64,000 bases of DNA from contig NZ_CP031310.1 in the NCBI RefSeq assembly GCF_004799665.1, positions 2,720,887-2,784,886 on the forward strand. Direction: 5' to 3'. Source of the DNA: Halapricum salinum. GTDB taxonomy: Archaea > Halobacteriota > Halobacteria > Halobacteriales > Haloarculaceae. The notes under the pieces are model-generated. The model searched no databases. It was not told the DNA's origin and worked only from the letters and a program-made list of their open reading frames with translations. The position numbers and the translations under genes were made by a program. Below are positions 1-64,000 of the stretch, piece by piece. Each line of letters begins with the position of its first letter. Position 1 is the first letter of the stretch.

Positions 1-2
1 CC

Positions 3-44
3 ACCGAGATGCTCATGAGCGTGTGTTTGGGGCCGGCGGCTTAG
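3..44 (+). CDS. possible 3' end of an upstream gene (partial)
   Basis: A reading frame open from the window edge encodes the last 13 residues of a protein (ending V-C-L-G-P-A-A) before a TAG stop at 42-44. It would converge with the minus-strand regulator that ends at 81. The residues are too few to identify a family and the stretch could be open by chance, so this is only a candidate partial gene. Confidence 0.3.
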   Translation, partial: TEMLMSVCLGPAA

Positions 45-80
45 GCGTAGCGCTCGCGAACGTGACGCCGACGTTCGGTC

Positions 81-986
81 TCACGCCCGTTCGCGATCTT
101 CGTCGGAGTGGGCCCGGACCCACAGCTCGCCGATCCGCGAGAGCCGCGTCCGGTAGGACTTGCCGTGTGATTCCTGTTCGATGTAGCCTTTGCCGCCGGG
201 ACCGAGGCGGTCGACGTTGTACAGCACCTTCGAGCGGAAGCTGTCGGTGTACTCCTCGCCGAGTTCGCGGGCCAGCCCCTGGGCCAGCTCGGAGACGGAC
301 TCGAACTCCCCGTGCTCGCCGAGCGTGAACAGGATGAGTTCCTCGAAGGGTTTGACGTTCGAGAACGAGGCGACGGGCAACTCGACGACGTACGAGCCGT
401 CAATCTCGGTCGCACCGATGGTCGTCCCGCGCTCGTCGAACTCCGCGAGCAGGTCACGGGCGTCACCGAGCCACTCGTCGATGCGGTCGTCGTCGATCTC
501 CCGCTGGAGGTCCGCGAGCAGGTCGATCCCCTGGCGGAGCTCCTCGGCGAGTTCGGTTTCGAGGTACTTCTCGGGGGCGGTGTAGTAGGTGTGGATGCGG
601 TCGCGGTCGCCCTCGCGTTCGACCATGATCGAGTGGGCCGCGGTGGCAAAGGCAAAGGAGACGGGGCGGGGCATCGCGGAGATGTTGACCCACACTTCGG
701 CGTCTTCGCCACGGTCGAGTTCGGCGTTGATCAGCGCGTAGGCCTGCTCGAAGGCCGCGTCGTAGTCGTAGACGTCTTCGAGGGCGATACGTTCGGTTTC
801 GGCACCCAGGAGGTTCCGAAAGTCGGTCTCGAGCTGGGCGGCGATCTGCTGGGAGTACTCGACGTTGGCCTCGCTGCCGACCGCGCCCTCCAGCAGTATG
901 GCGCGGTCCACGTCGAGTTGCTCGCGCACCAGGGGCGCGATCAGCCGGTCGTAGTCGAACCCGACCGGCACGATGTGGGTGTGCAT
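81..986 (-). CDS. HFX_2341/DUF6293-type regulator (Rossmann/CARF-like domain plus winged helix)
   Basis: This 301-residue protein opens with M-H-T-H-I-V-P-V-G-F-D, the start I associate with the haloarchaeal HFX_2341 (DUF6293) family. The first ~150 residues look like an alpha/beta Rossmann-type sensor fold related to CARF domains. The last ~100 residues (from about 205, S-F-S-N-V-K-P-F-E-E-L-I-L) contain helix-rich sequence consistent with a winged helix, ending in a basic segment (Y-R-T-R-L-S-R-I-G-E-L-W). The ATG at 986 is followed upstream by an A/T-rich stretch near 1005-1015 that could hold the promoter. Family knowledge suggests a ligand-responsive transcription regulator; the ligand and targets are unknown. 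No CRISPR array or cas gene is visible in the window. Confidence 0.75.
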   Translation of the reverse strand: MHTHIVPVGFDYDRLIAPLVREQLDVDRAILLEGAVGSEANVEYSQQIAAQLETDFRNLLGAETERIALEDVYDYDAAFEQAYALINAELDRGEDAEVWVNISAMPRPVSFAFATAAHSIMVEREGDRDRIHTYYTAPEKYLETELAEELRQGIDLLADLQREIDDDRIDEWLGDARDLLAEFDERGTTIGATEIDGSYVVELPVASFSNVKPFEELILFTLGEHGEFESVSELAQGLARELGEEYTDSFRSKVLYNVDRLGPGGKGYIEQESHGKSYRTRLSRIGELWVRAHSDEDRERA

Positions 987-1208
987 ACACGAGGGGTGGG
1001 GCGGTGTTTATAAAAATCACCAGTCTTCGAGCGGTGGGCCGATTCGAGACGGTCTCGTGTACCGGTCGGGAAGCGACTGCGCCCCCAGAGGTGGCGTCAA
1101 TTCGGGGGAGCCGGTCACGACAGGTATTTGCCACGGGCAACCGTACCATCCTGGCGTCCATGAGCACATTCATGGCAGCATTCACGGGCCAGTCGGCCCA
1201 GATCATCA

Positions 1209-2528
1209 ATGCAGGATTCAGCGAAATATCTCATTCACGCACAGATCACCGCCAACGGGGTGGTCGAACGAAGTGACGTCGTCGGTGCGATCTTCGGTCA
1301 GACCGAGGGACTGCTCGGAGACGAACTGGAGATCCGCGAGCTACAGGAGTCCTCGAAGCTCGGCCGGATAGACGTCGAGATCGACTCGGAGGGCGGCAAG
1401 TCCTTCGGCGACGTAACCATCGCCAGCGGTCTGGATCGCGTCGAGACGGCTATCTTGGCCGCGAGCCTGGAGACGATCGAGCGCGTCGGCCCCTGTCGCG
1501 CGACGGCCGAGGTCGTCGACCTCGAAGACGTTCGGCAGGCCAAGCGACGGGAGGTCGTCGAGCGCGCGACCAGTCTGCTGGAGGAGTTCGACGACTCCGT
1601 GCTGTCGAGCCAGGAGCTGATCGAGGCGGTTCGGCGGCGGGCCCGAACCGAGCGGATCACCGAGTTCGAGGGCTATCCCGCCGGACCGCGCGCGGCCGAC
1701 AGCGACGCGATCATCGTCGTCGAAGGGCGGGCTGACGTACTCCAACTGCTCCAGTACGGGATCAAAAACGCCGTGGCGGTCGAGGGGACCGACGTGCCCG
1801 AAGCGATCGCGCGCCTGACGAGCGAGCGGACGGTCACGGCGTTTCTCGACGGCGACCGCGGGGGGGAACTCATCCTCAAAGAGCTGGCACAGGTCGGTAA
1901 CGTCGATTACGTGGCGTTCGCGCCGGCGGGCACGTCCGTCGAGGATCTCTCCCGTGAGGACGTCATGGCGGCGCTCCGGGAGAAGGTCGAGTTCGAGAAA
2001 CTGCTGGCCGATGAGGACGCCGCGACGATCTCCTTCCCGGAGGACGCAGTGCCCCTCGACGAGTCCGAGGCAGCCGCTGGCGAGACCGACTCGGGGGACG
2101 TCGCAGGCGAGGCGGAGTCGGCCGCGACAGATGGTGCGGGTGCGGCGGCCACGGACGAGAAGTCTGCGGCCGGCCAGCAGCCCGCATCGGACGCGGAGAC
2201 GGCGGCCGCAGCGTCGCCCGACGCTGGCGAATCGACGTCGGAGAAAGCCATGACGCTGTCGGATCACGTCGAGGCCGTCATCGAGGGCGGTAGCGGGACG
2301 GTGCGACTGCTCGACGAGGGGTTGAACCCGCTCGACGAGCGGTCGGCGGTGGAGGCCTTCGATGCCATCGAATCGGCCGAGGAGGTCCCGACGACGGTCA
2401 TCGTCGACGGAGCAGTCGACCAGCGCGTGCTCGATGTCGCTGCCCAGCGCGGGGTCGACCGCGTCGTCGCCAGCGGCGAGGGACAGTTCGTCAAGAAACC
2501 GACGAGCGTCCACCTGCAGGTCACCTGA
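1209..2528 (+). CDS. dnaG: Archaeal DNA primase DnaG
   Basis: Archaeal DnaG is a Toprim-domain primase-like protein that also associates with the exosome. The 439-residue product has the family N-terminus (S-A-K-Y-L-I-H-A-Q-I-T-A-N-G-V-V-E-R-S-D-V). The Toprim core is near residues 170-240, with the glutamate motif I-V-V-E-G-R-A-D-V and the metal-binding L-D-G-D-R-G-G. A long acidic Ala/Glu/Asp-rich linker (roughly 275-345) separates this from a C-terminal domain that also begins with helix-rich sequence; such a linker is usual in haloarchaeal DnaG. The ATG at 1209 starts exactly at the conserved N-terminus. Transcribed alone, with the next gene convergent. Confidence 0.95.
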   Translation: MQDSAKYLIHAQITANGVVERSDVVGAIFGQTEGLLGDELEIRELQESSKLGRIDVEIDSEGGKSFGDVTIASGLDRVETAILAASLETIERVGPCRATAEVVDLEDVRQAKRREVVERATSLLEEFDDSVLSSQELIEAVRRRARTERITEFEGYPAGPRAADSDAIIVVEGRADVLQLLQYGIKNAVAVEGTDVPEAIARLTSERTVTAFLDGDRGGELILKELAQVGNVDYVAFAPAGTSVEDLSREDVMAALREKVEFEKLLADEDAATISFPEDAVPLDESEAAAGETDSGDVAGEAESAATDGAGAAATDEKSAAGQQPASDAETAAAASPDAGESTSEKAMTLSDHVEAVIEGGSGTVRLLDEGLNPLDERSAVEAFDAIESAEEVPTTVIVDGAVDQRVLDVAAQRGVDRVVASGEGQFVKKPTSVHLQVT

Positions 2529-2537
2529 AACTGCCGG

Positions 2538-2972
2538 TCACTCACTTCGTTGCCGGTAGACGATCCCGTCCGTGCCGTCCTCGTAGTAGTCCGGCACGCG
2601 GTCGGCCACCGCGAAGCCGCGCGATTCGTAGAATTCACGGGCCCGGGTGTCGTCGGCCCGGGTCGTGACACGGACTCTCTCGACCCCGCGAGACCGGAGC
2701 CGTTCACAGATCGTTTCGAGCAAGGCTCTTCCGTGTCCCTGTCGCTGAGAATTCGTCGCGATTGCGAGCTCTGGGAGGTAGGCACGCGAGTCCCCGACGA
2801 CCGCGAACACGTAGCCGACGATCCGATCGTCGTCGAGACAGACGAACCCAGGGAGTGGACCGTCGGCAGCGGCCGCGAGAAGGTCGGGACTCGGTTCGTC
2901 GAGGGCTGCTCGCTGGATCTCTCCGAGCCTGTGGTGGTCGGCAGGCTCGATCTCGCGAATCGTTCGCGTCAT
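2538..2972 (-). CDS. GNAT family N-acetyltransferase
   Basis: A 144-residue single-domain GNAT protein that would transfer an acetyl group from acetyl-CoA to an unknown amine. The pyrophosphate-binding motif A is visible as L-A-I-A-T-N-S-Q-R-Q-G-H-G-R-A-L-L-E (Q/RxxGxG/A type) near residues 70-87, followed by the typical A-R-E-F-Y-E-S-R-G-F near 112-121. The ATG at 2972 overlaps the TGA of the upstream DUF92 gene (ATGA, 2969-2972), so the two are translationally coupled in one operon. A longer open frame upstream is a shadow of the DUF92 gene. Confidence 0.85.
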   Translation of the reverse strand: MTRTIREIEPADHHRLGEIQRAALDEPSPDLLAAAADGPLPGFVCLDDDRIVGYVFAVVGDSRAYLPELAIATNSQRQGHGRALLETICERLRSRGVERVRVTTRADDTRAREFYESRGFAVADRVPDYYEDGTDGIVYRQRSE

Positions 2973-4315
2973 ATCGGGGCCAGCCCGAGGGCGATCGCGA
3001 AGCCACCGCCAGCGACGCCGGCCGCGGCGGTCGCGAGGAAGTTCACGCCCTGGTTGCCGACGTATCGATCTTCGATCAGCGCGCCGAGCAGACTGTCGAC
3101 GGTCATCCCGACGACACCCGCGGCGACGACGACGGCTGCGCCGGCGGCTCCGATGGTCTCGAACATCCCGGCGCCGATCCCGGCGATGATCGCCGCGCCG
3201 ACGAGTCCGGCAAGCGCGCCCTGCCAGGTCACGCCGCCGTCGGTTCCCGGGTCGACGACCTCGAAAGTCGTGATCAGTCGCGGGCGATCGTAGAGGCCAC
3301 CGATCTCGCTGGAGAGGGTGTCGCTCATCGCGGCGGCGACCGAACCGGCGAAGACGAACAGGAAGAGGTCCTGCGGGACGGCGTCGATCCGCGGGGCCGC
3401 GGCGTGGGCGATGACCGCAAAGAGCGCCACCAGCGAGTTCGCGAGGACGTTCCCGCTGCCGCGTGCCCCCTCGTTGGGCTGGGCGATACCGCGCTGGACT
3501 TTTCGGTCGTACTTGAATTTCGAGGACAGCCCGCCGAGACCGAAGAAGGTGATCAACATGGCGAACCAGCCGACGTCGCCGACGACTATCGTCAAGAGCC
3601 CGAGCAGGACGCCAGTCAACATCCCCGGGAGCGAGGCCGTCTCCAGGGCGAAGGAGACGTACCCCAGTGCGACGGTGATCCCAAGGGCGATGACGATCCC
3701 CTGGGGTGTCACGTCGATCGCCAGATCGGCAAATAGCCACAGCAGCAGGCCCACAGACAGCAACACGAGCGGGTCGTCGCGCTCGAACAAGACTGTGCGG
3801 AGCAGGGCGGCGGTGAGCGCGCCAGTCGCGGCCAGAAACGCCAGCACTGGGAGGTCGACCGGGAGGCCGAGGATCCGGTCGGCGGCGGCGTGAGAACCGA
3901 GACCGGCCAGGAAGGCGACGGCGACGAACGCGGTGGTCGCGGCGATCGGATCGGCCCCGCGGCTGCGGACGGCGTTGCTGGCAAGGTTGCCGAACGAGAG
4001 GACGAAGACGCTCATCGTGAACACGCCGATTGGCATCTCGAACTGCGTCGCCAGCAGCGAGAGGCCGGCGATCGAGAGGGCGAAGCCGGCCAGCCCGTAG
4101 AGGCGGCCGTCTCGGCGGTCGCCGGGGCGAGCGAACAACTCGAAGACGACGCCCCCCTCGATGACGTAGAGCGCGAGGGCGGCGATCGTGACGAACGGCG
4201 CGGCGGCGGCGACAGTCGCGACCGGGCGAGAGAATGTCTGGGAGACGACAGGCACCGCCAGCGAGATGGCTCCCACGGCGGCGAACGCGCCCGCACGGCG
4301 GACTGTCGAGGTCAC
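2969..4315 (-). CDS. DUF92 family integral membrane protein
   Basis: A 448-residue polytopic membrane protein with about 10-12 hydrophobic helices. The C-terminal half matches the DUF92 (TIGR00297) family: conserved K-F-K-Y-D-R-K near residue 270, then A-M-S-D-T-L-S-S-E-I-G and G-G-V-T-W-Q-G. Bacterial and plant relatives include the phytyl-phosphate kinase VTE6, but substrate specificity is unproven here. In many haloarchaea this gene neighbours uppS; here it sits close to two cis-prenyltransferase homologues, which fits a role in isoprenoid phosphate handling (inference). Coupled by ATGA overlap to the downstream acetyltransferase. Confidence 0.85.
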   Translation of the reverse strand: MTSTVRRAGAFAAVGAISLAVPVVSQTFSRPVATVAAAAPFVTIAALALYVIEGGVVFELFARPGDRRDGRLYGLAGFALSIAGLSLLATQFEMPIGVFTMSVFVLSFGNLASNAVRSRGADPIAATTAFVAVAFLAGLGSHAAADRILGLPVDLPVLAFLAATGALTAALLRTVLFERDDPLVLLSVGLLLWLFADLAIDVTPQGIVIALGITVALGYVSFALETASLPGMLTGVLLGLLTIVVGDVGWFAMLITFFGLGGLSSKFKYDRKVQRGIAQPNEGARGSGNVLANSLVALFAVIAHAAAPRIDAVPQDLFLFVFAGSVAAAMSDTLSSEIGGLYDRPRLITTFEVVDPGTDGGVTWQGALAGLVGAAIIAGIGAGMFETIGAAGAAVVVAAGVVGMTVDSLLGALIEDRYVGNQGVNFLATAAAGVAGGGFAIALGLAPI

Positions 4316-4394
4316 GCTACCGGGCGTTTCCCCGAGAGGTACTTACCATTTCCGAACCCCGTGCGTTTAGGAGCCGGACCCTCCATGATCGACT

Positions 4395-5003
4395 GTGGGC
4401 CTGTACGACCGCTATCTCGGGGCGCGACTGCGCTACAGCGACGCCGACCTGCCGGAATCGGTCGCGATCATCCTCACCGAACGGGACCTCCTGGAAAAGG
4501 GTGCCTACGGGACGCTCGAATCGTGTTTCGACTGGGCGTTCGAGTACGGGGCCGAACACGTCCTCGTGTACGTCAGCGTCCTCGACGAGGAGGCCGTCCC
4601 GACGCTGGAGCGCCAGTTCGGCGACATCGACGCGCCAGCGCCGGTGGCCGTTCGCGGCCCGGGAGACGAACAACGCGCCGACGCACCCATCCAGGTCAGT
4701 ATCGGTCTGGGTGGCAAACACGAGTTCGCCGCAACAGTTCGGAGCCTGGCCGAGGAGGTCGAAGAAGGTGAGATCGGTCCCGAGGACATCGACGAGGACG
4801 CTATCGAGGAGCGGCTGGTCTTCCCGACGGCTCCCGATCTTGTCATCAAGACCGGGGCCGAACGCCTTTCGGATTTCATGATCTGGCAGTCGGTCTACTC
4901 CGAACTGTACTTCACCGACGTCAACTGGCGGGACTTCCGCGAGCGCGACTACCTCCGGGCGCTGCGGGATTATCAGGAACGCCAGCGGAGATTCGGCCGG
5001 TAG
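4395..5003 (+). CDS. UppS-like protein, predicted non-catalytic cis-prenyltransferase subunit
   Basis: The 202-residue protein belongs to the undecaprenyl diphosphate synthase family by its C-terminal half: P-D-L-V-I-K-T-G-A-E-R-L-S-D-F-M-I-W-Q aligns with the family RTGGERR.SNF..WQ block. It continues into Y-S-E-L-Y-F-T-D-V-N-W-R-D-F and D-Y-L-R-A-L-R-D-Y-Q. The N-terminal catalytic H...DGNRR motif is absent; the region reads P-E-S-V-A-I-I-L-T-E-R-D-L. The protein ends R-R-F-G-R and so keeps the C-terminal RxG motif. This combination is that of an NgBR/Nus1-type accessory subunit. Start is GTG at 4395. The TAG stop lies in the loop of a perfect hairpin. Confidence 0.8.
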   Translation: MGLYDRYLGARLRYSDADLPESVAIILTERDLLEKGAYGTLESCFDWAFEYGAEHVLVYVSVLDEEAVPTLERQFGDIDAPAPVAVRGPGDEQRADAPIQVSIGLGGKHEFAATVRSLAEEVEEGEIGPEDIDEDAIEERLVFPTAPDLVIKTGAERLSDFMIWQSVYSELYFTDVNWRDFRERDYLRALRDYQERQRRFGR

Positions 5004-5097
5004 GCCGAATCACGTCAGACCGTGTCTGACGGCTGTTTGGACGGTGAGCGCAGCGAGACGTCCAAACGCTGAAAGACGACTCGTGCGAGTCTTTCAG
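4990..5097 (+). repeat. Array of four tandem perfect hairpins at a gene 3' end
   Basis: Four consecutive perfect inverted repeats are visible. The stems are GATTCGGCC/GGCCGAATC (4990-5011, loop ggta containing the TA of the stop codon), GTCAGAC/GTCTGAC (5014-5030), GTTTGGACG/CGTCCAAAC (5035-5067, 15-nt loop) and CTGAAAGAC/GTCTTTCAG (5069-5097). No U-tract follows, so this is not a simple terminator. Sequence between the hairpins is only 1-4 nt. Confidence 0.9.
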
Positions 5098-5213
5098 AAG
5101 TTCGGGCGTTGAGAGACGCACTCGCCTCGAACGGCCGTCCGCGGTAAAATACCCTTCGCTCGGAACCGAAAGTGAAAATAATATTGATAGTGTTGTTCGC
5201 CGTCCTTTTGGTC

Positions 5214-5990
5214 ATGGGACGTGCTGAACTCACTCGCCGTCGAGTGCTTTCGGCTGGTGGACTGGCCACGGCAGGCGGGCTCGCGGGCTGTACCGACATC
5301 CTCGGCGGGTCAGATTCCGGTGGTCCTGACGAGACTGGAACTGTGAGCGAGGGCGTTCTCTCGTCGCTCCCGCTGGACGTGTTACTCACGTTCGACGACG
5401 GTATCGAGGACGTCTCGGGTAACGACCGACCAGTCTCGGTCGAGGGGGGAGAACTCGTCGAGGGACGGTCTGGTCAGGCGCTCCGACTCAGACCTCCGGA
5501 CGAGTATTTCACCGTGCAGTCCGGTCTCGAAAGCCCGGGGTTCGATAGCGGCGACGAGGCAGAGCCTTTCTCGTATGCAGCCTGGGTCCAGATCCACAGC
5601 GCACACCGCCACGAACTCTTCACGAACGAGGGGAGCCGCCGGCGGTTGGCCATCAACTCGGATCGGCAAGTCTGTGGCCGGATGTGGGGCGGGCGGAGTG
5701 ACATCGAGGGGTCTCCGGCCTGCGGAGCACAGGTCCCGCTCGAGGAGTGGGTCCACGTCGGCTTCGTGTTCACCGGCACCGAGGGCCGTGTCTACTACAA
5801 CGGCGACGAGATCGCCCGCAATCCGTGGCGAGGCTACACCGGAAGCGCGAAGACGTGCAGCGGAAGCCGTGCGGCGGGTGGGGGCGACTGTGAAGCCGCC
5901 CCAGGCGAAGTCGACGCGACGATCGACGAGTGGGCGATCATCCGAACCGACGTCTCACAATCGACTATGCGCGAGCTTGCCTCGGCCTGA
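5214..5990 (+). CDS. Tat-exported lipoprotein with LamG-like (jelly-roll) domain
   Basis: This 258-residue product starts with a twin-arginine signal (T-R-R-R-V-L-S-A-G-G) followed by a lipobox L-A-G-C, so it should be exported folded by Tat and lipid-anchored. The remaining ~220 residues resemble a concanavalin-A/LamG jelly roll: L-T-F-D-D-G near residue 58, F-S-Y-A-A-W-V-Q-I, W-V-H-V-G-F-V-F and Y-Y-N-G-D-E-I. This is the pattern of carbohydrate- or surface-binding LamG_3 domains. Four cysteines in the mature part may form disulfides. I chose ATG 5214 because an upstream in-frame start would put hydrophobic residues ahead of the RR motif; an A/T-rich box at about 5174-5186 is a plausible promoter. 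Confidence 0.75.
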   Translation: MGRAELTRRRVLSAGGLATAGGLAGCTDILGGSDSGGPDETGTVSEGVLSSLPLDVLLTFDDGIEDVSGNDRPVSVEGGELVEGRSGQALRLRPPDEYFTVQSGLESPGFDSGDEAEPFSYAAWVQIHSAHRHELFTNEGSRRRLAINSDRQVCGRMWGGRSDIEGSPACGAQVPLEEWVHVGFVFTGTEGRVYYNGDEIARNPWRGYTGSAKTCSGSRAAGGGDCEAAPGEVDATIDEWAIIRTDVSQSTMRELASA

Positions 5991-6077
5991 CTGTCGTGAC
6001 GTATGCTAGCATGCAGTAATTAACTCACTTCCGAATAAAGACTTATACACCCCCATAGCCTAGCCCCACTCGTAGTC

Positions 6078-6308
6078 ATGGCAGTTACCACGAAATCACG
6101 CAGTTCAGCACCGTTCACGATCAGCGAGGCCGATAGCGACGCGCTCCCGGAGACGACGCTCGTCGCGCGGACGAAGCGGTACACGTTCTACTGGCTGGTC
6201 GGCGAGGAGCCGATTCTGCTCACGGTCAAAGACGTCGACGGGACGACCGTCACCGACGAAGTCGAACCGCCCGATCGGATGGTCGAACAGCTCGCACAGA
6301 GTAGCTAG
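6078..6308 (+). CDS. Small conserved-looking hypothetical protein
   Basis: A 76-residue acidic protein without membrane segments, cysteines or a recognisable domain. A T/A-rich box (cttatac, about 6044-6050) lies some 30 nt upstream of the ATG, consistent with a leaderless haloarchaeal transcript. The stop overlaps the stop of convergent uppS by three bases (6306-6307 shared CTAG). Codon use matches the neighbours. No function can be assigned. Confidence 0.65.
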   Translation: MAVTTKSRSSAPFTISEADSDALPETTLVARTKRYTFYWLVGEEPILLTVKDVDGTTVTDEVEPPDRMVEQLAQSS

Positions 6309-7225
6309 TCGGCGGGCTGGTCGAACTCCGTCTCCTCACGGAGCGTGCCGGACTCGTCGCTTGGAAGTCGTTCGGCGAGGCGTTCGCGCACTGCGCCGAC
6401 GTCGGCGCGGTCGTTTTCGAGCGCTCGCACCAGCGCGAGCGCACGGCGGGTCTTCGTCTCGCGCCAGGATTCTTCTCGGGACTCGTAGGTCCGAATCGCT
6501 CGCAGGAAGTCGATCTTCCGGAATTCCGGCCAGTAGGGCGCACAGAAGTAGACGGCCGCCTCGTTACCGTTGGCGTGCCACGGCAGGAAGTTCGACGTTC
6601 GCTCGTCGCCGCCCGTGCGGATGATCAGGTCGACGTCCCGGGTCGCCCCTTCGTAGAGACACTGCTCGACGGTGTCGACGTCGACGGCGTCGGCGTCGAG
6701 TTCGTCGGCGTCGACCCGAGTGGCGATGTCGCGGGCGGCACTCAGCAGTTCGGCCCGACCGCCGTAGGCCAGCGCGATGTTGAGCGTGAACTGGTCGTAC
6801 TCACGAGTTCGGCCTTCGGCGTACGCGACGGCGTCCTGGACACGCTCGGGCAGGCGATCAATCTCGCCGATCGCCCGGATGCAGACGCCGGAGTCGTGGA
6901 CGCGGTCGGTGTCGGCGAACTCTCTGAGTTTCTGCTCGATGAGGTCGAACAATTCTTCGAGTTGCTCGGGTGGTCGGTCGAAGTTCTCCGTCGAGAACGT
7001 GTACAGCGTGAGTTCCTCGATACCGAGTTCGTCACACCAGTTCAGCACGTCCTCTGTCGTCTGGGCACCCGCGCGGTGGCCGTCGGTCGCGTCGGCTCCC
7101 TGGCTACGGGCGTAGCGGCGGTTGCCGTCCTGAATGACCGCGACGTGGTTCGGCGTCCCCGACAGCTCCCAGCGGAGCAATCGCTCGTAGGCGTCGGTCG
7201 CCAGCGACCGTAGCGGGGACAACAT
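6305..7225 (-). CDS. uppS: Polyprenyl diphosphate synthase, catalytic cis-prenyltransferase
   Basis: Condenses isopentenyl diphosphate onto an allylic diphosphate to make the long polyprenyl diphosphate that becomes the dolichol-type glycan carrier at the membrane. The 306-residue protein has the catalytic block H-V-A-V-I-Q-D-G-N-R-R-Y-A with Asp33, the F-S-T-E-N-F block near residue 85, and R-T-G-G-D-E-R-T-S-N-F near 205. It lacks the usual terminal RRFGG: after D-F-L-R-A-I-R-T-Y it reads E-S-R-E-E-S-W-R-E-T-K and runs on in a ~60-residue acidic tail. The missing RxG is present in the UppS-like protein at 4395-5003. Start at 7225 is ATG. Confidence 0.93.
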   Translation of the reverse strand: MLSPLRSLATDAYERLLRWELSGTPNHVAVIQDGNRRYARSQGADATDGHRAGAQTTEDVLNWCDELGIEELTLYTFSTENFDRPPEQLEELFDLIEQKLREFADTDRVHDSGVCIRAIGEIDRLPERVQDAVAYAEGRTREYDQFTLNIALAYGGRAELLSAARDIATRVDADELDADAVDVDTVEQCLYEGATRDVDLIIRTGGDERTSNFLPWHANGNEAAVYFCAPYWPEFRKIDFLRAIRTYESREESWRETKTRRALALVRALENDRADVGAVRERLAERLPSDESGTLREETEFDQPAD

Positions 7226-7328
7226 AGACGGATACTGTCGCGCAGGCGGTATGAGTTTTATCGTTCGGGCTCGCGAGACGAGGATATCGTGAGGCGTATT
7301 AGCCTCTGTGACCGAGATTCGTATACGA

Positions 7329-7730
7329 ATGGCTCAGGAAATCGTCGACGAGGACCTCTACGAACAGGCCCAGGCACTGCTCGAACCGGGCGAGATCGAA
7401 CTCAACGGGATCGTCGTCCACACGGAGCTGACCAGTGACGACGAGGCGAAACTCCACAAGACGACCGTCGAGATCGGCGACGCGATCGCCGAATACGCCG
7501 CTCCCGAGGAGGACACGTACATCTACTCGGGCAACGACGATCCGGAGTTCGGACTCAACCAACACCAGGGACTGACCCTCGACGACGACGCGTTCGTCTG
7601 GGAGTGCCAGCAACTCATCCGGGAAGGGACCTTCCGGATCGTCTTTTACTACGAAGCAAGCGCGGACCAGCAGGCGATCGTCGAGGCCGTCTCCGAGACA
7701 GGGCACACGGTCGAAAGCGTCGAGAGCTAG
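7329..7730 (+). CDS. DUF5778-type haloarchaeal protein
   Basis: A 133-residue acidic soluble protein resembling haloarchaeal DUF5778 proteins (D-L-Y-E-Q-A-Q-A-L-L-E-P-G-E-I-E-L-N-G near the N-terminus). No catalytic motif is obvious and the function is unknown. ATG 7329 was chosen over an in-frame start at 7308 because it begins at the family-like N-terminus. Its TAG overlaps the TAG of the convergent zinc-ribbon gene (7727-7730). Confidence 0.7.
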   Translation: MAQEIVDEDLYEQAQALLEPGEIELNGIVVHTELTSDDEAKLHKTTVEIGDAIAEYAAPEEDTYIYSGNDDPEFGLNQHQGLTLDDDAFVWECQQLIREGTFRIVFYYEASADQQAIVEAVSETGHTVESVES

Positions 7731-8032
7731 AGCGTCGCCTGACAGTTCCAGCACCGGTCGAAGTCGCCCTCGTTTTTCTCACCGCAGTTCGGACACTGCG
7801 GGTCCTCTGCGGACTCGACCGTCGGCTGGTCGCCGGTCCTCGACCGCGCGTCGCCAGCGTCGATACCCGAGAAGTCGACCGGACGCCCCTCACGCTTGGC
7901 GCGACGAATCTCTTCGAGTTTGTCCTCGTCGCTGAAGTAGTCGACGAGACGGAACAGGGCAACCATCATGACGACCGGGACGAGCGCGACGGCGACGATA
8001 GCGAGGAACAGCGCGATCAGGTCCACGATCAT
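7727..8032 (-). CDS. Single-pass membrane protein with C-terminal zinc ribbon
   Basis: The 101-residue protein begins with one long hydrophobic helix (residues ~3-30) and continues with a basic/acidic linker. It ends in a treble-clef-like ribbon with cysteine pairs C-P-N-C and C-W-N-C about 13 residues apart. It would sit in the membrane with a small zinc-binding domain in the cytoplasm. Similar anchored zinc-ribbon proteins are common and uncharacterised in haloarchaea. Confidence 0.7.
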   Translation of the reverse strand: MIVDLIALFLAIVAVALVPVVMMVALFRLVDYFSDEDKLEEIRRAKREGRPVDFSGIDAGDARSRTGDQPTVESAEDPQCPNCGEKNEGDFDRCWNCQATL

Positions 8033-8133
8033 ACAGTATGGTAGACACTATGTCACAATAACCGTGCGGATATCCCGCCTGTCGAGACGCTTTTCACGAC
8101 TGAACCCCGAGTGTCTGCCAACGCAGTCGAGTG

Positions 8134-8781
8134 ATGATTCCCCTGTTTCACGACTTCGAAGACGAGGTGGTCCTCGTCGTCGGCGGTGGTCCCGTGGGTG
8201 CTCGCAAGGCCCGTCGGTTCGGACGGGAAGCGAGTGTCGTCGTCTGCAGCGATGACTTCGGCGACCGGGACTTCGGCGACGCAGAGCGCGTCCGTACTGT
8301 CCTCGAACCAGCGGACGCCTCAGCGTGGCTCGACCGGATAGAGCCCGCGCTGGTCGTGGCGGCGACCGGCGACGAGGCGGTCGACGACGCCGTGGCTACG
8401 GCGGCTCGCGAGCGGGGAATGTTGGTCAATCGAGCCGACAAGCGCGGGGGGCGCGACGCCGGTAGCGTCGTCGTCCCGGCGACGATCAGAGAGGAGCCGG
8501 TCGTTGCGGCACTTTCGACGAGCGGCCGGAGTCCGGCCCTGAGCCGCTACTTGCGACAGCGACTCGAACCCGAACTCGCGAACGCGGGGGCGATGGCCGA
8601 ACTCACCGGGGAACTGCGACACGATCTGGAGGCCGCAGGTATCGGGCCGGAGCGACGACGGAAGGCGCTTCGAGCGGTTGTCAGGTCCCGTGAGGTTTGG
8701 ACAGCTTTAGATAGTGGCAGTTCCAAGGCACGCCAGAGAGCTACCGACGTGATCGACGAGATCGAAGGTGAGAACCCGTGA
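8134..8781 (+). CDS. Precorrin-2 dehydrogenase / sirohydrochlorin ferrochelatase-like protein
   Basis: NAD-dependent oxidation of precorrin-2 to sirohydrochlorin, on the route to siroheme and the archaeal heme pathway. The N-terminus carries the NAD-binding Rossmann motif V-V-G-G-G-P-V-G-A-R-K-A near residue 16. Next come the A-A-T-G-D segment near 75, V-N-R-A-D near 100 and the A-L-S-T-S-G-R-S-P-A-L-S-R block near 127, all typical of the CysG-N/MET8 family. The 215-residue length is normal. GTG 8131 directly precedes ATG 8134; I prefer ATG. Its TGA overlaps the GTG of hemA (GTGA at 8778-8781), so the two are translationally coupled. Confidence 0.92.
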   Translation: MIPLFHDFEDEVVLVVGGGPVGARKARRFGREASVVVCSDDFGDRDFGDAERVRTVLEPADASAWLDRIEPALVVAATGDEAVDDAVATAARERGMLVNRADKRGGRDAGSVVVPATIREEPVVAALSTSGRSPALSRYLRQRLEPELANAGAMAELTGELRHDLEAAGIGPERRRKALRAVVRSREVWTALDSGSSKARQRATDVIDEIEGENP

Positions 8782-10124
8782 CACGAGCACTGGGCGTCAT
8801 CTCTGGCGTCAGCGTCTCTCACGAGCACGCCAGCGTCCACGAGATCGAGGCCGTCGCGACCGAGAGCCAGCGCGAAGCAGTCGCCACCCTCCTGGCCGAG
8901 CCCGCCGTCGAGGAGGCGTTCGTCCTCCAGACGTGCAACCGCGCGGAGGCGTACGTCGTCACCGACGACCCGGCTGCCGGCCGCGACGTGTTGGCGTCCT
9001 ATCTCGGCGATGTCGAGTCCTCGACCGCCGAGCGGATGGACCACGAGGAGAGCCTGCGCCAGCTGATGCGGGTCGCGGCCGGCCTGGAGTCGCTGGTCAT
9101 CGGCGAGGACCAGATCATCGGGCAGGTCAGAGACGCCTACGAGGACGCCAGGAGCGTCGGCGGGATCGACGCCGTCCTCGAAAGTGCGGTCACGAAGGCG
9201 ATCCACGTCGGCGAGCGCGCGCGTTCGGAGACGCGCATCAACGACGGCGTCGTCTCGCTGGGCAGCGCCGCGGTGACGCTCGCCGAACGCGAACACGATC
9301 TCGACGGCGTGACGGCGCTGGTCGTCGGCGCTGGCGAGATGGCGACGCTGGCCGCGAAAGCGATCGACGCCCGGACCGACGTCGAGCGCTTGCTCGTGGC
9401 GAATCGGACGATTCCCCACGCCGAACACGTCGTCGAGTCGGTTTCGATCGAGGGCGCTGCAGTGGGACTAGACGCCCTTCCGGCGGCGGTCGAGGCGGCC
9501 AAGCTGGTCGTCGCTGCGACAGACAAACCCGGTCCTATCTTTGACGCCGAGGCCTTCGCCGACGCCGGCGAGACGGTCGTCGTCGATCTCGCCCAGCCAC
9601 GCGACGTCCCGGAAGCCGTCTCGACGTTCGAGTCGGTGACGCGATACGACATGGACGCCCTGGAGACGATCACCGACGAGACCCGAAGCGAGCGTCTCGA
9701 AGCCGCGACGGTCGTCGAGAAACGGATCGACGAGGCCTTCGAGGAGTTGCTCACCCAGTACAAGCGAAAGCGCGCCGACGAAGTCATCTCGGCGATGTAC
9801 GAGGGGGCCGAACGGCGGAAAGCGGCCGAACTGGAGACGGCGTTCGCGAAGCTCGACCTCGACGACGAGCAGCGAGAGATCGTCGAGTCGATGGCCGATT
9901 CGATCGTCAACCAGTTGCTCGCGCCGCCGACCAGCAGCCTCCGTGACGCCGCCGAAGACGACGATTGGTCGACGATCAACACGGCACTCCAGCTGTTCGA
10001 GCCTGACTTCGGGAGTGAGGCGACCGCGCCGCCGAATTTCGTCGGTGATCTCAGTCCTGACGATATTCCCGAAAGCGCCCGCGACCAGATCCCACCACGG
10101 ATCCGCGAACAACTCGACGACTGA
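8778..10124 (+). CDS. hemA: Glutamyl-tRNA reductase
   Basis: Reduces glutamyl-tRNA(Glu) to glutamate-1-semialdehyde, the first committed step of C5 tetrapyrrole synthesis. The 448-residue protein has the catalytic cysteine block L-Q-T-C-N-R-A-E (Cys53), the G-L-E-S-L-V-I-G-E-D-Q-I motif near 105, the NADPH-binding V-V-G-A-G-E-M near 190, and the C-terminal dimerisation helices. Start is GTG overlapping the TGA of the precorrin-2 dehydrogenase gene, an arrangement common in haloarchaea. Length is normal. Confidence 0.96.
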   Translation: MTRALGVISGVSVSHEHASVHEIEAVATESQREAVATLLAEPAVEEAFVLQTCNRAEAYVVTDDPAAGRDVLASYLGDVESSTAERMDHEESLRQLMRVAAGLESLVIGEDQIIGQVRDAYEDARSVGGIDAVLESAVTKAIHVGERARSETRINDGVVSLGSAAVTLAEREHDLDGVTALVVGAGEMATLAAKAIDARTDVERLLVANRTIPHAEHVVESVSIEGAAVGLDALPAAVEAAKLVVAATDKPGPIFDAEAFADAGETVVVDLAQPRDVPEAVSTFESVTRYDMDALETITDETRSERLEAATVVEKRIDEAFEELLTQYKRKRADEVISAMYEGAERRKAAELETAFAKLDLDDEQREIVESMADSIVNQLLAPPTSSLRDAAEDDDWSTINTALQLFEPDFGSEATAPPNFVGDLSPDDIPESARDQIPPRIREQLDD

Positions 10125-10164
10125 CGCTGATCATCCGAATGCTCCGAGAAACGTCGCTGTGTCT

Positions 10165-10341
10165 TCAGGCCTGACCAGTGCTGGCTTCGTAGGCGGCCCC
10201 CAGCCGCTCGATGAGTCGGTGGATCGGCAGCGGAATACCTGCCCGACGCGCGACGAGCGCGATCGGGAGTAGCGCGATGCCGACCAGGACGGTCAACTGG
10301 TACAGTGCGAACAGGGCGATCCGGGACAGACGTGATTCCAT
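10165..10341 (-). CDS. 58-residue small membrane protein convergent with hemA
   Basis: A short minus-strand frame starts at ATG 10341 and stops at TGA 10165. It encodes an amphipathic N-terminus, one hydrophobic helix (I-A-L-F-A-L-Y-Q-L-T-V-L-V-G-I-A-L) and a basic membrane-proximal segment (A-R-R-A-G-I-P-L-P-I), ending in A-Y-E-A-S-T. The hydrophobic-basic-amphipathic pattern and third-codon G/C bias argue for a real gene. I recall similar tiny proteins next to hemA in other haloarchaea, but function is unknown. Confidence 0.6.
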   Translation of the reverse strand: MESRLSRIALFALYQLTVLVGIALLPIALVARRAGIPLPIHRLIERLGAAYEASTGQA

Positions 10342-10651
10342 CGGTCTGTGTCCTCAGTTGAGGGTGGAGTAGTTTCGGTACATAAGCTTTCCCATAACGA
10401 AAGGGACAGTTGTGATAGATTGTGTAGGTTCGTGGCGGTCACGTCTTGCGATTAAAGTTGATTTGAATTGTTCCCAACTCGGTGTGAGTTCGGGCGAGTC
10501 GTGCGGTAATGGAGCCGTTGGCGACACGCGAGGTAGCCATAAGTTATAGCCATTATTGGGGTGACGTGCGCGAGGTCGAATAGCCGAGAATCGAGGGGGT
10601 CGGCAAGCCGAATCATAAAACACCAAGAGGCTCGCGTTCGGAGGGAGTGAT
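10342..10651. other. 310-bp intergenic region, mixed composition
   Basis: This stretch lies between two divergently transcribed genes. It is less G+C-rich than its surroundings and contains several A/T-rich boxes (for example cataagc near 10381 and cataaaac near 10614, the latter about 35 nt ahead of the DUF555 ATG). A minus-strand open frame across it has no coding features. I see no RNA gene here. Confidence 0.5.
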
Positions 10652-11020
10652 ATGAACTACCTCGTCGTGATGGAAGCAGCCTGGTTGGTTCGAGATGTCG
10701 AAGACATCGACGACGCGATCGGCGTGGCCGTCAGCGAAGCCGGCAAACGGCTCAACGATCAGGACATGGACTACGTCGAAGTCGAAGTCGGCGCGACGGG
10801 CTGTCCGGCCTGTGGTGAACCGTTCGACTCGGCGTTCATCGCCGCCGACACCGCACTCGTGGGCCTGGTTCTGGAGATGAAGGTCTTCAACGCCGAGAGC
10901 ACCGAACACGCCCAGCGGATCGCAAAGAGCGAGGTCGGCGGTGCCCTCCGTGACGTCCCCCTGAAAGTGATCGAGACCGTCGAATTCGAGGACGAAGAGA
11001 GCGAGGAAGCGAGTAACTGA
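10652..11020 (+). CDS. DUF555 / UPF0212 family protein
   Basis: A 122-residue protein matching the archaeal UPF0212 (DUF555) family: N-terminal [16 protein letters not shown], then a C-P-A-C knuckle (G-C-P-A-C-G-E-P-F) near residue 52 and the conserved [17 protein letters not shown]. Methanogen homologues are widespread but uncharacterised. The two-cysteine knuckle could bind metal. An acidic C-terminal tail is typical for halophiles. Confidence 0.88.
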
Positions 11021-11074
11021 TCGTTCGGGCCGGCTGCCGGTACTTTTTTGTATTACCCTCGGTTATCAGGTAGT

Positions 11075-11617
11075 ATGAAACTGCCCACCCCCGAGGACTT
11101 ACGCGAGCGCCGGAAGGAGCTCGAATTGACCCAGAGTGAGCTTGCCGACCGGGCGGACGTCTCTCAGCCGTTGATCGCTCGGATCGAGGGTGGCGACGTC
11201 GATCCGCGCCTGTCGACTCTTCGGCGGATCGTCAACGCCCTGGAGGAAGCCGAGGGCAGTATCCTGCGGGCCGCAGATCTGATGAACACCGACGTCGTCA
11301 GCGTCGCCCCAGACGACTCTGTCCACAACGCGAAAGAAGTCATGGATGGAAAAGGCTACTCACAGGTCCCAGTGATCCGCGACGGGTCACCGATCGGGTT
11401 GATCGGCAACACGGACATCCGCCAGCGCGACGAAGAGAACGTCGGCGAACTACCCGTTGCGCAAGTCATGCACGAGTCGATCGCACAGGTCGAACCGGAC
11501 GCGACTGTCGACGAGGTCGATACCTACCTAGACCACAAGGCCGCGGTACTGGTCGTCGAGTCAGGCCAGACGATCGGTATCATCACCGACGCCGACATCG
11601 CTGCGCACGTCAGTTAA
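11075..11617 (+). CDS. HTH (XRE-type) plus tandem CBS-domain regulator
   Basis: The 180-residue protein starts with an XRE/Cro-type helix-turn-helix: L-T-Q-S-E-L-A-D-R-A-D-V-S-Q-P-L-I-A-R-I at residues ~18-37. Two CBS domains follow (V-S-V-A-P-D-D-S-V near 75-120 and V-E-P-D-A-T-V-D-E near 135-178). CBS pairs usually bind adenosine nucleotides, so this looks like an energy- or nucleotide-sensing transcription regulator conserved across archaea. ATG 11075 follows a T-rich/TATA-like box (ttttttgtatta, about 11044-11055) by roughly 20 nt, which suggests a leaderless transcript and supports this start. Confidence 0.9.
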   Translation: MKLPTPEDLRERRKELELTQSELADRADVSQPLIARIEGGDVDPRLSTLRRIVNALEEAEGSILRAADLMNTDVVSVAPDDSVHNAKEVMDGKGYSQVPVIRDGSPIGLIGNTDIRQRDEENVGELPVAQVMHESIAQVEPDATVDEVDTYLDHKAAVLVVESGQTIGIITDADIAAHVS

Positions 11618-11683
11618 TCTCGCTACTGGATTCGAGACCCTTCTCGCCGTAACACCCTTGGTAATTGACAACGTGGGTCACTC

Positions 11684-12691
11684 ATGGACGCGATCGTACT
11701 CGCAGGCGGGTTCGCAACGCGACTCTGGCCGATCACGCGGAACCGACCGAAGATGTTCCTCCCGATCGGCGACACGCTGGTCATCGATCGAATCTTCCGA
11801 GAACTGGAGGCAGACGATCGGATCGACGACGTCTACGTCTCGACGAACCAGGAGTTCGCCGAGGAGTTCCAGGACCACATCGACGAGAGCCGCTTCGAGA
11901 AGCCGCGGCTGTCAGTCGAGGACGCGCGCGAGGAGGGCGAGAAGTTCGGTGTCATCGGGGCACTGGCCGAACTCGTCGAACGCGAAGGTCTCGACAGCGA
12001 CACGCTCGTCATCGCCGGCGACAACCTCATCAGTTTCCCGTTGTCGGACTTCATCGACGAGTTCGTCGACAACGACGCGACGACGCTTGCCGCCTACGAC
12101 GTCGGCGACATCGAGCTCGCGACCCAGTACGGCGTCATCGCCGTCGACGGCGACCGCGTCACTGACTTTCAGGAGAAGCCGGACGATCCGCCGAGCACGC
12201 TCGTCTCGATCGCCTGCTACGCCTTCCCTGCCGAGACGGTCGCGCTGATGCCGACCTACCTCGAAGGCGACAACAATCCGGACGAGCCCGGCTGGTTCAT
12301 CCAGTGGCTCGTCGAGCGCGAACCTGTGTACGCCTACCCCTTCTTCGATCAGTGGTTCGACATCGGAACCCCGGAGAGCTATCTCGACGCCGTCGCCTGG
12401 TATCTCGACGGCGGGACGTTGATCCACCCCGACGCCACGATCAGAAACTCCGATATCGGAAAGAACGTCCACGTCATGGCTGGGGCGAAGATCACCAACT
12501 CGATGATCGAAAACTCGGTCATCTTCGAGGACGTGCACCTCGACTCCTGTCAGATCACGTCCTCGATCATCGATCAGGAGACGATTCTCGAAGACGTCAG
12601 CCTCTCACACGCTCAGATCGGCGCGTACACGTCGCTCACCCAGGAGCGACCGCCTGCCTGGGAGTGGGAGCGCTATCGCGATTCGGAGTGA
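11684..12691 (+). CDS. Sugar-phosphate nucleotidyltransferase (NDP-sugar synthase type)
   Basis: The 335-residue protein has the nucleotidyltransferase signature A-I-V-L-A-G-G-F-A-T-R-L-W-P-I-T at residues 3-18 with K-M-F-L-P-I-G. The metal-binding G-D-N block is at ~109-111 (V-I-A-G-D-N-L) and F-D-I-G-T-P-E-S-Y is near 223. A left-handed beta-helix of hexapeptide-like repeats follows (I-H-P-D-A-T-I, I-G-K-N-V-H-V, S-M-I-E-N-S-V). It would form an NDP-sugar such as dTDP- or UDP-glucose from the sugar-1-phosphate for glycan synthesis; exact specificity cannot be read from sequence. Length is typical of the family. Confidence 0.88.
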   Translation: MDAIVLAGGFATRLWPITRNRPKMFLPIGDTLVIDRIFRELEADDRIDDVYVSTNQEFAEEFQDHIDESRFEKPRLSVEDAREEGEKFGVIGALAELVEREGLDSDTLVIAGDNLISFPLSDFIDEFVDNDATTLAAYDVGDIELATQYGVIAVDGDRVTDFQEKPDDPPSTLVSIACYAFPAETVALMPTYLEGDNNPDEPGWFIQWLVEREPVYAYPFFDQWFDIGTPESYLDAVAWYLDGGTLIHPDATIRNSDIGKNVHVMAGAKITNSMIENSVIFEDVHLDSCQITSSIIDQETILEDVSLSHAQIGAYTSLTQERPPAWEWERYRDSE

Positions 12692-12748
12692 GTCGTCACT
12701 CTATTTTCCCACAACAGTCACATTCGTGCCCGTTGTACTGGCGACAGG

Positions 12749-14110
12749 ATGAGCGAGCTGGAATCCAGGTCAGTGCTGGTCGTCTCCGAGAGCTCGCTTT
12801 CGGTCGACGATCTGGATGCCAGCGACGGGACCGTCTCTGTGACGGTGCTGACCGGGCCAACCGAGGTCTTCGAGAAGCTAACTCGGTCCGCCTACGACTG
12901 TCTGGTCTTGCCCGCGCGGGTGCACGACCGCTCGGCGGTCGAGCTCGCCTACGGTATCAGGTCACTGTTTCCCGAATTGCCGATCGTCGTCGCGGGCTCC
13001 GATCCCGACTCGGTCGCGCCGCGCTCGGACATCACCGTCGTTGCGGCTGACTCGGTGCTCGAGGACGCGGTCGCTGGGGCTGTCGCGGATCGACTCGAGG
13101 GCGATCCACCGGCTGTAGCCGGTCGCCCGCCGTCTCCGATGGAGACGCTGTTGCTCTCGATATTCACCGAGATGCCACATCACTTCTACGCCAAGGACAC
13201 CGAGGCCCGACACGTCCTGATGGGGCGGGGATTCAACGAGCCGACCGACCGGATCGGGCTGACTGACGTCGAGGTCGGTGAACTCCAGGACGACCACGGA
13301 AAAGCCGCCCTGCAGGACGAACTGGACGTCATCGAGGGCCGGACCGACCGGATCGAGGTCGAGGAGTTCCTGGATCTGAGCGCCGAATACGTCGAGACAG
13401 TGAAGGTCCCCTGGCGGGACTCCACCGGCGATATCGCCGGGATTGTCGGACTCACTCAGGACATTACCGAGCGGAAAGAGCGCGAGCACGCTTTCCAGCG
13501 CCAGTACGAGCGGCTGGTCAAGACCGCGCTGGTCGCCGCCCACGAGTTCCGCAACGAACTCCAGATCGCCCACGGCAGAGTCGAACGTCTCGAGGCCGGC
13601 ACAGACGAAACCGCGGCGATCGTCGATTCGCTGGATCGGCTCGAATCGATCGTCGACACCGTCGTCGACCTCTCGACGACGGACTCGCGGCTCGCCGAAC
13701 AGAAGCCCGTCTGGCTCTCGCGGCTCTGCCGTGAGATCTGGGACGCCCTCACCGAAGGCGATGCAACCCTACAGATCGACTCTGACGCCCGAGTCGTCGC
13801 CGATCAGGAGTCGGCGAGTCTCCTGTTGCAGAACCTCTTTGAGAACGCTATCGAACACGCCGGTCCCGACGTGACGATCACTGTCGGCGCGACCGACGAC
13901 GGCTTTTTCGTCGCTGACGACGGCCCCGGAATCGACGCCGACTCCCCCGACCGCGTCTTCGACGCCGGCTACACGACCGACGAGGAGAACACCGGTCTCG
14001 GGCTGTACGTCGTCCAGATGGTCGCCGACGACCACGACTGGACGGTCTCGGTCTCGGCGGGTCCCGACGGCGGGGCTCGGTTCGACATCGGGAACGTGGA
14101 TCTGCACTAG
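12749..14110 (+). CDS. PAS-domain sensor histidine kinase
   Basis: A 453-residue cytoplasmic kinase without membrane helices. Residues ~1-110 form a receiver-like or degenerate N-terminal domain (V-L-V-V-S-E-S..., E-L-P-I-V-V-A-G-S-D) in which the acidic phospho-acceptor pocket is not obvious. Residues ~130-250 form a PAS/PAC domain ending G-I-V-G-L-T-Q-D-I-T-E-R-K. The H-box is A-A-H-E-F-R-N-E-L-Q (~265). The ATPase domain shows the N box (L-F-E-N-A-I-E-H-A), G1 (D-D-G-P-G-I-D) and G2 (G-L-G-L-Y-V-V). No partner regulator is adjacent. Its 3' end abuts a palindromic intergenic element. Confidence 0.9.
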   Translation: MSELESRSVLVVSESSLSVDDLDASDGTVSVTVLTGPTEVFEKLTRSAYDCLVLPARVHDRSAVELAYGIRSLFPELPIVVAGSDPDSVAPRSDITVVAADSVLEDAVAGAVADRLEGDPPAVAGRPPSPMETLLLSIFTEMPHHFYAKDTEARHVLMGRGFNEPTDRIGLTDVEVGELQDDHGKAALQDELDVIEGRTDRIEVEEFLDLSAEYVETVKVPWRDSTGDIAGIVGLTQDITERKEREHAFQRQYERLVKTALVAAHEFRNELQIAHGRVERLEAGTDETAAIVDSLDRLESIVDTVVDLSTTDSRLAEQKPVWLSRLCREIWDALTEGDATLQIDSDARVVADQESASLLLQNLFENAIEHAGPDVTITVGATDDGFFVADDGPGIDADSPDRVFDAGYTTDEENTGLGLYVVQMVADDHDWTVSVSAGPDGGARFDIGNVDLH

Positions 14111-14116
14111 GCACTA

Positions 14117-14340
14117 CCACTTTTTGTGCCGTCGGGTCTCGCACGCGAGCCCAGAGGCTCGCGGCGGACCGCTCCGGCACAAAAACGTGGGGAAAAAGGC
14201 CGCTCGCGCTCGGTAGAGCGCTCACGGCTCGCTCCGCTCACCGTTCGCAATCGAGACCCGACCTTCGGTCGCGTCTCGCACCGCTCGCGGGGAAACAGCG
14301 CTCGCGGGGAAACAGCGCTCGCGAAGCTCGCGCCGTCTGC
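14117..14340. repeat. Intergenic palindromic element A (dispersed family)
   Basis: Begins seven bases after the kinase stop with CCACTTTTT. A strong inverted repeat pairs CACTTTTTGTGCC (14118-14130) with GGCACAAAAACGTG (14176-14189), and the motif acgtggggaaaaag follows directly. The segment ctcgcggggaaacagcg occurs twice in tandem (14284-14317). The right end (ggaaacagcgctcgcg...gcgccgt) resembles the right ends of elements B and C. No coding potential is convincing. Confidence 0.75.
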
Positions 14341-14503
14341 TGAGGGCCATCGCCACTGCCACTGCACCGCCACCGCCACCGCGCCGCCACACTCCTCCCC
14401 AGCCGATTGCGCTCCTCGCTCACTCTGCTCGCTCCGGTGCTCATCCCTCGCGCAGTGTCGTCTCGCGGCCTCGCCTTGCTCGGGACGCTCGAACAGCGCG
14501 CGC
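14341..14503. other. G+C-rich, pyrimidine-biased intergenic stretch
   Basis: Between element A and the small membrane gene lies a C-rich strand with short cgccac-type iterations (about 14350-14395) and many gctc/cgct words. It shares an 11-base word (gggccatcgcc) with the 3' end of the following minus-strand gene. I see no gene or RNA in it. Confidence 0.45.
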
Positions 14504-14686
14504 CTACTCCTGGGCCATCGCCCATCCGATGAACCACTCGAACCCGGCGAAGGCGACTCCGAAGAACACGACGAAGGTGATCCACCGCAGGAGGTGAAAG
14601 CTGCCCGTGAACGCGAGGCTGACGAAGATGTACGCCAGCGACGCGGCGACGAATCCAGCCACGTAGAGATCCCGGCGCGTACTCAT
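14504..14686 (-). CDS. 60-residue two-helix membrane protein
   Basis: A minus-strand frame from ATG 14686 encodes M-S-T-R-R-D-L-Y-V-A-G-F followed by two hydrophobic helices (about residues 7-27 and 34-54) joined by a short basic turn. This is an inner-membrane hairpin with a positive-inside N-terminus. A longer frame upstream lacks coding character, so I take this start. Function unknown. It is flanked on both sides by palindromic elements. Confidence 0.6.
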   Translation of the reverse strand: MSTRRDLYVAGFVAASLAYIFVSLAFTGSFHLLRWITFVVFFGVAFAGFEWFIGWAMAQE

Positions 14687-14731
14687 AGCGAGGCTGTCGT
14701 CCGGCACGTCCTTAGTAGTCAGGGGCCTACT

Positions 14732-14950
14732 CCAGTTCCAGCCCACCACTTTTTCCTCCTCGGTGCGCTCACTGGCTCGCGGTTGCACCGCTCGCCGTCT
14801 GGAGACGCTCCCCCTGGTCGTGTCTCCCGCCGCTCGCGCACCACTCGTCGCAAAAACATGGGGAAAAAGACCTGCTGGATCCTTTCAGTCGCCAGCAGCG
14901 AAACGACGCTCACACCGTTCGCGCCGTATGCTCACACCAGTTCCAGCCCA
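14732..14950. repeat. Palindromic element B flanked by a direct repeat of the purM 3' end
   Basis: The 14-bp sequence ccagttccagccca occurs at 14732-14745 and 14937-14950. The right copy is the end of purM (G-L-E-L-V, TGA). The left copy would read G-L-E-L-E followed by TAG in the same frame, an alternative gene end. Between them lies an element starting CCACTTTTTCC (14746), carrying gcaaaaacatggggaaaaag (about 14850-14869) and ending gcgaaacgacgctcac...gcgccgta (about 14927). The start, middle and end words match elements A and C. Confidence 0.75.
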
Positions 14951-15909
14951 CGCACCGCCACGCACTCTTCGCCTTCTTGAACTGTGCCGATGATCTGCGC
15001 GTCCTCGCTGTCTTCGACGACAGCCTCGGCGTCGTCCTCCTCCAGAGCGGCCACGAACCCGGTGCCCATGTTAAAGGTGCGGTGCATCTCCTCTTCGTCG
15101 ACGTTGCCCTCCTGCTGGACGAACTCGAAGACGGCCTGGGCGTCGAAGGGGGCCGTGATCTCGTAGCGGAAGGGGCCCATCCGGGTCAGGTTGGTCCAGC
15201 CGCCGCCGGTCACGTGGGCTGCGGCGTTGGCGTTGTGCTCACGGAGGGGATCGAGCACCTCGCTGTAGATTCGCGTCGGCGTGAGCAGTTCCTCGGCGAT
15301 GGTCTTCTCGGGGTTCGGCGGGAAGGCGTCGGTGTAGTCGTGCTCGCGGGTGACGGCCTCGCGGGCGAGCGTCAGTCCGTTCGAGTGGATCCCCGAGGAG
15401 GGCCAGCCGACGATGGCGTCTCCCACCTGTGCTTCACCCGGGAAGATAGCGTCTTTGGGCGCGAGTCCGGCGCACGTCCCCGCGATATCGAGTCCTTTGA
15501 TCACGTCGGGCATGACTGCGGTCTCGCCACCCACGAGGGAGACGCCGGCGCGTTTTGCCCCCTCGCGCAGGCCCGCGCCGATTGCCTCGCTGGTCTCTTC
15601 GTCGGGAATCTCGACGGCGAGGTAGTCGACGAACGCCACGGGTTCGACCCCGGCGGCGATCAGATCGTTGGCGTTCATCGCCATGCAGTCGATCCCGATG
15701 GTCGAGTAGTCGTCGATGGCTTCGGCGACCAGGAGTTTCGTCCCGACGCCGTCCGTGGCGAGTGCGAGATACTGGTCGCCGATGTCGACCAGTCCGGCGT
15801 AGTCGCCCTCGAACTCCCCGGCTGCGCCGATGAGTGCCTTCGTCGCGGCCTCGCTGGCCTCGATGTCCACGCCCGCCTCGGCGTAGGTGAGATCGTCGTC
15901 GTCGCTCAT
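14932..15909 (-). CDS. purM: Phosphoribosylformylglycinamidine cyclo-ligase (AIR synthase)
   Basis: ATP-dependent ring closure of FGAM to AIR in purine synthesis. The 325-residue protein shows the PurM landmarks: L-T-Y-A-E-A-G-V-D near the N-terminus, L-A-L-A-T-D-G-V-G-T-K-L near 48, A-M-N-A-N-D-L near 78, S-L-V-G-G-E-T-A-V-M near 120, and A-A-A-H-V-T-G-G-G near 230. ATG 15909 begins at the conserved N-terminus; the longer frame upstream is a shadow of the PfkB gene. The last five residues (G-L-E-L-V) appear displaced by element B, which carries a second copy of the gene end. Confidence 0.95.
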   Translation of the reverse strand: MSDDDDLTYAEAGVDIEASEAATKALIGAAGEFEGDYAGLVDIGDQYLALATDGVGTKLLVAEAIDDYSTIGIDCMAMNANDLIAAGVEPVAFVDYLAVEIPDEETSEAIGAGLREGAKRAGVSLVGGETAVMPDVIKGLDIAGTCAGLAPKDAIFPGEAQVGDAIVGWPSSGIHSNGLTLAREAVTREHDYTDAFPPNPEKTIAEELLTPTRIYSEVLDPLREHNANAAAHVTGGGWTNLTRMGPFRYEITAPFDAQAVFEFVQQEGNVDEEEMHRTFNMGTGFVAALEEDDAEAVVEDSEDAQIIGTVQEGEECVAVRGLELV

Positions 15910-15971
15910 ACCCGGACAACTGCGTGGTCCGGCCAAAAGGTCTCCGATCGCTCGTCGTCCGGCCAGTCTCC

Positions 15972-16883
15972 TCAGCTCTGGAGCGTCCAGACCCGCACGT
16001 CTTCGATGGTCTCGGAGATGTCCAGATCGGAGACGCTCGTTCCCGTGACGCCGACGATCTGTGAGGAGGTCGCGACGCCGGCCCGGAGTGCCTTCTCGTC
16101 GTCCCAGCCCTGCTCGTAAGCCCACAGGACGGCGGCGAACATCGAGTCGCCCGCCCCGACGGTGTCGACGACGTCGACGTCCAATGCGGGGGCGTACAGC
16201 GTCTCCTCGGGTGTGACCATCATCGCACCCTCGCCGCCCATCGACGCGATGACGCGTTCGAAGCCCCACTCCTGGAGTTCACGGGCCGCCTCGGCGCAGT
16301 CGTCGATGTCGTTGATCTCGATTCCCGTGGCCTCTTCGAGTTCGACCTCGTTGGGTTTGCAGTACTCGTAGGTCTCTTCGAGGTCCGGCAGGAGGTCGCC
16401 GTGGACGTCGATCGCGGTGTCCCAGTCGCCCGCAGCGGCGAGTCGGTCGACGGCATCGTCGTCCATCCCCGGCGGGAGGCTGCCGCCGATGTCGACGATC
16501 GAGGGGTCATGTTTCTGGAGCACGTCGATCAGATCGTCCACGGCCGATTCCCCGACCTGCGGGCCGGACTGATTGAGATGATACTCCGTGTCGGGCGTGA
16601 GGATGGTCGTGTTCATCCGCGTCGGCTCGGCCGTCTCACAGAAGTCCGTCGGAACCTCGAATTGCTGGAGGTTCTGCTCGATGAAATAGCCGGTGAAGCC
16701 GCCGACGATCCCGGTCGCGAGCGTCTCGTCGCCCAGCGCCCGGACGAACTGCGAAACGTTGATCCCGTTGCCACCCGCGTCGAAACGGGCCTCCCGGGAG
16801 CGCTGCACTGCGTCGGATTCGAGCGGTTCATCCATCTCGATCGTCTGGTCGACTGCCGGATTCGGGGTTACTGTCAGTATCAT
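15972..16883 (-). CDS. PfkB-family sugar kinase, 1-phosphofructokinase type
   Basis: ATP-dependent phosphorylation of a sugar phosphate, most likely fructose-1-phosphate to fructose-1,6-bisphosphate. The 303-residue protein starts M-I-L-T-V-T-P-N-P-A-V-D as 1-phosphofructokinases and tagatose-6-phosphate kinases do. It carries the PfkB signature 1 G-G-N-G-I-N-V-S near residue 37 and signature 2 with the catalytic Asp in D-T-V-G-A-G-D-S-M near 247. No PTS genes are nearby. ATG 16883 is the only good start. Confidence 0.87.
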   Translation of the reverse strand: MILTVTPNPAVDQTIEMDEPLESDAVQRSREARFDAGGNGINVSQFVRALGDETLATGIVGGFTGYFIEQNLQQFEVPTDFCETAEPTRMNTTILTPDTEYHLNQSGPQVGESAVDDLIDVLQKHDPSIVDIGGSLPPGMDDDAVDRLAAAGDWDTAIDVHGDLLPDLEETYEYCKPNEVELEEATGIEINDIDDCAEAARELQEWGFERVIASMGGEGAMMVTPEETLYAPALDVDVVDTVGAGDSMFAAVLWAYEQGWDDEKALRAGVATSSQIVGVTGTSVSDLDISETIEDVRVWTLQS

Positions 16884-17004
16884 GGCTCTCGGTACGCCGT
16901 CTGTCGGCGCGGTCTACTAGCCGGAGATGACTCACCCGCCGTTGATAAACGGGTCGATCTGTGACTACCTTTCACTTCACAGATTCCCGTGTCGACCCGT
17001 CCTC

Positions 17005-18012
17005 CTACCACTCGAAATTCTTCGCTGTCTCGACGAACGCCTCGACACCTTCGACTGGTGTGTCCTTGTCGACACCGTGGCCCAGATTCAGGACGTGTCC
17101 CTGCGGTCCGGCGGCCTCGATAATCTCTCGCGTGCGCTCGCGGATGGTCTCTCGATCGGCGAACAACACGGATGGATCGAGGTTGCCCTGCACGCCGAGG
17201 CCGTCCAGTTGCTCGCGGGCCGTCCCCATCTCGACGGTCCAGTCGAGGCCGATTACGTCGGGATTCGCGGCCGCGATCTGGTCGAGTCGTCCGCCCATGT
17301 TCCTGACGAACAGGATCGTAGGAGCGTCGACGGCCTCGACGATCCGGCGATGACGCGGGACGATGAACCGCTCGTACTCCGCGGGAGGAAGGATTCCGGC
17401 ATAGGTGTCGAACACCTGCACTACGTCCGCGCCGTGGGCGACCTGATACTGGAGGAACTCGGCGACGGCCTCGGTGAAGCGATCGAGCAACTCCGCGAAC
17501 GCTTCGGGGTGCTGGACGCGGAACTGCCGGGCAGGGAGGTGATTGCGTGAGGGCTGGCCGGCGATGGCGTAGGAGGCCAGGGTAAAGGGACCGCCGGCGA
17601 AGCCGATCAGCGAGGTCTGATCGCCGACGCTGTCGTCGAGCCGGTCGAGGAGTTCGCCCACGTAATCCAGTCGTTCGGGGATCGGCTCCCGTGCTCGCTG
17701 GACGTCCGCGGGACCGGAGACGGGGTTCTCGATGATGGGGCCGGTCCCGGATTCGATGTGATAGGAGAACCCGAGCGGTTCGAGGATGGTGAGGATGTCC
17801 GAGAACATCACCAGCCCGTCCGGGCGGTAGCGCTCCCAGGGCAGGAGGGTGATCCGCTCGGCGACTTCGGGGTCGGTGACGGCTTCGACGAACGAGTGGT
17901 TCTCGCGAATCTCGCGGTACTCGGGGATGTGCCGGCCGGCCTGGCGCATCAGCCAGACGGGCGGGCGCTCGGTTCGCTCGCCACGGGCAGCACGAACGAG
18001 GAGGTCGCTCAT
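17005..18012 (-). CDS. hemE: Uroporphyrinogen decarboxylase
   Basis: Decarboxylates the four acetate side chains of uroporphyrinogen III to give coproporphyrinogen III. The 335-residue protein has the N-terminal signature P-P-V-W-L-M-R-Q-A-G-R-H near residue 17 with the substrate-binding arginines, and G-F-A-G-G-P-F-T-L-A near 139. L-N-L-G-H-G-V near 309 carries the conserved His. Its presence with hemA and precorrin-2 dehydrogenase shows tetrapyrrole synthesis genes spread over ~10 kb rather than in one operon. Confidence 0.95.
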   Translation of the reverse strand: MSDLLVRAARGERTERPPVWLMRQAGRHIPEYREIRENHSFVEAVTDPEVAERITLLPWERYRPDGLVMFSDILTILEPLGFSYHIESGTGPIIENPVSGPADVQRAREPIPERLDYVGELLDRLDDSVGDQTSLIGFAGGPFTLASYAIAGQPSRNHLPARQFRVQHPEAFAELLDRFTEAVAEFLQYQVAHGADVVQVFDTYAGILPPAEYERFIVPRHRRIVEAVDAPTILFVRNMGGRLDQIAAANPDVIGLDWTVEMGTAREQLDGLGVQGNLDPSVLFADRETIRERTREIIEAAGPQGHVLNLGHGVDKDTPVEGVEAFVETAKNFEW

Positions 18013-18075
18013 TGGACGCCATTCGGGCGGAGGTGTGTAAGGCGTTGCGAACTCCCGGTCAAGAAGTCGGGCCCG

Positions 18076-19449
18076 TCAGGCCGATTCGAGCGCGAAGTGG
18101 TAGGCTGCTCCGCAGTCTTCACCGTGCGGATCTTCGTCCGTCTCCGCCCCGGCGACGACCGACCCCCCGTCCGCGCTCGTCGCGACACTCCTGCCGAAGT
18201 AATCCCCGCGGTCGCCGTCTCCCGCGACGAGTGTCGCCAGTTCACGCCAGTCACGGCCGGCACGACCGAACGCGTAGGCCGCGCCGGCGTTGTATCCGTT
18301 GTCTCCGGCGGGCCCGCGAGCACTGAGCAGTGCAGTGGTCCCGTCCGCGCTCAGGTCGAGCGCGTAGCCGAACATGAAGTCAGCGTCGTGGCCGGCCGGA
18401 ACGATACTCGTCTCCGCGTCGAATCCCTCGCCAGTATAGGCGTACACGACTCCGCCGCGAGTCAGCCCCGCCGGCTCGTCGTAAGGGGCGCCGACGAGCG
18501 CGACGCTGGCGTCGCTATCCGTTGCGACTGCCCCGCCGAACGTTTCGTTTGCCGTCCCATCTCTGGCGGTGAGGGTCCGAACACGGCCCCAGGACCCACC
18601 CGAGCGCTCGAACACCGCTGCGCTGGCGACCGCGTCGTCCGGGTTCGAGGTCTCTTCACCCTCGACGACGACGCGGAGCGGCGCACCGACGATAGCCGTC
18701 TCCCCATCGTCGGCCAGGGCGACGTCGAACGCAAAGTTGGACGCGGCTCCGTATTCGTCCGCTTGCAGTGTCCCTGCCGCTTCCCAGGAGTCTTCGAACT
18801 CGAAAACGAACGCCGAGCCACGGACCGACTGGTCCGGCCTGTACCGTATCGTCAGCCGGTCCCCAGCCGGATTCCCGACGAGTAGCGACTGACCGTCTCG
18901 CGAGGCGGCGATCGCGCGTCCGAACGCCAGGCGGTCTCCCGGAGGATGGAGTACCGCTTGCCGGGCCCACCCATCCGTCGTACGGTCGAACACGGAAACT
19001 CCCCCGCCGGACGGCGCCGAGACGAACACGCGATCGCCACCGGCCCCGATGGCCACGTCGGTACCGAACGCGACTGGCGCTGCCTCATCCTCGGGGAACA
19101 GTTTCGCACTCCAGCTCCAGGACCCGCCCGAACGTTCGAAGATCGAAGCGGATCCCGTCTGGTCGTCGTCGTTCCGTGCGCCGACGACGGCGGTCGTGCC
19201 GTCCGCTGAGACGGCGACCGCACTCCCGAAGTAGTCGTACTCTTCACCGTCGCTGTCGGCGAGTTTCTCCGTCTGCACTGCCTCGATAGGACCCGGTGTC
19301 GTCGGCGTGTCTGTCGCCCCCGATTCACTCGATTTCGGCTCTGTCGGCGGCGGATCCGTCGTCTTTCCACCGTCACCACCAGTACACCCTCCGAGTCCGA
19401 GCAGCCCGGTTGCACCGACCGTACGGAGGACCGTTCGTCGGTTCGGCAT
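18076..19449 (-). CDS. Lipoprotein with FG-GAP-like beta-propeller repeats
   Basis: The 457-residue protein begins with a Tat-like signal (N-R-R-T-V-L-R-T-V-G) and lipobox L-G-G-C (Cys22), then a Ser/Thr/Pro linker to ~55. The rest is about seven repeats of ~55 residues of the form D-Y-F-G-S-A-V-A-V-S-A-D-G-T-T-A-V-V-G-A, the pattern of FG-GAP/integrin-alpha-type beta-propellers with Ca-binding D-x-D-G loops. Such proteins are surface-exposed; partners are unknown. ATG 19449 precedes the RR motif directly; the much longer frame upstream overlaps adk and is a shadow. Confidence 0.8.
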   Translation of the reverse strand: MPNRRTVLRTVGATGLLGLGGCTGGDGGKTTDPPPTEPKSSESGATDTPTTPGPIEAVQTEKLADSDGEEYDYFGSAVAVSADGTTAVVGARNDDDQTGSASIFERSGGSWSWSAKLFPEDEAAPVAFGTDVAIGAGGDRVFVSAPSGGGVSVFDRTTDGWARQAVLHPPGDRLAFGRAIAASRDGQSLLVGNPAGDRLTIRYRPDQSVRGSAFVFEFEDSWEAAGTLQADEYGAASNFAFDVALADDGETAIVGAPLRVVVEGEETSNPDDAVASAAVFERSGGSWGRVRTLTARDGTANETFGGAVATDSDASVALVGAPYDEPAGLTRGGVVYAYTGEGFDAETSIVPAGHDADFMFGYALDLSADGTTALLSARGPAGDNGYNAGAAYAFGRAGRDWRELATLVAGDGDRGDYFGRSVATSADGGSVVAGAETDEDPHGEDCGAAYHFALESA

Positions 19450-19551
19450 CGACGGAAACTCCGGGCCGGTGTCCCAACAAAGCTTCGACCCCCATAGCCC
19501 GTCCGGACCGCTTTGGACAACCCTATAAGTCCCGGGGTGAAACCGGATTCC

Positions 19552-20199
19552 ATGAGCAAGCCGCGAATTCTGCTGCTCGGCCCACCGGGAGCCGGGAAAG
19601 GAACGCAGTCGAGTAACATCGCTGGGGAGTTCGGCGTCGAACACATCACGACTGGCGATGCCCTCCGGGCCAACAAGGACATGGACATCAGCGACATGGA
19701 CACCGAGTACGATACGCCCCGCGAATACATGGAGCAGGGCGAACTCGTCCCGGACGCCGTCGTCAACGCCATCGTCGAGGAAGCCCTGACGTCTGCGGAC
19801 GGCTTCGTGCTGGACGGCTATCCCCGAAATCTCGAGCAGGCCGAAGAACTCGAGGGCATGACCGACCTCGACGTGATTCTCTCGCTCGACGTGAGCAAAG
19901 AGGAGCTGGTCGACCGCCTGACCGGCCGCCGGGTCTGTGACGACTGCGGAGCGAACTATCACGTCGAGTTCAGCCAGCCCGAACAGGAAGGTGTCTGTGA
20001 CGAGTGCGGCGGCGAGTTGATCCAGCGAGACGACGACACCGAGGAGGCCGTTCGAAACCGACTGGACGTCTTCGAGGACAACACCGCACCCGTGATCGGG
20101 CACTACAGCGACCACGCGGGCTTCGTCGAGATCGACGGCGAGCAGACGCCCGACGAAGTCTGGACGGACGTCCGAGCGGCGATCGAAGAACAAGCCTGA
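19552..20199 (+). CDS. adk: Adenylate kinase
   Basis: Interconverts ATP + AMP and 2 ADP. The 215-residue long-type enzyme has the P-loop [10 protein letters not shown] at residues 8-17, the D-G-Y-P-R block (F-V-L-D-G-Y-P-R) near 85, and a LID domain with a four-cysteine zinc site (C-D-D-C-G and C-D-E-C-G, ~125-150). A TATA-like box (cctataag, ~19521-19528) sits about 25 nt ahead of ATG 19552, pointing to a leaderless transcript. First gene of the adk-EMC3-cmk-cbf5 cluster. Confidence 0.96.
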
Positions 20200-20227
20200 T
20201 TTAGGACGGCTCACTAGGACATCAACA

Positions 20228-21112
20228 ATGGCACGAACCGTTCAGAAGGTGGATTCTCTGGTCGAGGAGGACGGGAGTATGGAGCCCGCGATCGAGACCG
20301 TCCTCGAAACGGCCGAGGAGAAAGGCGTCGTCCAGTGGAACGACGTCAGTGACGACCTCACGAGCGGGCAGTGGGGTCGACTCATCGAGAAGGGGATCCT
20401 CGTCGACGCCGATGGTGAAGGGTTCGTCGTCGACGACCCCGACGGGATCAGAGACGCACTCGACGAAGCTGAACCGAGCGACGAGGAAGAGAGCGACGGC
20501 AGCTGGACGAGCTGGGACAAGATCGCGCTGGTCGGTTCGCTCGCGCTGTTCGTCGGCTACTGGCAACCCGATATCCGCGACCAGATCGGCGAAGTGATCG
20601 ACATCGGAATCGGCCCGATTAACTCCCTGGTTCCGTTCTACGTGACGATCCTGGTGCTGGCAGTCCTGACCGGCCTGTGGTCGACGCTGCTGCAGGATCG
20701 GCTCACGAACCTCGACAACATGAGCGGGTATCAGGAGAAACAGAAAGAGCTCCGCGAGCGCGAGAAGAAGGCCAAAGAAGAGGACGACGACGAGGCTCTC
20801 GAGGAGATTCGCCAGGAACAGATGGAGATGATGACCGAGAACCTGGGCATGATGAAACAGCAGTTCCGCTCGATGCCCTGGATAATGCTGTTCACCATCC
20901 CCATCTTCCTGTGGGTCTACTGGCAGGTCCGCGGTCTCGGCGTTGGGCAGGCCGGTCCCGTGCTGGTGATGCCGCTAGTCGGTGAGGTGAACGCCTGGGA
21001 GGCCGGAATCATCGGGCCGCTACAGGCCTGGATCTTCTGGTACATCCTCTGTTCGATGAGCCTCTCCCAGATCATCCGCAAGTCGCTGAACATCCAGACG
21101 TCGCCGACCTGA
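20228..21112 (+). CDS. EMC3/TMCO1 (DUF106) family membrane insertase-like protein
   Basis: The 294-residue protein has a soluble acidic N-terminus (~1-95). This is followed by transmembrane helices at roughly 98-115, 135-155, 220-240, 245-260 and 268-285, with a charged coiled segment between TM2 and TM3 (Q-E-K-Q-K-E-L-R-E-R-E-K-K). This coiled cytosolic hairpin in a three-helix core is the layout of DUF106/EMC3/TMCO1 proteins in the Oxa1 superfamily, which insert membrane proteins. Its place between adk and cmk is typical of haloarchaea and near the ribosomal-protein/sec region. Confidence 0.85.
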   Translation: MARTVQKVDSLVEEDGSMEPAIETVLETAEEKGVVQWNDVSDDLTSGQWGRLIEKGILVDADGEGFVVDDPDGIRDALDEAEPSDEEESDGSWTSWDKIALVGSLALFVGYWQPDIRDQIGEVIDIGIGPINSLVPFYVTILVLAVLTGLWSTLLQDRLTNLDNMSGYQEKQKELREREKKAKEEDDDEALEEIRQEQMEMMTENLGMMKQQFRSMPWIMLFTIPIFLWVYWQVRGLGVGQAGPVLVMPLVGEVNAWEAGIIGPLQAWIFWYILCSMSLSQIIRKSLNIQTSPT

Positions 21113-21181
21113 GGCGACTCCGAACTCACGTTTTCGGGACGAAGACACAATCTCTTTGAGCGGGACCCTCCGAGTGAGGAT

Positions 21182-21760
21182 ATGTTGATCACCGTCTCCG
21201 GCCCCGCCGGCAGCGGCAAGAGCACGCTCGCCGCCAGCCTGGCCGACGCACTGGACTACGAGCACGTTTCGGGCGGCGACATCTTCCGCGACCTCGCCGA
21301 AGAGCGTGGCATGACGCCGCTGGAACTGAACAAACAGGCCGAGGAAGACGACCAGATCGACCGCGATCTCGACCGTCGACTCCGTGACATCGCTCGCGAT
21401 CGGGACGAACTCGTCCTCGAATCCCGGCTCGCGGGCTGGATGGCCGGCGACTACGCCGACCTGAAGGTCTGGCTGAGTGCCCCCCTGGAGATCCGCGCCG
21501 AGCGAATCTCCCAGCGCGAGAACAAGCCCGTCGATCAGGCTCGCGAGGAGACCCGCGAACGCGGTGAGAGCGAGGCCCATCGCTACAACGAGTATTACGG
21601 GATCGACTTCGACGATCTGTCGATCTACGACCTCTCGATCAACACCGCCCGCTGGGGCCCGCAGGGCGTGCTCAGCCTGACGTTGCACGCCGTCGAGTCC
21701 TACAAGGAGACTGGCGACGAGGGCAAGACGCCGATCACCGGCGTCGAGTACGATATCTGA
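21182..21760 (+). CDS. cmk: (d)CMP kinase, archaeal type
   Basis: Phosphorylates CMP and dCMP to the diphosphates. The 192-residue protein begins [14 protein letters not shown] with the P-loop at residues 7-14. It continues with V-S-G-G-D-I-F-R near 29 and the Arg-rich L-E-S-R-L-A-G-W block near 80 that distinguishes archaeal cytidylate kinase from adenylate kinase. One base separates its TGA from the cbf5 ATG, so the pair is an operon. Confidence 0.93.
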
Positions 21761-21761
21761 G

Positions 21762-22631
21762 ATGGTTCGTGGTCCGCCATCCGAGCGCTCGCCCGCCGAC
21801 ATGCTCGAGTTCGGCGTCGTCAATCTCGACAAACCGCCCGGTCCCTCGGCCCATCAGGTCGTCGCCTGGCTCCGGGACATGGCCGGCGTCGACCGAGCAG
21901 CCCACGCCGGAACGCTCGATCCGAAGGTTACGGGTTGTCTGCCCGTCTTGCTCGGCGACGCCACCCGGATGGCGCAGGTCTTCGACGACGCCGTCAAGGA
22001 GTACGTCGCCGTCCTGGAGTTGCACGGTGAGCCGCCCGCAGATCTCCGGGAGACCGTCGCCGAGTTCGAAGGGCCGATCTACCAGAAGCCGCCCCGCAAG
22101 AGTGCCGTCGTACGGAAGCTGCGAGTCCGCGAGATTTACGACCTCGCCGTCCTGGAAGTGGAGAGTCGCCAGGCCCTGCTCCGGGTGCGCTGTGAGAGCG
22201 GGACCTACGTTCGAAAGCTGTGTCACGACCTCGGGTTGGCGCTCGGGACAGGCGCACATATGGGCCACCTCCGGCGCACGGCGACCGGGACGTTCGACGA
22301 CACGACCCTGGTGACGATGCACGACCTCGCGGACGCACTGGCGTGGTACGAGCAAGACGGCGACGAGGGGTCGTTGGGAGACGTCGTCCAGCCCGCCGAA
22401 CGAGCGCTCAGGGGCGTGCCCCGCGTGACGATCGCTCCCAGTGCCGCCGAGAGCGTCGCCGACGGCGCGCCGGTGTACGCCCCGGGTGTGATCGAGTGCG
22501 AGCACGAGCTGGACAGCCAGCTCGTCGCCTGTTACACGCCGGACGATGCGGCCGTCTGTCTCGGCCGGCTCGTCGGCGACCCGGACGCTGAATCCGGCGT
22601 CGTCGTCGAGTTAGAGCGGGTTCTGGTGTGA
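21762..22631 (+). CDS. truB: RNA-guided pseudouridine synthase catalytic subunit Cbf5 (TruB family)
   Basis: Isomerises uridine to pseudouridine in tRNA and, with H/ACA guide RNAs, in rRNA. The 289-residue protein has the TruB/Cbf5 start V-N-L-D-K-P-P-G-P-S-A-H, the catalytic aspartate in H-A-G-T-L-D-P-K-V-T-G, and the conserved R-C-E-S-G-T-Y-V-R near 145-153. A C-terminal PUA domain (from about 215) binds the guide or CCA end. Shorter than eukaryotic dyskerin, as usual in archaea. The chosen ATG at 21762 leaves a one-base gap to cmk; an internal Met at codon 14 is a possible alternative. Confidence 0.92.
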   Translation: MVRGPPSERSPADMLEFGVVNLDKPPGPSAHQVVAWLRDMAGVDRAAHAGTLDPKVTGCLPVLLGDATRMAQVFDDAVKEYVAVLELHGEPPADLRETVAEFEGPIYQKPPRKSAVVRKLRVREIYDLAVLEVESRQALLRVRCESGTYVRKLCHDLGLALGTGAHMGHLRRTATGTFDDTTLVTMHDLADALAWYEQDGDEGSLGDVVQPAERALRGVPRVTIAPSAAESVADGAPVYAPGVIECEHELDSQLVACYTPDDAAVCLGRLVGDPDAESGVVVELERVLV

Positions 22632-22709
22632 GTGGTCGACGGGATCACACCGCCGGACTGCGACCCGAAACGACACCCTTAATTGGCGCTCCCTCTTCGA
22701 CCTATTTGC

Positions 22710-22780
22710 GGGACCGTAGGGTAGTGGTATCCTCTGCCGATGGGGTCGGTAGGACCTGAGTTCGAATCTCGGCGGTCCCA
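22710..22780 (+). tRNA. tRNA-Pro (anticodon GGG)
   Basis: A 71-nt cloverleaf folds with acceptor stem GGGACCG/CGGTCCC and discriminator A. The anticodon loop is ATGGGGT (U33 then GGG) on a stem TGCCG/CGGTA, and the T arm is CTGAG-TTCGAAT-CTCGG. No intron is present and CCA is not encoded. It lies directly behind the adk-cbf5 cluster and at the left border of an accessory region, making it a possible integration site. Confidence 0.95.
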
Positions 22781-22831
22781 CTCCAAAATAAAGGTTGGCG
22801 GCACACTCTGCCGCTTTTTCCGCATTTCGAG

Positions 22832-23176
22832 GTGGTCAGCGTGAGCCGTAGCGCTGACGTCGACCCAGCCGGCTACCTGGGTCAAATCTGCGACTGTTGC
22901 GGCTGCGTCATCGACGAAGAACTGAAGCGCTGTCCCGCTCTCGACGAGGGGGGTGTGTCGCCCGTGAGCCGCGCCGCGCACAGCTGGGAGCCCAGCGACG
23001 ACCTCGGCGACCCGGTCGGCGGTTCGTCGACGCTGTCGATGCCCGGCGACTGGGACCTCTCGATACCCTGGAAGGGCGCACAAACCGAGCGCGACTCCGG
23101 CGGTCCCATCAACGACGCCGAGCGCATGTCTTCCTCAGCGGTGGCGACAGCCCGCACAGAGTCACCTGGGCGCTGA
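22832..23176 (+). CDS. Doubtful 114-residue ORF with cysteine cluster
   Basis: A GTG-started frame encodes an N-terminal cluster I-C-D-C-C-G-C-V-I-D-E-E-L-K-R-C-P that looks like half of a zinc-binding knuckle, then low-complexity acidic sequence without a domain. No family is recognised. It may be a decayed gene left in the tRNA-adjacent island, or non-coding. The 11-base word cggcggtccca within it (23098-23108) repeats the 3' end of the tRNA. Confidence 0.3.
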   Translation: MVSVSRSADVDPAGYLGQICDCCGCVIDEELKRCPALDEGGVSPVSRAAHSWEPSDDLGDPVGGSSTLSMPGDWDLSIPWKGAQTERDSGGPINDAERMSSSAVATARTESPGR

Positions 23177-23222
23177 AGGGCCGGACGCTCGTCGACGACT
23201 GTGACTGGGTCCCGAGCGTCCC

Positions 23223-23372
23223 TTACTTTTCGACCTCGAAGCCGCCGCTCTCGTCGTCGGTCTCCTCGCTCATGTGCTCGTGCAGCGTCGAGAGTCGGTG
23301 TCCGTCCGGGATCTCCGCGAGCGATTCGAGCAGCGTCGGCAGCGCTCTTGCTCCCGAACTCAACTGTTGGAC
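23223..23372 (-). pseudogene. Probable C-terminal gene remnant
   Basis: A 49-codon frame without a good start codon reads like a genuine acidic haloarchaeal C-terminus: A-L-P-T-L-L-E-S-L-A-E-I-P-D-G-H-R-L-S, then a Glu/Asp-rich tail and TAA at 23223. A stop lies immediately upstream in the same frame, so this looks like the 3' fragment of a deleted gene. The parent family is not recognised. Confidence 0.3.
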
Positions 23373-23510
23373 TCATATCTCATACAACAGTCGCACTGGG
23401 TGACAGCAGGGTAAGGAATCCGCAACTCAGAGGGTTTCAGGGGTGACGGCAGGGCGGGCCTCAGGGCGTCATATCGGGCATATTTGAGGGTGCAGGCCAT
23501 CCCAGCGGAT

Positions 23511-23744
23511 ATGAGCCAGACCGACGCCGAACGACGAGTGACCCAGGCGCTCGCCGACACGACGACGCTCTCCCCGGAAGGGTCCGCCCAGGTGCAGATG
23601 AATCGCGGGACCGCCTACTCAGCGATTCCGGCACGGCTGCGGGACCACTTCGACATCGAGCAGGGTGATCGCCTCCAGCGCGCGTACGATCCGACGACCG
23701 GCTGCCTGATCATCTCACTCGGCGACTACGATATGTTTGAGTGA
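23511..23744 (+). CDS. AbrB/SpoVT-like DNA-binding protein
   Basis: The 77-residue protein has a swapped-hairpin AbrB-like core in its second half: A-Y-S-A-I-P-A-R-L-R-D-H-F-D-I-E-Q-G-D-R-L (~42-62), where short beta strands flank an I-P-x-x-L-R...G-D pattern. Such proteins are antitoxins or transition-state regulators. It lies 43 bp upstream of a VapB-VapC pair and could belong to the same mobile block. An in-frame TTG at 23484 exists, but ATG 23511 fits better. Confidence 0.65.
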   Translation: MSQTDAERRVTQALADTTTLSPEGSAQVQMNRGTAYSAIPARLRDHFDIEQGDRLQRAYDPTTGCLIISLGDYDMFE

Positions 23745-23768
23745 ATCGGCGAAACATCTATTCCACAC

Positions 23769-23786
23769 TGTACACAACGTATACAC
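23769..23786 (+). promoter_or_regulatory. Possible VapB operator/promoter
   Basis: Two near-identical heptamers, TGTACAC (23769-23775) and TATACAC (23780-23786), are directly repeated right up to the vapB ATG. A TATA-like box (catctatt, ~23755-23762) lies about 25 nt upstream of the start, implying a leaderless transcript. Antitoxins of this family usually repress their own promoter, so the repeats are candidate operator half-sites. Confidence 0.3.
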
Positions 23787-24008
23787 ATGAGCACAATCCG
23801 AGTATCCGACGACGTCAAAGACCGCCTTCGAGACCTGAAACGCGAAGACGAATCATTCAACGACCTGCTGGACCGCCTCAGCCGCCAAGAGAAGGACGTC
23901 GAAGAGATGGCAGGGTTCCTCAGCGAATTCGACGACGGTAATCTCGAAGAGAAAATGAACGAAGCCCATGAGGAACTGAACGAGTCGCTGGAGAAGCGAG
24001 TCGAATGA
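23787..24008 (+). CDS. vapB: VapB-type antitoxin
   Basis: The 73-residue protein starts M-S-T-I-R-V-S-D-D-V-K-D-R-L-R-D-L-K-R, the ribbon-helix-helix N-terminus of archaeal VapB (PF02697-like) antitoxins. F-N-D-L-L-D-R-L-S follows, then a charged C-terminal helix that would wrap around the toxin. Its last codons overlap the vapC start (ATGA at 24005-24008), the usual antitoxin-first coupled arrangement. Confidence 0.85.
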   Translation: MSTIRVSDDVKDRLRDLKREDESFNDLLDRLSRQEKDVEEMAGFLSEFDDGNLEEKMNEAHEELNESLEKRVE

Positions 24009-24409
24009 TCGTTCTCGACAACGACGTCCTCGTCAAGATCGGCGGTCAAGATCCAGACCCGACCGTCGTCTCACATCTCAAGCAGTACAGCAACCGGGAG
24101 TGGACGATCCCGTCACTCGTTGCCTGGGAATTCTACAAGTCACAGGCCAGTCGGACCCAGATGCTCCAATCGCAGCGGACGCTGAACAGGGATATCGACC
24201 GAATCCTCAATTTTTCTGACGATGTCGCCCTCGAAGCGGCCTATCTCGGTGAACGGCTGCAAACCCAGGGCGTGACGCTCGACCCCATCGACATGCTCAA
24301 CCTCGCGATCGCCCACGAGGCCGGCGCGACGTTCGTCACTCACAACAGCAACGATTTCGACAAGTCTCCGATCCACGAACTTACCGACATCGACGTCATC
24401 GTTTCCTGA
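24005..24409 (+). CDS. vapC: PIN-domain toxin VapC
   Basis: A 134-residue PIN-domain ribonuclease. The acidic metal-binding residues are visible: Asp5 and Asp7 (I-V-L-D-N-D-V-L-V), Glu42 (A-W-E-F), Asp96 (D-P-I-D-M-L-N) and Asp117 (T-H-N-S-N-D-F). All catalytic positions are intact, so the toxin should be active. It is coupled to the VapB antitoxin upstream. VapC toxins usually cleave tRNA or rRNA; the target here cannot be told. Confidence 0.9.
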   Translation: MIVLDNDVLVKIGGQDPDPTVVSHLKQYSNREWTIPSLVAWEFYKSQASRTQMLQSQRTLNRDIDRILNFSDDVALEAAYLGERLQTQGVTLDPIDMLNLAIAHEAGATFVTHNSNDFDKSPIHELTDIDVIVS

Positions 24410-24469
24410 CCCCCTGTCCGGTTCTCAACATAGACCCGGACGATCTCCTGATTGGTAGAGACAGGAAAT

Positions 24470-24742
24470 CTACATACCAGAGACCGCAGAGAGGATAGCT
24501 CCGAGAAGACTCATACAGGCGGCACCAACTAATGCAAAGAGAGCGGCGACGGAGATAGTAAACTCATTAGGATCGGTTCGCAGTGATTCGTAGCCAGCAC
24601 CGACAATCATCCCACCTCCACCTATTGCCATCAGTAGTACCGGAATACTGTAGTTCCCAGCAATGAGCGAGCCCATCGCGGGTAATCCAAGTGATAGTCC
24701 AATTACTGCAAGAGCGCCGTTGTAGACGTACAACCGTTCCAT
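24470..24742 (-). CDS. Small hydrophobic membrane protein in low-G+C island
   Basis: The 90-residue protein has three predicted membrane helices (about 7-27, 31-50, 63-86), with a short charged loop (S-L-R-T-D-P-N-E-F) between the second and third. Its codon use is A/T-rich, unlike the surrounding chromosome, which points to transfer. No family recognised. Confidence 0.55.
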   Translation of the reverse strand: MERLYVYNGALAVIGLSLGLPAMGSLIAGNYSIPVLLMAIGGGGMIVGAGYESLRTDPNEFTISVAALFALVGAACMSLLGAILSAVSGM

Positions 24743-25209
24743 AGGTATTGTATCACAATCTTCGTACTAATAGCTGAAGGAGAGCATGTTCTTCTGTTCA
24801 ATACGCACTCTCTATTTGTTAGCCAATCCTTCGAATATTCTGTGAAAGAAAGACTGGAAGCGATGTCCGCTTCATACTGGAATATCGGATATACTCTCGG
24901 ATTTGTGTTGACAGGGTTTATTTTATAGTTCGGCATTCCAGGTAGCATTCCTCAATTAATACCTTCTATATACGCCAATTTGAGCATGGTAGCAGTGTTC
25001 ATTTTCCTTATCGCTCTGGGGTCTATGCTCCTTGAGAAATTCTAATATGCGATTCAGGTAACTCACAGTCTGTGCGAGAACCACGGTATCCGAACGGGCC
25101 CGATCTAGTTTTTTCTACTCAATCTAGCATATAGAATAGATTGTAGTTCTCACTGAATCGCTCATAATCGCTAAGTCTTATATTTCTGTGTTTATACTAA
25201 CCATGATTG
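24743..25209. other. 467-bp low-G+C intergenic stretch
   Basis: A/T-rich DNA between two opposed foreign-looking genes. It holds a possible decayed membrane-protein frame (24842-25045, listed separately) and several A/T boxes, including cttatatttctgtg (~25175-25188), which is a plausible promoter for the zinc-ribbon gene starting at 25210. Otherwise nothing recognisable. Confidence 0.5.
24842..25045 (+). pseudogene. Possible membrane protein frame with internal amber stop
   Basis: From a GTG at 24842 the frame reads 28 codons (V-K-E-R-L-E-A-M-S-A-S-Y-W-N-I-G-Y-T-L-G, then a hydrophobic run) to a TAG at 24926. It then continues in the same frame for 38 codons with a second hydrophobic helix (M-V-A-V-F-I-F-L-I-A-L-G-S-M-L-L) to TAA at 25043. 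Two membrane helices either side of one stop suggest a gene inactivated by a nonsense change, but chance cannot be excluded in A/T-rich DNA. Confidence 0.3.
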
Positions 25210-26070
25210 ATGGAGCACTGTACCGACTGCGGTGCCGCTATTGGTGAAACCTGGACGTATTGTAAGGAGTGTGGTGAGAAAGTCTCAAACGATATTGATA
25301 ATAGCGAGTCTAAGAACCATCAATCACGAGCTGACCAATCAGATATAGATAGTTCTCGGTCGCGATCACGGAAGGCAGGAAGATATCTGGCAGGGATTGG
25401 TGCCGTAATACTGGCAATTTCAGTGTTCGCGCCGTGGCTTAGCGCAGGCATTTTCCAAGTTACAGGACTCCAAGTTGGGGGCTGGGTGATGCTGATTGAA
25501 GCAGCGATTGTATTGGCATGCTCCTATTGGTTCTGGGGATCTTGGAGTCACCTCATCGTCTTTGCAGACGGTCTTTTTATCGTTGGAAGGATAGGTTTTG
25601 CTCTTTCCGATCTTTCTGACACAGCCCGACAAAATTCTGAAGTGACGTCGTCGGGGCTAGAGGGGGCTAGCGTTACCCCAGAGATTGGAATCTATCTTGC
25701 TGTTCTTGGTGGTCTCTTTATAATGGGTGGTGCATTTCTTAGCTTCGTGAGAGACCTTGTTTATGTGTCCACTTTGCAGAGCGGTCGGTCTGAGGAAAAT
25801 AGCGATAATAATCCTGAATTATCCACTCTCGCCGATCAGGCTGAAGAAATGGATGATGAAGTGCAGGAAATGCTGAAAGCCTGTATTAGACTAGCTGAAG
25901 GGGAGAACGTGGTCACTGATCGAGAGCTGAAAGGGAGTATCTATCCAGATCACACATTGGGATACGAAGAGTCCGATGAATGGTGGGAGGAAGCTGAAGA
26001 GCTTCTGGAGGACCAGAGTCCCATTACTCGCTTAGATTCTACTGGTAGAAGATGGTCAATCTCGGATTAG
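25210..26070 (+). CDS. Zinc-ribbon membrane protein with winged-helix-like C-terminus
   Basis: The 286-residue protein starts with a zinc ribbon (C-T-D-C-G-A and C-K-E-C-G-E, residues 4-22) and a Ser/Asp/Arg-rich linker. Four membrane helices follow (about 60-80, 90-110, 112-130, 155-178). A soluble acidic domain ends W-W-E-E-A-E-E-L-L-E-D and T-G-R-R-W, which could be a small helical or winged domain. Codon use is A/T-rich relative to the chromosome. ATG 25210 directly starts the ribbon. Unknown function; laterally acquired by composition. Confidence 0.65.
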   Translation: MEHCTDCGAAIGETWTYCKECGEKVSNDIDNSESKNHQSRADQSDIDSSRSRSRKAGRYLAGIGAVILAISVFAPWLSAGIFQVTGLQVGGWVMLIEAAIVLACSYWFWGSWSHLIVFADGLFIVGRIGFALSDLSDTARQNSEVTSSGLEGASVTPEIGIYLAVLGGLFIMGGAFLSFVRDLVYVSTLQSGRSEENSDNNPELSTLADQAEEMDDEVQEMLKACIRLAEGENVVTDRELKGSIYPDHTLGYEESDEWWEEAEELLEDQSPITRLDSTGRRWSISD

Positions 26071-26082
26071 GTTCTGGTAAAT

Positions 26083-26214
26083 TCAGATACAATCGTAATC
26101 TTCTATTGCTCCGCAGCGAGGACATGCGATCACTCCGGACCCCTGGGTCGTGAATTCGTAACCGCAGGCGTCACACCGGTAACGAATACTATTGCCTTTT
26201 TCAGTGTCACTCAT
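26083..26214 (-). CDS. 43-residue zinc-ribbon mini-protein
   Basis: From ATG 26214 the frame encodes a rubredoxin-like/zinc-ribbon fold: Y-R-C-D-A-C-G-Y-E-F near residues 12-21 and I-A-C-P-R-C-G-A near 30-37, ending D-Y-D-C-I. The whole protein is one ribbon. Its start overlaps the 3' end of the upstream 56-residue gene by eight bases, so the two are co-translated. Such tiny zinc-finger proteins are abundant in haloarchaea; their roles are mostly unknown. Confidence 0.6.
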   Translation of the reverse strand: MSDTEKGNSIRYRCDACGYEFTTQGSGVIACPRCGAIEDYDCI

Positions 26215-26377
26215 TGTCGGTTCCCTCCGCGACTTTGCGGCAGTAGTCCATCGCAGCGAGCGCACCTCTCTCACCGTAACCAACGAGATCAACGTCTCGC
26301 TGGGTGGTCTGCCAGCGCCCGTCCTCGAGTTGCGTCAGTTCGAGCGTCGTGCGTACGCGCTCAGCGTCGATAGTCAT
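26207..26377 (-). CDS. 56-residue HicB-like/unknown small protein
   Basis: A short frame from ATG 26377 to TGA 26207 encodes L-T-Q-L-E-D-G-R-W-Q-T-T-Q-R-D-V-D-L near residues 14-31, then G-Y-G-E-R-G-A-L-A-A-M-D-Y-C. The pattern of a strand pair (E-D-G-R-W) followed by a G-x-G-x-x-A-L-x-A helix is reminiscent of HicB-type domains, in which a strand pair precedes a helix with conserved alanines. It overlaps the zinc mini-protein downstream, suggesting a two-gene operon of tiny proteins. Confidence 0.5.
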   Translation of the reverse strand: MTIDAERVRTTLELTQLEDGRWQTTQRDVDLVGYGERGALAAMDYCRKVAEGTDNE

Positions 26378-26562
26378 CGAGTCCTAACTGCGTCATATTC
26401 TATTGCCTCAAAGCTCGATCTATAGTCAGCGTTGATTGATGGGTGACGTCCAGAGTAGAAATTTACCGGTTATGATGACCAATAAGTGAACCGGCTCGTT
26501 CCACTCGCCGGATGCCCACGTGAGGCACGTATCGTAAGAACCGAAACCGAATCGTGAACCGA

Positions 26563-27087
26563 TCAGATATCGTGGTTCGGGATACCGGTCAGGTAGGTCA
26601 GAGAGGCACCGAGGACGAGACCGTAGATCCAGTGAGCCAGCAGCGAGATCACGAGGAACGCGACGACGACAGTGGAACCCCCTTCGGGCCAGAAGCCGAT
26701 GACGAACCCCGGCCAGAAGATCGTACTCAGCGTCGCGCCGCGGACGAACCGTGGCCTCTGCGGTGGCAGAAACGTCGCCGTCACGACGAAAAACAGCGGT
26801 AACACGATGGCCCCGCCGATCAGATAAAAGAGCGCGCCGAGTCCGGCGCTCGGCTGGGCAGCGACCAGATAGCCGAAGCCGGCTGGGGCTTCGAGTTGGA
26901 ACAGACCCAGCAGAATCGGCACCCCGACCGCGACAGGGAGCATCGCTACCAGGCCGACGGCTCCGCTGACCATCGCGCTAATGATCACGGCGGGTGTAAT
27001 CGGCTCGGTCGCCTCGCCGTAGACCGCTTTTTCGAACGCCCCTTCGACCGATTCGTCGACCCGTTGCTCGCTCGTGCTGTTCGGCAT
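26563..27087 (-). CDS. Four-helix membrane protein (DUF6789-like)
   Basis: The 174-residue protein has a hydrophilic acidic N-terminus (~1-28) and four hydrophobic segments (about 32-58, 70-110, 122-140, 143-165). It contains F-W-P-G-F-V-I-G-F-W and L-A-H-W-I-Y-G-L-V-L-G. The layout and H-W-I-Y-G motif recall haloarchaeal DUF6789 proteins, but I am not certain of the family. Codon use matches the chromosome, so the low-G+C island ends before this gene. Confidence 0.6.
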   Translation of the reverse strand: MPNSTSEQRVDESVEGAFEKAVYGEATEPITPAVIISAMVSGAVGLVAMLPVAVGVPILLGLFQLEAPAGFGYLVAAQPSAGLGALFYLIGGAIVLPLFFVVTATFLPPQRPRFVRGATLSTIFWPGFVIGFWPEGGSTVVVAFLVISLLAHWIYGLVLGASLTYLTGIPNHDI

Positions 27088-27223
27088 ATGCTAACAAACG
27101 ACGCCCCCGAATATAGATGGCGTGAGGGTACTCGGAGAGGCGTAACTGGTATGCGTTACTCCGGGGTCTCTCTACTCGTCGACTCGCTATCTTCCACGGC
27201 TCGCTTCGCTCACCGTTCTAGTT

Positions 27224-27317
27224 CGAGACACCTCGTTTCACTCGGTGTCTCGCTAGCTCGCGGTTCCTCCGTCACCGCTCGCCTTTTCCGAGACGCCTCG
27301 CTGCGCTCGGCGTCTCG
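27224..27317. repeat. Two related hairpins abutting the nuoCD2 stop codon
   Basis: Hairpin one pairs CGAGACACC (27224-27232) with GGTGTCTCG (27244-27252). Hairpin two pairs CGAGACGCC (27289-27297) with GGCGTCTCG (27309-27317). Both have 11-nt loops of the form tcgNNNcRctc. The single stem difference (A-T versus G-C) is changed on both arms, so pairing is kept. Hairpin two ends on the base next to the stop codon of the minus-strand nuoCD paralogue. Confidence 0.85.
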
Positions 27318-28976
27318 CTACCGATCTACTTCTCCCATAATCGTATCCAGACTTCCCAGCGTCGCGATCATGTCCGCGATGTATTCACCTTCGCTCATCT
27401 CCGGCAGCGCCTGCAGGTTCGAGAACGACGGCCCACGGATCTTGAACCGCGCGGGCGTATCCGTCCCGTCGCTGCGAATGTAGATTCCGAGTTCGCCTTT
27501 GGCTGCCTCGACTGCCCGATAGACCTCGCTGTCGTACTCCGGCCGCAACGTCCGGGGGACGTTCGACTGAATTTCGCGGTCGTCCGCGGGCCACTCGGCC
27601 AGCAGATCGACGCACTGCTCGACGATCTTGGCAGACTCTTCGAGTTCTCGCAGGCGCACGAGAACGCGCGCGAAGTTGTCACATCCGTCCTCGGTCACGA
27701 CGTCCCAGTCGAGTTCGTCGTAGTAGCCGTACGGATCGTCGCGACGAATATCGTAGTCGATCCCCGAGCCCCGCGCGACTGGGCCCGTCACGCCGTAGCG
27801 TTTGGCCACGTCGGGATCGAGATGGCCTACGTCTAGCGTCCGCATCTGGAGGATCTCGTTGCCAGTGATCAGATCGTGGTATTCAGAGAGGCGCGACGGC
27901 AGGTCCTCGACGAACGACCGAACCTTCGCCAGATACTCCTCGCGCGGCTCGGGCAGATCCCAGCAGACACCGCCGAGTCGGAAGTAGTTGAACATCAATC
28001 GCTGGCCGGTCAGGTCCTCCAGCAGATTCTGGATCTTCTCGCGGTCGGCGATGGCGTACATGAACGTCGCCGTGAAGTCGCCGACGACGTCCAGCGCGTA
28101 CGCACCGATGGCGAGGAAGTGACTCAACATTCTGGAGAGTTCCGCCGACATCGTCCGCAACACCTGGGCGTACTCGGGCACGTCGATGTCGGCCAGCGAT
28201 TCGGCAGTACGGGCATATGCCCACTCGTTGCAGATCCCGGCCCCGCCCCAGTCCCACCGGTCGGGATAGGGCATGATCTGGTGGCGGTAGGTCCCCTGCT
28301 CGCACATCTGCTCCTCACAGCGATGGATGTAGCCGATGTCGGGTTCGGCGTCGACGACCGTCTCGCCGTCGAGCGTGATCTTGATGTGGAGGACACCGTG
28401 GGTCGCGGGATGGTGGGGGCCGATGTTGACCAGCATCGTGTCCGAATCGGCGCGCTCGTCCTGGCTCAGCGGGTTGGCGTGCTCGCGAAACGGGACGATC
28501 TGGGGCTGATTCTGGTCGAAATCCTCGCGAAGCGGGTGACCTTGCCAGGTCTCGGGCAGCAGGATTCGTTCGAGGTTGGGGTGGTCGTCGTACTCGATTC
28601 CGAGGAGGTCGTAGGCCTCGCGCTCGTGCCAGTCGGTCGTCTCGAAGACGCCAGCGACCGACTCGCTGCAGGGGCGATCGCGGGGAACCGGCACGACTAC
28701 GCTCAGCTCACGGGTCGGATCGTCGTAGTCCCGCAGGTGGTAGATGGTCTCGAAGCGGTCGGCGTACTCCTGGGCAGTGACACAGGCGCAGTGGTCGAGT
28801 CCCGCGCGCTCGCGGACGGTAGCCACAACATCCGCGACATCGTCGGGCGCGACGACGACTCCCGGCGCGTTGACGTGTTCTTCGCGGTCGCGAACGCGGT
28901 CGCCGAGCGAGTCGACCGCTCGCTCGATAGTTCCACCGACGACTTCGTCGTCACTGACGGGTTCGGAGAGGGCCAT
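27318..28976 (-). CDS. Stand-alone NuoCD paralogue with altered quinone site
   Basis: The 552-residue protein is a fused NuoC (30 kDa)-NuoD (49 kDa) subunit, close to the operon copy at 52682-54364 over its whole length, including C-terminal G-E-V-D-R. The NuoD part keeps I-G-P-H-H-P-A-T-H-G with His193, equivalent to the quinone-site His of Nqo4. The following P-Y-P-D-R-W-D-W has Trp243 where the operon copy and Thermus Nqo4 have the quinone-binding Tyr. No other nuo genes are adjacent. It probably arose by duplication; it may assemble into an alternative complex or be non-quinone-reducing. I start at ATG 28976 by alignment; ATG 28982 is possible. Confidence 0.9.
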   Translation of the reverse strand: MALSEPVSDDEVVGGTIERAVDSLGDRVRDREEHVNAPGVVVAPDDVADVVATVRERAGLDHCACVTAQEYADRFETIYHLRDYDDPTRELSVVVPVPRDRPCSESVAGVFETTDWHEREAYDLLGIEYDDHPNLERILLPETWQGHPLREDFDQNQPQIVPFREHANPLSQDERADSDTMLVNIGPHHPATHGVLHIKITLDGETVVDAEPDIGYIHRCEEQMCEQGTYRHQIMPYPDRWDWGGAGICNEWAYARTAESLADIDVPEYAQVLRTMSAELSRMLSHFLAIGAYALDVVGDFTATFMYAIADREKIQNLLEDLTGQRLMFNYFRLGGVCWDLPEPREEYLAKVRSFVEDLPSRLSEYHDLITGNEILQMRTLDVGHLDPDVAKRYGVTGPVARGSGIDYDIRRDDPYGYYDELDWDVVTEDGCDNFARVLVRLRELEESAKIVEQCVDLLAEWPADDREIQSNVPRTLRPEYDSEVYRAVEAAKGELGIYIRSDGTDTPARFKIRGPSFSNLQALPEMSEGEYIADMIATLGSLDTIMGEVDR

Positions 28977-29060
28977 ACCCATCCATCGACCACTTCCCCC
29001 AAGCGGTTTCTGACGAACAGACTAGTGCGTTTTTAAACGGCGCGGTACTCGAATCCGACG

Positions 29061-29714
29061 ATGAAGCACGTCTCGCTGACGCTACGCGAGCCGCCCGAGC
29101 GACGAAACGACATGCACACCTTCATCGTCGAAACCCCAGGGTACGAGGAGACGGCGCTGCTGGCCTGGAACGATTCACGGCCCGATCTGGACGTCTTTCT
29201 CTTTCGCGTCGTCGGCCCGATCGAACCCTACCGGGATGCGATCGCCGAGCCGGCGTTCGTCCGCGAATACGACCTCACGCCCATCGACGACGACAGTTTC
29301 TACGCGTACGTCGAAAACGAGCCACGTGACGTCGACGTGGAGTTTCAGGCAGCGTTCACCGACAACCGCGTCCTCTCTGTGCCACCGATCGTCTTCGACG
29401 CAGACGGGTCGACGCGAGCGCGGGTCGTGGGTGAGTCGTCCGCACTCGAGTCTGTCGTCGCGGACATCCCCGACGACATCGATCTCACGATCGAGGAGAT
29501 CGGGGAGTTCGACGCCCCGTGGCGGGCCCCAGCGACCCTGACGGATCGCCAGCGTGAGACGCTCGAAGTCGCATTCGACAGCGGGTACTACGACCTCCCT
29601 CGGGCGGGATCGATAGAGCAAATTGCCGACAGGCTCGATGTCGCGCCGAGTACGGCGTCGAATCACCTCAGAAAAGCCGAACGCGCGCTCGTCGCCCAGT
29701 ACCTGGGCGAGTGA
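29061..29714 (+). CDS. Bat/HTH-10 type transcriptional regulator
   Basis: The 217-residue protein has a haloarchaeal N-terminal sensor-like domain (~1-150) and a C-terminal HTH_10 (bacterio-opsin activator) domain. That domain contains L-T-D-R-Q-R-E-T-L-E-V-A-F-D-S-G-Y-Y-D (~160-178) and A-D-R-L-D-V-A-P-S-T-A-S-N-H-L-R-K-A-E (~188-206), the recognition helix. Bat-type regulators activate metabolic genes in response to oxygen or light. It faces away from the nuoCD paralogue, which starts 85 bp off on the other strand, so it might control that gene (inference). Confidence 0.85.
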   Translation: MKHVSLTLREPPERRNDMHTFIVETPGYEETALLAWNDSRPDLDVFLFRVVGPIEPYRDAIAEPAFVREYDLTPIDDDSFYAYVENEPRDVDVEFQAAFTDNRVLSVPPIVFDADGSTRARVVGESSALESVVADIPDDIDLTIEEIGEFDAPWRAPATLTDRQRETLEVAFDSGYYDLPRAGSIEQIADRLDVAPSTASNHLRKAERALVAQYLGE

Positions 29715-29735
29715 TCGACTGGTGGTCCGGGATTC

Positions 29736-31472
29736 TCAGTCTCGCTTCGCGCCGGGATTCGTCACGGCGCCGTTTGCCGCGGAACCGAAGTCCCGATGAT
29801 ACTTCGCCAGCACGCCGCTGGTGTAGTTGGGTTCTGGCTCGTCACGGTCTTCGAGGCGCTGCTCGATCTCCTCGTCGGTCAGGTCGACCGATAGTTCGAG
29901 GTCGTCGATGTCGATCGTGAGCTGATCGCCGTCTTCGATCGCGGCGATCGGGCCCCCGACGTAAGCCTCGGGTGCGACGTGGCCGATCGAGAACCCGCGG
30001 GTTGCCCCGGAGAAGCGACCGTCGGTCAGCAGGGCGACGTCCTCGGAGTGACCCTGTCCGGCGACCGCGGAGGTGACGCCGAGCATCTCGCGCATCCCGG
30101 GACCGCCGCGGGGCCCCTCGTTGCGGATGACGATGGCGTCGCCCGACTCGACGTGGCCCTCCTGGACGTACTTCATCGCCTCCGATTCCTCCTCGAAGAC
30201 CCGGAGCGGGCCCTCGTGGTGGAGATGGTCCGATCCGGTTATCTTGATGACTGCCCCTTCCGGAGCGAGATTCCCGGTGAGGATGCGGATCGCGCCGCGC
30301 TCGTGGATCGGGTCGTTCACGGGGTGCAGGAAGTCGGCGTTGAGGTCCTCGATCGTCGGCAACTCCATCGATTCGAGTTCCTCGCCGATCGTGTTGCCCG
30401 TCACGGTGAGGGCGTCGCCGTGGATGAGGTCCGCGTCGAGGAGTTCCTTGAGGACGACCGGGACGCCGCCGACCTCGTGGAGGTCGTTCATGACCTTCTC
30501 GCCGCCGGGCTGGAGATCCGCAATCTTCGGTGTCCGAGCGCTGATGCGATTGAAGTCCTCGATATCCAGATCGACGCCGGCCTCGGCGGCCATCGCGAGC
30601 AGGTGGAGGACAGCGTTGGTCGAGCCGCCGACGGCGACCTGGAGGGTGATCGCATTCTCGAAGCTCTCCTTGCTGAGGAAGTCCGACGGTTTGCGCTGTT
30701 CCTGAACGACCTCGACAGCGAGTTCGCCGCTTTCGCGGGCGACGGTGTACCGTGACCATTCTTCTGCCGGCGGGGAAGCGCTGCCCAGTGGCGCGAACCC
30801 GAGCGCCTCGGAGATGGAGGCCATCGTGTTGGCGGTGAACATCCCGCCGCAGGAGCCCGCACCCGGGCAGGCGTTTCGCTCCATCTCGTCGAGTTCGTCT
30901 TCGCTCATCTCGCCCTGGGCGACGGCACCGACGCCCTCGAAGACGTTCTGGATCGTGATCTCCCGGCCGTCGTGTTCGCCGGGCATGATCGATCCGCCGT
31001 AGAGGAAAACGCTCGGCAGATCAGTCCGGATCGCGGCCATCATCATCCCCGGCATGTTCTTGTCACAGCCGCCGATGGTGACGAGCCCGTCCATCCGTTC
31101 GCCGAAGGAGACGAGTTCGACCGAATCGGCGATCACTTCACGGGAGATCAGACTCGCTTTCATCCCCTCCGTACCCATCGAGATAGCGTCGGAGATGGTG
31201 ATCGTCCCGAACTCGATCGGCATGCCACCGGCCTCGTCGACACCTTCGTAGGCTGATTCTGCCACGTCGTCGAGGTGGACGTTACATGGCGTGATGTCGG
31301 CCGCTGGGTTCGCGACGCCGATCATCGGCGAGTCCAGGTCCTCGTCGTCGTAGCCCATCGCTCGGAACATCGCACGGTGGGGCGCTTTCTCGATGCCCTC
31401 CGTGACCTCGCTGCTCCGGAGGTCGGGGTCCTTCTCGGAGCGGTCGTCTGCGTCTGTCGCGTCCGGTCCCAT
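29736..31472 (-). CDS. ilvD: Dihydroxy-acid dehydratase
   Basis: Dehydrates 2,3-dihydroxy-3-methyl(alkyl) acids to the 2-keto acids of valine, leucine and isoleucine. The 578-residue protein has the iron-sulfur/cofactor cysteines in T-I-G-G-C-D-K-N-M-P-G near residue 115 and in C-P-G-A-G-S-C-G-G-M-F-T near 185. The substrate block G-R-F-S-G-A-T-R-G-F-S-I-G-H is near 490. ATG 31472 was preferred because the sequence before it has no family similarity. No other branched-chain genes are adjacent. Confidence 0.95.
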   Translation of the reverse strand: MGPDATDADDRSEKDPDLRSSEVTEGIEKAPHRAMFRAMGYDDEDLDSPMIGVANPAADITPCNVHLDDVAESAYEGVDEAGGMPIEFGTITISDAISMGTEGMKASLISREVIADSVELVSFGERMDGLVTIGGCDKNMPGMMMAAIRTDLPSVFLYGGSIMPGEHDGREITIQNVFEGVGAVAQGEMSEDELDEMERNACPGAGSCGGMFTANTMASISEALGFAPLGSASPPAEEWSRYTVARESGELAVEVVQEQRKPSDFLSKESFENAITLQVAVGGSTNAVLHLLAMAAEAGVDLDIEDFNRISARTPKIADLQPGGEKVMNDLHEVGGVPVVLKELLDADLIHGDALTVTGNTIGEELESMELPTIEDLNADFLHPVNDPIHERGAIRILTGNLAPEGAVIKITGSDHLHHEGPLRVFEEESEAMKYVQEGHVESGDAIVIRNEGPRGGPGMREMLGVTSAVAGQGHSEDVALLTDGRFSGATRGFSIGHVAPEAYVGGPIAAIEDGDQLTIDIDDLELSVDLTDEEIEQRLEDRDEPEPNYTSGVLAKYHRDFGSAANGAVTNPGAKRD

Positions 31473-31773
31473 GTTCACGTGTCGGCGATGGGGGCTCTTA
31501 AGGCCCCCGGAGCTGTGGTCCTGGCTCCCATGGGACGTCGACAACCTCCGTTTACCACTCCAGTGATTCATTGTAATATTGCATTCATCTAACACCAATT
31601 GGTGGAGAAAGGAAGTTTTAATAACCATCATTTTCTTTTGGTGGGTACGGTGTGAGGGGGAACGTCACACGGGCACAGTTACCCGAAAGGGGGACAGCAG
31701 GGGCGACGGTGTGCTAGCCACTGTGTCCCGATACCGCTCATACTGCACACGTGTACCAAAGGGGGTACCACGA
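31473..31773 (+). promoter_or_regulatory. Divergent ilvD/amylase control region with perfect 12-bp palindrome
   Basis: The 301-bp gap contains the self-complementary sequence CACCAATTGGTG at 31593-31604. An A/T box (ttttaataa, ~31615-31623) that should be the amylase TATA element follows directly. The palindrome is the best operator candidate, and the transcript would have a ~125-nt leader before ATG 31774. An inverted pair (gtgtacc...ggtaccac, ~31751-31771) lies just before the start codon. No gene is seen in the gap. Confidence 0.5.
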
Positions 31774-33102
31774 ATGTCAGAATCAAACCACGGCACAGTC
31801 CGTGGATCGCTAACGAGACGGGCAGTTCTCAAACGTGCAGGCGCGACCGCCGCGGCAGCGGCGATGGGCTCGACGGCACTTACGGGTTCGGCCAGTGCCG
31901 CCGGCGAACCAGTCGCCCTGCAGTACTTCGACTACGGGCACAGCGGCGGGCCGACCGGCGGTCACTGGAACCGCGTCGCAAATCAGGCCGATTCGATCTC
32001 GAACGTCGGCTACGACGCGGTCTGGGTTCAACAGCCGTGTAAACCCAACTCGCCGAGTTCGAACGGGTACAACCCGAAGAATCATCGAAACTTCGATCAG
32101 ACGAGTTTCGGCAACGAGTGGGAGTTCTCGAACATGGCCGACTCGCTGCACAACGCCAGCGGGGGCTACACCAAGCTCTACGTCGACACCGTCCTCAACC
32201 ACATGGGGACATCCGATCCGAGTACGGGCGCGTATCCGTACTTCTCCAGTCAGGACTTCCACTATCCCAAGTCTGTCGGACAGGATCGATTGGACGGCCA
32301 GCTGGCCGGACTCTGGGACCTCGACCAGGACAAAGGCTACGTCCGGGGCGAGCTGTATCGCTACGTCAAGAAAATCTCCGACCTCGGGGCCGACGGCTAT
32401 CGCTGGGACGCGGCCAAACACATCCCACAGTGGTTCTGGCGTGACGAGGCCAACCGCTGGGCCAACGACCTCAACATGTTCCGAGTCGGTGAGGTCTTCG
32501 ACGGCAACACCGACTTCCTGATGAACTACGTCAACCAGTGGTCTGGCGGCGAGTGGCGCGGCCAGAACGTCTTCGACTATCCGCTGTTCTATGCCCTCAA
32601 GGGCAACTTCAAGTACGGCGGTGATCTCCGGAACGTCCGGGACACCATCGAGAACGGCAACTGTGTGCTCGGCCGGAACTCGACCCGCGCGTGTACGTTC
32701 GTCGAGAACCACGACACGGGCTATCCCTCGAACAAGAAGCTGGCTTACGCGTTCATCCTGACCGCGCCCGGCTACCCGTTCGTCTACGACAACCATGCCG
32801 ACTACGACGGGATCAGCTTCGACCAGGGCTATCTCGGAAACCTGGTCTGGATCAAGAACAACCTCGCAGGCGGCGCGCTGTACTTCCGCCACGCGGACCA
32901 GAACAACCTCATCTACGAGCGGAACAACAACCTCCTGATGGGGATCAACCAGTCGAGTTCCTGGACCGAGCAATGGGTCTACACGACTTGGCGCAATCAG
33001 AGCCTCAACGATTACTCCGGCAGCAACAATGCCTGGGTCAACGGCGACGGCTGGGTCAAAGTGACGATCCCTCCGGGCGGATACACGGCACTCGCGCCCT
33101 GA
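31774..33102 (+). CDS. Tat-secreted GH13 alpha-amylase 1
   Basis: Endo-hydrolysis of alpha-1,4-glucan outside the cell. The 442-residue protein opens with a Tat signal (L-T-R-R-A-V-L-K-R-A-G then Ala-rich h-region ending S-A-S-A-A, ~13-43). The GH13 barrel shows V-D-T-V-L-N-H (137-143), D-G-Y-R-W-D-A-A-K-H with nucleophile Asp212, V-G-E-V-F with acid/base Glu240, and F-V-E-N-H-D with Asp314. A C-terminal beta domain closes it. No lipobox, so it should be released. It is paralogous to the next gene. Confidence 0.92.
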   Translation: MSESNHGTVRGSLTRRAVLKRAGATAAAAAMGSTALTGSASAAGEPVALQYFDYGHSGGPTGGHWNRVANQADSISNVGYDAVWVQQPCKPNSPSSNGYNPKNHRNFDQTSFGNEWEFSNMADSLHNASGGYTKLYVDTVLNHMGTSDPSTGAYPYFSSQDFHYPKSVGQDRLDGQLAGLWDLDQDKGYVRGELYRYVKKISDLGADGYRWDAAKHIPQWFWRDEANRWANDLNMFRVGEVFDGNTDFLMNYVNQWSGGEWRGQNVFDYPLFYALKGNFKYGGDLRNVRDTIENGNCVLGRNSTRACTFVENHDTGYPSNKKLAYAFILTAPGYPFVYDNHADYDGISFDQGYLGNLVWIKNNLAGGALYFRHADQNNLIYERNNNLLMGINQSSSWTEQWVYTTWRNQSLNDYSGSNNAWVNGDGWVKVTIPPGGYTALAP

Positions 33103-33308
33103 TCGGCCGTCTCCTCTCTGACGCCCCGACTTTTCGTCTTAGCAGCTATACTGTATATCAGTCATTTCTCGGGACTATTTGTTATCTAGCTGTCTGTAAT
33201 AACATGATAAAATATAAGGTATATCCATCATCTTTTACGATTGTGTTACCCGATTACTTGGTCCCGATCTGACGATCGAGACCGTGTCGGGCGCACGGGG
33301 AACAGCCA
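33103..33308 (+). promoter_or_regulatory. Promoter region between the tandem amylases
   Basis: The 206-bp spacer is A/T-rich in its middle, with an ataaaatataa box at about 33207-33217 that is the likely TATA element of the second amylase, about 90 bp ahead of its ATG. The CACCAATTGGTG palindrome of the first amylase is not repeated here, so the two copies may be regulated differently. Confidence 0.4.
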
Positions 33309-34610
33309 ATGACGGGCAAGAAATTCGGTACGAACGTGAGCGGACAGCTTACAAGACGACAACTCCTGAAACGGTCGACCGCAGCGGCGGCAGCGGTGAC
33401 CGTCGGTTCGAGCACGCTCGCTGGCACGGCGAGTGCGGCTGGCGAACCGGTCGCATTACAGTACTTCGACTACGGTGACTACGGACCGATCGGCGATCAC
33501 TGGAATCGCATCAGCAACGAGGCCGGCACGATCGCCAACGCTGGCTACGACGCGGTGTGGATCCAGTCGCCGTGTAAACCGAACTCCTCGAACTCCAACG
33601 GCTACAATCCGCGAGACCACTTCGACTTCAACTCCTCGCTAGGGACGGAGTCGGAGCTTCGCGGGATGATCAGTTCGTTGCACAACAACGGGGTCGACGT
33701 CTACGCAGATTCCGTGGTCAACCACACCGGGACGACCGAACCCGACGGCGGCCACTACCCGCCGTTCCCGGATCGGAGCTACTTCCACGACCCCTACGAC
33801 AGTGGCCGAACTACCAAGCAACTGTACGGTCTCTGGGACCTCAAACACGAGAACGGCGAGGTCACCAACATCCTCCGGGACTTCTGTTACACGCTAGGCA
33901 ACGACCTCGGCTTCGACGGGTTCCGCTGGGACGCCGCCAAGCACGTCCCCAAATGGTGGTTCCGTGACTACGCCAACCAGTGGGCCAACGACCTCGGGAT
34001 GTTCAAAGTCGGCGAAGTCTACGACGGGAACACCGACTTCGTGATGGACTACGTCAACACGGGGATGAACTGCTTCGACTACCCCCTCCACTACAAACTC
34101 AAGTCGGAGTTCGCCTACGGCGGCAACCTCTCGAACGTCGCCGACGCCGTGCGCAACGGCAACTCGATCATGGGGCGTGACGCCTATCACGCCTCGACGT
34201 TCGTCGACAACCACGACGACGACCCGCCGTCCAACCGGAAGCTCGCCCACGCGTTCATCCTGACCGCACCGGGCTATCCGATGGTGTTCGCCAACCACGC
34301 AAAACCCGAGGGCGTCGACCTCGACGCTGGCTGGCTCACCAATCTCATCTGGATCAAGAAGAACCTGGCCGGCGGAGACATGTACTTCCGCCACGACAGC
34401 CAGAACCTGCTGATCCACGAGCGCTACAACAACCTCCTGACTGGCATCAACCAGTCGGGCTCCTGGCAGTCGCAGTGGGTCTACACGTCCTGGCGCAACA
34501 CGACGCTGAAAGACTACACCGGCTCGATCGACGACGTCTACGTCAACGGCGACGGCTGGGTCGAAGTCTCTGTCCCGCCGGGCGGCTGGGTCGCGCTCGC
34601 GCCGTACTGA
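33309..34610 (+). CDS. Tat-secreted GH13 alpha-amylase 2
   Basis: A 433-residue paralogue of the preceding gene with the same Tat signal (L-T-R-R-Q-L-L-K-R-S-T, ~14-24) and the same mature start A-A-G-E-P-V-A-L-Q-Y-F-D-Y-G. GH13 motifs are A-D-S-V-V-N-H (133-139), D-G-F-R-W-D-A-A-K-H with Asp208, V-G-E-V-Y with Glu236 and F-V-D-N-H-D with Asp303. All catalytic residues are intact. It differs from copy 1 in loops (for example, a shorter segment after V-N-T-G-M-N-C), suggesting some specificity divergence after tandem duplication. Confidence 0.92.
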   Translation: MTGKKFGTNVSGQLTRRQLLKRSTAAAAAVTVGSSTLAGTASAAGEPVALQYFDYGDYGPIGDHWNRISNEAGTIANAGYDAVWIQSPCKPNSSNSNGYNPRDHFDFNSSLGTESELRGMISSLHNNGVDVYADSVVNHTGTTEPDGGHYPPFPDRSYFHDPYDSGRTTKQLYGLWDLKHENGEVTNILRDFCYTLGNDLGFDGFRWDAAKHVPKWWFRDYANQWANDLGMFKVGEVYDGNTDFVMDYVNTGMNCFDYPLHYKLKSEFAYGGNLSNVADAVRNGNSIMGRDAYHASTFVDNHDDDPPSNRKLAHAFILTAPGYPMVFANHAKPEGVDLDAGWLTNLIWIKKNLAGGDMYFRHDSQNLLIHERYNNLLTGINQSGSWQSQWVYTSWRNTTLKDYTGSIDDVYVNGDGWVEVSVPPGGWVALAPY

Positions 34611-34678
34611 TCACTCTCCTGATCTATTTTTGCGGTCGTGTCCACAGATTCTTAGCCCCGGCTGTCTCACCCACTGGT

Positions 34679-35641
34679 ATGCCACGGGTCACCGTCGGCG
34701 GCCGGATTCACGTCGGCTTCCAGAACCTCTCGCTGGCCCACGACCGCCTCTACGGCGGTATCGGGATCGCACTCGACCAGCCACGGCTCGTTCTCGACGC
34801 CGAACCGGCCGACAGCGTGATCTGCGACGGAGCAGACGTCGCGGGCTACGTCGAGCGCGCGGTCGAGGTCCTCGGCGTTCCAGGTGCGAACGTGACGATC
34901 GAACAGCGCCTGCCCCGACACGTCGGCCTCGGCAGCGGAACTCGCCTGGCTCTGGCAAGTCTCCGCGCCATCGCAGCAGCCTACGACCGATCGGTCGACG
35001 TTCGAGCGGCCGCACCGAAACTCGCTCGCGGCGGACGTAGCGGGGTCGGCGTCGCGACCTTCGAGACCGGCGGTTTCGTCGTCGATTCGGGCCATCCGAC
35101 GACGCTGTTCACCCACGAACCCCCTGGCGAAGGTGAGTGGCAGGTTCCACCAGTGATCGCTCGCCACGACGTGCCCGATGACTGGCGGTTCGTTCTCGTG
35201 ACGCCCGACGTCGACGCGGGTCGACACGGCCGTCCGGAAGACGAGAGTATCAGAGCAGTGGTCGAACGCGCAGATCCGGGGATCGCAGACGAGATCGCGC
35301 TCGTCGTGACCCGACAGCTCTTGCCTGCGGTAGCGACGGGTGACCACGAGCAATTCGGAACAGCAGTCGAGCGCCTGGGTCGGCTGAACGGCGCGTGGTA
35401 CGCCGACGAACAGGGCGGCGTCTACCGCCCGCCGGCAGGAAGCGTGATCGAAGCACTCGACTCCATCCCCGAGATAGCGGGGGCGGGCCAGTCTTCCTGG
35501 GGACCGACGGTCTACGGCGTGACGCACGCGCCACAGGCTGACGCGGCACGCGACCGGGTCGAAGACGCACTCGACGAACTCGGACTCGACGGCACGGTCA
35601 GAGTCGTCTCGGCGTCGAACTCGGGTACCCAGATCGAGTAA
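34679..35641 (+). CDS. Beta-RFAP synthase family (GHMP-type) protein
   Basis: The 320-residue protein fits the beta-ribofuranosylaminobenzene 5'-phosphate synthase family, which in methanogens makes the first intermediate of methanopterin. It begins with V-G-G-R-I-H-V-G-F-Q-N-L and carries a GHMP-like phosphate loop L-P-R-H-V-G-L-G-S-G-T-R near residue 80. G-G-R-S-G-V-G near 120 and G-A-G-Q-S-S-W-G-P near 268 follow. Haloarchaea lack methanopterin, so the substrate here is probably another pABA- or tetrahydrofolate-type precursor (inference). ATG 34679 is adopted at the family start. Confidence 0.85.
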   Translation: MPRVTVGGRIHVGFQNLSLAHDRLYGGIGIALDQPRLVLDAEPADSVICDGADVAGYVERAVEVLGVPGANVTIEQRLPRHVGLGSGTRLALASLRAIAAAYDRSVDVRAAAPKLARGGRSGVGVATFETGGFVVDSGHPTTLFTHEPPGEGEWQVPPVIARHDVPDDWRFVLVTPDVDAGRHGRPEDESIRAVVERADPGIADEIALVVTRQLLPAVATGDHEQFGTAVERLGRLNGAWYADEQGGVYRPPAGSVIEALDSIPEIAGAGQSSWGPTVYGVTHAPQADAARDRVEDALDELGLDGTVRVVSASNSGTQIE

Positions 35642-35720
35642 TCAGACACCACACCCTTGGCGTCGAGCGACACTTGCCCGAACCGCAAGCTACTGCCTTT
35701 ACCCAGCCGTGGATTCGGAC

Positions 35721-36515
35721 ATGGCTACGCTGGAGGGGATCTACGTCTACCCGATCAAGTCGCTCGACGGCCGCGCGGTCGAGACGGTGACGATCGCCGA
35801 TGGCGGCTCGCTCCGTCCCGACAGGCAGTTCGCGATGGTCGACGACGACGGCGAGTACGTCAACGGCAAGCGTACTCCGGCGGTCCACCGCATCAGCGCC
35901 GACTTCGACGCGAGCGGGACGATCGTCACGCTCACCGACGACACTGACTCTGCCCGGTTCGACCTCGAAGCCGAACGTGAGGCAGCAGCGACGTGGCTCG
36001 ACGAGCGGTTCGAGCCGCCGATCTCGTTCGTCCGCGACGAGGAGCTTGGATTCCCGGACGACACCGCGGATTTCGGTCCGACGATCATCTCGACGGGGAC
36101 GCTCGAAACGATCGCCGGCTGGTACGACGAGATCGACGGTGCGACCGAAATGCGGCGTCGACTCCGTCCGAATCTCGTCGTCGAGGCCGAACCCTTCTGG
36201 GAAGACCGACTCTATGCCGGCCCCGACGAACGCGTCCGCTTCGAGATAGATGGTGTTTCCTTCGAAGGAATCAGCCCCTGTCAGCGGTGCGTCGTCCCGA
36301 CGCGTGATCCCGACACCGGCGCGGAGATCGACGGCTTTCAGCGGACGTTCGTCGAGAATCGGGAGAAGACACTGCCCTCGTGGGCGGACGAACGGCAGTT
36401 CGACCACTACTTCAGAGTGATGGTCAACACGCGCACGCCTGAGGCGTCACGGGGGGAGACGATCTCGATCGGTGCGGAGGTCGTGATCGGGGAGACGGTG
36501 TCGGCGACTAGCTGA
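35721..36515 (+). CDS. MOSC-domain protein (MOSC_N plus MOSC)
   Basis: The 264-residue protein combines an N-terminal MOSC_N beta barrel (Y-V-Y-P-I-K-S-L-D-G, residues 8-17) with a MOSC domain containing the cysteine block I-S-P-C-Q-R-C-V-V-P-T near 190-200. This is the layout of mARC/YcbX molybdenum-cofactor enzymes that reduce N-hydroxylated compounds. The conserved cysteine expected to ligate Mo is present. Possible in-frame start at 35709; ATG 35721 matches the family. Confidence 0.88.
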   Translation: MATLEGIYVYPIKSLDGRAVETVTIADGGSLRPDRQFAMVDDDGEYVNGKRTPAVHRISADFDASGTIVTLTDDTDSARFDLEAEREAAATWLDERFEPPISFVRDEELGFPDDTADFGPTIISTGTLETIAGWYDEIDGATEMRRRLRPNLVVEAEPFWEDRLYAGPDERVRFEIDGVSFEGISPCQRCVVPTRDPDTGAEIDGFQRTFVENREKTLPSWADERQFDHYFRVMVNTRTPEASRGETISIGAEVVIGETVSATS

Positions 36516-36521
36516 CTGAGA

Positions 36522-37514
36522 CTACCAGTCCAGACTCCCGGCGTCCTGATACTCCGTGACTGTGGACTCGAAGAAGTTCTTCTCCTTGTTGAGATCGACC
36601 TGTTCGCTCATCCAGGGGAAGGGGTTGTCCGTCCCGTAGATCGGGTCCATCCGCAACTGGGTGAGCCGGCGGTCGGCGACGTACTCGACGTATTCGGCGA
36701 ACTGCTCGCTGGACATTCCCAGAATTTCGTCGGGGCAGGCTTCGCGGGCGTAGCGCTGTTCGAGGTCGACGGCTTCCTCGATCAAGTCCCCGACCTCCGA
36801 TTCGAAGTCGGCGGTCCACACGGCTGGGTTCTCCTCGCGGATCGTGTTGACCAGGTCGACGCCGAAGTTCACGTGGAGCGATTCGTCGCGCATGATGTAC
36901 TCGAACTGCTCGCCGACGCCGATCATCTTGTTCTGCCGTTTGAGTGCGAGCATCATCGCGAACCCCGCGTAGAAGAAGATCCCCTCCATGATGACGTAAA
37001 ATCCCACGCAGTCACGGAGGAACTGCCGGAGGTCGTGGGGACCGTCGATGGTGAAGTCGTCCTGATCGATAGCACAGGTCAGCTCGACCACGAAGTCGTC
37101 TTTGGCCTCGATTGCGGGGATGCGGTCGTACATCCCGTAGAGGTACTCGGGGTCGAATCCTAGACTATCGCAGCAGTAGATGAACGTGTCCGTGTGGATC
37201 GCCTCTTCGTAGGCCTGTCTGAGGAGGTACTGGCGACACTCGGGCGCGGTGACGTACTCGTACAGGGCGAGGACGATGTTGTTCGCCGTCAGGGACTCGG
37301 CCGTCGAGAAGAAACCGAGGTTCCACTCGACGAGGTGCTTTTCGGCTGCGGTCAGGTCGTCGTTGCGCCACTGGGCGACGTCGTCCTGCATGGGGACTTC
37401 CTCGGGCGTCCAGTTGTTGGCGACGCCCTGCGTGTAGTACTCGCGGGCCCAGTCGTAGTCGATCGGCAATATCTTGTTCGGATCGTGAGTGTCGTCGTGG
37501 CTGATGATGGGCAT
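36522..37514 (-). CDS. nrdB: Ribonucleotide reductase beta subunit, class Ic type
   Basis: Forms the oxidised metal cofactor that starts catalysis in NrdA. The 330-residue R2 protein shows ligand Glu73 in F-F-S-T-A-E-S-L, Glu104 and His107 in Y-E-E-A-I-H, and later E and E-x-x-H ligands in F-F-Y-A-G-F / M-R-D-E-S-L-H-V-N-F. Four residues after His107 it has Phe111 (H-T-D-T-F) instead of the radical tyrosine. Phe at this position with Glu as first ligand defines class Ic R2 proteins, which in Chlamydia use a Mn/Fe cofactor. It lies 18 bp downstream of nrdA in one operon. Confidence 0.93.
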   Translation of the reverse strand: MPIISHDDTHDPNKILPIDYDWAREYYTQGVANNWTPEEVPMQDDVAQWRNDDLTAAEKHLVEWNLGFFSTAESLTANNIVLALYEYVTAPECRQYLLRQAYEEAIHTDTFIYCCDSLGFDPEYLYGMYDRIPAIEAKDDFVVELTCAIDQDDFTIDGPHDLRQFLRDCVGFYVIMEGIFFYAGFAMMLALKRQNKMIGVGEQFEYIMRDESLHVNFGVDLVNTIREENPAVWTADFESEVGDLIEEAVDLEQRYAREACPDEILGMSSEQFAEYVEYVADRRLTQLRMDPIYGTDNPFPWMSEQVDLNKEKNFFESTVTEYQDAGSLDW

Positions 37515-37532
37515 GTGTGTCCTCCGATTGTT

Positions 37533-39947
37533 CTACTGACAGGCGTCACAGGTCGGGTCTTCGACAGTCGGTGCGTCGTGATCTTTCCGTTGTTCGTCCT
37601 CGCTCTCGTCGCGAGTCTGGGTATCGTCGTATTCGGCCATGTCCAGCGTGGTCTTCTCGATCTGGCTCGCCCCCAGCGTACGGAGGTAGTAGGTCGTCTT
37701 CAGACCGTACTCCCAGGCGGTCTGGTAGACCTCGTTGAGTTTCGAGCCGTCGGTACTGGGGAAGAAGACGTTGACCGACTGACTCTGGTCGATCCACTGC
37801 CCCCTGACAGCGGCGAGTTTGAGTTGGTGGCGAGGATCGATCTCGAACGCGCCGCGATAGAGCCGTTTCAGGTCGTCGGGGACGCGATCGATCTCCTGGA
37901 TCGAACCGTCGTGATAGGTCAGCTGATCACGGAGCTGGTCGTCCCACAGGTCACGCGCTTCGAGATCGGCGACCAGCTGCTCGTTGACTCTCGTGAAGTC
38001 CCCGGACATGTTGGACTTCACGTAGAGATTGGAGTAGACCGGCTCGATCGACGGGCTGGTGCCGGCGATCGTCGAGATCGTCGCCGTCGGCGCGACGGCC
38101 ATCGTGTTCGAGTTTCGCATCCCGTGCTCGGCGACGTGTTCGCGGACAGCGCCCCAGTCCAGTCGCTCCTCTGTATCGAGTGGAATCTCGACGCCGCGTT
38201 CGTCTTCGAGTCGGTCGACCGTGTCCTGGGGGAAGATGTCGCGGTCCCACTTACTACCCTCGTAGGAATCATACGTACCGCGTTCCTTCGCGAGTTTCGC
38301 GGAGTTGTCGATGGCGTGGTAGGCGAGCAGTTCCGTGACCTCGTCGGCGAATTCGATCGCGGCGTCGTCGACCATCGGGATTCCCTGGGTCATCAGGGCT
38401 TCGTGAAAGCCCATCATCCCGAGGCCCACAGGACGATGACGCATGTTCGAGCGTTCGGCGTTCTCGGTCGGGTAGAAGTTCAGATCGATCACGTTGTCGA
38501 GCATTCGCATCGCCGTCTCGACGGTGTCCGCGAGTTTCTCGCGGTCGATCCCCTCGCTGGCGACGTGTTCGGCGAGGTTGATCGACCCGAGGTTGCAAAC
38601 TGCCGTCTCCTCGTCGCTCGTGTTGAGCGTTATCTCCGTGCAGAGGTTCGAAGAGTTGACGACGCCCGCGTGATCCTGCGGCGATCGGATATTACAGGGA
38701 TCTTTGAATGTGATCCAGGGATGGCCCGTTTCGAACAAGCGAGTGAGGGTCTCGCGCCAGAGTTCCTGGGCGTCGACCTGTTCGGACTGGCGGAGTTCGC
38801 CCGCCTCGGCCATGCGCTCGTACTCCTCGTAAATCGCCTCGAACTCCTCCCCGTAGGTCTCGTGGAGTTCGGGGACTTCGTCGGGGGAGAACAGCGTCCA
38901 CTGGCCGCCTTCGCGGACGCGCTTCATGAACAGGTCGGGGATCCAGGCGGCCGTGTTCATGTCGTGTGTGCGTCGGCGTTCGTCGCCGGTATTACGGCGG
39001 AGGTCGATGAAATCGGGGTAGTCTAGGTGCCAGCATTCGAGGTACGCACAGGCTGCCCCCCGACGTTTCCCCGAGCGGTTGATCGCGGCGGTCACGTCGT
39101 TGCTGATCTTCAGGAACGGGACCACGCCGGTCGACTCGACACCGGTCGATTCGATGAGCGACCCCGTGGCGCGGACGTTCGTCCAGTCGTTGCCCAGACC
39201 GCCGGACCACTTCGAGAGTTTCGCGTGCTCTTTGTAGGCGTCGAAGATGCTTTCCAGATCGTCTTCTATGGTCGTCAGGTAGCAAGAGGCCAGTTGTGGG
39301 TGGGCCGTCCCGGCGTGAAACAGCGTCGGCGTCGAGTGGACGAACCGGCGTGTCGAGAGGGCCTCGTAGAACTCGAGGGCGCGTTCCTGGCGCTCCGGGG
39401 GGTCTTCACGAAGTCCGATTCCCATCGCGACGCGCATCCAGAACGCCTGTGGCAGTTCGAGTGGCTCGTCCTCTACTGTGGAGAGGAAGTACCGCTGGCG
39501 CAGCGTCTCGACGGCGATGTAGTCGAACTCCTGGTCCCGGTCCAGCACGAGTGCGTCCGCGAGTGCCTCCAGATCGTATTTCAGGAGTCGCTCGTCGAGC
39601 AGACCTGCCTCGACACCCTCCTCGACGTTCGCGGCGAAGGTGTCTCGATAGCGTCGGTCGGCGTCCTCGGAACGCGGATTTTCCCCCGTCACCTCGCGAT
39701 AGTGGCGCTGGAGGGCGACGTCTGCGGCGACGGCGTCGTAGGCCGGGTCGCGGTCGCTCCTGGCGGTCAGTGTTCCGACCAGTGCGTCGTACAGTTCGTC
39801 CCTGCCGGCGTCCCGATAGGAGTTGCGCGCCGCGGCCTCGGTAAGGTCCGCGCGCACCGCCTCGGTCAGAACGGTGTCGTGATTTCGACAGGCGTGATCG
39901 AGTATCGAACGGATCGTCTCGGTATGGTTTCGCGTCGTCTGGCTCAT
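37533..39947 (-). CDS. nrdA: Ribonucleotide reductase alpha subunit
   Basis: Reduces ribonucleoside diphosphates to deoxyribonucleotides. The 804-residue protein has the active-site cysteines in L-A-S-C-Y-L (~232), N-L-C-T-E-I (~440) and A-V-C-N-L-G-S (~458). The radical-transfer Tyr pair is T-T-Y-Y-L-R, and a C-terminal redox C-D-A-C ends the protein. The first ~150 residues do not show a clear ATP-cone signature (no K-R-D-G motif), so overall activity regulation may be lost or divergent. ATG 39947 was chosen over an upstream ATG because M-S-Q-T-T starts the plausible family sequence. Followed by nrdB. Confidence 0.94.
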   Translation of the reverse strand: MSQTTRNHTETIRSILDHACRNHDTVLTEAVRADLTEAAARNSYRDAGRDELYDALVGTLTARSDRDPAYDAVAADVALQRHYREVTGENPRSEDADRRYRDTFAANVEEGVEAGLLDERLLKYDLEALADALVLDRDQEFDYIAVETLRQRYFLSTVEDEPLELPQAFWMRVAMGIGLREDPPERQERALEFYEALSTRRFVHSTPTLFHAGTAHPQLASCYLTTIEDDLESIFDAYKEHAKLSKWSGGLGNDWTNVRATGSLIESTGVESTGVVPFLKISNDVTAAINRSGKRRGAACAYLECWHLDYPDFIDLRRNTGDERRRTHDMNTAAWIPDLFMKRVREGGQWTLFSPDEVPELHETYGEEFEAIYEEYERMAEAGELRQSEQVDAQELWRETLTRLFETGHPWITFKDPCNIRSPQDHAGVVNSSNLCTEITLNTSDEETAVCNLGSINLAEHVASEGIDREKLADTVETAMRMLDNVIDLNFYPTENAERSNMRHRPVGLGMMGFHEALMTQGIPMVDDAAIEFADEVTELLAYHAIDNSAKLAKERGTYDSYEGSKWDRDIFPQDTVDRLEDERGVEIPLDTEERLDWGAVREHVAEHGMRNSNTMAVAPTATISTIAGTSPSIEPVYSNLYVKSNMSGDFTRVNEQLVADLEARDLWDDQLRDQLTYHDGSIQEIDRVPDDLKRLYRGAFEIDPRHQLKLAAVRGQWIDQSQSVNVFFPSTDGSKLNEVYQTAWEYGLKTTYYLRTLGASQIEKTTLDMAEYDDTQTRDESEDEQRKDHDAPTVEDPTCDACQ

Positions 39948-40120
39948 GGTTGTGGACAGTGTTGCCACTCTACGTGGGATGGTCCCACGGTACACCCACC
40001 CCCGGACGTGGCCGGGACTGGGCCGTCGTGGCGTGTCCCTGGCTGAATCCCGGCACGTACAAAAAGGTTTCCAATAGGAGTTTATCTAATACAATTTCAA
40101 TTGTTTTAGGGTGCACATCG
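39948..40120. promoter_or_regulatory. nrdA upstream region with two palindromes
   Basis: A perfect inverted repeat CGTGGGA-tgg-TCCCACG spans 39973-39989, 26 bp ahead of the nrdA start. A second, A/T-rich one, ACAATT-tc-AATTGT, lies at 40091-40104. The first could be an operator or mRNA leader hairpin. A T/A-rich stretch between (~40060-40090) holds possible promoter boxes. No binding protein can be named from the sequence. Confidence 0.4.
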
Positions 40121-41089
40121 CTACGTCTGGAGGCGCTCGTCGAGAAATTGTTGCTGTAGCGGGAGGGTCTGTTCGCGCCACTCGGGATTGTTGATCATCC
40201 GATGGCCTGCACCGTCGCCGATGAACTCCTCGACGGGGACGCCGGCGTCTCTGAGCGCCGCAGCCAGCACCGTCGTCGATCGAGTCGGAACGACCACGTC
40301 GTTCGTGCCGTGCAACAGCAGTGCGGGCGGGTCCTCGCTGTCGACGTGGGTCACTGGCGATCCTTCCGCGAGGGTTTCGTCGCTCGCGTCCTCGCCGAAG
40401 AAGTTGGCGATGAGTTCGTTGCCCTCGGATTCGGGGGTAGTGAAATCGTAGGGGCCGCTGTACCCGACGACGGCGTCGACGGCCGCCGAGACCTCAGGTT
40501 TGAACTCGACCGGTTGGAAGGTCTCGTGCTCCGGTGCGAACCCCACGAGCGCGGCCAGGTGTGCGCCAGCGGAGTAGCCGGCGAGCGCCCCGGCCGTTCC
40601 GTCGATTCCGAAGGGTGCGGTGTCCCGGACCCACTTGACTGCGGCCGCGGTATCCCGGACTGCCGCGGGGTACTTCTTCTCGGTAGCCAGTCGATACTGG
40701 ATGTCCGCGACTGCGTAGCCCTCGGCGACCATCTCGTCGAACATGGGCCGTTCTCCCTTGTCACCCATGATCCAGGCTCCACCGTGCGCGAAGACGACGA
40801 ACGGGTGTTCCCCGCCCTCCTGGGGGACGTAGAGATCGAGTTTCAGGTCGCGTTCCGGTGTCCGTCGGAAGACGACGTCTCGCACCACGCCCTCGCTTCC
40901 GGGTGTCGGAAGCGGCGTGTTCTCGGGTGGACGTGTTCTCGAGCGCGTCGTCGTCGACGGCTCGGTCGACGGTTCCCCGTTCGTCGTCGTTCCAGTCGTC
41001 TGTTCGCTCCCCGAAGAACACCCCGCGAGTGCCGTCCCGGCCACCGTCGCCAGTACCCCTCTCCGCGACCACGTTCGATCCTCTGTCAT
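40121..41089 (-). CDS. Tat-type lipoprotein esterase (alpha/beta hydrolase)
   Basis: The 322-residue protein starts with W-S-R-R-G-V-L-A-T-V-A-G and a lipobox A-L-A-G-C (Cys24), then a Thr/Ser/Pro linker to ~65. The catalytic part is a BD-FAE/HSL-like esterase: oxyanion H-G-G-A-W near 100, nucleophile Ser in G-Y-S-A-G-A-H near 172, acid Asp in G-T-N-D-V-V near 268 and His in G-A-G-H-R-M near 300. It should act on the outer face of the membrane on an ester or lipid substrate. Not in an operon. Confidence 0.88.
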   Translation of the reverse strand: MTEDRTWSRRGVLATVAGTALAGCSSGSEQTTGTTTNGEPSTEPSTTTRSRTRPPENTPLPTPGSEGVVRDVVFRRTPERDLKLDLYVPQEGGEHPFVVFAHGGAWIMGDKGERPMFDEMVAEGYAVADIQYRLATEKKYPAAVRDTAAAVKWVRDTAPFGIDGTAGALAGYSAGAHLAALVGFAPEHETFQPVEFKPEVSAAVDAVVGYSGPYDFTTPESEGNELIANFFGEDASDETLAEGSPVTHVDSEDPPALLLHGTNDVVVPTRSTTVLAAALRDAGVPVEEFIGDGAGHRMINNPEWREQTLPLQQQFLDERLQT

Positions 41090-41134
41090 GTTCGTGGCCA
41101 GCGCCCGGGGCGATTTAGCTGTACCGCTCGCCGA

Positions 41135-43195
41135 TCAGAACTCGGGTTCTGGTACGACGCCGTCTTCTTCGGCCTCGGTGCCGGCGAGGTCGTACTCCTC
41201 GCGGAGCTCGCGAATCCGGTCGCGGATGTCCGCGGCGAGTTCGAACTCCAGGTTGTCCGCCGCGTCTTGCATCCGGCCTTCGAGTTCCTCGATGAGGTGG
41301 GCGGCCGCGTCGGCGTCGTCGGGATCCATGTCGGTCGTCCCGCCGGTGTCGGTCTTGCTTCCGGGGAGATTGGTCTCACCGATCTCTTTCTCGATGGTCG
41401 TCGGCTCGAAGCCGTGGTCCTCGTTGTACGCCTGCTGGATTCGTCGGCGACGCTGGGTCTCCTCGATGGCCGCGTTCATCGCGTCGCTCGGCTCGTCCGC
41501 GTAGAGGACGACCTCACCGTTGACGTTGCGCGCTGCACGGCCCATCGTCTGGACGAGCGTCGTCTCGCTCCGCAGGAAGCCTTCCTGATCGGCGTCGAGA
41601 ATCGCGACGAGCGAGACTTCGGGGATGTCCAGACCTTCCCGAAGGAGGTTGATCCCGACCAGAACGTCGAACTCCCCGGCTCGAAGGCCGCGGACGAGTT
41701 CGTGTCGCTCGAGGGTGTCGGTCTCGTCGTGCATGTACTCGACGGCGACCCCCGCCTCTTCGAGGTACTCCGTCAGGTCCTCGGCCATCCGCTTGGTCAG
41801 GGTGGTCACGAGAATGCGCTCGTCACGTTCGACGCGCTCGTCGATCCGATCCATGAGGTCGTCGATCTGCCCCTCTGCGGGACTGACCTCGACCTCGGGG
41901 TCGACCAGATGGGTCGGTCGGACGATCTGTTCGACGATCTGGTCGCTGTGCTCGCGCTCGTAGTCGCCGGGCGTCGCGCTGACGTAGAGGGTCTGGTCGG
42001 TTTTCTCTTCGAACTCCTCGAAGGTCAGCGGTCGATTGTCGTACGCAGTTGGCAGCCGAAAGCCGTTCTCGACCAGTGAGTCTTTCCGGGACTTGTCGCC
42101 GGCATACTGGCCGCGGATCTGGGGCACAGTCTGGTGGGACTCGTCGATCACCGTCAGGAAGTCCTCGGGGAAGTAATCGAGCAGCGTATAGGGAGCCTCC
42201 CCGGACTCGCGATCTGACAGATGCACTGAATAGTTCTCGATTCCCGAACAGTAGCCCGTCTCTTTCAGCATCTCCAGATCGAAGGTCGTCCGTTCTTCGA
42301 TCCGCTGGGCTGCCACGAGGTCGCCCTGGCGCTCGAAGTAGCTCACGCGCTGATCCATCAGCTCCTCGATCTCGCCGATCGCCCGCTGCAGGCGCTCCTC
42401 GGGGATCGAGTAGTGCTCTGCGGGATGTAACAGAACCGCGGGTTCCTCGCTCACGATCTCGCCTTCGAGAGGATCGAGTTTGACGAGGCGGTCGATCTCG
42501 TCGCCCCACATCTCCACGCGGACGGCGTACCGGCCGTACATCGGGTAGATCTCGATGGTGTCCCCGCGCACGCGAAAGGTGCCCTGCGTGAAGTCGACGT
42601 CGTTGCGTTCATAGTTCAGATCGACGAGTTGGCCCAGTAGTTCGTCGCGATCGATCTGCTGGCCACGTTCGATCCCCAGGGACATGTCGACGTAGTTCTG
42701 CGGATCACCCAGCCCGTAGATGGCCGACACCGAGGCGACGACGATGACGTCATCGCGCGTCAGCAGCGAGCGCGTCGCGGAGTGACGCAGCCGGTCGATC
42801 TCGTCGTTGATCGAGGCGTCCTTCTCGATGTACTTGTCGGTCTGTTCGACGTAGGCCTCGGGCTGGTAGTAGTCGTAGTACGAAACGAAGTACTCGACGG
42901 CGTTGTTCGGAAAGAGGTTCCTGAACTCCTCGTACAACTGTGCCGCGAGGGTCTTGTTGTGGGCGATGACCAGCGTCGGCTGCTGGATCTCCTCGGCGAC
43001 CCACGAGACAGTGTTGGTCTTTCCCGAGCCAGTCACCCCGAGCAAGGTCTGCCTGTCCATGCCCTGCTGAAACCCCGAGGCAAGTTGCTCGATCGCCTCG
43101 GGTTGGTCGCCGGCGGGATCGAAGGGCGCGTCGACCTCGAAGGGATGTTCGGCGTCGGGTCGATCCGGCGAGAGCGGGCCGCCTGAATCAGTCAT
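41135..43195 (-). CDS. uvrB: Excinuclease ABC subunit B
   Basis: Damage-verifying helicase-like subunit of bacterial-type nucleotide excision repair, found in haloarchaea by ancient transfer. The 686-residue protein has [11 protein letters not shown] near the start, Walker A G-V-T-G-S-G-K-T near 53, and the beta-hairpin [12 protein letters not shown] near 105. Helicase motifs include D-E-S-H-Q-T and [11 protein letters not shown]-terminal UVR domain (from ~640) binds UvrC. ATG 43195 is taken as the start. uvrA and uvrC are not in the window. Confidence 0.96.
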
Positions 43196-43246
43196 TGACG
43201 GATTCCACGGGCCCAAATCACTTCAGGCGCTCGGTAGTGACGATAG

Positions 43247-43498
43247 CTGTCAGTCTTCTTCCGGCTGGACTGGCTGCGCACGAACGCGCAGCCGTGCCGG
43301 CCGTCGATACAGTCAGTCCTCTCCCGGCTGGACTGCTCGCGCCAAAGAGCGCTCGCGAGCCGGCCGTCGATACAGTCAGTCCTCTCCCGGCTGGACTGCT
43401 CGCGCCAAAGAGCGCTCGCGAGTCGGCCGTCGATACAGTCAGTCCTCTCCCGGCTGGACTGCTCGCGCCAAAGAGCGCTCGCGAGTCGGCCGTCGATA
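43247..43498. repeat. Four 63-bp tandem repeats, each with a hairpin, behind the NUDIX gene
   Basis: Unit boundaries are 43247-43309 (diverged copy), 43310-43372, 43373-43435 and 43436-43498; the last three are nearly identical. Copy 1 carries the perfect hairpin GGCTGCGC-acgaac-GCGCAGCC (43272-43293). In copies 2-4 that position holds GCTCGCG...CGCGAGC (for copy 2, 43335-43360), a different sequence that still pairs. Read on the minus strand each unit includes a stop (P-G-E-D then TGA; P-E-E-D then TGA in copy 1). Units abut with no unique spacer. Confidence 0.92.
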
Positions 43499-43500
43499 CA

Positions 43501-43956
43501 TCAGTTCTCCATAACGCCAGCGTCTTCGAGATACTGCCGGACGTACGGATGGAGGTCGATCTCGAACGGCGGTTCGAACACCTGGAGGTCGGCGTGCTGG
43601 TCGTCCGGATCGAGGGAGTCGCTCTCGGCCCGAACCTCGAATCCGATCGGCACGTAGTGTTTCCCGCCTGCGTCCTCGATGTCGGCCACATCGTAGACGT
43701 GTTCGTAGACTCCGAGTCGTCGTTCGATCGTCACTCCGACGCCCAGTTCTTCGTTGGCGACGCGCTGGACAGCGTCTTCCAGGGATTCGTGTTTCCGGAC
43801 CGTTCCGCCGGGGACGAACCACTCGCCTTTGGCTGGCTCGTTCGTTCGTTTTCCGAGGATGACACCGCCGTCGTAGTGGACGACCAGGTCGACCGAGACC
43901 AGCGGGACCGAGCGGACGACTGTCTCCCAGGTCTCGTCTGACAAATAGGGACTCAC
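43501..43956 (-). CDS. NUDIX hydrolase
   Basis: The 151-residue protein is a NUDIX pyrophosphohydrolase. The Nudix box runs from W-F-V-P-G-G-T-V-R near 50 through E-S-L-E-D-A-V-Q-R-V-A-N-E-E-L-G near 58-73, giving the metal-binding glutamates. The N-terminal W-E-T-V-V-R-S-V-P-L-V-S-V-D-L fits the family with nucleotide-sugar (GDP-mannose-like) substrates, but substrate is not determined. No ATG lies near the family start. GTG 43956 gives M-S-P-Y-L-S-D-E-T-W-E-T; an upstream TTG (43980) is less likely. Its stop borders the 63-bp repeats. Confidence 0.82.
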   Translation of the reverse strand: MSPYLSDETWETVVRSVPLVSVDLVVHYDGGVILGKRTNEPAKGEWFVPGGTVRKHESLEDAVQRVANEELGVGVTIERRLGVYEHVYDVADIEDAGGKHYVPIGFEVRAESDSLDPDDQHADLQVFEPPFEIDLHPYVRQYLEDAGVMEN

Positions 43957-44015
43957 GAGAAGCGCTTCGACGGCAGGCAAAAAATGGCTACCGAAACGGA
44001 CGACTGCGATCCGTT

Positions 44016-45521
44016 TCAGGGAATGAACAGCGCGTCAGCAGCCGAGATTGCCTCGTCAGAGACGATCCCGAACGCAGGCATCAGCAGGACCGTGACGACC
44101 GCAGCGGCGATCACGGCAGCGTACAGCGCGGTGGGGTACGATTCGATCTCGTGTGGCGTCTCGGGTTCTTCGACCCACATCGCCTTGACGACCCGCGAGT
44201 AGTAGTAGAGGCTCAGCGCACTGTTGGCGGCAGCGATGAGGACCAGCCACCACAGGCCTGCCCCGAGCGCGCCCCAGAACAGGAAGTACTTCGAGAAGAA
44301 CCCTGCCCCGACCGGCAGGCCGGCGAGGCTGAACATGAAGATCGTCATCGCGACGCAGGCGACAGGGGCCTGTTTCGCGAGTCCGTTGAAGTCCTCGAAC
44401 TCGCGGCCGATGCCCCAGTACTCCGCCAGCGCGATGAACAGGAACGCACCCGTGTTCATGAAGCCGTAGACGAGCAGGTGCATCATCCCCGCGCCGAGGA
44501 CGAGGCTGTCGTTTCCGGTCCCGGTGATCGCAGCCAGCGCGATCAGGACGTAGCCGGCGTGACCGATCGAGGAGTACGCCAGCATCCGCTTGACCTTCTC
44601 CTGGGTCGCGGCCGCGAAGTTGCCGAGCGTCATCGTCACCACGGCGAGCACCATGAACGCCAGCGCCCAGTCGAAGGTCCCCGAGACGGCGTCGAGCGGG
44701 AACGCGGTCGTGAACGCGCGGAACGCGAGCACGAATCCGGCGGCCTTCGAGGCCGACGAGAGGAACCCGGAGATCGGCGCGGGCGCGCCCTCGTAGGCCT
44801 CCGGGGCCCAGAAGTGGAACGGCACGGCGGCAGTCTTGAATGCGATGCCGCCGACGACCATCAGGATTCCAAGGCCGAGGACGCCATCGACCGGCGTCGT
44901 GCCGACCGCCTGTGCGATCCGGTCGAAGCGGAACGCGCCGGTCGCCCCGTAGACGAGACTGATCCCGTAGATGAAGATCGCCGAGGACAGCGCACCGATC
45001 AGGAAGTACTTCAGGCCGGCCTCGACCGAGCCGCGGTTGTGTTTGAGGTACGCGACCAGGGCGTACGATGGCAGCGAGACCAGTTCGATGGCGACGAACG
45101 CCGCCGCGAGGCTGTTGACCGAGGCGACCATCGACATCCCGGTCGCCGCCAGGAAGACCAGCGAGTAGTACTCGGCCTGGTGGTTCTCGCCCTCGACGTA
45201 GTCGTGGCTCGCGAGGACGACCAGCGCGGTGACGCTGGCGACCAGGAACGAGAAGAACAGGCTCATCCCGTCGACGACGATGCTGCCGTCGAACAGTCGC
45301 ACTGCGCCGTCGACCTGTCCAGTCCCGGCGATCAGGAACCAGCCCGACAGCACCAGCGAGGCTAACGAGCCGAGCAAACCGACGCCCGTGAGCGTCGTCC
45401 GGCTGACCGAATCGGATTTCGGCTCGATACTGTCGATCAGGAACAACACGAGCGCGGTTGCGACCAGCGCGAGCGTCGGCGCCGTCGCGGCCCACTCGGG
45501 TAGTTGGACTAGTTCAGCCAT
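44016..45521 (-). CDS. nuoN: NADH-quinone oxidoreductase-like subunit N
   Basis: One of three antiporter-like proton-pumping subunits in the membrane arm. The 501-residue protein has about 14 hydrophobic helices, the conserved helix-5 Glu (A-F-V-A-I-E-L-V-S-L-P), and Lys in H-N-R-G-S-V-E-A-G-L-K-Y-F near 150-170. K-R-M-L-A-Y-S-S-I-G-H near 305 fits the family. Its ATG overlaps the nuoM TGA (TGATG), so translation is coupled. Last gene of the operon. Confidence 0.95.
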   Translation of the reverse strand: MAELVQLPEWAATAPTLALVATALVLFLIDSIEPKSDSVSRTTLTGVGLLGSLASLVLSGWFLIAGTGQVDGAVRLFDGSIVVDGMSLFFSFLVASVTALVVLASHDYVEGENHQAEYYSLVFLAATGMSMVASVNSLAAAFVAIELVSLPSYALVAYLKHNRGSVEAGLKYFLIGALSSAIFIYGISLVYGATGAFRFDRIAQAVGTTPVDGVLGLGILMVVGGIAFKTAAVPFHFWAPEAYEGAPAPISGFLSSASKAAGFVLAFRAFTTAFPLDAVSGTFDWALAFMVLAVVTMTLGNFAAATQEKVKRMLAYSSIGHAGYVLIALAAITGTGNDSLVLGAGMMHLLVYGFMNTGAFLFIALAEYWGIGREFEDFNGLAKQAPVACVAMTIFMFSLAGLPVGAGFFSKYFLFWGALGAGLWWLVLIAAANSALSLYYYSRVVKAMWVEEPETPHEIESYPTALYAAVIAAAVVTVLLMPAFGIVSDEAISAADALFIP

Positions 45522-47068
45522 CACAGACCACCTCCAACGTCGGGCGCGTTCTCAAGGATCGGATTGACTGCCTCCTGGATCATCCCATAGAAGATGTCTG
45601 GGTTGACACCGAGGACGATCACACAGGCCAGCAGGACGACCAGCGGCGCCACGTCGTGCAGCGGCGCACGACCGACCTCGTAGTCGGTCGAGAGCGAAAA
45701 TTCGCCGAACAGCGTCCGCTGCATCGCCCACAGCAGGTAGCCCGCGACGATGACGATACCGAACATCGCCGCCCCGGTGTAGATCGGGGCCCACGCGATT
45801 GTCTCCGAGCCGAACGACCCGAGGAAGACCAGTACTTCTGCGGCGAACCCGCTCATCAGCGGCAGTCCCATGTAGCCGAACGCAGCTGCGACGAAGATGC
45901 CTACCGTCCAGGGCATCCGATCGGCCATGCCGGACATGTCGCCGACCATCCGGGTGTGGGTCTCGTTGTAGATGACGCCGACTACCATGAACATCAGCCC
46001 GGAGATGAACCCGTGGCTGATCATCTGGAAGGTCGCGCCACCGACGCCGTGGGTCGTGTAGGCGACGAGTCCGAGGATGACGTAGCCCATCGAGGAGATC
46101 GACGAGTACGCGACGATACGCTTGAGGTCTTGCTGGGCCAGCGCCAGCATCGCGCCGTAGATCACGCTGAGGACCGCGACAATCGCGATGATCTCCGCGA
46201 GATCAGCAGCGACGTCGGGCAGCATCGTGAAGTTGAATCGCAGCAGCGCGTAGGTCCCCATCTTCAGGAGGACGCCCGCCAGCAGCACCGACACCGGTGT
46301 CGGGGCCTCGACGTGGGCGTCCGGGAGCCACGTGTGGACCGGGAAGACCGGGACTTTCACCGCGAAGCCGAAGAACATCAGCGCGAACGCGAACAGCTTG
46401 ACCTGTGAGGCAGACTCGAAGACGCTGATCGGTTCGACTGCACCCTCGACCTGCAGCGCCTGTGCGATCTGTGGTAGATCGATCGCGGTGATCGCATCAC
46501 CGAGTGAGAACACCAGCGTCAGGAACCCGACGAACATGATCAGGCTCGCGACGTTGGTGTAGACGAAGAACTTGATCGCGGCGTACTTCCGGCGCGGACC
46601 GCCCCAGATGGCGATGAGGAAGTACATCGGCACGAGGACGACCTCCCAGAAGACGAACCAGACGAAGAAGTCGAGTGCCGCGAACACACCGAGGAGGCCG
46701 AACTCTAGCAGGAGCACGAGGCCGTAGAACTGGCTCTGGCGCTCGTCGATCGGCGTCCAGGCCGAGACGATCGCCATCGTCGTCAGGATCGTCGTCAGCA
46801 CGATCAGCGGCATGCTCACGCCGTCGAGCCCGACGTGCCACTGGATCGCGTAGGGTCCGAGATCGATCCACTCGGCGGTCGTCTCGAACGCGAGGTCGCC
46901 ACCGAGCAAGGCGTTGCCCGTCGCCTCGTAGTTCAGCCACATCCAGGCGCTTCCCACAAGGGGGACGAGACTGAGTGCAGCGGCCAGTTTACCGGCGTAC
47001 TCGTCAGGCGCGAAGAAGACGACGCCCGCACCGAGGAGCGTCAGTGCGAGGAGGGCTTCGATCAGCAT
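45521..47068 (-). CDS. nuoM: NADH-quinone oxidoreductase-like subunit M
   Basis: Antiporter-like proton-pumping subunit of the membrane arm. The 515-residue protein has ~14 helices, the family segment G-L-D-G-V-S-M-P-L-I-V-L-T near 81, helix-5 Glu in F-V-F-W-E-V-V-L-V-P-M near 140, and V-H-T-W-L-P-D-A-H-V-E-A-P-T near 240. The loop motif A-Y-S-S-I-S-S-M-G-Y is near 325. It is separated from nuoL by no intergenic bases and coupled to nuoN. Confidence 0.96.
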   Translation of the reverse strand: MLIEALLALTLLGAGVVFFAPDEYAGKLAAALSLVPLVGSAWMWLNYEATGNALLGGDLAFETTAEWIDLGPYAIQWHVGLDGVSMPLIVLTTILTTMAIVSAWTPIDERQSQFYGLVLLLEFGLLGVFAALDFFVWFVFWEVVLVPMYFLIAIWGGPRRKYAAIKFFVYTNVASLIMFVGFLTLVFSLGDAITAIDLPQIAQALQVEGAVEPISVFESASQVKLFAFALMFFGFAVKVPVFPVHTWLPDAHVEAPTPVSVLLAGVLLKMGTYALLRFNFTMLPDVAADLAEIIAIVAVLSVIYGAMLALAQQDLKRIVAYSSISSMGYVILGLVAYTTHGVGGATFQMISHGFISGLMFMVVGVIYNETHTRMVGDMSGMADRMPWTVGIFVAAAFGYMGLPLMSGFAAEVLVFLGSFGSETIAWAPIYTGAAMFGIVIVAGYLLWAMQRTLFGEFSLSTDYEVGRAPLHDVAPLVVLLACVIVLGVNPDIFYGMIQEAVNPILENAPDVGGGL

Positions 47069-49111
47069 CTAGAACCACCCTCCCATCAGACCGAAGGCTG
47101 CGACGAGCAGCACCAGCCCCAGCGTGAGGAGTGCCGCGTAGTTACTCACGACGCCCGTCTGGAGACGGCGCAGCCCGCGGCCGGAAAACCGGCTTACGCT
47201 GCTGATGCCGTTGACGACGCCGTCGACGATACCTTGATCGAACGTGTCTGCGGCCTTCGCGACCGGGAGCGTGACGCCGGTCGCCAGCCAGACCTGATAC
47301 TCGTCCTGGTAGTAGTTGTGCATGAGGATCGTCTTCGCGCGACCGAGTCTGTCCGTGTGTTCTTCGGGACGCGGGACGTTGTAGAGCCGATAGGCCAGCA
47401 GGACGCCCGCGAGGGCGAGTCCCAGCGAGATCGCGGCACCGATCAGCACGGTCCCCGTCTCACCGGCCAGATAGCCCTTCGTGTAACCCGCGTAGTCGTG
47501 GAGCAGCCCCGTGTCACCGGCGTAGTGGTGGACCGACGTGAGGAATCCTTCGGGCGCCATGTCGAGCCACTGGTGGAGGTAGTCGATCTTCGCGCCCGTG
47601 AGTTTCTTGATCGGGACCATGTTGATCGCCCCGAGGACGACCGCGAGCGCACCGAGGACCGCGAGCGGGCCCTTGACGTTCCAGCGAACCGGCTCGGGGT
47701 CCTCTGCGACATCCGAGCGGGGTTCGCCGTGGAACGTCAGGAACACCATCCGGAAGGTGTAGAAGCCAGTGAAGAACACGGCGAGCAGCCCCATCGCGTA
47801 GCCGCCGAGCAGCAGTGGGCTGTCACCCAGCCCGTGGATGAGCACTTCGAACAGCACCTCGTCTTTCGACCAGAAGCCCGCGAACGGGAAGATGCCGGCG
47901 AGAGCGAGCGAGCCCGCGAGGAACGTCCAGTAGGTGACGGGCATCCGGTCTTTCAGGCCGCCCATGTCCCACATGTTCTCGTTGTGGTGCATGGCGATGA
48001 TGACCGACCCGGCACCCAGGAACAGCAGCGCTTTGAACACGGCGTGGGTCGTCAGGTGGAAGACCGCCGCGACGTAGCCGCCACCGCCCAGCGCGAGCAT
48101 CATGTACCCGTACTGGGAGATGGTCGAATAGGCCAGCACCTGTTTGAGTTCCTGTTTGACGACGCCCATCGTCGCTGCGAACAGCGCGGTGAACCCACCG
48201 ACGAAGGCGATTATTCCGAGGGCGGTTGGGCTGAGCGCGTAGAAGCCGTACATCCGGGCGACGAGGAAGACGCCGGCCGCGACCATCGTTGCTGCGTGAA
48301 TGAGTGCCGAGACTGGCGTCGGGCCTTCCATGGCGTCTGGCAGCCAGGTGTGCAGCGGGAACTGCGCGGACTTGCCCATCACGCCGCCGAGCACGAGCAG
48401 CCCGGCCATCGTGATGGCGGTCTGGGCCTCGAAGCCGTAGAACGTCTGGCCGGATTCGATCGCGGCCTGTGCCGCCGCCGGGAACGAACCCTCGCCGGCG
48501 AAGCGACCCGCGGTCGCGGGGAACATCGCGAAGATGGCGACCACGCCGACGAGGAAGAAGTAGTCCCCGAACCGGGTCACGAGGAACGCCTTCTTCGCGG
48601 CGCTCGGCGGTCCCTCCTCGCGGAACCAGAAGCCGATCAGCAGGTACGAACACAGACCGACGAGCTCGAAGAACATGAACGCCATGAGGATGTTGCTGGC
48701 GAACACGAACGCGAGCATCGAGAACGTAAAGAGGCCGAGCCCGGCGTAGTAGCGTGGCAGGCCGGTCTCACCCTCGTCGTTCATGTAGCCCAGCGAGAAG
48801 ACGTGGACGAGCAGCGAGATGAGCGAGACGATGACCAACATTAGCGCCGAGAGCGGGTCGATCAGGACGCCGAGTTCGAGCGAGAACGTGCCCGTTCCCT
48901 CGACGAAGGTATAGAGCGTCTCGTTGTAGCCACCGTCACCGGTCGCGACGGTGAGGGCGACCCACAGCGAGAGGATCAGCGAGCCGGCAGTCGCGGCGAT
49001 GCCGGCGAGCGCGCCCTTCTTGGGCATGTATTTGCCCGCGAACAGCGCGATCACGAACGAGACGAGTGGCAAGACGGCGATCGCCGGAACGAGGTCGAAT
49101 GCACCTGTCAT
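47069..49111 (-). CDS. nuoL: NADH-quinone oxidoreductase-like subunit L
   Basis: The distal antiporter-like subunit with the long lateral helix. The 680-residue protein has ~16 helices, family segment G-V-L-I-D-P-L-S-A-L-M near 80, F-E-L-V-G-L-C-S-Y near 137 with the helix-5 Glu, and L-H-T-W-L-P-D-A-M-E-G-P-T-P-V near 225. A-Y-S-T-I-S-Q-Y-G-Y is near 315. The C-terminal ~100 residues would form the lateral helix and anchor. ATG 49111 starts two bases after the nuoK stop. Confidence 0.96.
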   Translation of the reverse strand: MTGAFDLVPAIAVLPLVSFVIALFAGKYMPKKGALAGIAATAGSLILSLWVALTVATGDGGYNETLYTFVEGTGTFSLELGVLIDPLSALMLVIVSLISLLVHVFSLGYMNDEGETGLPRYYAGLGLFTFSMLAFVFASNILMAFMFFELVGLCSYLLIGFWFREEGPPSAAKKAFLVTRFGDYFFLVGVVAIFAMFPATAGRFAGEGSFPAAAQAAIESGQTFYGFEAQTAITMAGLLVLGGVMGKSAQFPLHTWLPDAMEGPTPVSALIHAATMVAAGVFLVARMYGFYALSPTALGIIAFVGGFTALFAATMGVVKQELKQVLAYSTISQYGYMMLALGGGGYVAAVFHLTTHAVFKALLFLGAGSVIIAMHHNENMWDMGGLKDRMPVTYWTFLAGSLALAGIFPFAGFWSKDEVLFEVLIHGLGDSPLLLGGYAMGLLAVFFTGFYTFRMVFLTFHGEPRSDVAEDPEPVRWNVKGPLAVLGALAVVLGAINMVPIKKLTGAKIDYLHQWLDMAPEGFLTSVHHYAGDTGLLHDYAGYTKGYLAGETGTVLIGAAISLGLALAGVLLAYRLYNVPRPEEHTDRLGRAKTILMHNYYQDEYQVWLATGVTLPVAKAADTFDQGIVDGVVNGISSVSRFSGRGLRRLQTGVVSNYAALLTLGLVLLVAAFGLMGGWF

Positions 49112-49113
49112 GA

Positions 49114-49416
49114 TTACCACCGCATTGTCGTCGGAGCCGTCACGTCGATGTCACCGAAGTTACGATACAACACGAGGATGATACCCAGGCCGATGGCGAC
49201 CTCCGCCGCGGCCAGCGCCATCCCGAACAGCGCGAACACCTGACCGTCCACGTGGCCGAAGCGCTGGGAGAACGCAATGAGGTTGATGTTCGCTGCGTTG
49301 AGCATCAGCTCGACGGACATCAGGAAGATGAGCGCGTTACGCCGGGTCAGAACGCCGAATAGACCGATACAGAACAGCCCGGCCGACAGCAGCAGATACC
49401 ACTGGACGTCGATCAT
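49114..49416 (-). CDS. nuoK: NADH-quinone oxidoreductase-like subunit K
   Basis: Small three-helix membrane-arm subunit. The 100-residue protein has W-Y-L-L-L-S-A-G-L-F-C-I-G-L-F-G, M-S-V-E-L-M-L-N-A-A-N (Glu near 36) and A-A-E-V-A-I-G-L-G-I (Glu near 72), the two membrane-embedded carboxylates needed for proton transfer. It overlaps nuoJ2 by four bases. Confidence 0.95.
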   Translation of the reverse strand: MIDVQWYLLLSAGLFCIGLFGVLTRRNALIFLMSVELMLNAANINLIAFSQRFGHVDGQVFALFGMALAAAEVAIGLGIILVLYRNFGDIDVTAPTTMRW

Positions 49417-49736
49417 CGACGTTCACCTCCGTCGGGCAGAGTCTGCTCTTCGTCGTCGCGACGCGCGAGCATGATCGCGCCGTCGAGCGCGGCGTCGAGG
49501 ACGATCGCGATCGTGATGAACGCGAAGAGGAACCCTTCGGTCGCCAGATCAGACTGACCGACCAGATCGAACAGCGCGTAGCCGATGCCCTCGGTGATCG
49601 CGGCGTCCGCGCTGAAGCCCGGGTTCTGGAACGCGAACTCGGCGCTGAGGAAGACGGCCGCGAGCACGCCGAACAGCGCGACGGCTGCCAGCCCGGCGAC
49701 GGGGTTGAGATCCTCGGCGAGTCGGGGGCGTCTCAT
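49413..49736 (-). CDS. NuoJ C-terminal part (split NuoJ2)
   Basis: The 107-residue protein has two to three hydrophobic helices (V-A-G-L-A-A-V-A-L-F-G-V-L-A-A-V-F-L near 12-29; E-G-F-L-F-A-F-I-T-I-A-I-V-L-D-A-A-L near 66-83). It corresponds to the second half of bacterial NuoJ. In haloarchaea NuoJ is normally encoded as two adjacent genes, and this arrangement (overlap of four bases with nuoJ1 and nuoK) fits. Confidence 0.85.
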   Translation of the reverse strand: MRRPRLAEDLNPVAGLAAVALFGVLAAVFLSAEFAFQNPGFSADAAITEGIGYALFDLVGQSDLATEGFLFAFITIAIVLDAALDGAIMLARRDDEEQTLPDGGERR

Positions 49737-50005
49737 GACCCCACCTCGCTCGCTGTCTCGGTGTTCTGTCGTGTGAGCATGACGGCGAAGGTGATCAGGA
49801 TCAGGACCCCGCCGACGTACACGAGAATTTGCATCGCTGCCAGGAACGGAGCGTGAAGCATCACGAAGTGGACAGCGACGCTGAGCAGTGATACGCCCAG
49901 CAACAGCGCTGCGTGCCAGACGTCACGCACCAGCACCACGCCCGCTGCCGACCCGAGCGTGACGATGGCAAACAGCGCAAAAGCGATTGACTCGTACAAT
50001 GCCAT
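49733..50005 (-). CDS. nuoJ: NuoJ N-terminal part (split NuoJ1)
   Basis: The 90-residue protein has three helices with V-L-V-R-D-V-W-H-A-A-L-L-L-G near 24-37 and M-Q-I-L-V-Y-V-G-G-V-L-I-L-I-T-F near 58-73. This V-Y-V-G-G/A-V-L block is the conserved third helix of NuoJ with its pi-bulge region. It is followed by J2 with a four-base overlap. The insertion containing two small coiled-coil genes and element C lies upstream of it. Confidence 0.9.
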   Translation of the reverse strand: MALYESIAFALFAIVTLGSAAGVVLVRDVWHAALLLGVSLLSVAVHFVMLHAPFLAAMQILVYVGGVLILITFAVMLTRQNTETASEVGS

Positions 50006-50091
50006 ACTATTCGGCTCTCCGAACGGACGCCCTTTGAAGATTTCTTTCTCAACGCGCGCGTGGTACAGTGTGGCAGCAATAATTTCCGGAT

Positions 50092-50367
50092 CTATGTCGG
50101 ACTCTCGTCTGCGCTCTCGTTTTCTCCATCTGCGATCTGCAATTCAGTTTCGAGTTGCTCGACTCGGTCCTCCAGTTCTGATACGTTCTGGGACAACTGG
50201 CTGCGCTTGCGCCGCCCGTCTCGATGAAGAATCAGCGGGACACTGACACCGATCACAGCGAACAGGCCGAGTACGAATCCGAGGGGACCCGCCAGCAACG
50301 TCGTGAGGACGACCACGGCTGCTGTCACCAGCATGGCACCCACTCCCCCCCAGTTCACGGAACTCAT
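50092..50367 (-). CDS. Small membrane/coiled-coil protein inside the nuo operon (copy 1)
   Basis: The 91-residue protein has two hydrophobic helices (about 8-25 and 28-46), a basic turn (H-R-D-G-R-R-K-R), a short coiled coil (S-E-L-E-D-R-V-E-Q-L-E-T-E-L, ~62-75) and an acidic tail. It is paralogous to the neighbouring gene at 50533-50781. Neither is a known Nuo subunit. It lies between nuoI and nuoJ1, where haloarchaeal nuo operons are normally continuous. Confidence 0.65.
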   Translation of the reverse strand: MSSVNWGGVGAMLVTAAVVVLTTLLAGPLGFVLGLFAVIGVSVPLILHRDGRRKRSQLSQNVSELEDRVEQLETELQIADGENESADESPT

Positions 50368-50532
50368 GAAGCGGTGATTCAGCCATCACGCGAATAGTAT
50401 TTGTGGTTTCGGTACCGATACCAACCACCGTATCCTTCGTCGCATTCGCTCACTGCGTTCGCTGCTGTTCCTCGAAAAAGCTGGTCGCAAAGCGCCCGCC
50501 TCCGTGCCGCTCGACGATCGGCCGCCGTTGGT

Positions 50533-50781
50533 TCACTCGCTATCAGCTTCGCTGGTCGGATGCACGTCGAGTTCTGATTCGAGAGTTTCGACACGTTCTT
50601 CGAGCTCCTCGATGCGCGCTTCGGCCTCTACGTAGGCTGTGGGGGTCGAAAGCAAGACGAACAACCCCCTGACGAAGCCGACCAGCAATCCCATCAGGCC
50701 GAACAAGAGCATTGCGGCCGCGCCGGTGAGGACGGCCCACCTACCACGGCGATCCACCGGGACAGCATGCGACTCATACAA
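50533..50781 (-). CDS. Small membrane/coiled-coil protein inside the nuo operon (copy 2)
   Basis: The 82-residue protein repeats the layout of its neighbour: basic N-terminus (V-D-R-R-G-R-W), two hydrophobic stretches (~15-45) and a coiled coil I-E-E-L-E-E-R-V-E-T-L-E-S-E-L (~57-71), then an acidic tail. The coiled-coil octad matches the copy at 50092-50367 almost residue for residue, so the two arose by tandem duplication. Function unknown; a scaffold or assembly role is speculation. The 165 bp between the copies contain no gene. Confidence 0.62.
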   Translation of the reverse strand: MYESHAVPVDRRGRWAVLTGAAAMLLFGLMGLLVGFVRGLFVLLSTPTAYVEAEARIEELEERVETLESELDVHPTSEADSE

Positions 50782-50908
50782 TTACCACTGACTGCAGTCG
50801 CTATTCAATAGGTTTCGAGGATTACACGATCCTGAAAATTCCCATCCTAGTGGCTGCACTGACCCACTTTGTTCGATTCCAGAGAAACGTGCCTTCGGCG
50901 CGTACGTT

Positions 50909-51158
50909 CTACTGATAGTCGACTTCGCCTTCGGGCCACCACTTTTTCCCGCGTCGGGTATCCTCGGCCTTCGGCCTCCGGGTACCACTCGCGGCAAAAA
51001 CGTCCTCAGAAGTCGAGGACTTCTGATGGGCTGCGGTAGAGCTCCGCTCTACCGAACGTGGGGAAAAACACCTCGACCTCGCTTCGCTCGGTCGAGCGAA
51101 ACGGCGCTCACTTCGCTCGCGCCGTACACTTGCCTACTGATAGTCCACTTCGCCTTCG
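50909..51158. repeat. Palindromic element C flanked by a direct repeat of the nuoI 3' end
   Basis: The 25-bp sequence ctactgatagtcSacttcgccttcg (S = g or c) is present at 50909-50933 and 51134-51158. The right copy is the actual nuoI end (G-E-V-D-Y-Q, TAG); the left copy encodes the same G-E-V-D-Y-Q, TAG. Between them the element begins CCACTTTTTCCC (50939). It has perfect hairpins CAGAAGTC/GACTTCTG (51007-51025) and CGGTAGAGC/GCTCTACCG (51034-51054) followed by aacgtggggaaaaa. It ends gcgaaacggcgctcac...gcgccgtac (~51129), matching element B. Confidence 0.85.
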
Positions 51159-51595
51159 CCTTCGCCAATCCACGCACCGCGATCCGGCTCACGCGACGCA
51201 AGCGGGTCGATATCCTTGTACCACGGCACGTTCTTGAGTTGCTCTTTGTTGTAGGCGAACTCGTCTTTCGTGTCCGCGGTGAACTCGAAGTTCTGGGTCA
51301 GCAGGATGGCGTCGACGGGACAGACCTCCTCGCAGAGTCGGCAGTAGATGCACTGGCCGATGTGAAGGTTGTACTGCTCGCCGTTGCGCTGTTCGTCCTG
51401 CACGATCTGAATCGTGTCGTTGGGACACACCTTCTCGCACTGGCGACACCAGATACAGCGCTCCTGGCTGAACTTGTGAACGCCGCGGAATCGCGGGCTC
51501 ACTTCCGGCGTGTCTTCGGGGTACTCGACGGTGAACGTCTGGCCGTCGAGCGCGTGCTTCATCGTCGTTGCCATCGATTTCAGGATGCCGATCAT
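51134..51595 (-). CDS. nuoI: NADH-quinone oxidoreductase-like subunit I (2x[4Fe-4S])
   Basis: Carries the N6a/N6b clusters that pass electrons toward NuoB. The 153-residue ferredoxin-like protein shows C-I-W-C-R-Q-C-E-K-V-C-P near 45-56 and C-I-Y-C-R-L-C-E-E-V-C-P near 84-95, two intact CxxCxxCxxxCP motifs. R-F-R-G-V-H-K-F precedes the first. The terminal codons are duplicated 225 bp downstream, on the far side of element C. Confidence 0.95.
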   Translation of the reverse strand: MIGILKSMATTMKHALDGQTFTVEYPEDTPEVSPRFRGVHKFSQERCIWCRQCEKVCPNDTIQIVQDEQRNGEQYNLHIGQCIYCRLCEEVCPVDAILLTQNFEFTADTKDEFAYNKEQLKNVPWYKDIDPLASREPDRGAWIGEGEGEVDYQ

Positions 51596-51632
51596 TGTAG
51601 GTCACCTCCGATGTGGAACAGAGACTGAGAAC

Positions 51633-52685
51633 TCATGCGATCACCCCGACGATGACCGCCGTGAGCACGAGGTTCGCGAAGCTCAGCACCAGCATGCCCT
51701 TCCAGCCGATCTGGATGAGCTGGTCGATCCGGACACGCGGGACCGCAGAACGGGCCCACTGGGTGAAGAAGAACACCGCCCAGATCTTGATCGTGAACCA
51801 GACGATCCCCGGCAGGACCGGGCCGGCCGGTCCACCGAGGAACAGCGTGGCGATGATCGCCCCACCCAGGAAGATGTGGATGAACTCCCCGAGATAGAAC
51901 AGGACGAAGTAGACACTGGAGTACTCGGTCTGGTAGCCGGCGACGATCTCGGTCGGCGCTTCGGGGATATCGAAGGGGTTACGGCCGACTTCCGCCAGAT
52001 TCGCGACGAAGAACAGCGCGAACGCGAACGGGTTGACGAACGCGAACCACGCCGGCACCGAGATCGGCCCCAGCGAGAACAGCGTCCCCGACTGTGCCGC
52101 GACGATCTCGCTCATCCGCAGCGAGCCCGCGAAGATGACGACCGACGCGCCCGTCAGCACCAGCGGGATCTCGTAGGCGAGGTTCTGCGCCACTGCGCGG
52201 AGCCCGCCGAGGAACGAATACTTGTTGTTCGAGGCGTAGCCGGCCATCACCAGCCCCAGCGACGCGATCGAGGCGACCGCGAACACGTAGGCCAGCCCGA
52301 TCTCGGGGTCGGCGACCTGGATGCCGTTGCCCATCGGGATGACCGCGAAGCCGAGCAACGCGGAGGAGGCCAGCACGAGCGGCGCGATGTCGTATGCCGG
52401 GCGGTCGGCGTCCTCGGGGATGATCAGCTCTTTGCTGAGCAGACGGACGGCGTCGACGACGATGGTCCCGATCCCGGCCGGACCGATTCGATTCACGGAG
52501 ATCCGGTCGGTGAAGGCTGCCGTGATCTTCCGTTTTGCCCACGGACCAGCGAGGGCGGTATTGAGAAGCATGAACGTGCCGACGATTGCCGAGGCGAGGA
52601 TGCCGGCGAGCAGTTCGCCGGCGATCCCGAACCCACCGAGGCCGAGCAGCCCCGACAGCGTGTCGGGCAGCGGTGTCTCGGTCAT
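51633..52685 (-). CDS. nuoH: NADH-quinone oxidoreductase-like subunit H
   Basis: The membrane subunit that forms the quinone cavity with NuoB/NuoD. The 350-residue protein has eight to nine helices, R-I-G-P-A-G near 46 (family R-x-G-P-N/A), and the loop G-W-A-S-N-N-K-Y-S-F-L-G-G-L-R-A-like block A-G-Y-A-S-N-N-K-Y-S-F-L-G-G-L-R-A near 148-164. E-V-G-R-N-P-F-D-I-P-E-A-P-T-E near 231-245 carries the conserved acidic residues. Its start overlaps the nuoCD stop (52682-52685). Confidence 0.95.
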   Translation of the reverse strand: MTETPLPDTLSGLLGLGGFGIAGELLAGILASAIVGTFMLLNTALAGPWAKRKITAAFTDRISVNRIGPAGIGTIVVDAVRLLSKELIIPEDADRPAYDIAPLVLASSALLGFAVIPMGNGIQVADPEIGLAYVFAVASIASLGLVMAGYASNNKYSFLGGLRAVAQNLAYEIPLVLTGASVVIFAGSLRMSEIVAAQSGTLFSLGPISVPAWFAFVNPFAFALFFVANLAEVGRNPFDIPEAPTEIVAGYQTEYSSVYFVLFYLGEFIHIFLGGAIIATLFLGGPAGPVLPGIVWFTIKIWAVFFFTQWARSAVPRVRIDQLIQIGWKGMLVLSFANLVLTAVIVGVIA

Positions 52686-54364
52686 CGGTCGACCTCCCCG
52701 AGCACGATGTCGAGGCTACCCAGCGAGGCGACCATGTCAGGGATGTACTCGCCCTCGCTCATCTCCGGCAGCGTCTGCAGGTTCGAGAAACACGGCGAGC
52801 GGATCTTGAACCGCGCCGGCTTGTCCGTGCCGTCGCTGCGCATGTAGATGCCGAGTTCGCCCTTGGCGCACTCGACGGCCTCGTAGACTTCCTTGTCGGC
52901 GTCCGGGCGCAGGGTGCGTGGGACGTTCGACTGGATCTTGCGTTCCTCCTCGGGCCAGTCTTCGAGCAGGTCGACACACTGGTCGATGATCTTCGCGGAC
53001 TCCTCGACCTCGCGCATCCGGACGAGGACGCGAGCGTAGTTGTCGCAACCGTCCTCGGTGACGACGTCCCAGTCGAGTTCGTCGTAGTAGCCGTAGGGAT
53101 CGTCACGCCGCAGGTCGTAGTCGACGCCCGATCCCCGGAGGACTGGACCGGTCGCGCCGTAGTTCTTCGCGACCTCCGGCGGGAGCACGCCGGTGTCGAC
53201 ACAGCGCATCTGGAAGATTTCGTTGCCCGTGACCAGATCGTGATACTCCTCGATCCGCTCGGGCAGGTCGTCGAGGAAGTCCCGGATCTTCTCGAAGAAC
53301 TCCTCGCGGGGCTCGGGAACGTCCCAGGAGACCCCGCCAAGCCGGAAGTAGTTGAACATCAACCGCTGGCCGGTCAGGTCTTCGAGGATGTTCTGGACGA
53401 TCTCGCGATCCCGGACCGCGTACATGAAGATAGCCGTGAAATCGCCGTAGACGTCCAGTCCGAAGGTCCCGAGCGCGAGCATGTGCGCACAGATACGCGT
53501 CAGCTCTGCGGACATCGTCCGCAGGACCTGGGCGTACTCGGGCACGTCGATGTCGGCCATCGACTCTGCCGCGCGGGCGTAGGCCCACTCGTTGAGGATG
53601 CCACCGGGCGTGTAGTCCCACCGGTCGGGGTAGGGCATGATCTGGTGGCGGTAGGTCGACTGCTGGCACATCTGCTCCTCACAGCGGTGGAGATAGCCGA
53701 TGTCGGGCTCCAGATCGGCGATCTGCTCGCCGTCCAGCACCGTCTTCACGTGCAGGACGCCGTGAGTCGCGGGGTGGTGGGGACCGATGTTGATGAACAT
53801 CGTGTCCGAGTCCTCGCCCGCGCGATGATCCTGTTCGAGTGGATTAGCGTGCTCGCGTAGCGGGACGATCTGTGGCTGGTTCTGGTTGTAATCCTGGCCG
53901 AGCGGGTGGCCCTGCCAGGTCTCGGGCAGGAGGATTCGCCGCAGGTCGGGGTGGTCGTCGTAATCGATCCCGACGAGGTCGTAGGCCTCGCGCTCGTGCC
54001 AGTCGGCCGTCCGGAAGACCGGTTCGGCGCTCTCGGAGATCGGGTCGTCCTTCGTCGTCGGGACGACGACACTCAACTGCTGGGTCGGATCGTCGAACTT
54101 CTTCAGATGATAGATAGACTCGAAGCGGTCTTCGTACTCCTGTGCGGTGACACACGAGCAGTGATCGAAGCCCGCTTCCTCTTTCAGCGTCGAGAGCGTG
54201 TCCTGGATGGCGTCGGGATAGACGACGAACGCCTCGGCGTTGACGTGGCTCTCGCGGTCGACGACGTGCTCGGAGACGAGCGCCTCCAGTGCGTCGTAGT
54301 CGAGGCCGTCCTCGGTCACGCCGACTTCCTCGGTGGTGTCCGGGACTGGTTCTTCTAAACTCAT
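52682..54364 (-). CDS. nuoCD: Fused NADH-quinone oxidoreductase-like subunit C/D
   Basis: The 560-residue fusion joins NuoC (~1-180; D-W-H-E-R-E-A-Y-D-L near 121) to NuoD (~185-560). The quinone-site residues are present: His201 in I-G-P-H-H-P-A-T-H-G and Tyr251 in P-Y-P-D-R-W-D-Y, equivalent to His38 and Tyr87 of Thermus Nqo4. The C-terminus G-E-V-D-R is typical. It lies between nuoB and nuoH. A second copy stands alone at 27318-28976. ATG 54364 was chosen; an upstream GTG (54373) is possible. Confidence 0.96.
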   Translation of the reverse strand: MSLEEPVPDTTEEVGVTEDGLDYDALEALVSEHVVDRESHVNAEAFVVYPDAIQDTLSTLKEEAGFDHCSCVTAQEYEDRFESIYHLKKFDDPTQQLSVVVPTTKDDPISESAEPVFRTADWHEREAYDLVGIDYDDHPDLRRILLPETWQGHPLGQDYNQNQPQIVPLREHANPLEQDHRAGEDSDTMFINIGPHHPATHGVLHVKTVLDGEQIADLEPDIGYLHRCEEQMCQQSTYRHQIMPYPDRWDYTPGGILNEWAYARAAESMADIDVPEYAQVLRTMSAELTRICAHMLALGTFGLDVYGDFTAIFMYAVRDREIVQNILEDLTGQRLMFNYFRLGGVSWDVPEPREEFFEKIRDFLDDLPERIEEYHDLVTGNEIFQMRCVDTGVLPPEVAKNYGATGPVLRGSGVDYDLRRDDPYGYYDELDWDVVTEDGCDNYARVLVRMREVEESAKIIDQCVDLLEDWPEEERKIQSNVPRTLRPDADKEVYEAVECAKGELGIYMRSDGTDKPARFKIRSPCFSNLQTLPEMSEGEYIPDMVASLGSLDIVLGEVDR

Positions 54365-54443
54365 GCGAGACACCTCCGGTGTCGAGTGTGGGGTCGATAG
54401 TCGCAGATTGCGAGCGTACGCGAGCAGGAACGTCTATCGGAAA

Positions 54444-55142
54444 TCATGGCGAATCAGTCCAGTTGTACCGCATGACGAGGTCCTCTTCGTCGATCTGATC
54501 GGCCAGGTGCTGGACGAGTTCGTCGCGTTCGAGGTCGCCGAACTCCTCCAGTTCGTAGGGCTTGACCGTCACGGGAGCGGTCTCGCCGTGTGCGATCTGC
54601 TCCTGCAGTTTGGCGACCCCGTAGATCAGCGCCTCGGGCCGTGGCGGGCAACCGGGGACGTGGATGTCGACCGGGATGACCTCTTCTGCGCCCTTCACGA
54701 CGTTGTAGCCTTCCTGAAAGGGGCCACCGGAGATCGTACACGAGCCCATGCCGATGACGAACTTGGGCTCGGGCATCTGGTCGTAGACGCGCTTCATCCG
54801 CGGGGCGAACTTCGAGACGATCGTCCCGGGGACGATGATGACGTCCGCCTGTCGCGGTGAGGCGCGGGGCACACCAGCGTGGAATCGGTCGAGGTCGTGC
54901 TTGACCGAGTAGGTGTGCATCATCTCGATGCTGCAGCAGGCGATCCCGAACTGCAGCATGAACATCGACGAGCCGCGGACCCAGTTCATGAACTTGTCGA
55001 ACTTCGTGAGGATGAACGGCGACGTGCCGAACGCCTCGCGAAGCCGCGAGTTGAATCGGTCGTCGACGCCCTCGCCCATACGCGCTTCCTGGGTTGATTT
55101 CCCGCCTGTACTGCCGGCCGGTGGTGTCTGTTCACTACTCAT
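54444..55142 (-). CDS. nuoB: NADH-quinone oxidoreductase-like subunit B
   Basis: Holds cluster N2, the last Fe-S centre before quinone. The 232-residue protein has an extra ~55-residue N-terminal acidic/polar extension, then F-G-I-A-C-C-S-I-E-M near 66, M-G-S-C-T-I-S-G-G-P near 132 and V-P-G-C-P-P-R-P-E-A-L near 163. These supply the four cysteines (tandem C-C, C, C). Length beyond the bacterial norm is due to the halophilic extension. Two bases separate it from nuoA. Confidence 0.96.
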   Translation of the reverse strand: MSSEQTPPAGSTGGKSTQEARMGEGVDDRFNSRLREAFGTSPFILTKFDKFMNWVRGSSMFMLQFGIACCSIEMMHTYSVKHDLDRFHAGVPRASPRQADVIIVPGTIVSKFAPRMKRVYDQMPEPKFVIGMGSCTISGGPFQEGYNVVKGAEEVIPVDIHVPGCPPRPEALIYGVAKLQEQIAHGETAPVTVKPYELEEFGDLERDELVQHLADQIDEEDLVMRYNWTDSP

Positions 55143-55144
55143 GG

Positions 55145-55552
55145 TTACCGTTCGACCTTCTGGCGTTGCGCCCGGGGGCTACGCACCCAGCGGACGGCGC
55201 CGTTTCGCCACGCCCAGCCGAGGCCCACGACGAGGATGCCGATGAACACGAGCATCGGGACCAGCGCTCGCATCATCCCGACCTCCGTCACGGCGTCGTT
55301 GTAGATGACCGTCCAGGGGAAGATGAGGACAGTTTCGATGTCGAAGACGACGAACAACAGCGCGACCATGTAGTACTGGATGTTGAAACGAATGCGCGTG
55401 TCGCCCGTCGGGACCTCCCCGCTCTCGTACGTGGCGCGTTTACTCAGTTCGGGGACGCGCGGGCGTAACAGCGCCGAGACCACCATCATCGCCACTGGGA
55501 TGATGACCGCGACGAGCGCCAGCGCGCCGATCGCTATCCACGGATTGCTCAT
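55145..55552 (-). CDS. nuoA: NADH-quinone oxidoreductase-like subunit A
   Basis: Three-helix membrane subunit at the junction of the arms. The 135-residue protein has Y-E-S-G-E-V-P-T-G-D-T-R-I-R-F near 43-57 (bacterial Y-E-C-G-Coptic loop equivalent with Ser for the usual Cys) and V-V-F-D-I-E-T-V-L-I-F-P-W near 69-81. It is the first gene of the operon; the start is ATG 55552. A promoter should lie in the ~80 bp before the convergently spaced response regulator. Confidence 0.94.
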   Translation of the reverse strand: MSNPWIAIGALALVAVIIPVAMMVVSALLRPRVPELSKRATYESGEVPTGDTRIRFNIQYYMVALLFVVFDIETVLIFPWTVIYNDAVTEVGMMRALVPMLVFIGILVVGLGWAWRNGAVRWVRSPRAQRQKVER

Positions 55553-55630
55553 AAGACTCCTGAGCGGCGCTTAGTAGCCGTCGCATATAAGGGTTCAGTG
55601 TTGCAGTCGCCGGCAACGCTTTCTGGGTCT

Positions 55631-56044
55631 TCACGCACTGGTTGCGACCGCGAGCACTTCTTCGACGAGACGCCGGTAACGGCCCCGCTCGCCGTCTTTG
55701 ATCACGAGCGCGTCGACGTCTTCGACACCCGGGCGGTCCGCGAGTTTGTACTTCGCCGAGCCGGTAAAGAGCACGAATGGGAGCTCCGGTTGCTGATGTT
55801 TGATCTTCTGACACAGTTCGAGACCGTCCAGCGTCGGCATCTTGAAGTCACAGACGACCGCATCGAGTTCGCAGTCCGATTCGACGGTCTCCAGCGCCGC
55901 TCGCGGATCGGTCTCGACGACCACGTCGCGGACGTCGGCCGCCCGGTCGAGGTACTCGCCAGCCAACGTCGCCACCGACGGATCGTCGTCGACGACGAGC
56001 ACTCGAACGCTCGCTTCTGCCCGGTCAGCCGGTTCGGCTTGCAT
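55631..56044 (-). CDS. Single-domain response regulator
   Basis: A 137-residue CheY-like receiver domain without an output domain. V-L-V-V-D-D-D-P-S supplies the acidic pair near residue 18-20, V-V-C-D-F-K-M-P the phosphorylatable Asp near 65, and V-L-F-T-G-S the Thr near 92. The conserved Lys is expected in A-L-V-I-K-D-G near 114. It probably receives phosphate from a sensor kinase coded elsewhere and acts by protein-protein contact. Confidence 0.85.
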   Translation of the reverse strand: MQAEPADRAEASVRVLVVDDDPSVATLAGEYLDRAADVRDVVVETDPRAALETVESDCELDAVVCDFKMPTLDGLELCQKIKHQQPELPFVLFTGSAKYKLADRPGVEDVDALVIKDGERGRYRRLVEEVLAVATSA

Positions 56045-56194
56045 CTGTTATGTCGTACAACTGTCGTCGTTCCCCTAAAAATAGCCCAGTGGTTTCTCGC
56101 GCTGAAAAAAGGGGTCCAAACGGCACCCCTACGCTGTGGTCTGTCGTCCACTTGTTCGACACATTGAACCTTTCGTCGACCGTACCCTCGGCCG

Positions 56195-56776
56195 ATGTCC
56201 AGACGGATGGTAGCGACGGTCGTTGGACTCCTGTTCGCGAGCACCCTCGTTGTTACCGCTGGCATCGTCGCCGGTCACGGATCTGTCTCGGTGGGGTTCA
56301 CGACCGAGACGGTCGCGATCGATTCGGGGGCGAAGGTCCAGGTCGATGTCGTCGTCGACCGCGCAGACGACGGTGTCGACACCTACGACCTCTCTCTCTC
56401 GACCGATTCCGAAGCCGTCGTCGCGATCACCGACGCCAGCGTATCGAGCGGAACGGCGACCGTAACAGTCGGCCCGAACGGAAGCCGACTGAACGTCTCG
56501 GCGTCCGGACTCGCGCGCGACGGCCCGACGGTGGAAGCTCTCACGCTGACGCTCGCTGCGCGGTCGAACGGGACGGAGACGCTTTCGATCGACGCCGCGT
56601 CCGTGCTTCCGCCGGCGGGAGCACCCTACCTGACCACGGAGCGTGGCACTGTCGATGTCGTCGTGGGTGCGGACGACACGACCGAGAGCGCCTTCGGTAC
56701 TGGGATCGTTCTGGCTGGAAGTACCGTTGTGCTGTTGCTCGCTCTCGTTGCGTACGCCGTCGCTCGGCGTCGGTAG
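56195..56776 (+). CDS. Exported cohesin-like/surface protein with C-terminal anchor
   Basis: The 193-residue protein has an N-terminal signal peptide (R-R-M-V-A-T-V-V-G-L-L-F-A-S-T-L-V-V-T-A-G). The ~115-residue all-beta domain (S-V-S-V-G-F-T-T-E, V-Q-V-D-V-V-V-D-R, V-D-T-Y-D-L-S-L-S) resembles cohesin-type beta sandwiches. A C-terminal membrane helix ends A-Y-A-V-A-R-R-R. It should be on the cell surface with the anchor inside. Function unknown. Confidence 0.65.
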   Translation: MSRRMVATVVGLLFASTLVVTAGIVAGHGSVSVGFTTETVAIDSGAKVQVDVVVDRADDGVDTYDLSLSTDSEAVVAITDASVSSGTATVTVGPNGSRLNVSASGLARDGPTVEALTLTLAARSNGTETLSIDAASVLPPAGAPYLTTERGTVDVVVGADDTTESAFGTGIVLAGSTVVLLLALVAYAVARRR

Positions 56777-56778
56777 TG

Positions 56779-57345
56779 CTATCCAGGGGTTCGCTCGATC
56801 TCTCTGAAGGCCGTGTCGATGTCATCGAACGACTCCAGTGCGTCGTCGAGTTCTTCACGCAGTTCTGCGGCACGCTCCCGGAGCGATTCGACGTCGCTGT
56901 CTGCGAGCCGTTCGGGGGTCTTCTCCCCTTCCAGCAGGGCGAGTTTCGACGTGACGTTCATGTATTCTGACAGCCGCTCGTCGTACCGTCGGGCGGCCAG
57001 TTGCTGTTCGATCGCCTGTTCGAGATCCGCCTTTTCGACGGGCTTGCAGAGGTAATCGTCGAACTTCATGTCGAGGATCTCGAAGTCCGGGTCGACCGCA
57101 GTGATCATGATGACGCGGCAGGAGTGTCCTCGATCACGGATCTCTTCGAGGACGTCGTCGCCGGAGATGTCCGGCATCCGTCGATCCAGCAGAACCACGT
57201 CGACGGTGTCGTCGATCTTCGCGAGTGCGTCCTCGCCACCGTAGGCAGTCTCGGTCTCGTAGCTGTCACGCAACCGAAGGGCATAGACGTCGGCGACCTC
57301 CCGTTCGTCGTCGACGATCAACACGGTCGCGTCGTCAGGAGCCAT
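56779..57345 (-). CDS. HalX-domain response regulator
   Basis: The 188-residue protein has a receiver domain (V-L-I-V-D-D-E near 8-14; V-V-L-L-D-R-R-M-P with phospho-Asp near 54; M-I-T-A-V near 80; Y-L-C-K-P-V with Lys near 101). The C-terminal HalX domain (from ~115, L-E-Q-A-I-E-Q-Q-L-A-A-R-R-Y-D, then coiled coil) is restricted to haloarchaea and some bacteria. The output is not DNA-binding by any recognised HTH. It overlaps no neighbour; the kinase partner is not nearby. Confidence 0.88.
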   Translation of the reverse strand: MAPDDATVLIVDDEREVADVYALRLRDSYETETAYGGEDALAKIDDTVDVVLLDRRMPDISGDDVLEEIRDRGHSCRVIMITAVDPDFEILDMKFDDYLCKPVEKADLEQAIEQQLAARRYDERLSEYMNVTSKLALLEGEKTPERLADSDVESLRERAAELREELDDALESFDDIDTAFREIERTPG

Positions 57346-57468
57346 GTGTCAGAGACTCAGACGGCCACGTGTATAAAACATCACCGTGGCACCGTCCGGT
57401 TCCGAGGTATCCGCCGGCCGACTGTAACGGAAGTTTAAAGACTGCGACCCGGCCAGGTGCAAACAAGA

Positions 57469-57759
57469 ATGGCGACGTCACTACCCCTGCAGGTGATCGA
57501 CAGCATCCTGCTGAAATACAACGTCGGGGACGCGTTTCTGCTGCTGTTCGGTCTGGCCGTCATCGCCGCACTCGTCGTTCGCTCACGAAAAGTGCTGGCA
57601 CTGAATACGATGCTGTTCGGCGTCATCTTCGTCGCGACGCCGACATCGATGCTCGTCGCTGCCGACAGCAGCCTGCTGAGTGAACCACTCGCGTACAAGT
57701 TCTTCGGCCTGGTTCTCGTGCTGTCGAGCCCAATACTGTACGTGACTGCCAGAAAGTAA
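57469..57759 (+). CDS. Three-helix membrane protein, unknown
   Basis: The 96-residue protein has hydrophobic segments at about 20-38, 45-63 and 72-92, and few charged residues except R-S-R-K between the first two. Its TAA is immediately followed by the convergent stop of nadK (one base apart). ATG 57469 begins after an A-rich stretch (aagtttaaag, ~57431-57440), a plausible promoter. No family recognised, function unknown. Confidence 0.65.
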   Translation: MATSLPLQVIDSILLKYNVGDAFLLLFGLAVIAALVVRSRKVLALNTMLFGVIFVATPTSMLVAADSSLLSEPLAYKFFGLVLVLSSPILYVTARK

Positions 57760-58629
57760 CTATTCCAGTTTTCCGAGCGCGGTGAAGAAGTCCAGCGAAG
57801 GGCCCGCGACTCTGACTGGATCCGCCGCCCGCTGCAGTGTCACCTGCGTCGGTACCTCGATCTCTTCGGCGACGCGGCCGTCGCTGACGACTGTCGCGTG
57901 CTCGGCGTCTTCGACGCGGACGGTCACCTCGCTGTCGTTGTCGACGACGAGCGGTGGCATCTCGAGTTCGGCTGCCATCTCCGTGACGACTAACGCCGAA
58001 ACCGACGGATGGACCAGTGGCCCCGCTTCGCTGAGGTTGTAGGCGGTACTGCCGGTCGGGGTCGCAACGAGGACGCCGTCGGCATGGCCGCTGGTGTACA
58101 GTGATCCGTCGACACGTACCGTAACGCCGATCCCGTTGCCGTGGCCTCGCTGTGGCCCCTGAATGACAACCTCGTTGAGCGCTGGTTGGAGCGCCCAGTC
58201 GGCACCGGAGGCCCGGACCCGTGGCATCTCCCGGGTGGCAATCTCTCCTGCTTCGCGACGCTCTTCGACGATGGATTCGATGGCGTCGATCGCGTCGTCG
58301 GGAGCGATGGCGTTGAGAAAGCCAACTTCTCCGAGGTTGACGCCGACGATCGGTGTGTCTCCGACGCCGCGAGCGGCGAACAGGAACGTCCCGTCACCGC
58401 CGATACTGACGACGAGATCACAGCCGTGGAGGTCCTCGACGGAGACCGTCTCCGGTCCGAACCGATCGCCGGTCGGACCGTATCCGCGGTGTTGATCGGC
58501 GTCCAGCGCACCAGCGGTCACTTCGTCGACGGCGACTTCGACGTCGATCTTCCGGAGGTGCCGACCGATCGTCTCGACGAGTGATCTGGCACGCGGGTTG
58601 TCCTTCTGTCCGACGAGTCCAACCTTCAT
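57760..58629 (-). CDS. nadK: NAD kinase
   Basis: ATP- or polyphosphate-dependent phosphorylation of NAD to NADP. The 289-residue protein has the G-G-D-G-T motif (S-I-G-G-D-G-T-F-L-F-A near 76-86) and the second substrate block G-S-T-A-Y-N-L-S-E-A-G near 187-197. N-terminal M-K-V-G-L-V-G-Q-K-D-N-P fits the family. ATG 58629 is used; an upstream in-frame start adds eight residues of no similarity. Confidence 0.92.
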   Translation of the reverse strand: MKVGLVGQKDNPRARSLVETIGRHLRKIDVEVAVDEVTAGALDADQHRGYGPTGDRFGPETVSVEDLHGCDLVVSIGGDGTFLFAARGVGDTPIVGVNLGEVGFLNAIAPDDAIDAIESIVEERREAGEIATREMPRVRASGADWALQPALNEVVIQGPQRGHGNGIGVTVRVDGSLYTSGHADGVLVATPTGSTAYNLSEAGPLVHPSVSALVVTEMAAELEMPPLVVDNDSEVTVRVEDAEHATVVSDGRVAEEIEVPTQVTLQRAADPVRVAGPSLDFFTALGKLE

Positions 58630-58683
58630 ACCCCCGGCTACGAGTGCCAGCAATTAAACCCAGGCGAAGCCGTGCGAGCCGGC

Positions 58684-58751
58684 AGTATTAATCCGGGTCC
58701 GGAGAAAGAGGTATGCATGGCCACGCCGAAAGGCAAGGTGTGCCGCGATGA
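58684..58751 (+). promoter_or_regulatory. kaiC-like gene promoter with tiny overlapping upstream ORFs
   Basis: A TATA-like box (agtattaat, ~58684-58692) lies about 24 nt ahead of an ATG at 58713. That ATG opens a 12-codon ORF ending TGA 58749-58751, overlapping the KaiC-like start (ATG 58748). A second ATG at 58717 opens another 12-codon ORF (M-A-T-P-K-G-K-V-C-R-D-E) ending at 58755. A leaderless transcript would therefore begin with one of these mini-ORFs and could couple their translation to the main gene. Confidence 0.4.
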
Positions 58752-59869
58752 GTGAGGACGACAGCGACGACGACTGGTTCGAGAGCGCCTTCGAGGACGA
58801 CGCCGAAGCCGCTGACTCGCCATCATCGGAGTCGGTCGACAGTGACTCGGCTTCTCAGTCGCCGTCTGATGCCGACGACGCGTTCGACTCCGAGGCGCCG
58901 GACGACGCGTTCAGTGCTGACACTGGCGACGCCGCAGACGCCTTCGGCGGAGACGATGTCGAAGACCCGTTCAGTGGCGACGCTACTGAGGAGTCGTTTG
59001 GAGACGGAGACAGCGACGGTTCGTTCGGCGGCGACACCGCTGAGGATCCGTTCAGTGACGACGCGGGCGGCGGTTCGCTGTTCGACGGCGACTTCGGAAG
59101 TGCGATGGCGTCGGCCGGTCCCGGTGGTGGTGGCGGTAGCTCGACCGATTTCGACGAGGAGGACTACGAGTCGGAGATCCCTCGGATCGATCTCGGAATC
59201 TCCGGACTGGACAACATGATCCAGGGCGGGATCCCGGAACGGCATCTCATGGTTTCGATCGGTTCGCCCGGGACCGGCAAGACGACCTTCGGGCTCCAGT
59301 TTCTCCATCACGGCCTTCAACAGGGCGAGAGCGCGGTGTTCATCACGCTCGAACAGAGCCGTGAGGCGATCCTCGACACTGCAAACGAGCGCGGCTGGAA
59401 GTTCGATCGGTACGAGCGCGAAGACCAGCTAGCGATTGTCGACCTCGACCCAGTCGAGATGGCCAACAGCCTCGACAACATCCGTGGCGAACTGCCGGTA
59501 CTCATCCGGGAGTTCGACGCCGAGCGTCTCGTGCTGGACTCGGTATCGTTGCTCGAGATGATGTACGACGACCAGTCGAAACGCCGCACCGAAGTCTTCG
59601 ACTTCACGCGCTCGCTCAAAGAAGCCGGCGTCACCACGATGCTCACCAGCGAAGCCGACGACGAGAACCCCTACACCTCACGGCACGGCATCATCGAATA
59701 CCTCACCGACGCCGTGTTCGTCCTCCAGTACGTCCGCGGGGACGCTTCCGAGACCCGTCTGGCCGTCGAAATTCAGAAGATCCGAAACGCCAACCACTCC
59801 CGGGCTACCAAGCCGTACGAGATCACACTGGATGGGATCGACGTCTACGAGCAGGCGAGCATCTTCTAG
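58748..59869 (+). CDS. KaiC-like RecA-fold ATPase with acidic repetitive N-terminus
   Basis: The 373-residue protein has a ~140-residue disordered-looking N-terminus made of D/S/G/A-rich repeats (D-P-F-S-G-D, D-A-F-G-G-D-D, D-P-F-S-D-D), then one KaiC/RecA domain. That domain carries P-R-I-D-L-G-I-S-G-L-D near 145, Walker A G-S-P-G-T-G-K-T-T at 172-180, Walker B-like R-L-V-L-D-S-V-S near 262 and catalytic E in I-T-L-E-Q near 199. Single-KaiC proteins in haloarchaea are associated with signalling rather than a proven clock. The acidic repeat is unusual. Its TAG overlaps the stop of the convergent coiled-coil gene. Confidence 0.88.
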   Translation: MSEDDSDDDWFESAFEDDAEAADSPSSESVDSDSASQSPSDADDAFDSEAPDDAFSADTGDAADAFGGDDVEDPFSGDATEESFGDGDSDGSFGGDTAEDPFSDDAGGGSLFDGDFGSAMASAGPGGGGGSSTDFDEEDYESEIPRIDLGISGLDNMIQGGIPERHLMVSIGSPGTGKTTFGLQFLHHGLQQGESAVFITLEQSREAILDTANERGWKFDRYEREDQLAIVDLDPVEMANSLDNIRGELPVLIREFDAERLVLDSVSLLEMMYDDQSKRRTEVFDFTRSLKEAGVTTMLTSEADDENPYTSRHGIIEYLTDAVFVLQYVRGDASETRLAVEIQKIRNANHSRATKPYEITLDGIDVYEQASIF

Positions 59870-60258
59870 CTGTCTTCGTCGAGCGCGTGTTCGAGCGCCA
59901 GCAGCCGTGCCTCGACCCGGTCGCACAGGCGTTCGACCTCCGCAGTTTCCCCGACCGCTTCGATTCGCTCTTCGAGGCGGTCGAGCTTCGTTTCGATCGT
60001 CTCGACACGCTCGCCGACACCGCTGGCCGTCATCTCGTCGTCGAGAATCTCGTCGACACGTTCGGGGATCGACTCGCCGCGAGTCCGGGCTTCAATCTCG
60101 TCAAGCCGCTGGGCGATGCTCGAGTGTTGCATCGGATCTCCCTCGACAGTGTCCTCCAGGCGCGCGAGCCGGTTCGCGAGCGTCCCGTGGCGGTGATGGC
60201 CTGCGACCTGCTGTTCGAGTTGCTCGATCCGGCGCTCCAGCGCCCGCACGTTCGCCAT
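59866..60258 (-). CDS. Coiled-coil protein, unknown
   Basis: The 130-residue protein is almost entirely heptad-patterned helix (A-L-E-R-R-I-E-Q-L-E-Q-Q-V near 6-18; V-E-T-I-E-T-K-L-D-R-L-E-E-R-I near 84-98) with a central break (about 35-75). It has no membrane helix or cysteines. Convergent with kaiC-like, sharing the last four bases. Probably a cytoplasmic oligomerising partner or structural protein; no family recognised. Confidence 0.65.
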   Translation of the reverse strand: MANVRALERRIEQLEQQVAGHHRHGTLANRLARLEDTVEGDPMQHSSIAQRLDEIEARTRGESIPERVDEILDDEMTASGVGERVETIETKLDRLEERIEAVGETAEVERLCDRVEARLLALEHALDEDS

Positions 60259-60294
60259 ACCACTTGTCGACGGGCCAGTAGCAAAAACCCGACC

Positions 60295-60714
60295 CTACCG
60301 GACGACTGTTACCGGAACGGGTGACCGTCTGATGACCGTCTCCGCCACGCTCCCGAGCAGGATGCGCGTCACGCCCGAGCGACCGTGGCTCCCCATCACG
60401 ATCTGGTCGACGTCGTGCTCTTCGGCGTATCTGACGATCGTATTCGTCGGTTTGCCGACCTCAGTCGCGCGCTCTACCGTCCGCGCCTCGCCGACGATCG
60501 CTGCCATCTCTTCGAGGATCTCCTCGGACCGTTCCTGCTGACGTTCGTACCACTCCTCGGAGTAGGTCGGGATCGACGCCTGGACGCTGTATCCCGCTTC
60601 GACGGGGTTGATCACGTGCAGTAGCGTCACGTCGTCGTCGGGGAATCGATCGGCGACGAACTCGCAGGCTTCACGAGCCTGATCGGATCCGTCGACTGGG
60701 AGGAGAATGTGCAT
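60295..60714 (-). CDS. UspA family universal stress protein
   Basis: The 139-residue protein starts M-H-I-L-L-P-V-D-G-S-D-Q-A-R-E-A. It ends with the nucleotide-binding G-S-H-G-R-S-G-V-T-R-I-L-L-G-S-V-A near 110-126, the Gx2Gx9G(S/T) motif of ATP-binding UspA domains. T-V-V-R follows at the end. Single-domain, cytoplasmic, likely ATP-binding. ATG 60714 is the family start. Confidence 0.9.
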   Translation of the reverse strand: MHILLPVDGSDQAREACEFVADRFPDDDVTLLHVINPVEAGYSVQASIPTYSEEWYERQQERSEEILEEMAAIVGEARTVERATEVGKPTNTIVRYAEEHDVDQIVMGSHGRSGVTRILLGSVAETVIRRSPVPVTVVR

Positions 60715-60765
60715 ACCTGTGTGGTCGCAGTCCAGTCCCGTCAAAGTTCGGGCTAGCGGTCCCGC

Positions 60766-61989
60766 TCAGTTGAACGCGACCGGCGTGCCCACGCTGTCTT
60801 CGTCTTCGGCTTCGACTTTCTCGATCGCGTCCTCGAAGTCCTCGGATCTGACCGCTGTCCGACCGTCCCGTATCGCGAACATGCCGGCCTCTGTCGTCAG
60901 ACTCGCCAGTTCCGCCCCGGTGAAGCCCGCCGTTTCGCCGGCCCAGTCGTCCAGATCGACCGACTCCGCGAGATTCATCTCGCGGGTGTGGATCTCCAGA
61001 ATCTGCTCGCGTCCCTCCGGACCCGGTTCGGGAACCTCGATGAGACGGTCGAACCGACCCGGTCGGAGGATGGCGCGGTCGAGCATGTCGAAGCGGTTGG
61101 TCGCGGCGATGATCCTGATCTCGCCACGGTCTTCGAAGCCGTCCATCTCCGAGAGAAGTTGCATCATCGTCCGCTGGACCTCTGCGTCGCCGGAGGTCTT
61201 CGATTCGGTTCGCTTGGCGGCGATCGCGTCGATCTCGTCGATGAAGATGATCGCCGGCTCGCGTTCTGCTGCGAGTTCGAACAGATCCCGCACCAGTTTC
61301 GCGCCCTCGCCGATGAACTTCTGAACGAGTTCCGAACCGGCCATCTTGATGAAGGTGGCGTCGGTCTCGTTGGCGACAGCCTTCGCGAGCATCGTCTTGC
61401 CGGTGCCGGGCGGGCCGTGCAACAGGACGCCGCTCGGCGGGTCGATACCGACCTCGCGGAACTGCTCGGCGTTGAGCAGCGGTTCCTCGACCGCCTCTCG
61501 AACTTCGCGGGTCTGCTCTTCGAGGCCGCCGATATCGTCGTAGACCACCTCCGGTGAGGCGTCGACTTCCATCGCCTGGGCGCGGGCGTCCTTCTCGCTG
61601 TCCAGACGCGTCTTCACGGTGAAGGAGTCGTTGATCGCGACGCGGTCGCCGGCTTCCATCTCCGAGCGAAGCTGCGGGGAGACTTCCGTCAGGACTTCCT
61701 GGTTGTTCCCGTGTTGCTTGACGATGACACCGTCGTCGAGCAACTCCTCGGCCGTCGCGATGTACAGCGAGGACGTTTTGAGCGTGTCGTTCTGCCGTTC
61801 CAGTTGGTCGACCTGTTCGGTCAACTCCTCCTGGCGTTGTTTGGCAGCCGACACCTGTTGTTTGAGTTCACGATTCACCCGAATGACTTCGGCGTAGTGC
61901 TCTTCGAGCGCCGCCAGTCGTTCCGACGGCGACATTTCGGGATCGAGATCCAGCGTGGGTCGATCCGGGAGCGAGGGACTACGGGACAT
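60766..61989 (-). CDS. pan: Proteasome-activating nucleotidase PAN
   Basis: Hexameric AAA+ ATPase that unfolds and feeds proteins to the 20S proteasome. The 407-residue protein has an N-terminal coiled coil (~25-75), an OB domain, and Walker [10 protein letters not shown] near 193. Walker [16 protein letters not shown] is near 247, with the Arg-finger segment R-P-G-R-F-D-R near 309. The C-terminus reads V-A-F-N, so a hydrophobic-Phe-x replaces the canonical hydrophobic-Tyr-x gate-opening motif. Confidence 0.95.
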
Positions 61990-62120
61990 CTGCTTACCGA
62001 ATGGTATTGGGTCAGTAAAAAAGTGCCTTTGGGTCGGGTCCGGATACTACCCCCACGTTCGCGTGCGGGTGTATCCCACGGATCGATATCTTCATTCTGA
62101 CCCGTGCACAACCCGCCCGT

Positions 62121-62666
62121 ATGCGCGTTCGTGACTGGCAGGACATCCTCGAAGACGTGGTCGAGAACGACACCGACCCCGACCAGTGGCGCGCCGTCGG
62201 TGGGGACCGAAAGAACGGGATCGGCGAAGACCTCTATCTCGCACACCCCTCGACTGGTGTCTACCAGCTCAAGACCTACGCGAAGAACCCCTTCGAGGTT
62301 CAGGGCGTGGGGTCGCAGGTCGCCCGTCGAATCGACGACGAGATCGAACCGCTCTTTCCCGAGGAGGGATCGGGTCTGTTCGGCGTCCAGCAGCCCGTCG
62401 CAGACGAGAACGAGGCCGAGGAGAAAGCGAACAATTTGGAAGAAGTCGTCAAGGCCCACGCCGACGCACCCACGAGTCCGAAAGCGCTGTTCGAGGATAT
62501 CATGGACACGCTCGACAGCCCCGCCTACGGCCCCATGGACTACGAGATGGACGACCGACCCGAGGGGATGGACGACCTCACGAACACCTTCGAGGAAGCC
62601 GAGGAACTACTCGACGCCGAACTCGACGATCTGATCGACGAGGACGTGACCCGGGGCTTTCAGTAG
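62121..62666 (+). CDS. Haloarchaeal acidic protein, unknown
   Basis: The 181-residue protein is soluble and strongly acidic. It opens M-R-V-R-D-W-Q-D-I-L-E-D-V-V-E-N-D-T-D-P with W-R-A-V-G-G-D-R near 23-30, and P-M-D-Y-E-M-D-D near 137-144. I recall uncharacterised haloarchaeal homologues but no function. An upstream hairpin-free 131-bp region divides it from the divergent PAN gene. Its TAG stop lies in the loop of a perfect hairpin, the first of a long array. Confidence 0.7.
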   Translation: MRVRDWQDILEDVVENDTDPDQWRAVGGDRKNGIGEDLYLAHPSTGVYQLKTYAKNPFEVQGVGSQVARRIDDEIEPLFPEEGSGLFGVQQPVADENEAEEKANNLEEVVKAHADAPTSPKALFEDIMDTLDSPAYGPMDYEMDDRPEGMDDLTNTFEEAEELLDAELDDLIDEDVTRGFQ

Positions 62667-62901
62667 AAAGCCCTCGCGAACCGCTGGCGCGGTTCGCTCG
62701 CCCTTTTCATTTCCACGAAAGCCCTCGCAGCCGCATGGCTGCGGCTGCTCGCCCTTTTCATGTCCACCAGGCCCGCCTTGCGGGAGCCGCGCCGATCGGC
62801 GCGGCATCCGCGTGGGTTACGCCGACGCTTTCTATAGTCGGGCGCGGTTTGCGCCCGACGACTCCCCACTCCTCCCCGGCGGCCAGCATGAACGCTGGCC
62901 G
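62654..62901 (+). repeat. Array of seven hairpins, two with a common loop and flanks but different paired stems
   Basis: Hairpin 1 GGGCTTTC-agta-GAAAGCCC (62654-62673) contains the stop codon. Hairpins 2 and 3 share the flanks GAAAGCCCTC and TCGCCCTTTTCATnTCCAC and the loop tggc, but their 9-bp stems differ: GCGAACCGC/GCGGTTCGC (62676-62697) and GCAGCCGCA/TGCGGCTGC (62727-62748). The unit length is 51 bp. Further stems are CCCGC/GCGGG (62772-62784), the 20-bp palindrome GCCGCGCCGATCGGCGCGGC (62786-62805), GTCGGGCGC/GCGCCCGAC (62837-62859) and CGGCCAGC/GCTGGCCG (62880-62901). The following ~185 bp to 63086 show no gene. Confidence 0.92.
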
Positions 62902-63086
62902 CTGGCTTCCTCCGCGACCGCCACCGCCGCCGCTCCGCGTTTCGCTTCGTAGACAGACACGACGAATGCGCTACCGAGAGACTGCTGACACCACGCCGCC
63001 GGCCCGCATCTTCCCCGCTGTGGAGAAGTCGTATGCCGACCCCTTCTCACCACAAAACATATGACCTGAACAAAACACGAGTCGGT

Positions 63087-63614
63087 ATGTCCCGTCCAGC
63101 CCTCTTCCTGGCTTGTCTGCTCCTGCTGAGTGGGTGTTCCGGAACGCCGTCGACTACCGACTCAGCACCTGACGTCTCGACCGTGAACGGCAGTATCGAA
63201 CAGCCGAATCTCCCGTGGCCGTTTCTCGGACACCATACCTGGCCAGACATCGGTCCGAGCTACGTGGTCGGTGAGCCGTCGACAGCGCAATTCGAGGGCG
63301 TCGTCACGGCGTACGTCTGGAACGCAGACTCCCAGAGTCGAACGTTCGACGTCTCGCTGTCGTACGGACCTGACGAGACGATTCACGAGGAATCTGTCCG
63401 GCTCTCGGCGAACGAAACTCTCGGACTCAGGCTGGGCCAGTCGGGTGAGTATGTGCTCACTGTGAACTATGGAGGCGAATCCGGGGAAAAACGAATCACG
63501 GTAGATCCGTCAGACTGTAATACGAAAGCCCACGTGCTCTGGGTGGATCGATCCGGGGAGATCGACGACAGCATAGTCAGCACTTCGATGGGGTGCGAAC
63601 GGAGCGGGAACTGA
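63087..63614 (+). CDS. Lipoprotein, beta-rich, unknown
   Basis: The 175-residue protein has a Sec-type signal peptide (L-F-L-A-C-L-L-L-L-S-G-C) with the lipobox L-L-S-G-C near residue 12-17, so it should be lipid-anchored outside. The mature part is beta-strand-rich (A-Y-V-W-N-A-D-S-Q-S-R-T-F-D-V-S-L-S-Y, E-Y-V-L-T-V-N-Y), compatible with an Ig-like or DUF8-like domain. A TATA-like stretch (acaaaacata near 63052-63061) precedes the chosen ATG. No family recognised. Confidence 0.62.
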   Translation: MSRPALFLACLLLLSGCSGTPSTTDSAPDVSTVNGSIEQPNLPWPFLGHHTWPDIGPSYVVGEPSTAQFEGVVTAYVWNADSQSRTFDVSLSYGPDETIHEESVRLSANETLGLRLGQSGEYVLTVNYGGESGEKRITVDPSDCNTKAHVLWVDRSGEIDDSIVSTSMGCERSGN

Positions 63615-63620
63615 CTGGAG

Positions 63621-64000
63621 TCATCGACCGGCTGGCGACACCGCCTCGACTACCTCGGCGAACACCTCGGTCGCCAGTTCGATCTCGCGACTCGTGACGT
63701 CCAATGGCGGGAGCAGCCTGATGGTCTTGTAGCCCGCCCCGAGCGTCAGCAGGCCGCGCTCGAAGGCGGCCTCCTGGACGGCCTCGCGGCGCTGCTTGGT
63801 GTCGAACTCGACACCGATCATCAACCCCTTCCCGCGGACGTCCTCGACGACTGCCGAGGGGAGTTCCGCACGTAGCGCTTCCCGGAAGTGCTGGCCCTGC
63901 TCGGTCGCGTTGTCGGTCAGATTCTGCTCGCGAATGATGTCGATCGTCAGACTCCCCTGGATCGACGCCAGTATGTCGCCCGCACCCCACGTCGAGGACA
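63621..64000 (-). CDS. Class III aminotransferase (C-terminal part, window-truncated)
   Basis: The reading frame enters from the right edge and ends TGA 63621, giving about 125 C-terminal residues. They include W-G-A-G-D-I-L-A-S-I, V-R-G-K-G-L-M-I-G-V-E-F and G-A-G-Y-K-T-I-R-L-L-P-P-L. These are typical of class III PLP aminotransferases in the acetylornithine/GABA aminotransferase group (G-L-M-I-G-V-E, R-L-L-P-P-L). Substrate cannot be settled from the C-terminus. Continues beyond 64000. Confidence 0.85.
   Translation of the reverse strand, partial: SSTWGAGDILASIQGSLTIDIIREQNLTDNATEQGQHFREALRAELPSAVVEDVRGKGLMIGVEFDTKQRREAVQEAAFERGLLTLGAGYKTIRLLPPLDVTSREIELATEVFAEVVEAVSPAGR

Follow-up and report, generated by a model that had tools for sequence, protein, structure and literature searches.

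How can two adjacent hairpins share their flanks and loops to the letter and yet carry different stems, each of them perfectly paired? This question is raised by an array at 62655-62911 of the window, the 64,000-nucleotide stretch of the Halapricum salinum genome analyzed here. We suggest that the array belongs to a group of extragenic structured mosaic elements of Halobacteria, in which stems are exchanged as blocks and whose head unit, M1, acts at gene boundaries, and we give this reading a probability of about 0.6.

A composite hairpin array at the end of a gene

The initial annotation described two 51-bp units with the same flanks and TGGC loops around differing, self-complementary 9-bp stems, and we find them as described, in tandem, at 62666-62716 and 62717-62767. 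The units are 75% identical overall; their flanks and loops are identical, and the two stems differ while each remains perfect. The parts of the array are as follows.

62121..62666, plus strand: upstream gene, 181 aa, with stop codon TAG at 62664-62666, the last base of which is the first base of M1 unit 1
62655..62673, plus strand: alternative hairpin GGGCTTTC-AGTA-GAAAGCCC, read from the sequence and also present in the predicted fold of the locus
62666..62716, plus strand: M1 unit 1, 51 nt, 72.7 bits with covariance model R2
62717..62767, plus strand: M1 unit 2, 51 nt, flanks and loop as in unit 1, 70.6 bits with R2
62768..62811, plus strand: linker CCAGG and M2 hairpin GCGGGAGCCGCGCC-GATC-GGCGCGGCATCCGC (hairpin 62780-62811)
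62814..62861, plus strand: linker GGGTTACGCCGACGCTTTCT and M3 hairpin GTCGGGCGC-GGTTT-GCGCCCGAC (hairpin 62837-62859)
62870..62911, plus strand: linker TCCTCCCCGG and M4 hairpin GCGGCCAGC-ATGAAC-GCTGGCCGC (hairpin 62879-62902), then CTGGCTTCCT

Unit 1 is built from an outer stem GAAAG/CTTTTC, an internal loop CCCTC/TCGCC, and the stem GCGAACCGC/GCGGTTCGC (62676-62684 / 62689-62697) closed by the TGGC loop (62685-62688), with a spacer at its end; the corresponding stem of unit 2 is GCAGCCGCA/TGCGGCTGC (62727-62735 / 62740-62748). The product of the upstream gene had no Pfam or NCBIfam match. Five further hairpins had been reported around the units, and all are readable (62655-62673, 62771-62783, 62780-62811, 62837-62859 and 62879-62902), but the first two exclude their neighbours: the hairpin at 62655-62673 spans the stop codon of the upstream gene and can form only at the expense of the outer stem of unit 1, and CCCGC-CTT-GCGGG at 62771-62783 cannot coexist with the hairpin beside it.

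A haloarchaeal family of structured elements

M1 is a real family of structured extragenic elements, hitherto not described in the literature that we searched, where we found no account of it. A chance origin is ruled out by reversed-pattern controls and by covariation. In the loosest form of the genome-wide flank search that had been proposed as a check, the H. salinum genome gave 29 matches against nine in the reversed control, and a stricter form gave six against none; the flank-only pattern recovered four and then six exact units. One of the six matches (2557579-2557621) is without the TGGC hairpin and is probably unrelated to the family. The covariance model R2 finds nine strong copies in this 3.45-Mb genome. 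Across Halobacteriales it has matches in 97 of 394 genomes, spread over 42 of 95 genera and numbering from 1 to 24 per genome, so the family is present in at least 97 of these genomes. The two units of the window are thus not the only ones, and relatives do carry them.

We scanned about 85,000 species for TGGC between the exact flanks; those matches that paired came from haloarchaea. Viral contigs gave only two matches, in neither of which a paired unit was seen on checking. With Rfam covariance models the window had no match at the gathering score, and seven loci gave a single match elsewhere, at chance level.

The constant parts of M1 are the flanks GAAAG-CCCTC-G and C-TCGCC-CTTTTC and the loop TGGC, while the stem of 7-10 bp varies freely in sequence yet stays paired. 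In the 11 units that come from the genus, 99% of the stem cells are paired, and 40 cells have changed on both sides against 12±2.7 in shuffles. The 34 units drawn from many genera have 94.5% of cells paired and 141 changes on both sides, where shuffles give 47±5; covariation extends to their outer stem (GAAAG/CTTTT-C versus CTAAG/CTTAG). In the single-copy orthologous set of Natrialbaceae, 93.8% of cells are paired and 29 changes are double-sided against 11±2.3. The arms thus covary far above chance. As there is only one copy in Natrialbaceae, no paralogue in the genome can homogenise the stem, and pairing is therefore selected, or restored, independently of same-genome paralogues. The initial annotation had proposed strong selection for the fold, and the retention of pairing over 42 genera, including these strictly orthologous single-copy units, speaks for it.

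M1 is the head of a composite element of three to five hairpins with conserved linkers between them. It is followed by the linker ATGTCCNCCAGG and the M2 hairpin, in Halapricum then by the linker ACGCCRRCGCTTTCTGTAG with M3, and the element goes on with TCCTCCCCGG or CCTGCCCTTCCCCG and M4; additional hairpins may sit between the linkers. These downstream modules obey the same logic as M1, with fixed linkers and free stems, and a search with the M3 pattern gave no clear extra elements lacking M1. Such clusters of GC-rich intergenic hairpins, their number varying between relatives, recall the repetitive and double-hairpin elements of organelles. In the repetitive hairpin elements of sponges, stems are conserved and loops vary (PMC2800124), whereas M1 shows the reverse, a conserved loop and a variable stem.

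Several variants of this layout were seen. In one genome with facing M1 units (C6:41200-43600), the second unit holds about 140 nt of further hairpins within its stem, and the M1 'loop' is in this case able to hold whole hairpin arrays. Two loci carry a two-hairpin insert in the linker before M3, with ACGCCG on each side, which resembles an insertion with a short target duplication. A compact form, GAAGCCCTCG-7 bp-TTC/TCC-7 bp-CTCGCCCTTCATCCACCAGG, was seen in one genome, from a genus in which each genome has about 26-55 copies with exact flanks; it lies within GCACCGC-rich intergenic DNA and not at stop codons.

Stems and modules are replaced as blocks

In Halalkalicoccus, seven genomes gave 73 units with 57 stems, and 77 comparisons between orthologues. 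The counts of stem pairs that differ are bimodal, at 0-2 in 17 comparisons, 3 in one and 4-9 in 59, and the upper mode looks like unrelated stems. Upstream of the orthologous units the DNA has 80-99% identity, and differences among the 16 flank bases are very rare; at one locus with an upstream identity of 95.8%, five or six of nine stem pairs have been replaced. The same stem recurs at non-orthologous loci in 17 pairs, where column shuffles lead one to expect 0.19 and gave no more than 1 in any of 200 rounds. Four of the 17 fall inside one genome and are certain, while the others could include missed orthologues. One chimeric unit, GGAACGCAC-TGGC-GCGAATTTC, has arms from two different intact stems of the genus. 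In pairwise orthologous alignments, entire modules are exchanged between identical linkers.

The array in the window is itself such a mosaic. Unit 1 has 42 nt in common with the locus at 1272015 of the genome, the M2 part (62773-62833) matches 61 nt of the S19e/PDCD5 locus exactly, in inverted orientation, and the M3 part (62835-62861) is identical over 27 nt to the locus at 1272015 again. The M4 part is shared with the locus at 3195747 except for one loop base, the match to the reductase locus being 20+21 nt. Single-pair steps, GGCTGACCT to GGCTGACCC being one, and G.U intermediates account for at least some of the new stems.

Judged from these alignments, the replacement of stems and whole hairpin modules as blocks is well supported. 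Given the bimodal orthologous stems, their recurrence at unrelated loci, and the chimera, short-tract recombination between copies via the constant linkers is the simplest reading. A generating process that alters both arms at once had been anticipated in the initial annotation; that much stands, but the evidence favours block replacement over the hairpin-templated copying named there. Polyploidy and gene conversion are known in haloarchaea generally, and may be linked to M1 elements.

M1 sits at stop codons and before promoters

Positions were surveyed for 48 units in Halalkalicoccus and the H. salinum genome, 28 of which have a co-directional left gene. All but two of these 28 units (26/28) begin at most 20 nt from the end of that gene, with almost every start between -2 and +7 nt relative to its stop codon, and two units overlap the end of the called left gene; as genes were called with a simple composition filter, single cases may be wrong. 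Units beside a divergent left gene begin, in the clear cases, 38-42 nt before that gene's start codon; at PDCD5 in H. salinum the distance is 44 nt. Haloarchaeal mRNAs are mostly leaderless, so a unit 38-44 nt before the start codon falls at the upstream edge of the core promoter. The genes upstream of units include rpl10e, rps19e, PAN, an FAD reductase, an arginase-family gene, and aCPSF1/FttA. As M1 starts either at a stop codon or shortly before a core promoter, its placement suggests that it is most likely a gene-boundary element, serving termination or insulation.

The last of these genes has the strictest association. In Natrialbaceae, the sole M1 copy lies at the stop codon of the fttA/aCPSF1 gene (TIGR03675, 971 bits) in 15 of 15 genomes checked, and this placement is also found in Halalkalicoccus and one Haloarculaceae genome. 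Conserved hairpins lie downstream of the Natrialbaceae copy. The link between fttA and M1 is suggestive, and could reflect one ancestral event. Against the boundary reading stand the absence of M1 at the 3' end of fttA in Halapricum (three genomes with a readable 3' end), the orientation of promoter-side units against transcription, and the CTAAG/CTTAG class, which has no T tract, so that simple T-tract termination is not the common function.

Strand preference and other hairpin families in the window

Among 61 stems gathered by flanks alone, 31 are perfect, and the commonest defect is a tandem C.T/T.C in a CTCG/CTCG context, which on the complement is a tandem G.A in CGAG/CGAG. The conserved base of M1 carries this motif too (the complement reads GGGCGAG...CGAGGGC), and its loop on the complement is cGCCAg, a GNNA loop. 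The complement folds better in 30 of 33 units as RNA and in 29 of 33 as DNA. Stem intermediates comprise eight G.U and 12 A.C, a split that favours neither RNA nor DNA. Tandem G.A pairs and GNNA or GNA loops are stable in DNA and RNA alike, so the better fold of the complement does not settle the active molecule. The active form of M1 may be an RNA or a DNA hairpin, with the more stable fold predicted on the strand opposite to the one first quoted for these units.

Two other places in the window had been noted for similar stem changes, and both are real.

27224..27317, minus strand: two stem-CGAG-Y-GNA-R-CGAG-stem' hairpins that differ by one swapped stem pair
43247..43498, plus strand: second family, in tandem, CAGTC..CCGGCTGGACT - variable hairpin - CCGGCCGTCGATA, with stem swapping as in M1

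At 27224-27317, the single paired change is GAGACAC/GTGTCTC versus GAGACGC/GCGTCTC around CGAG-YGNAR-CGAG. Both hairpins belong to a set of five of this form on the minus strand of the window (26507, 27244, 27309, 51090, 51119), with GNA triloops throughout and variable outer stems. The paired-stem swap at 43247-43498 belongs to the second family (CCGGCTGGACT-hairpin-CCGGCC), which has 19 copies with many stems in the H. salinum genome, mostly in tandem pairs at about 60-bp spacing (at 292234, 314030, 570703, 1992628, 2668411, 2864675, 2913943, 3009589, 3059640 and 3411943). This family is nearly absent from congeners, and many of its copies have the CTCG clamp seen in M1.

Alternative explanations

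These features could also be those of a REP/REPIN-like non-autonomous mobile element, whose hairpins, as single-stranded DNA, would be moved by a Y1 transposase recognizing flanks and fold but not the stem. M1 elements resemble REP, BIME and REPIN sequences in being short extragenic palindromes beside genes, with many dispersed copies, and in forming mosaics of different palindromes with conserved linkers; REP families likewise have complementary stem variants and palindromes joined into mosaics (PMC3733652). The tandem copies, lineage-specific amplification to 24 or more, the one clearly better-folded strand with its GNNA-like and GNA loops, and the CTCG repeated on either side of each hairpin would all fit such an element. 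The differences are that M1 keeps its flanks and loop constant and its stem free, and that it is conserved at orthologous gene ends and was seen in Halobacteria only. The GTAG/CGTC foot tetranucleotide of REP is absent from the aligned M1 units, in which the foot is CCCTC-G/C-TCGCC, and GTAG precedes M3 in some copies only. A mobile element would also not be expected to keep its positions across genera and families (rpl10e, fttA, PDCD5), to persist as one copy throughout a whole family, or to sit flush at stop codons, and when insertion between CTCG repeats was tested, candidate empty sites were few (7 of 295 genomes), none shown to be orthologous. We therefore regard mobility of this kind as unlikely. 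Integron attC sites offer a related parallel, having conserved outer boxes, a variable terminal hairpin, a place directly after stop codons, and strand-specific folding. M1 shares conserved outer parts around a variable hairpin, the stop-codon position, and one strand that folds better, but its units are single, without cassettes, at what look like ordinary core genes in conserved order.

Hairpin-templated copying, or quasipalindrome correction, would preserve pairing without selection, as template switching copies one-arm mutations to the other arm; perfection of 31 of 61 distinct stems and the scarcity of single-arm intermediates agree with it. Yet such copying alters one or a few sites at once and does not replace 5-8 of 9 pairs beside DNA that is about 95% identical; it leaves identical stems at unrelated loci and the conserved flanks and loop unexplained, and the chimera and the tandem C.T/T.C defects remain uncorrected. 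As a full account it is very doubtful, and it may be a minor contributor at most, not needed for the block swaps. It is also improbable that the units are ordinary terminators, with a hairpin and T tract right after the stop codon, even though they lie at stop codons with CCCTTTTC after the hairpin, and the main M1 class shares its position downstream of genes and its hairpin plus TTTTC with haloarchaeal T-stretch-C and hairpin terminators. The Haloferax motif is a T stretch plus C, and 503 of its termination sites have a hairpin ahead of them (PMC7237163), which counts for this idea. Roughly one in three aligned units belongs to the CTAAG/CTTAG-like class, in which no T stretch follows the gene; M1 moreover heads a long conserved composite whose hairpins extend past the supposed terminator, occurs upstream of promoters as well, and is conserved in the sequence of its flanks and loop. 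A more specific proposal is that M1 is a signal for the FttA/aCPSF1 termination machinery, kept as a feedback element 3' of fttA and spread to dozens of genes in some lineages. With exchangeable stems, that machinery would have to read shape, loop and flanks rather than stem sequence. FttA binds U-rich RNA (PMC11616081), so direct recognition of the C-rich M1 is not expected, and we hold this proposal to be quite unlikely.

A conceptual model and its implications

We thus favour extragenic mosaic elements with block-exchanged stems and a role for M1 at gene boundaries. In such elements, the M1 flanks and loop are conserved in sequence while the stem need only pair, and more hairpins are joined on by conserved linkers. 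New stems would come from ordinary compensatory changes, and existing ones would be replaced via the identical linkers, as dispersed copies convert or recombine with each other, or with relatives, over short tracts. By marking gene boundaries, M1 may help 3'-end formation and termination or insulate neighbouring transcription units.

Overall, M1 elements are a natural example, and a clean one, of selection on structure that leaves the stem sequence free, and a single genome holds enough copies to tell apart selection, compensatory mutation and block exchange. Since M1 is strictly retained at fttA, a connection with transcription termination in archaea can be tested directly. Haloarchaeal intergenic DNA is apparently built in part of exchangeable hairpin modules, and this has a bearing on how polyploid archaea set gene boundaries, terminate transcription and undergo gene conversion.
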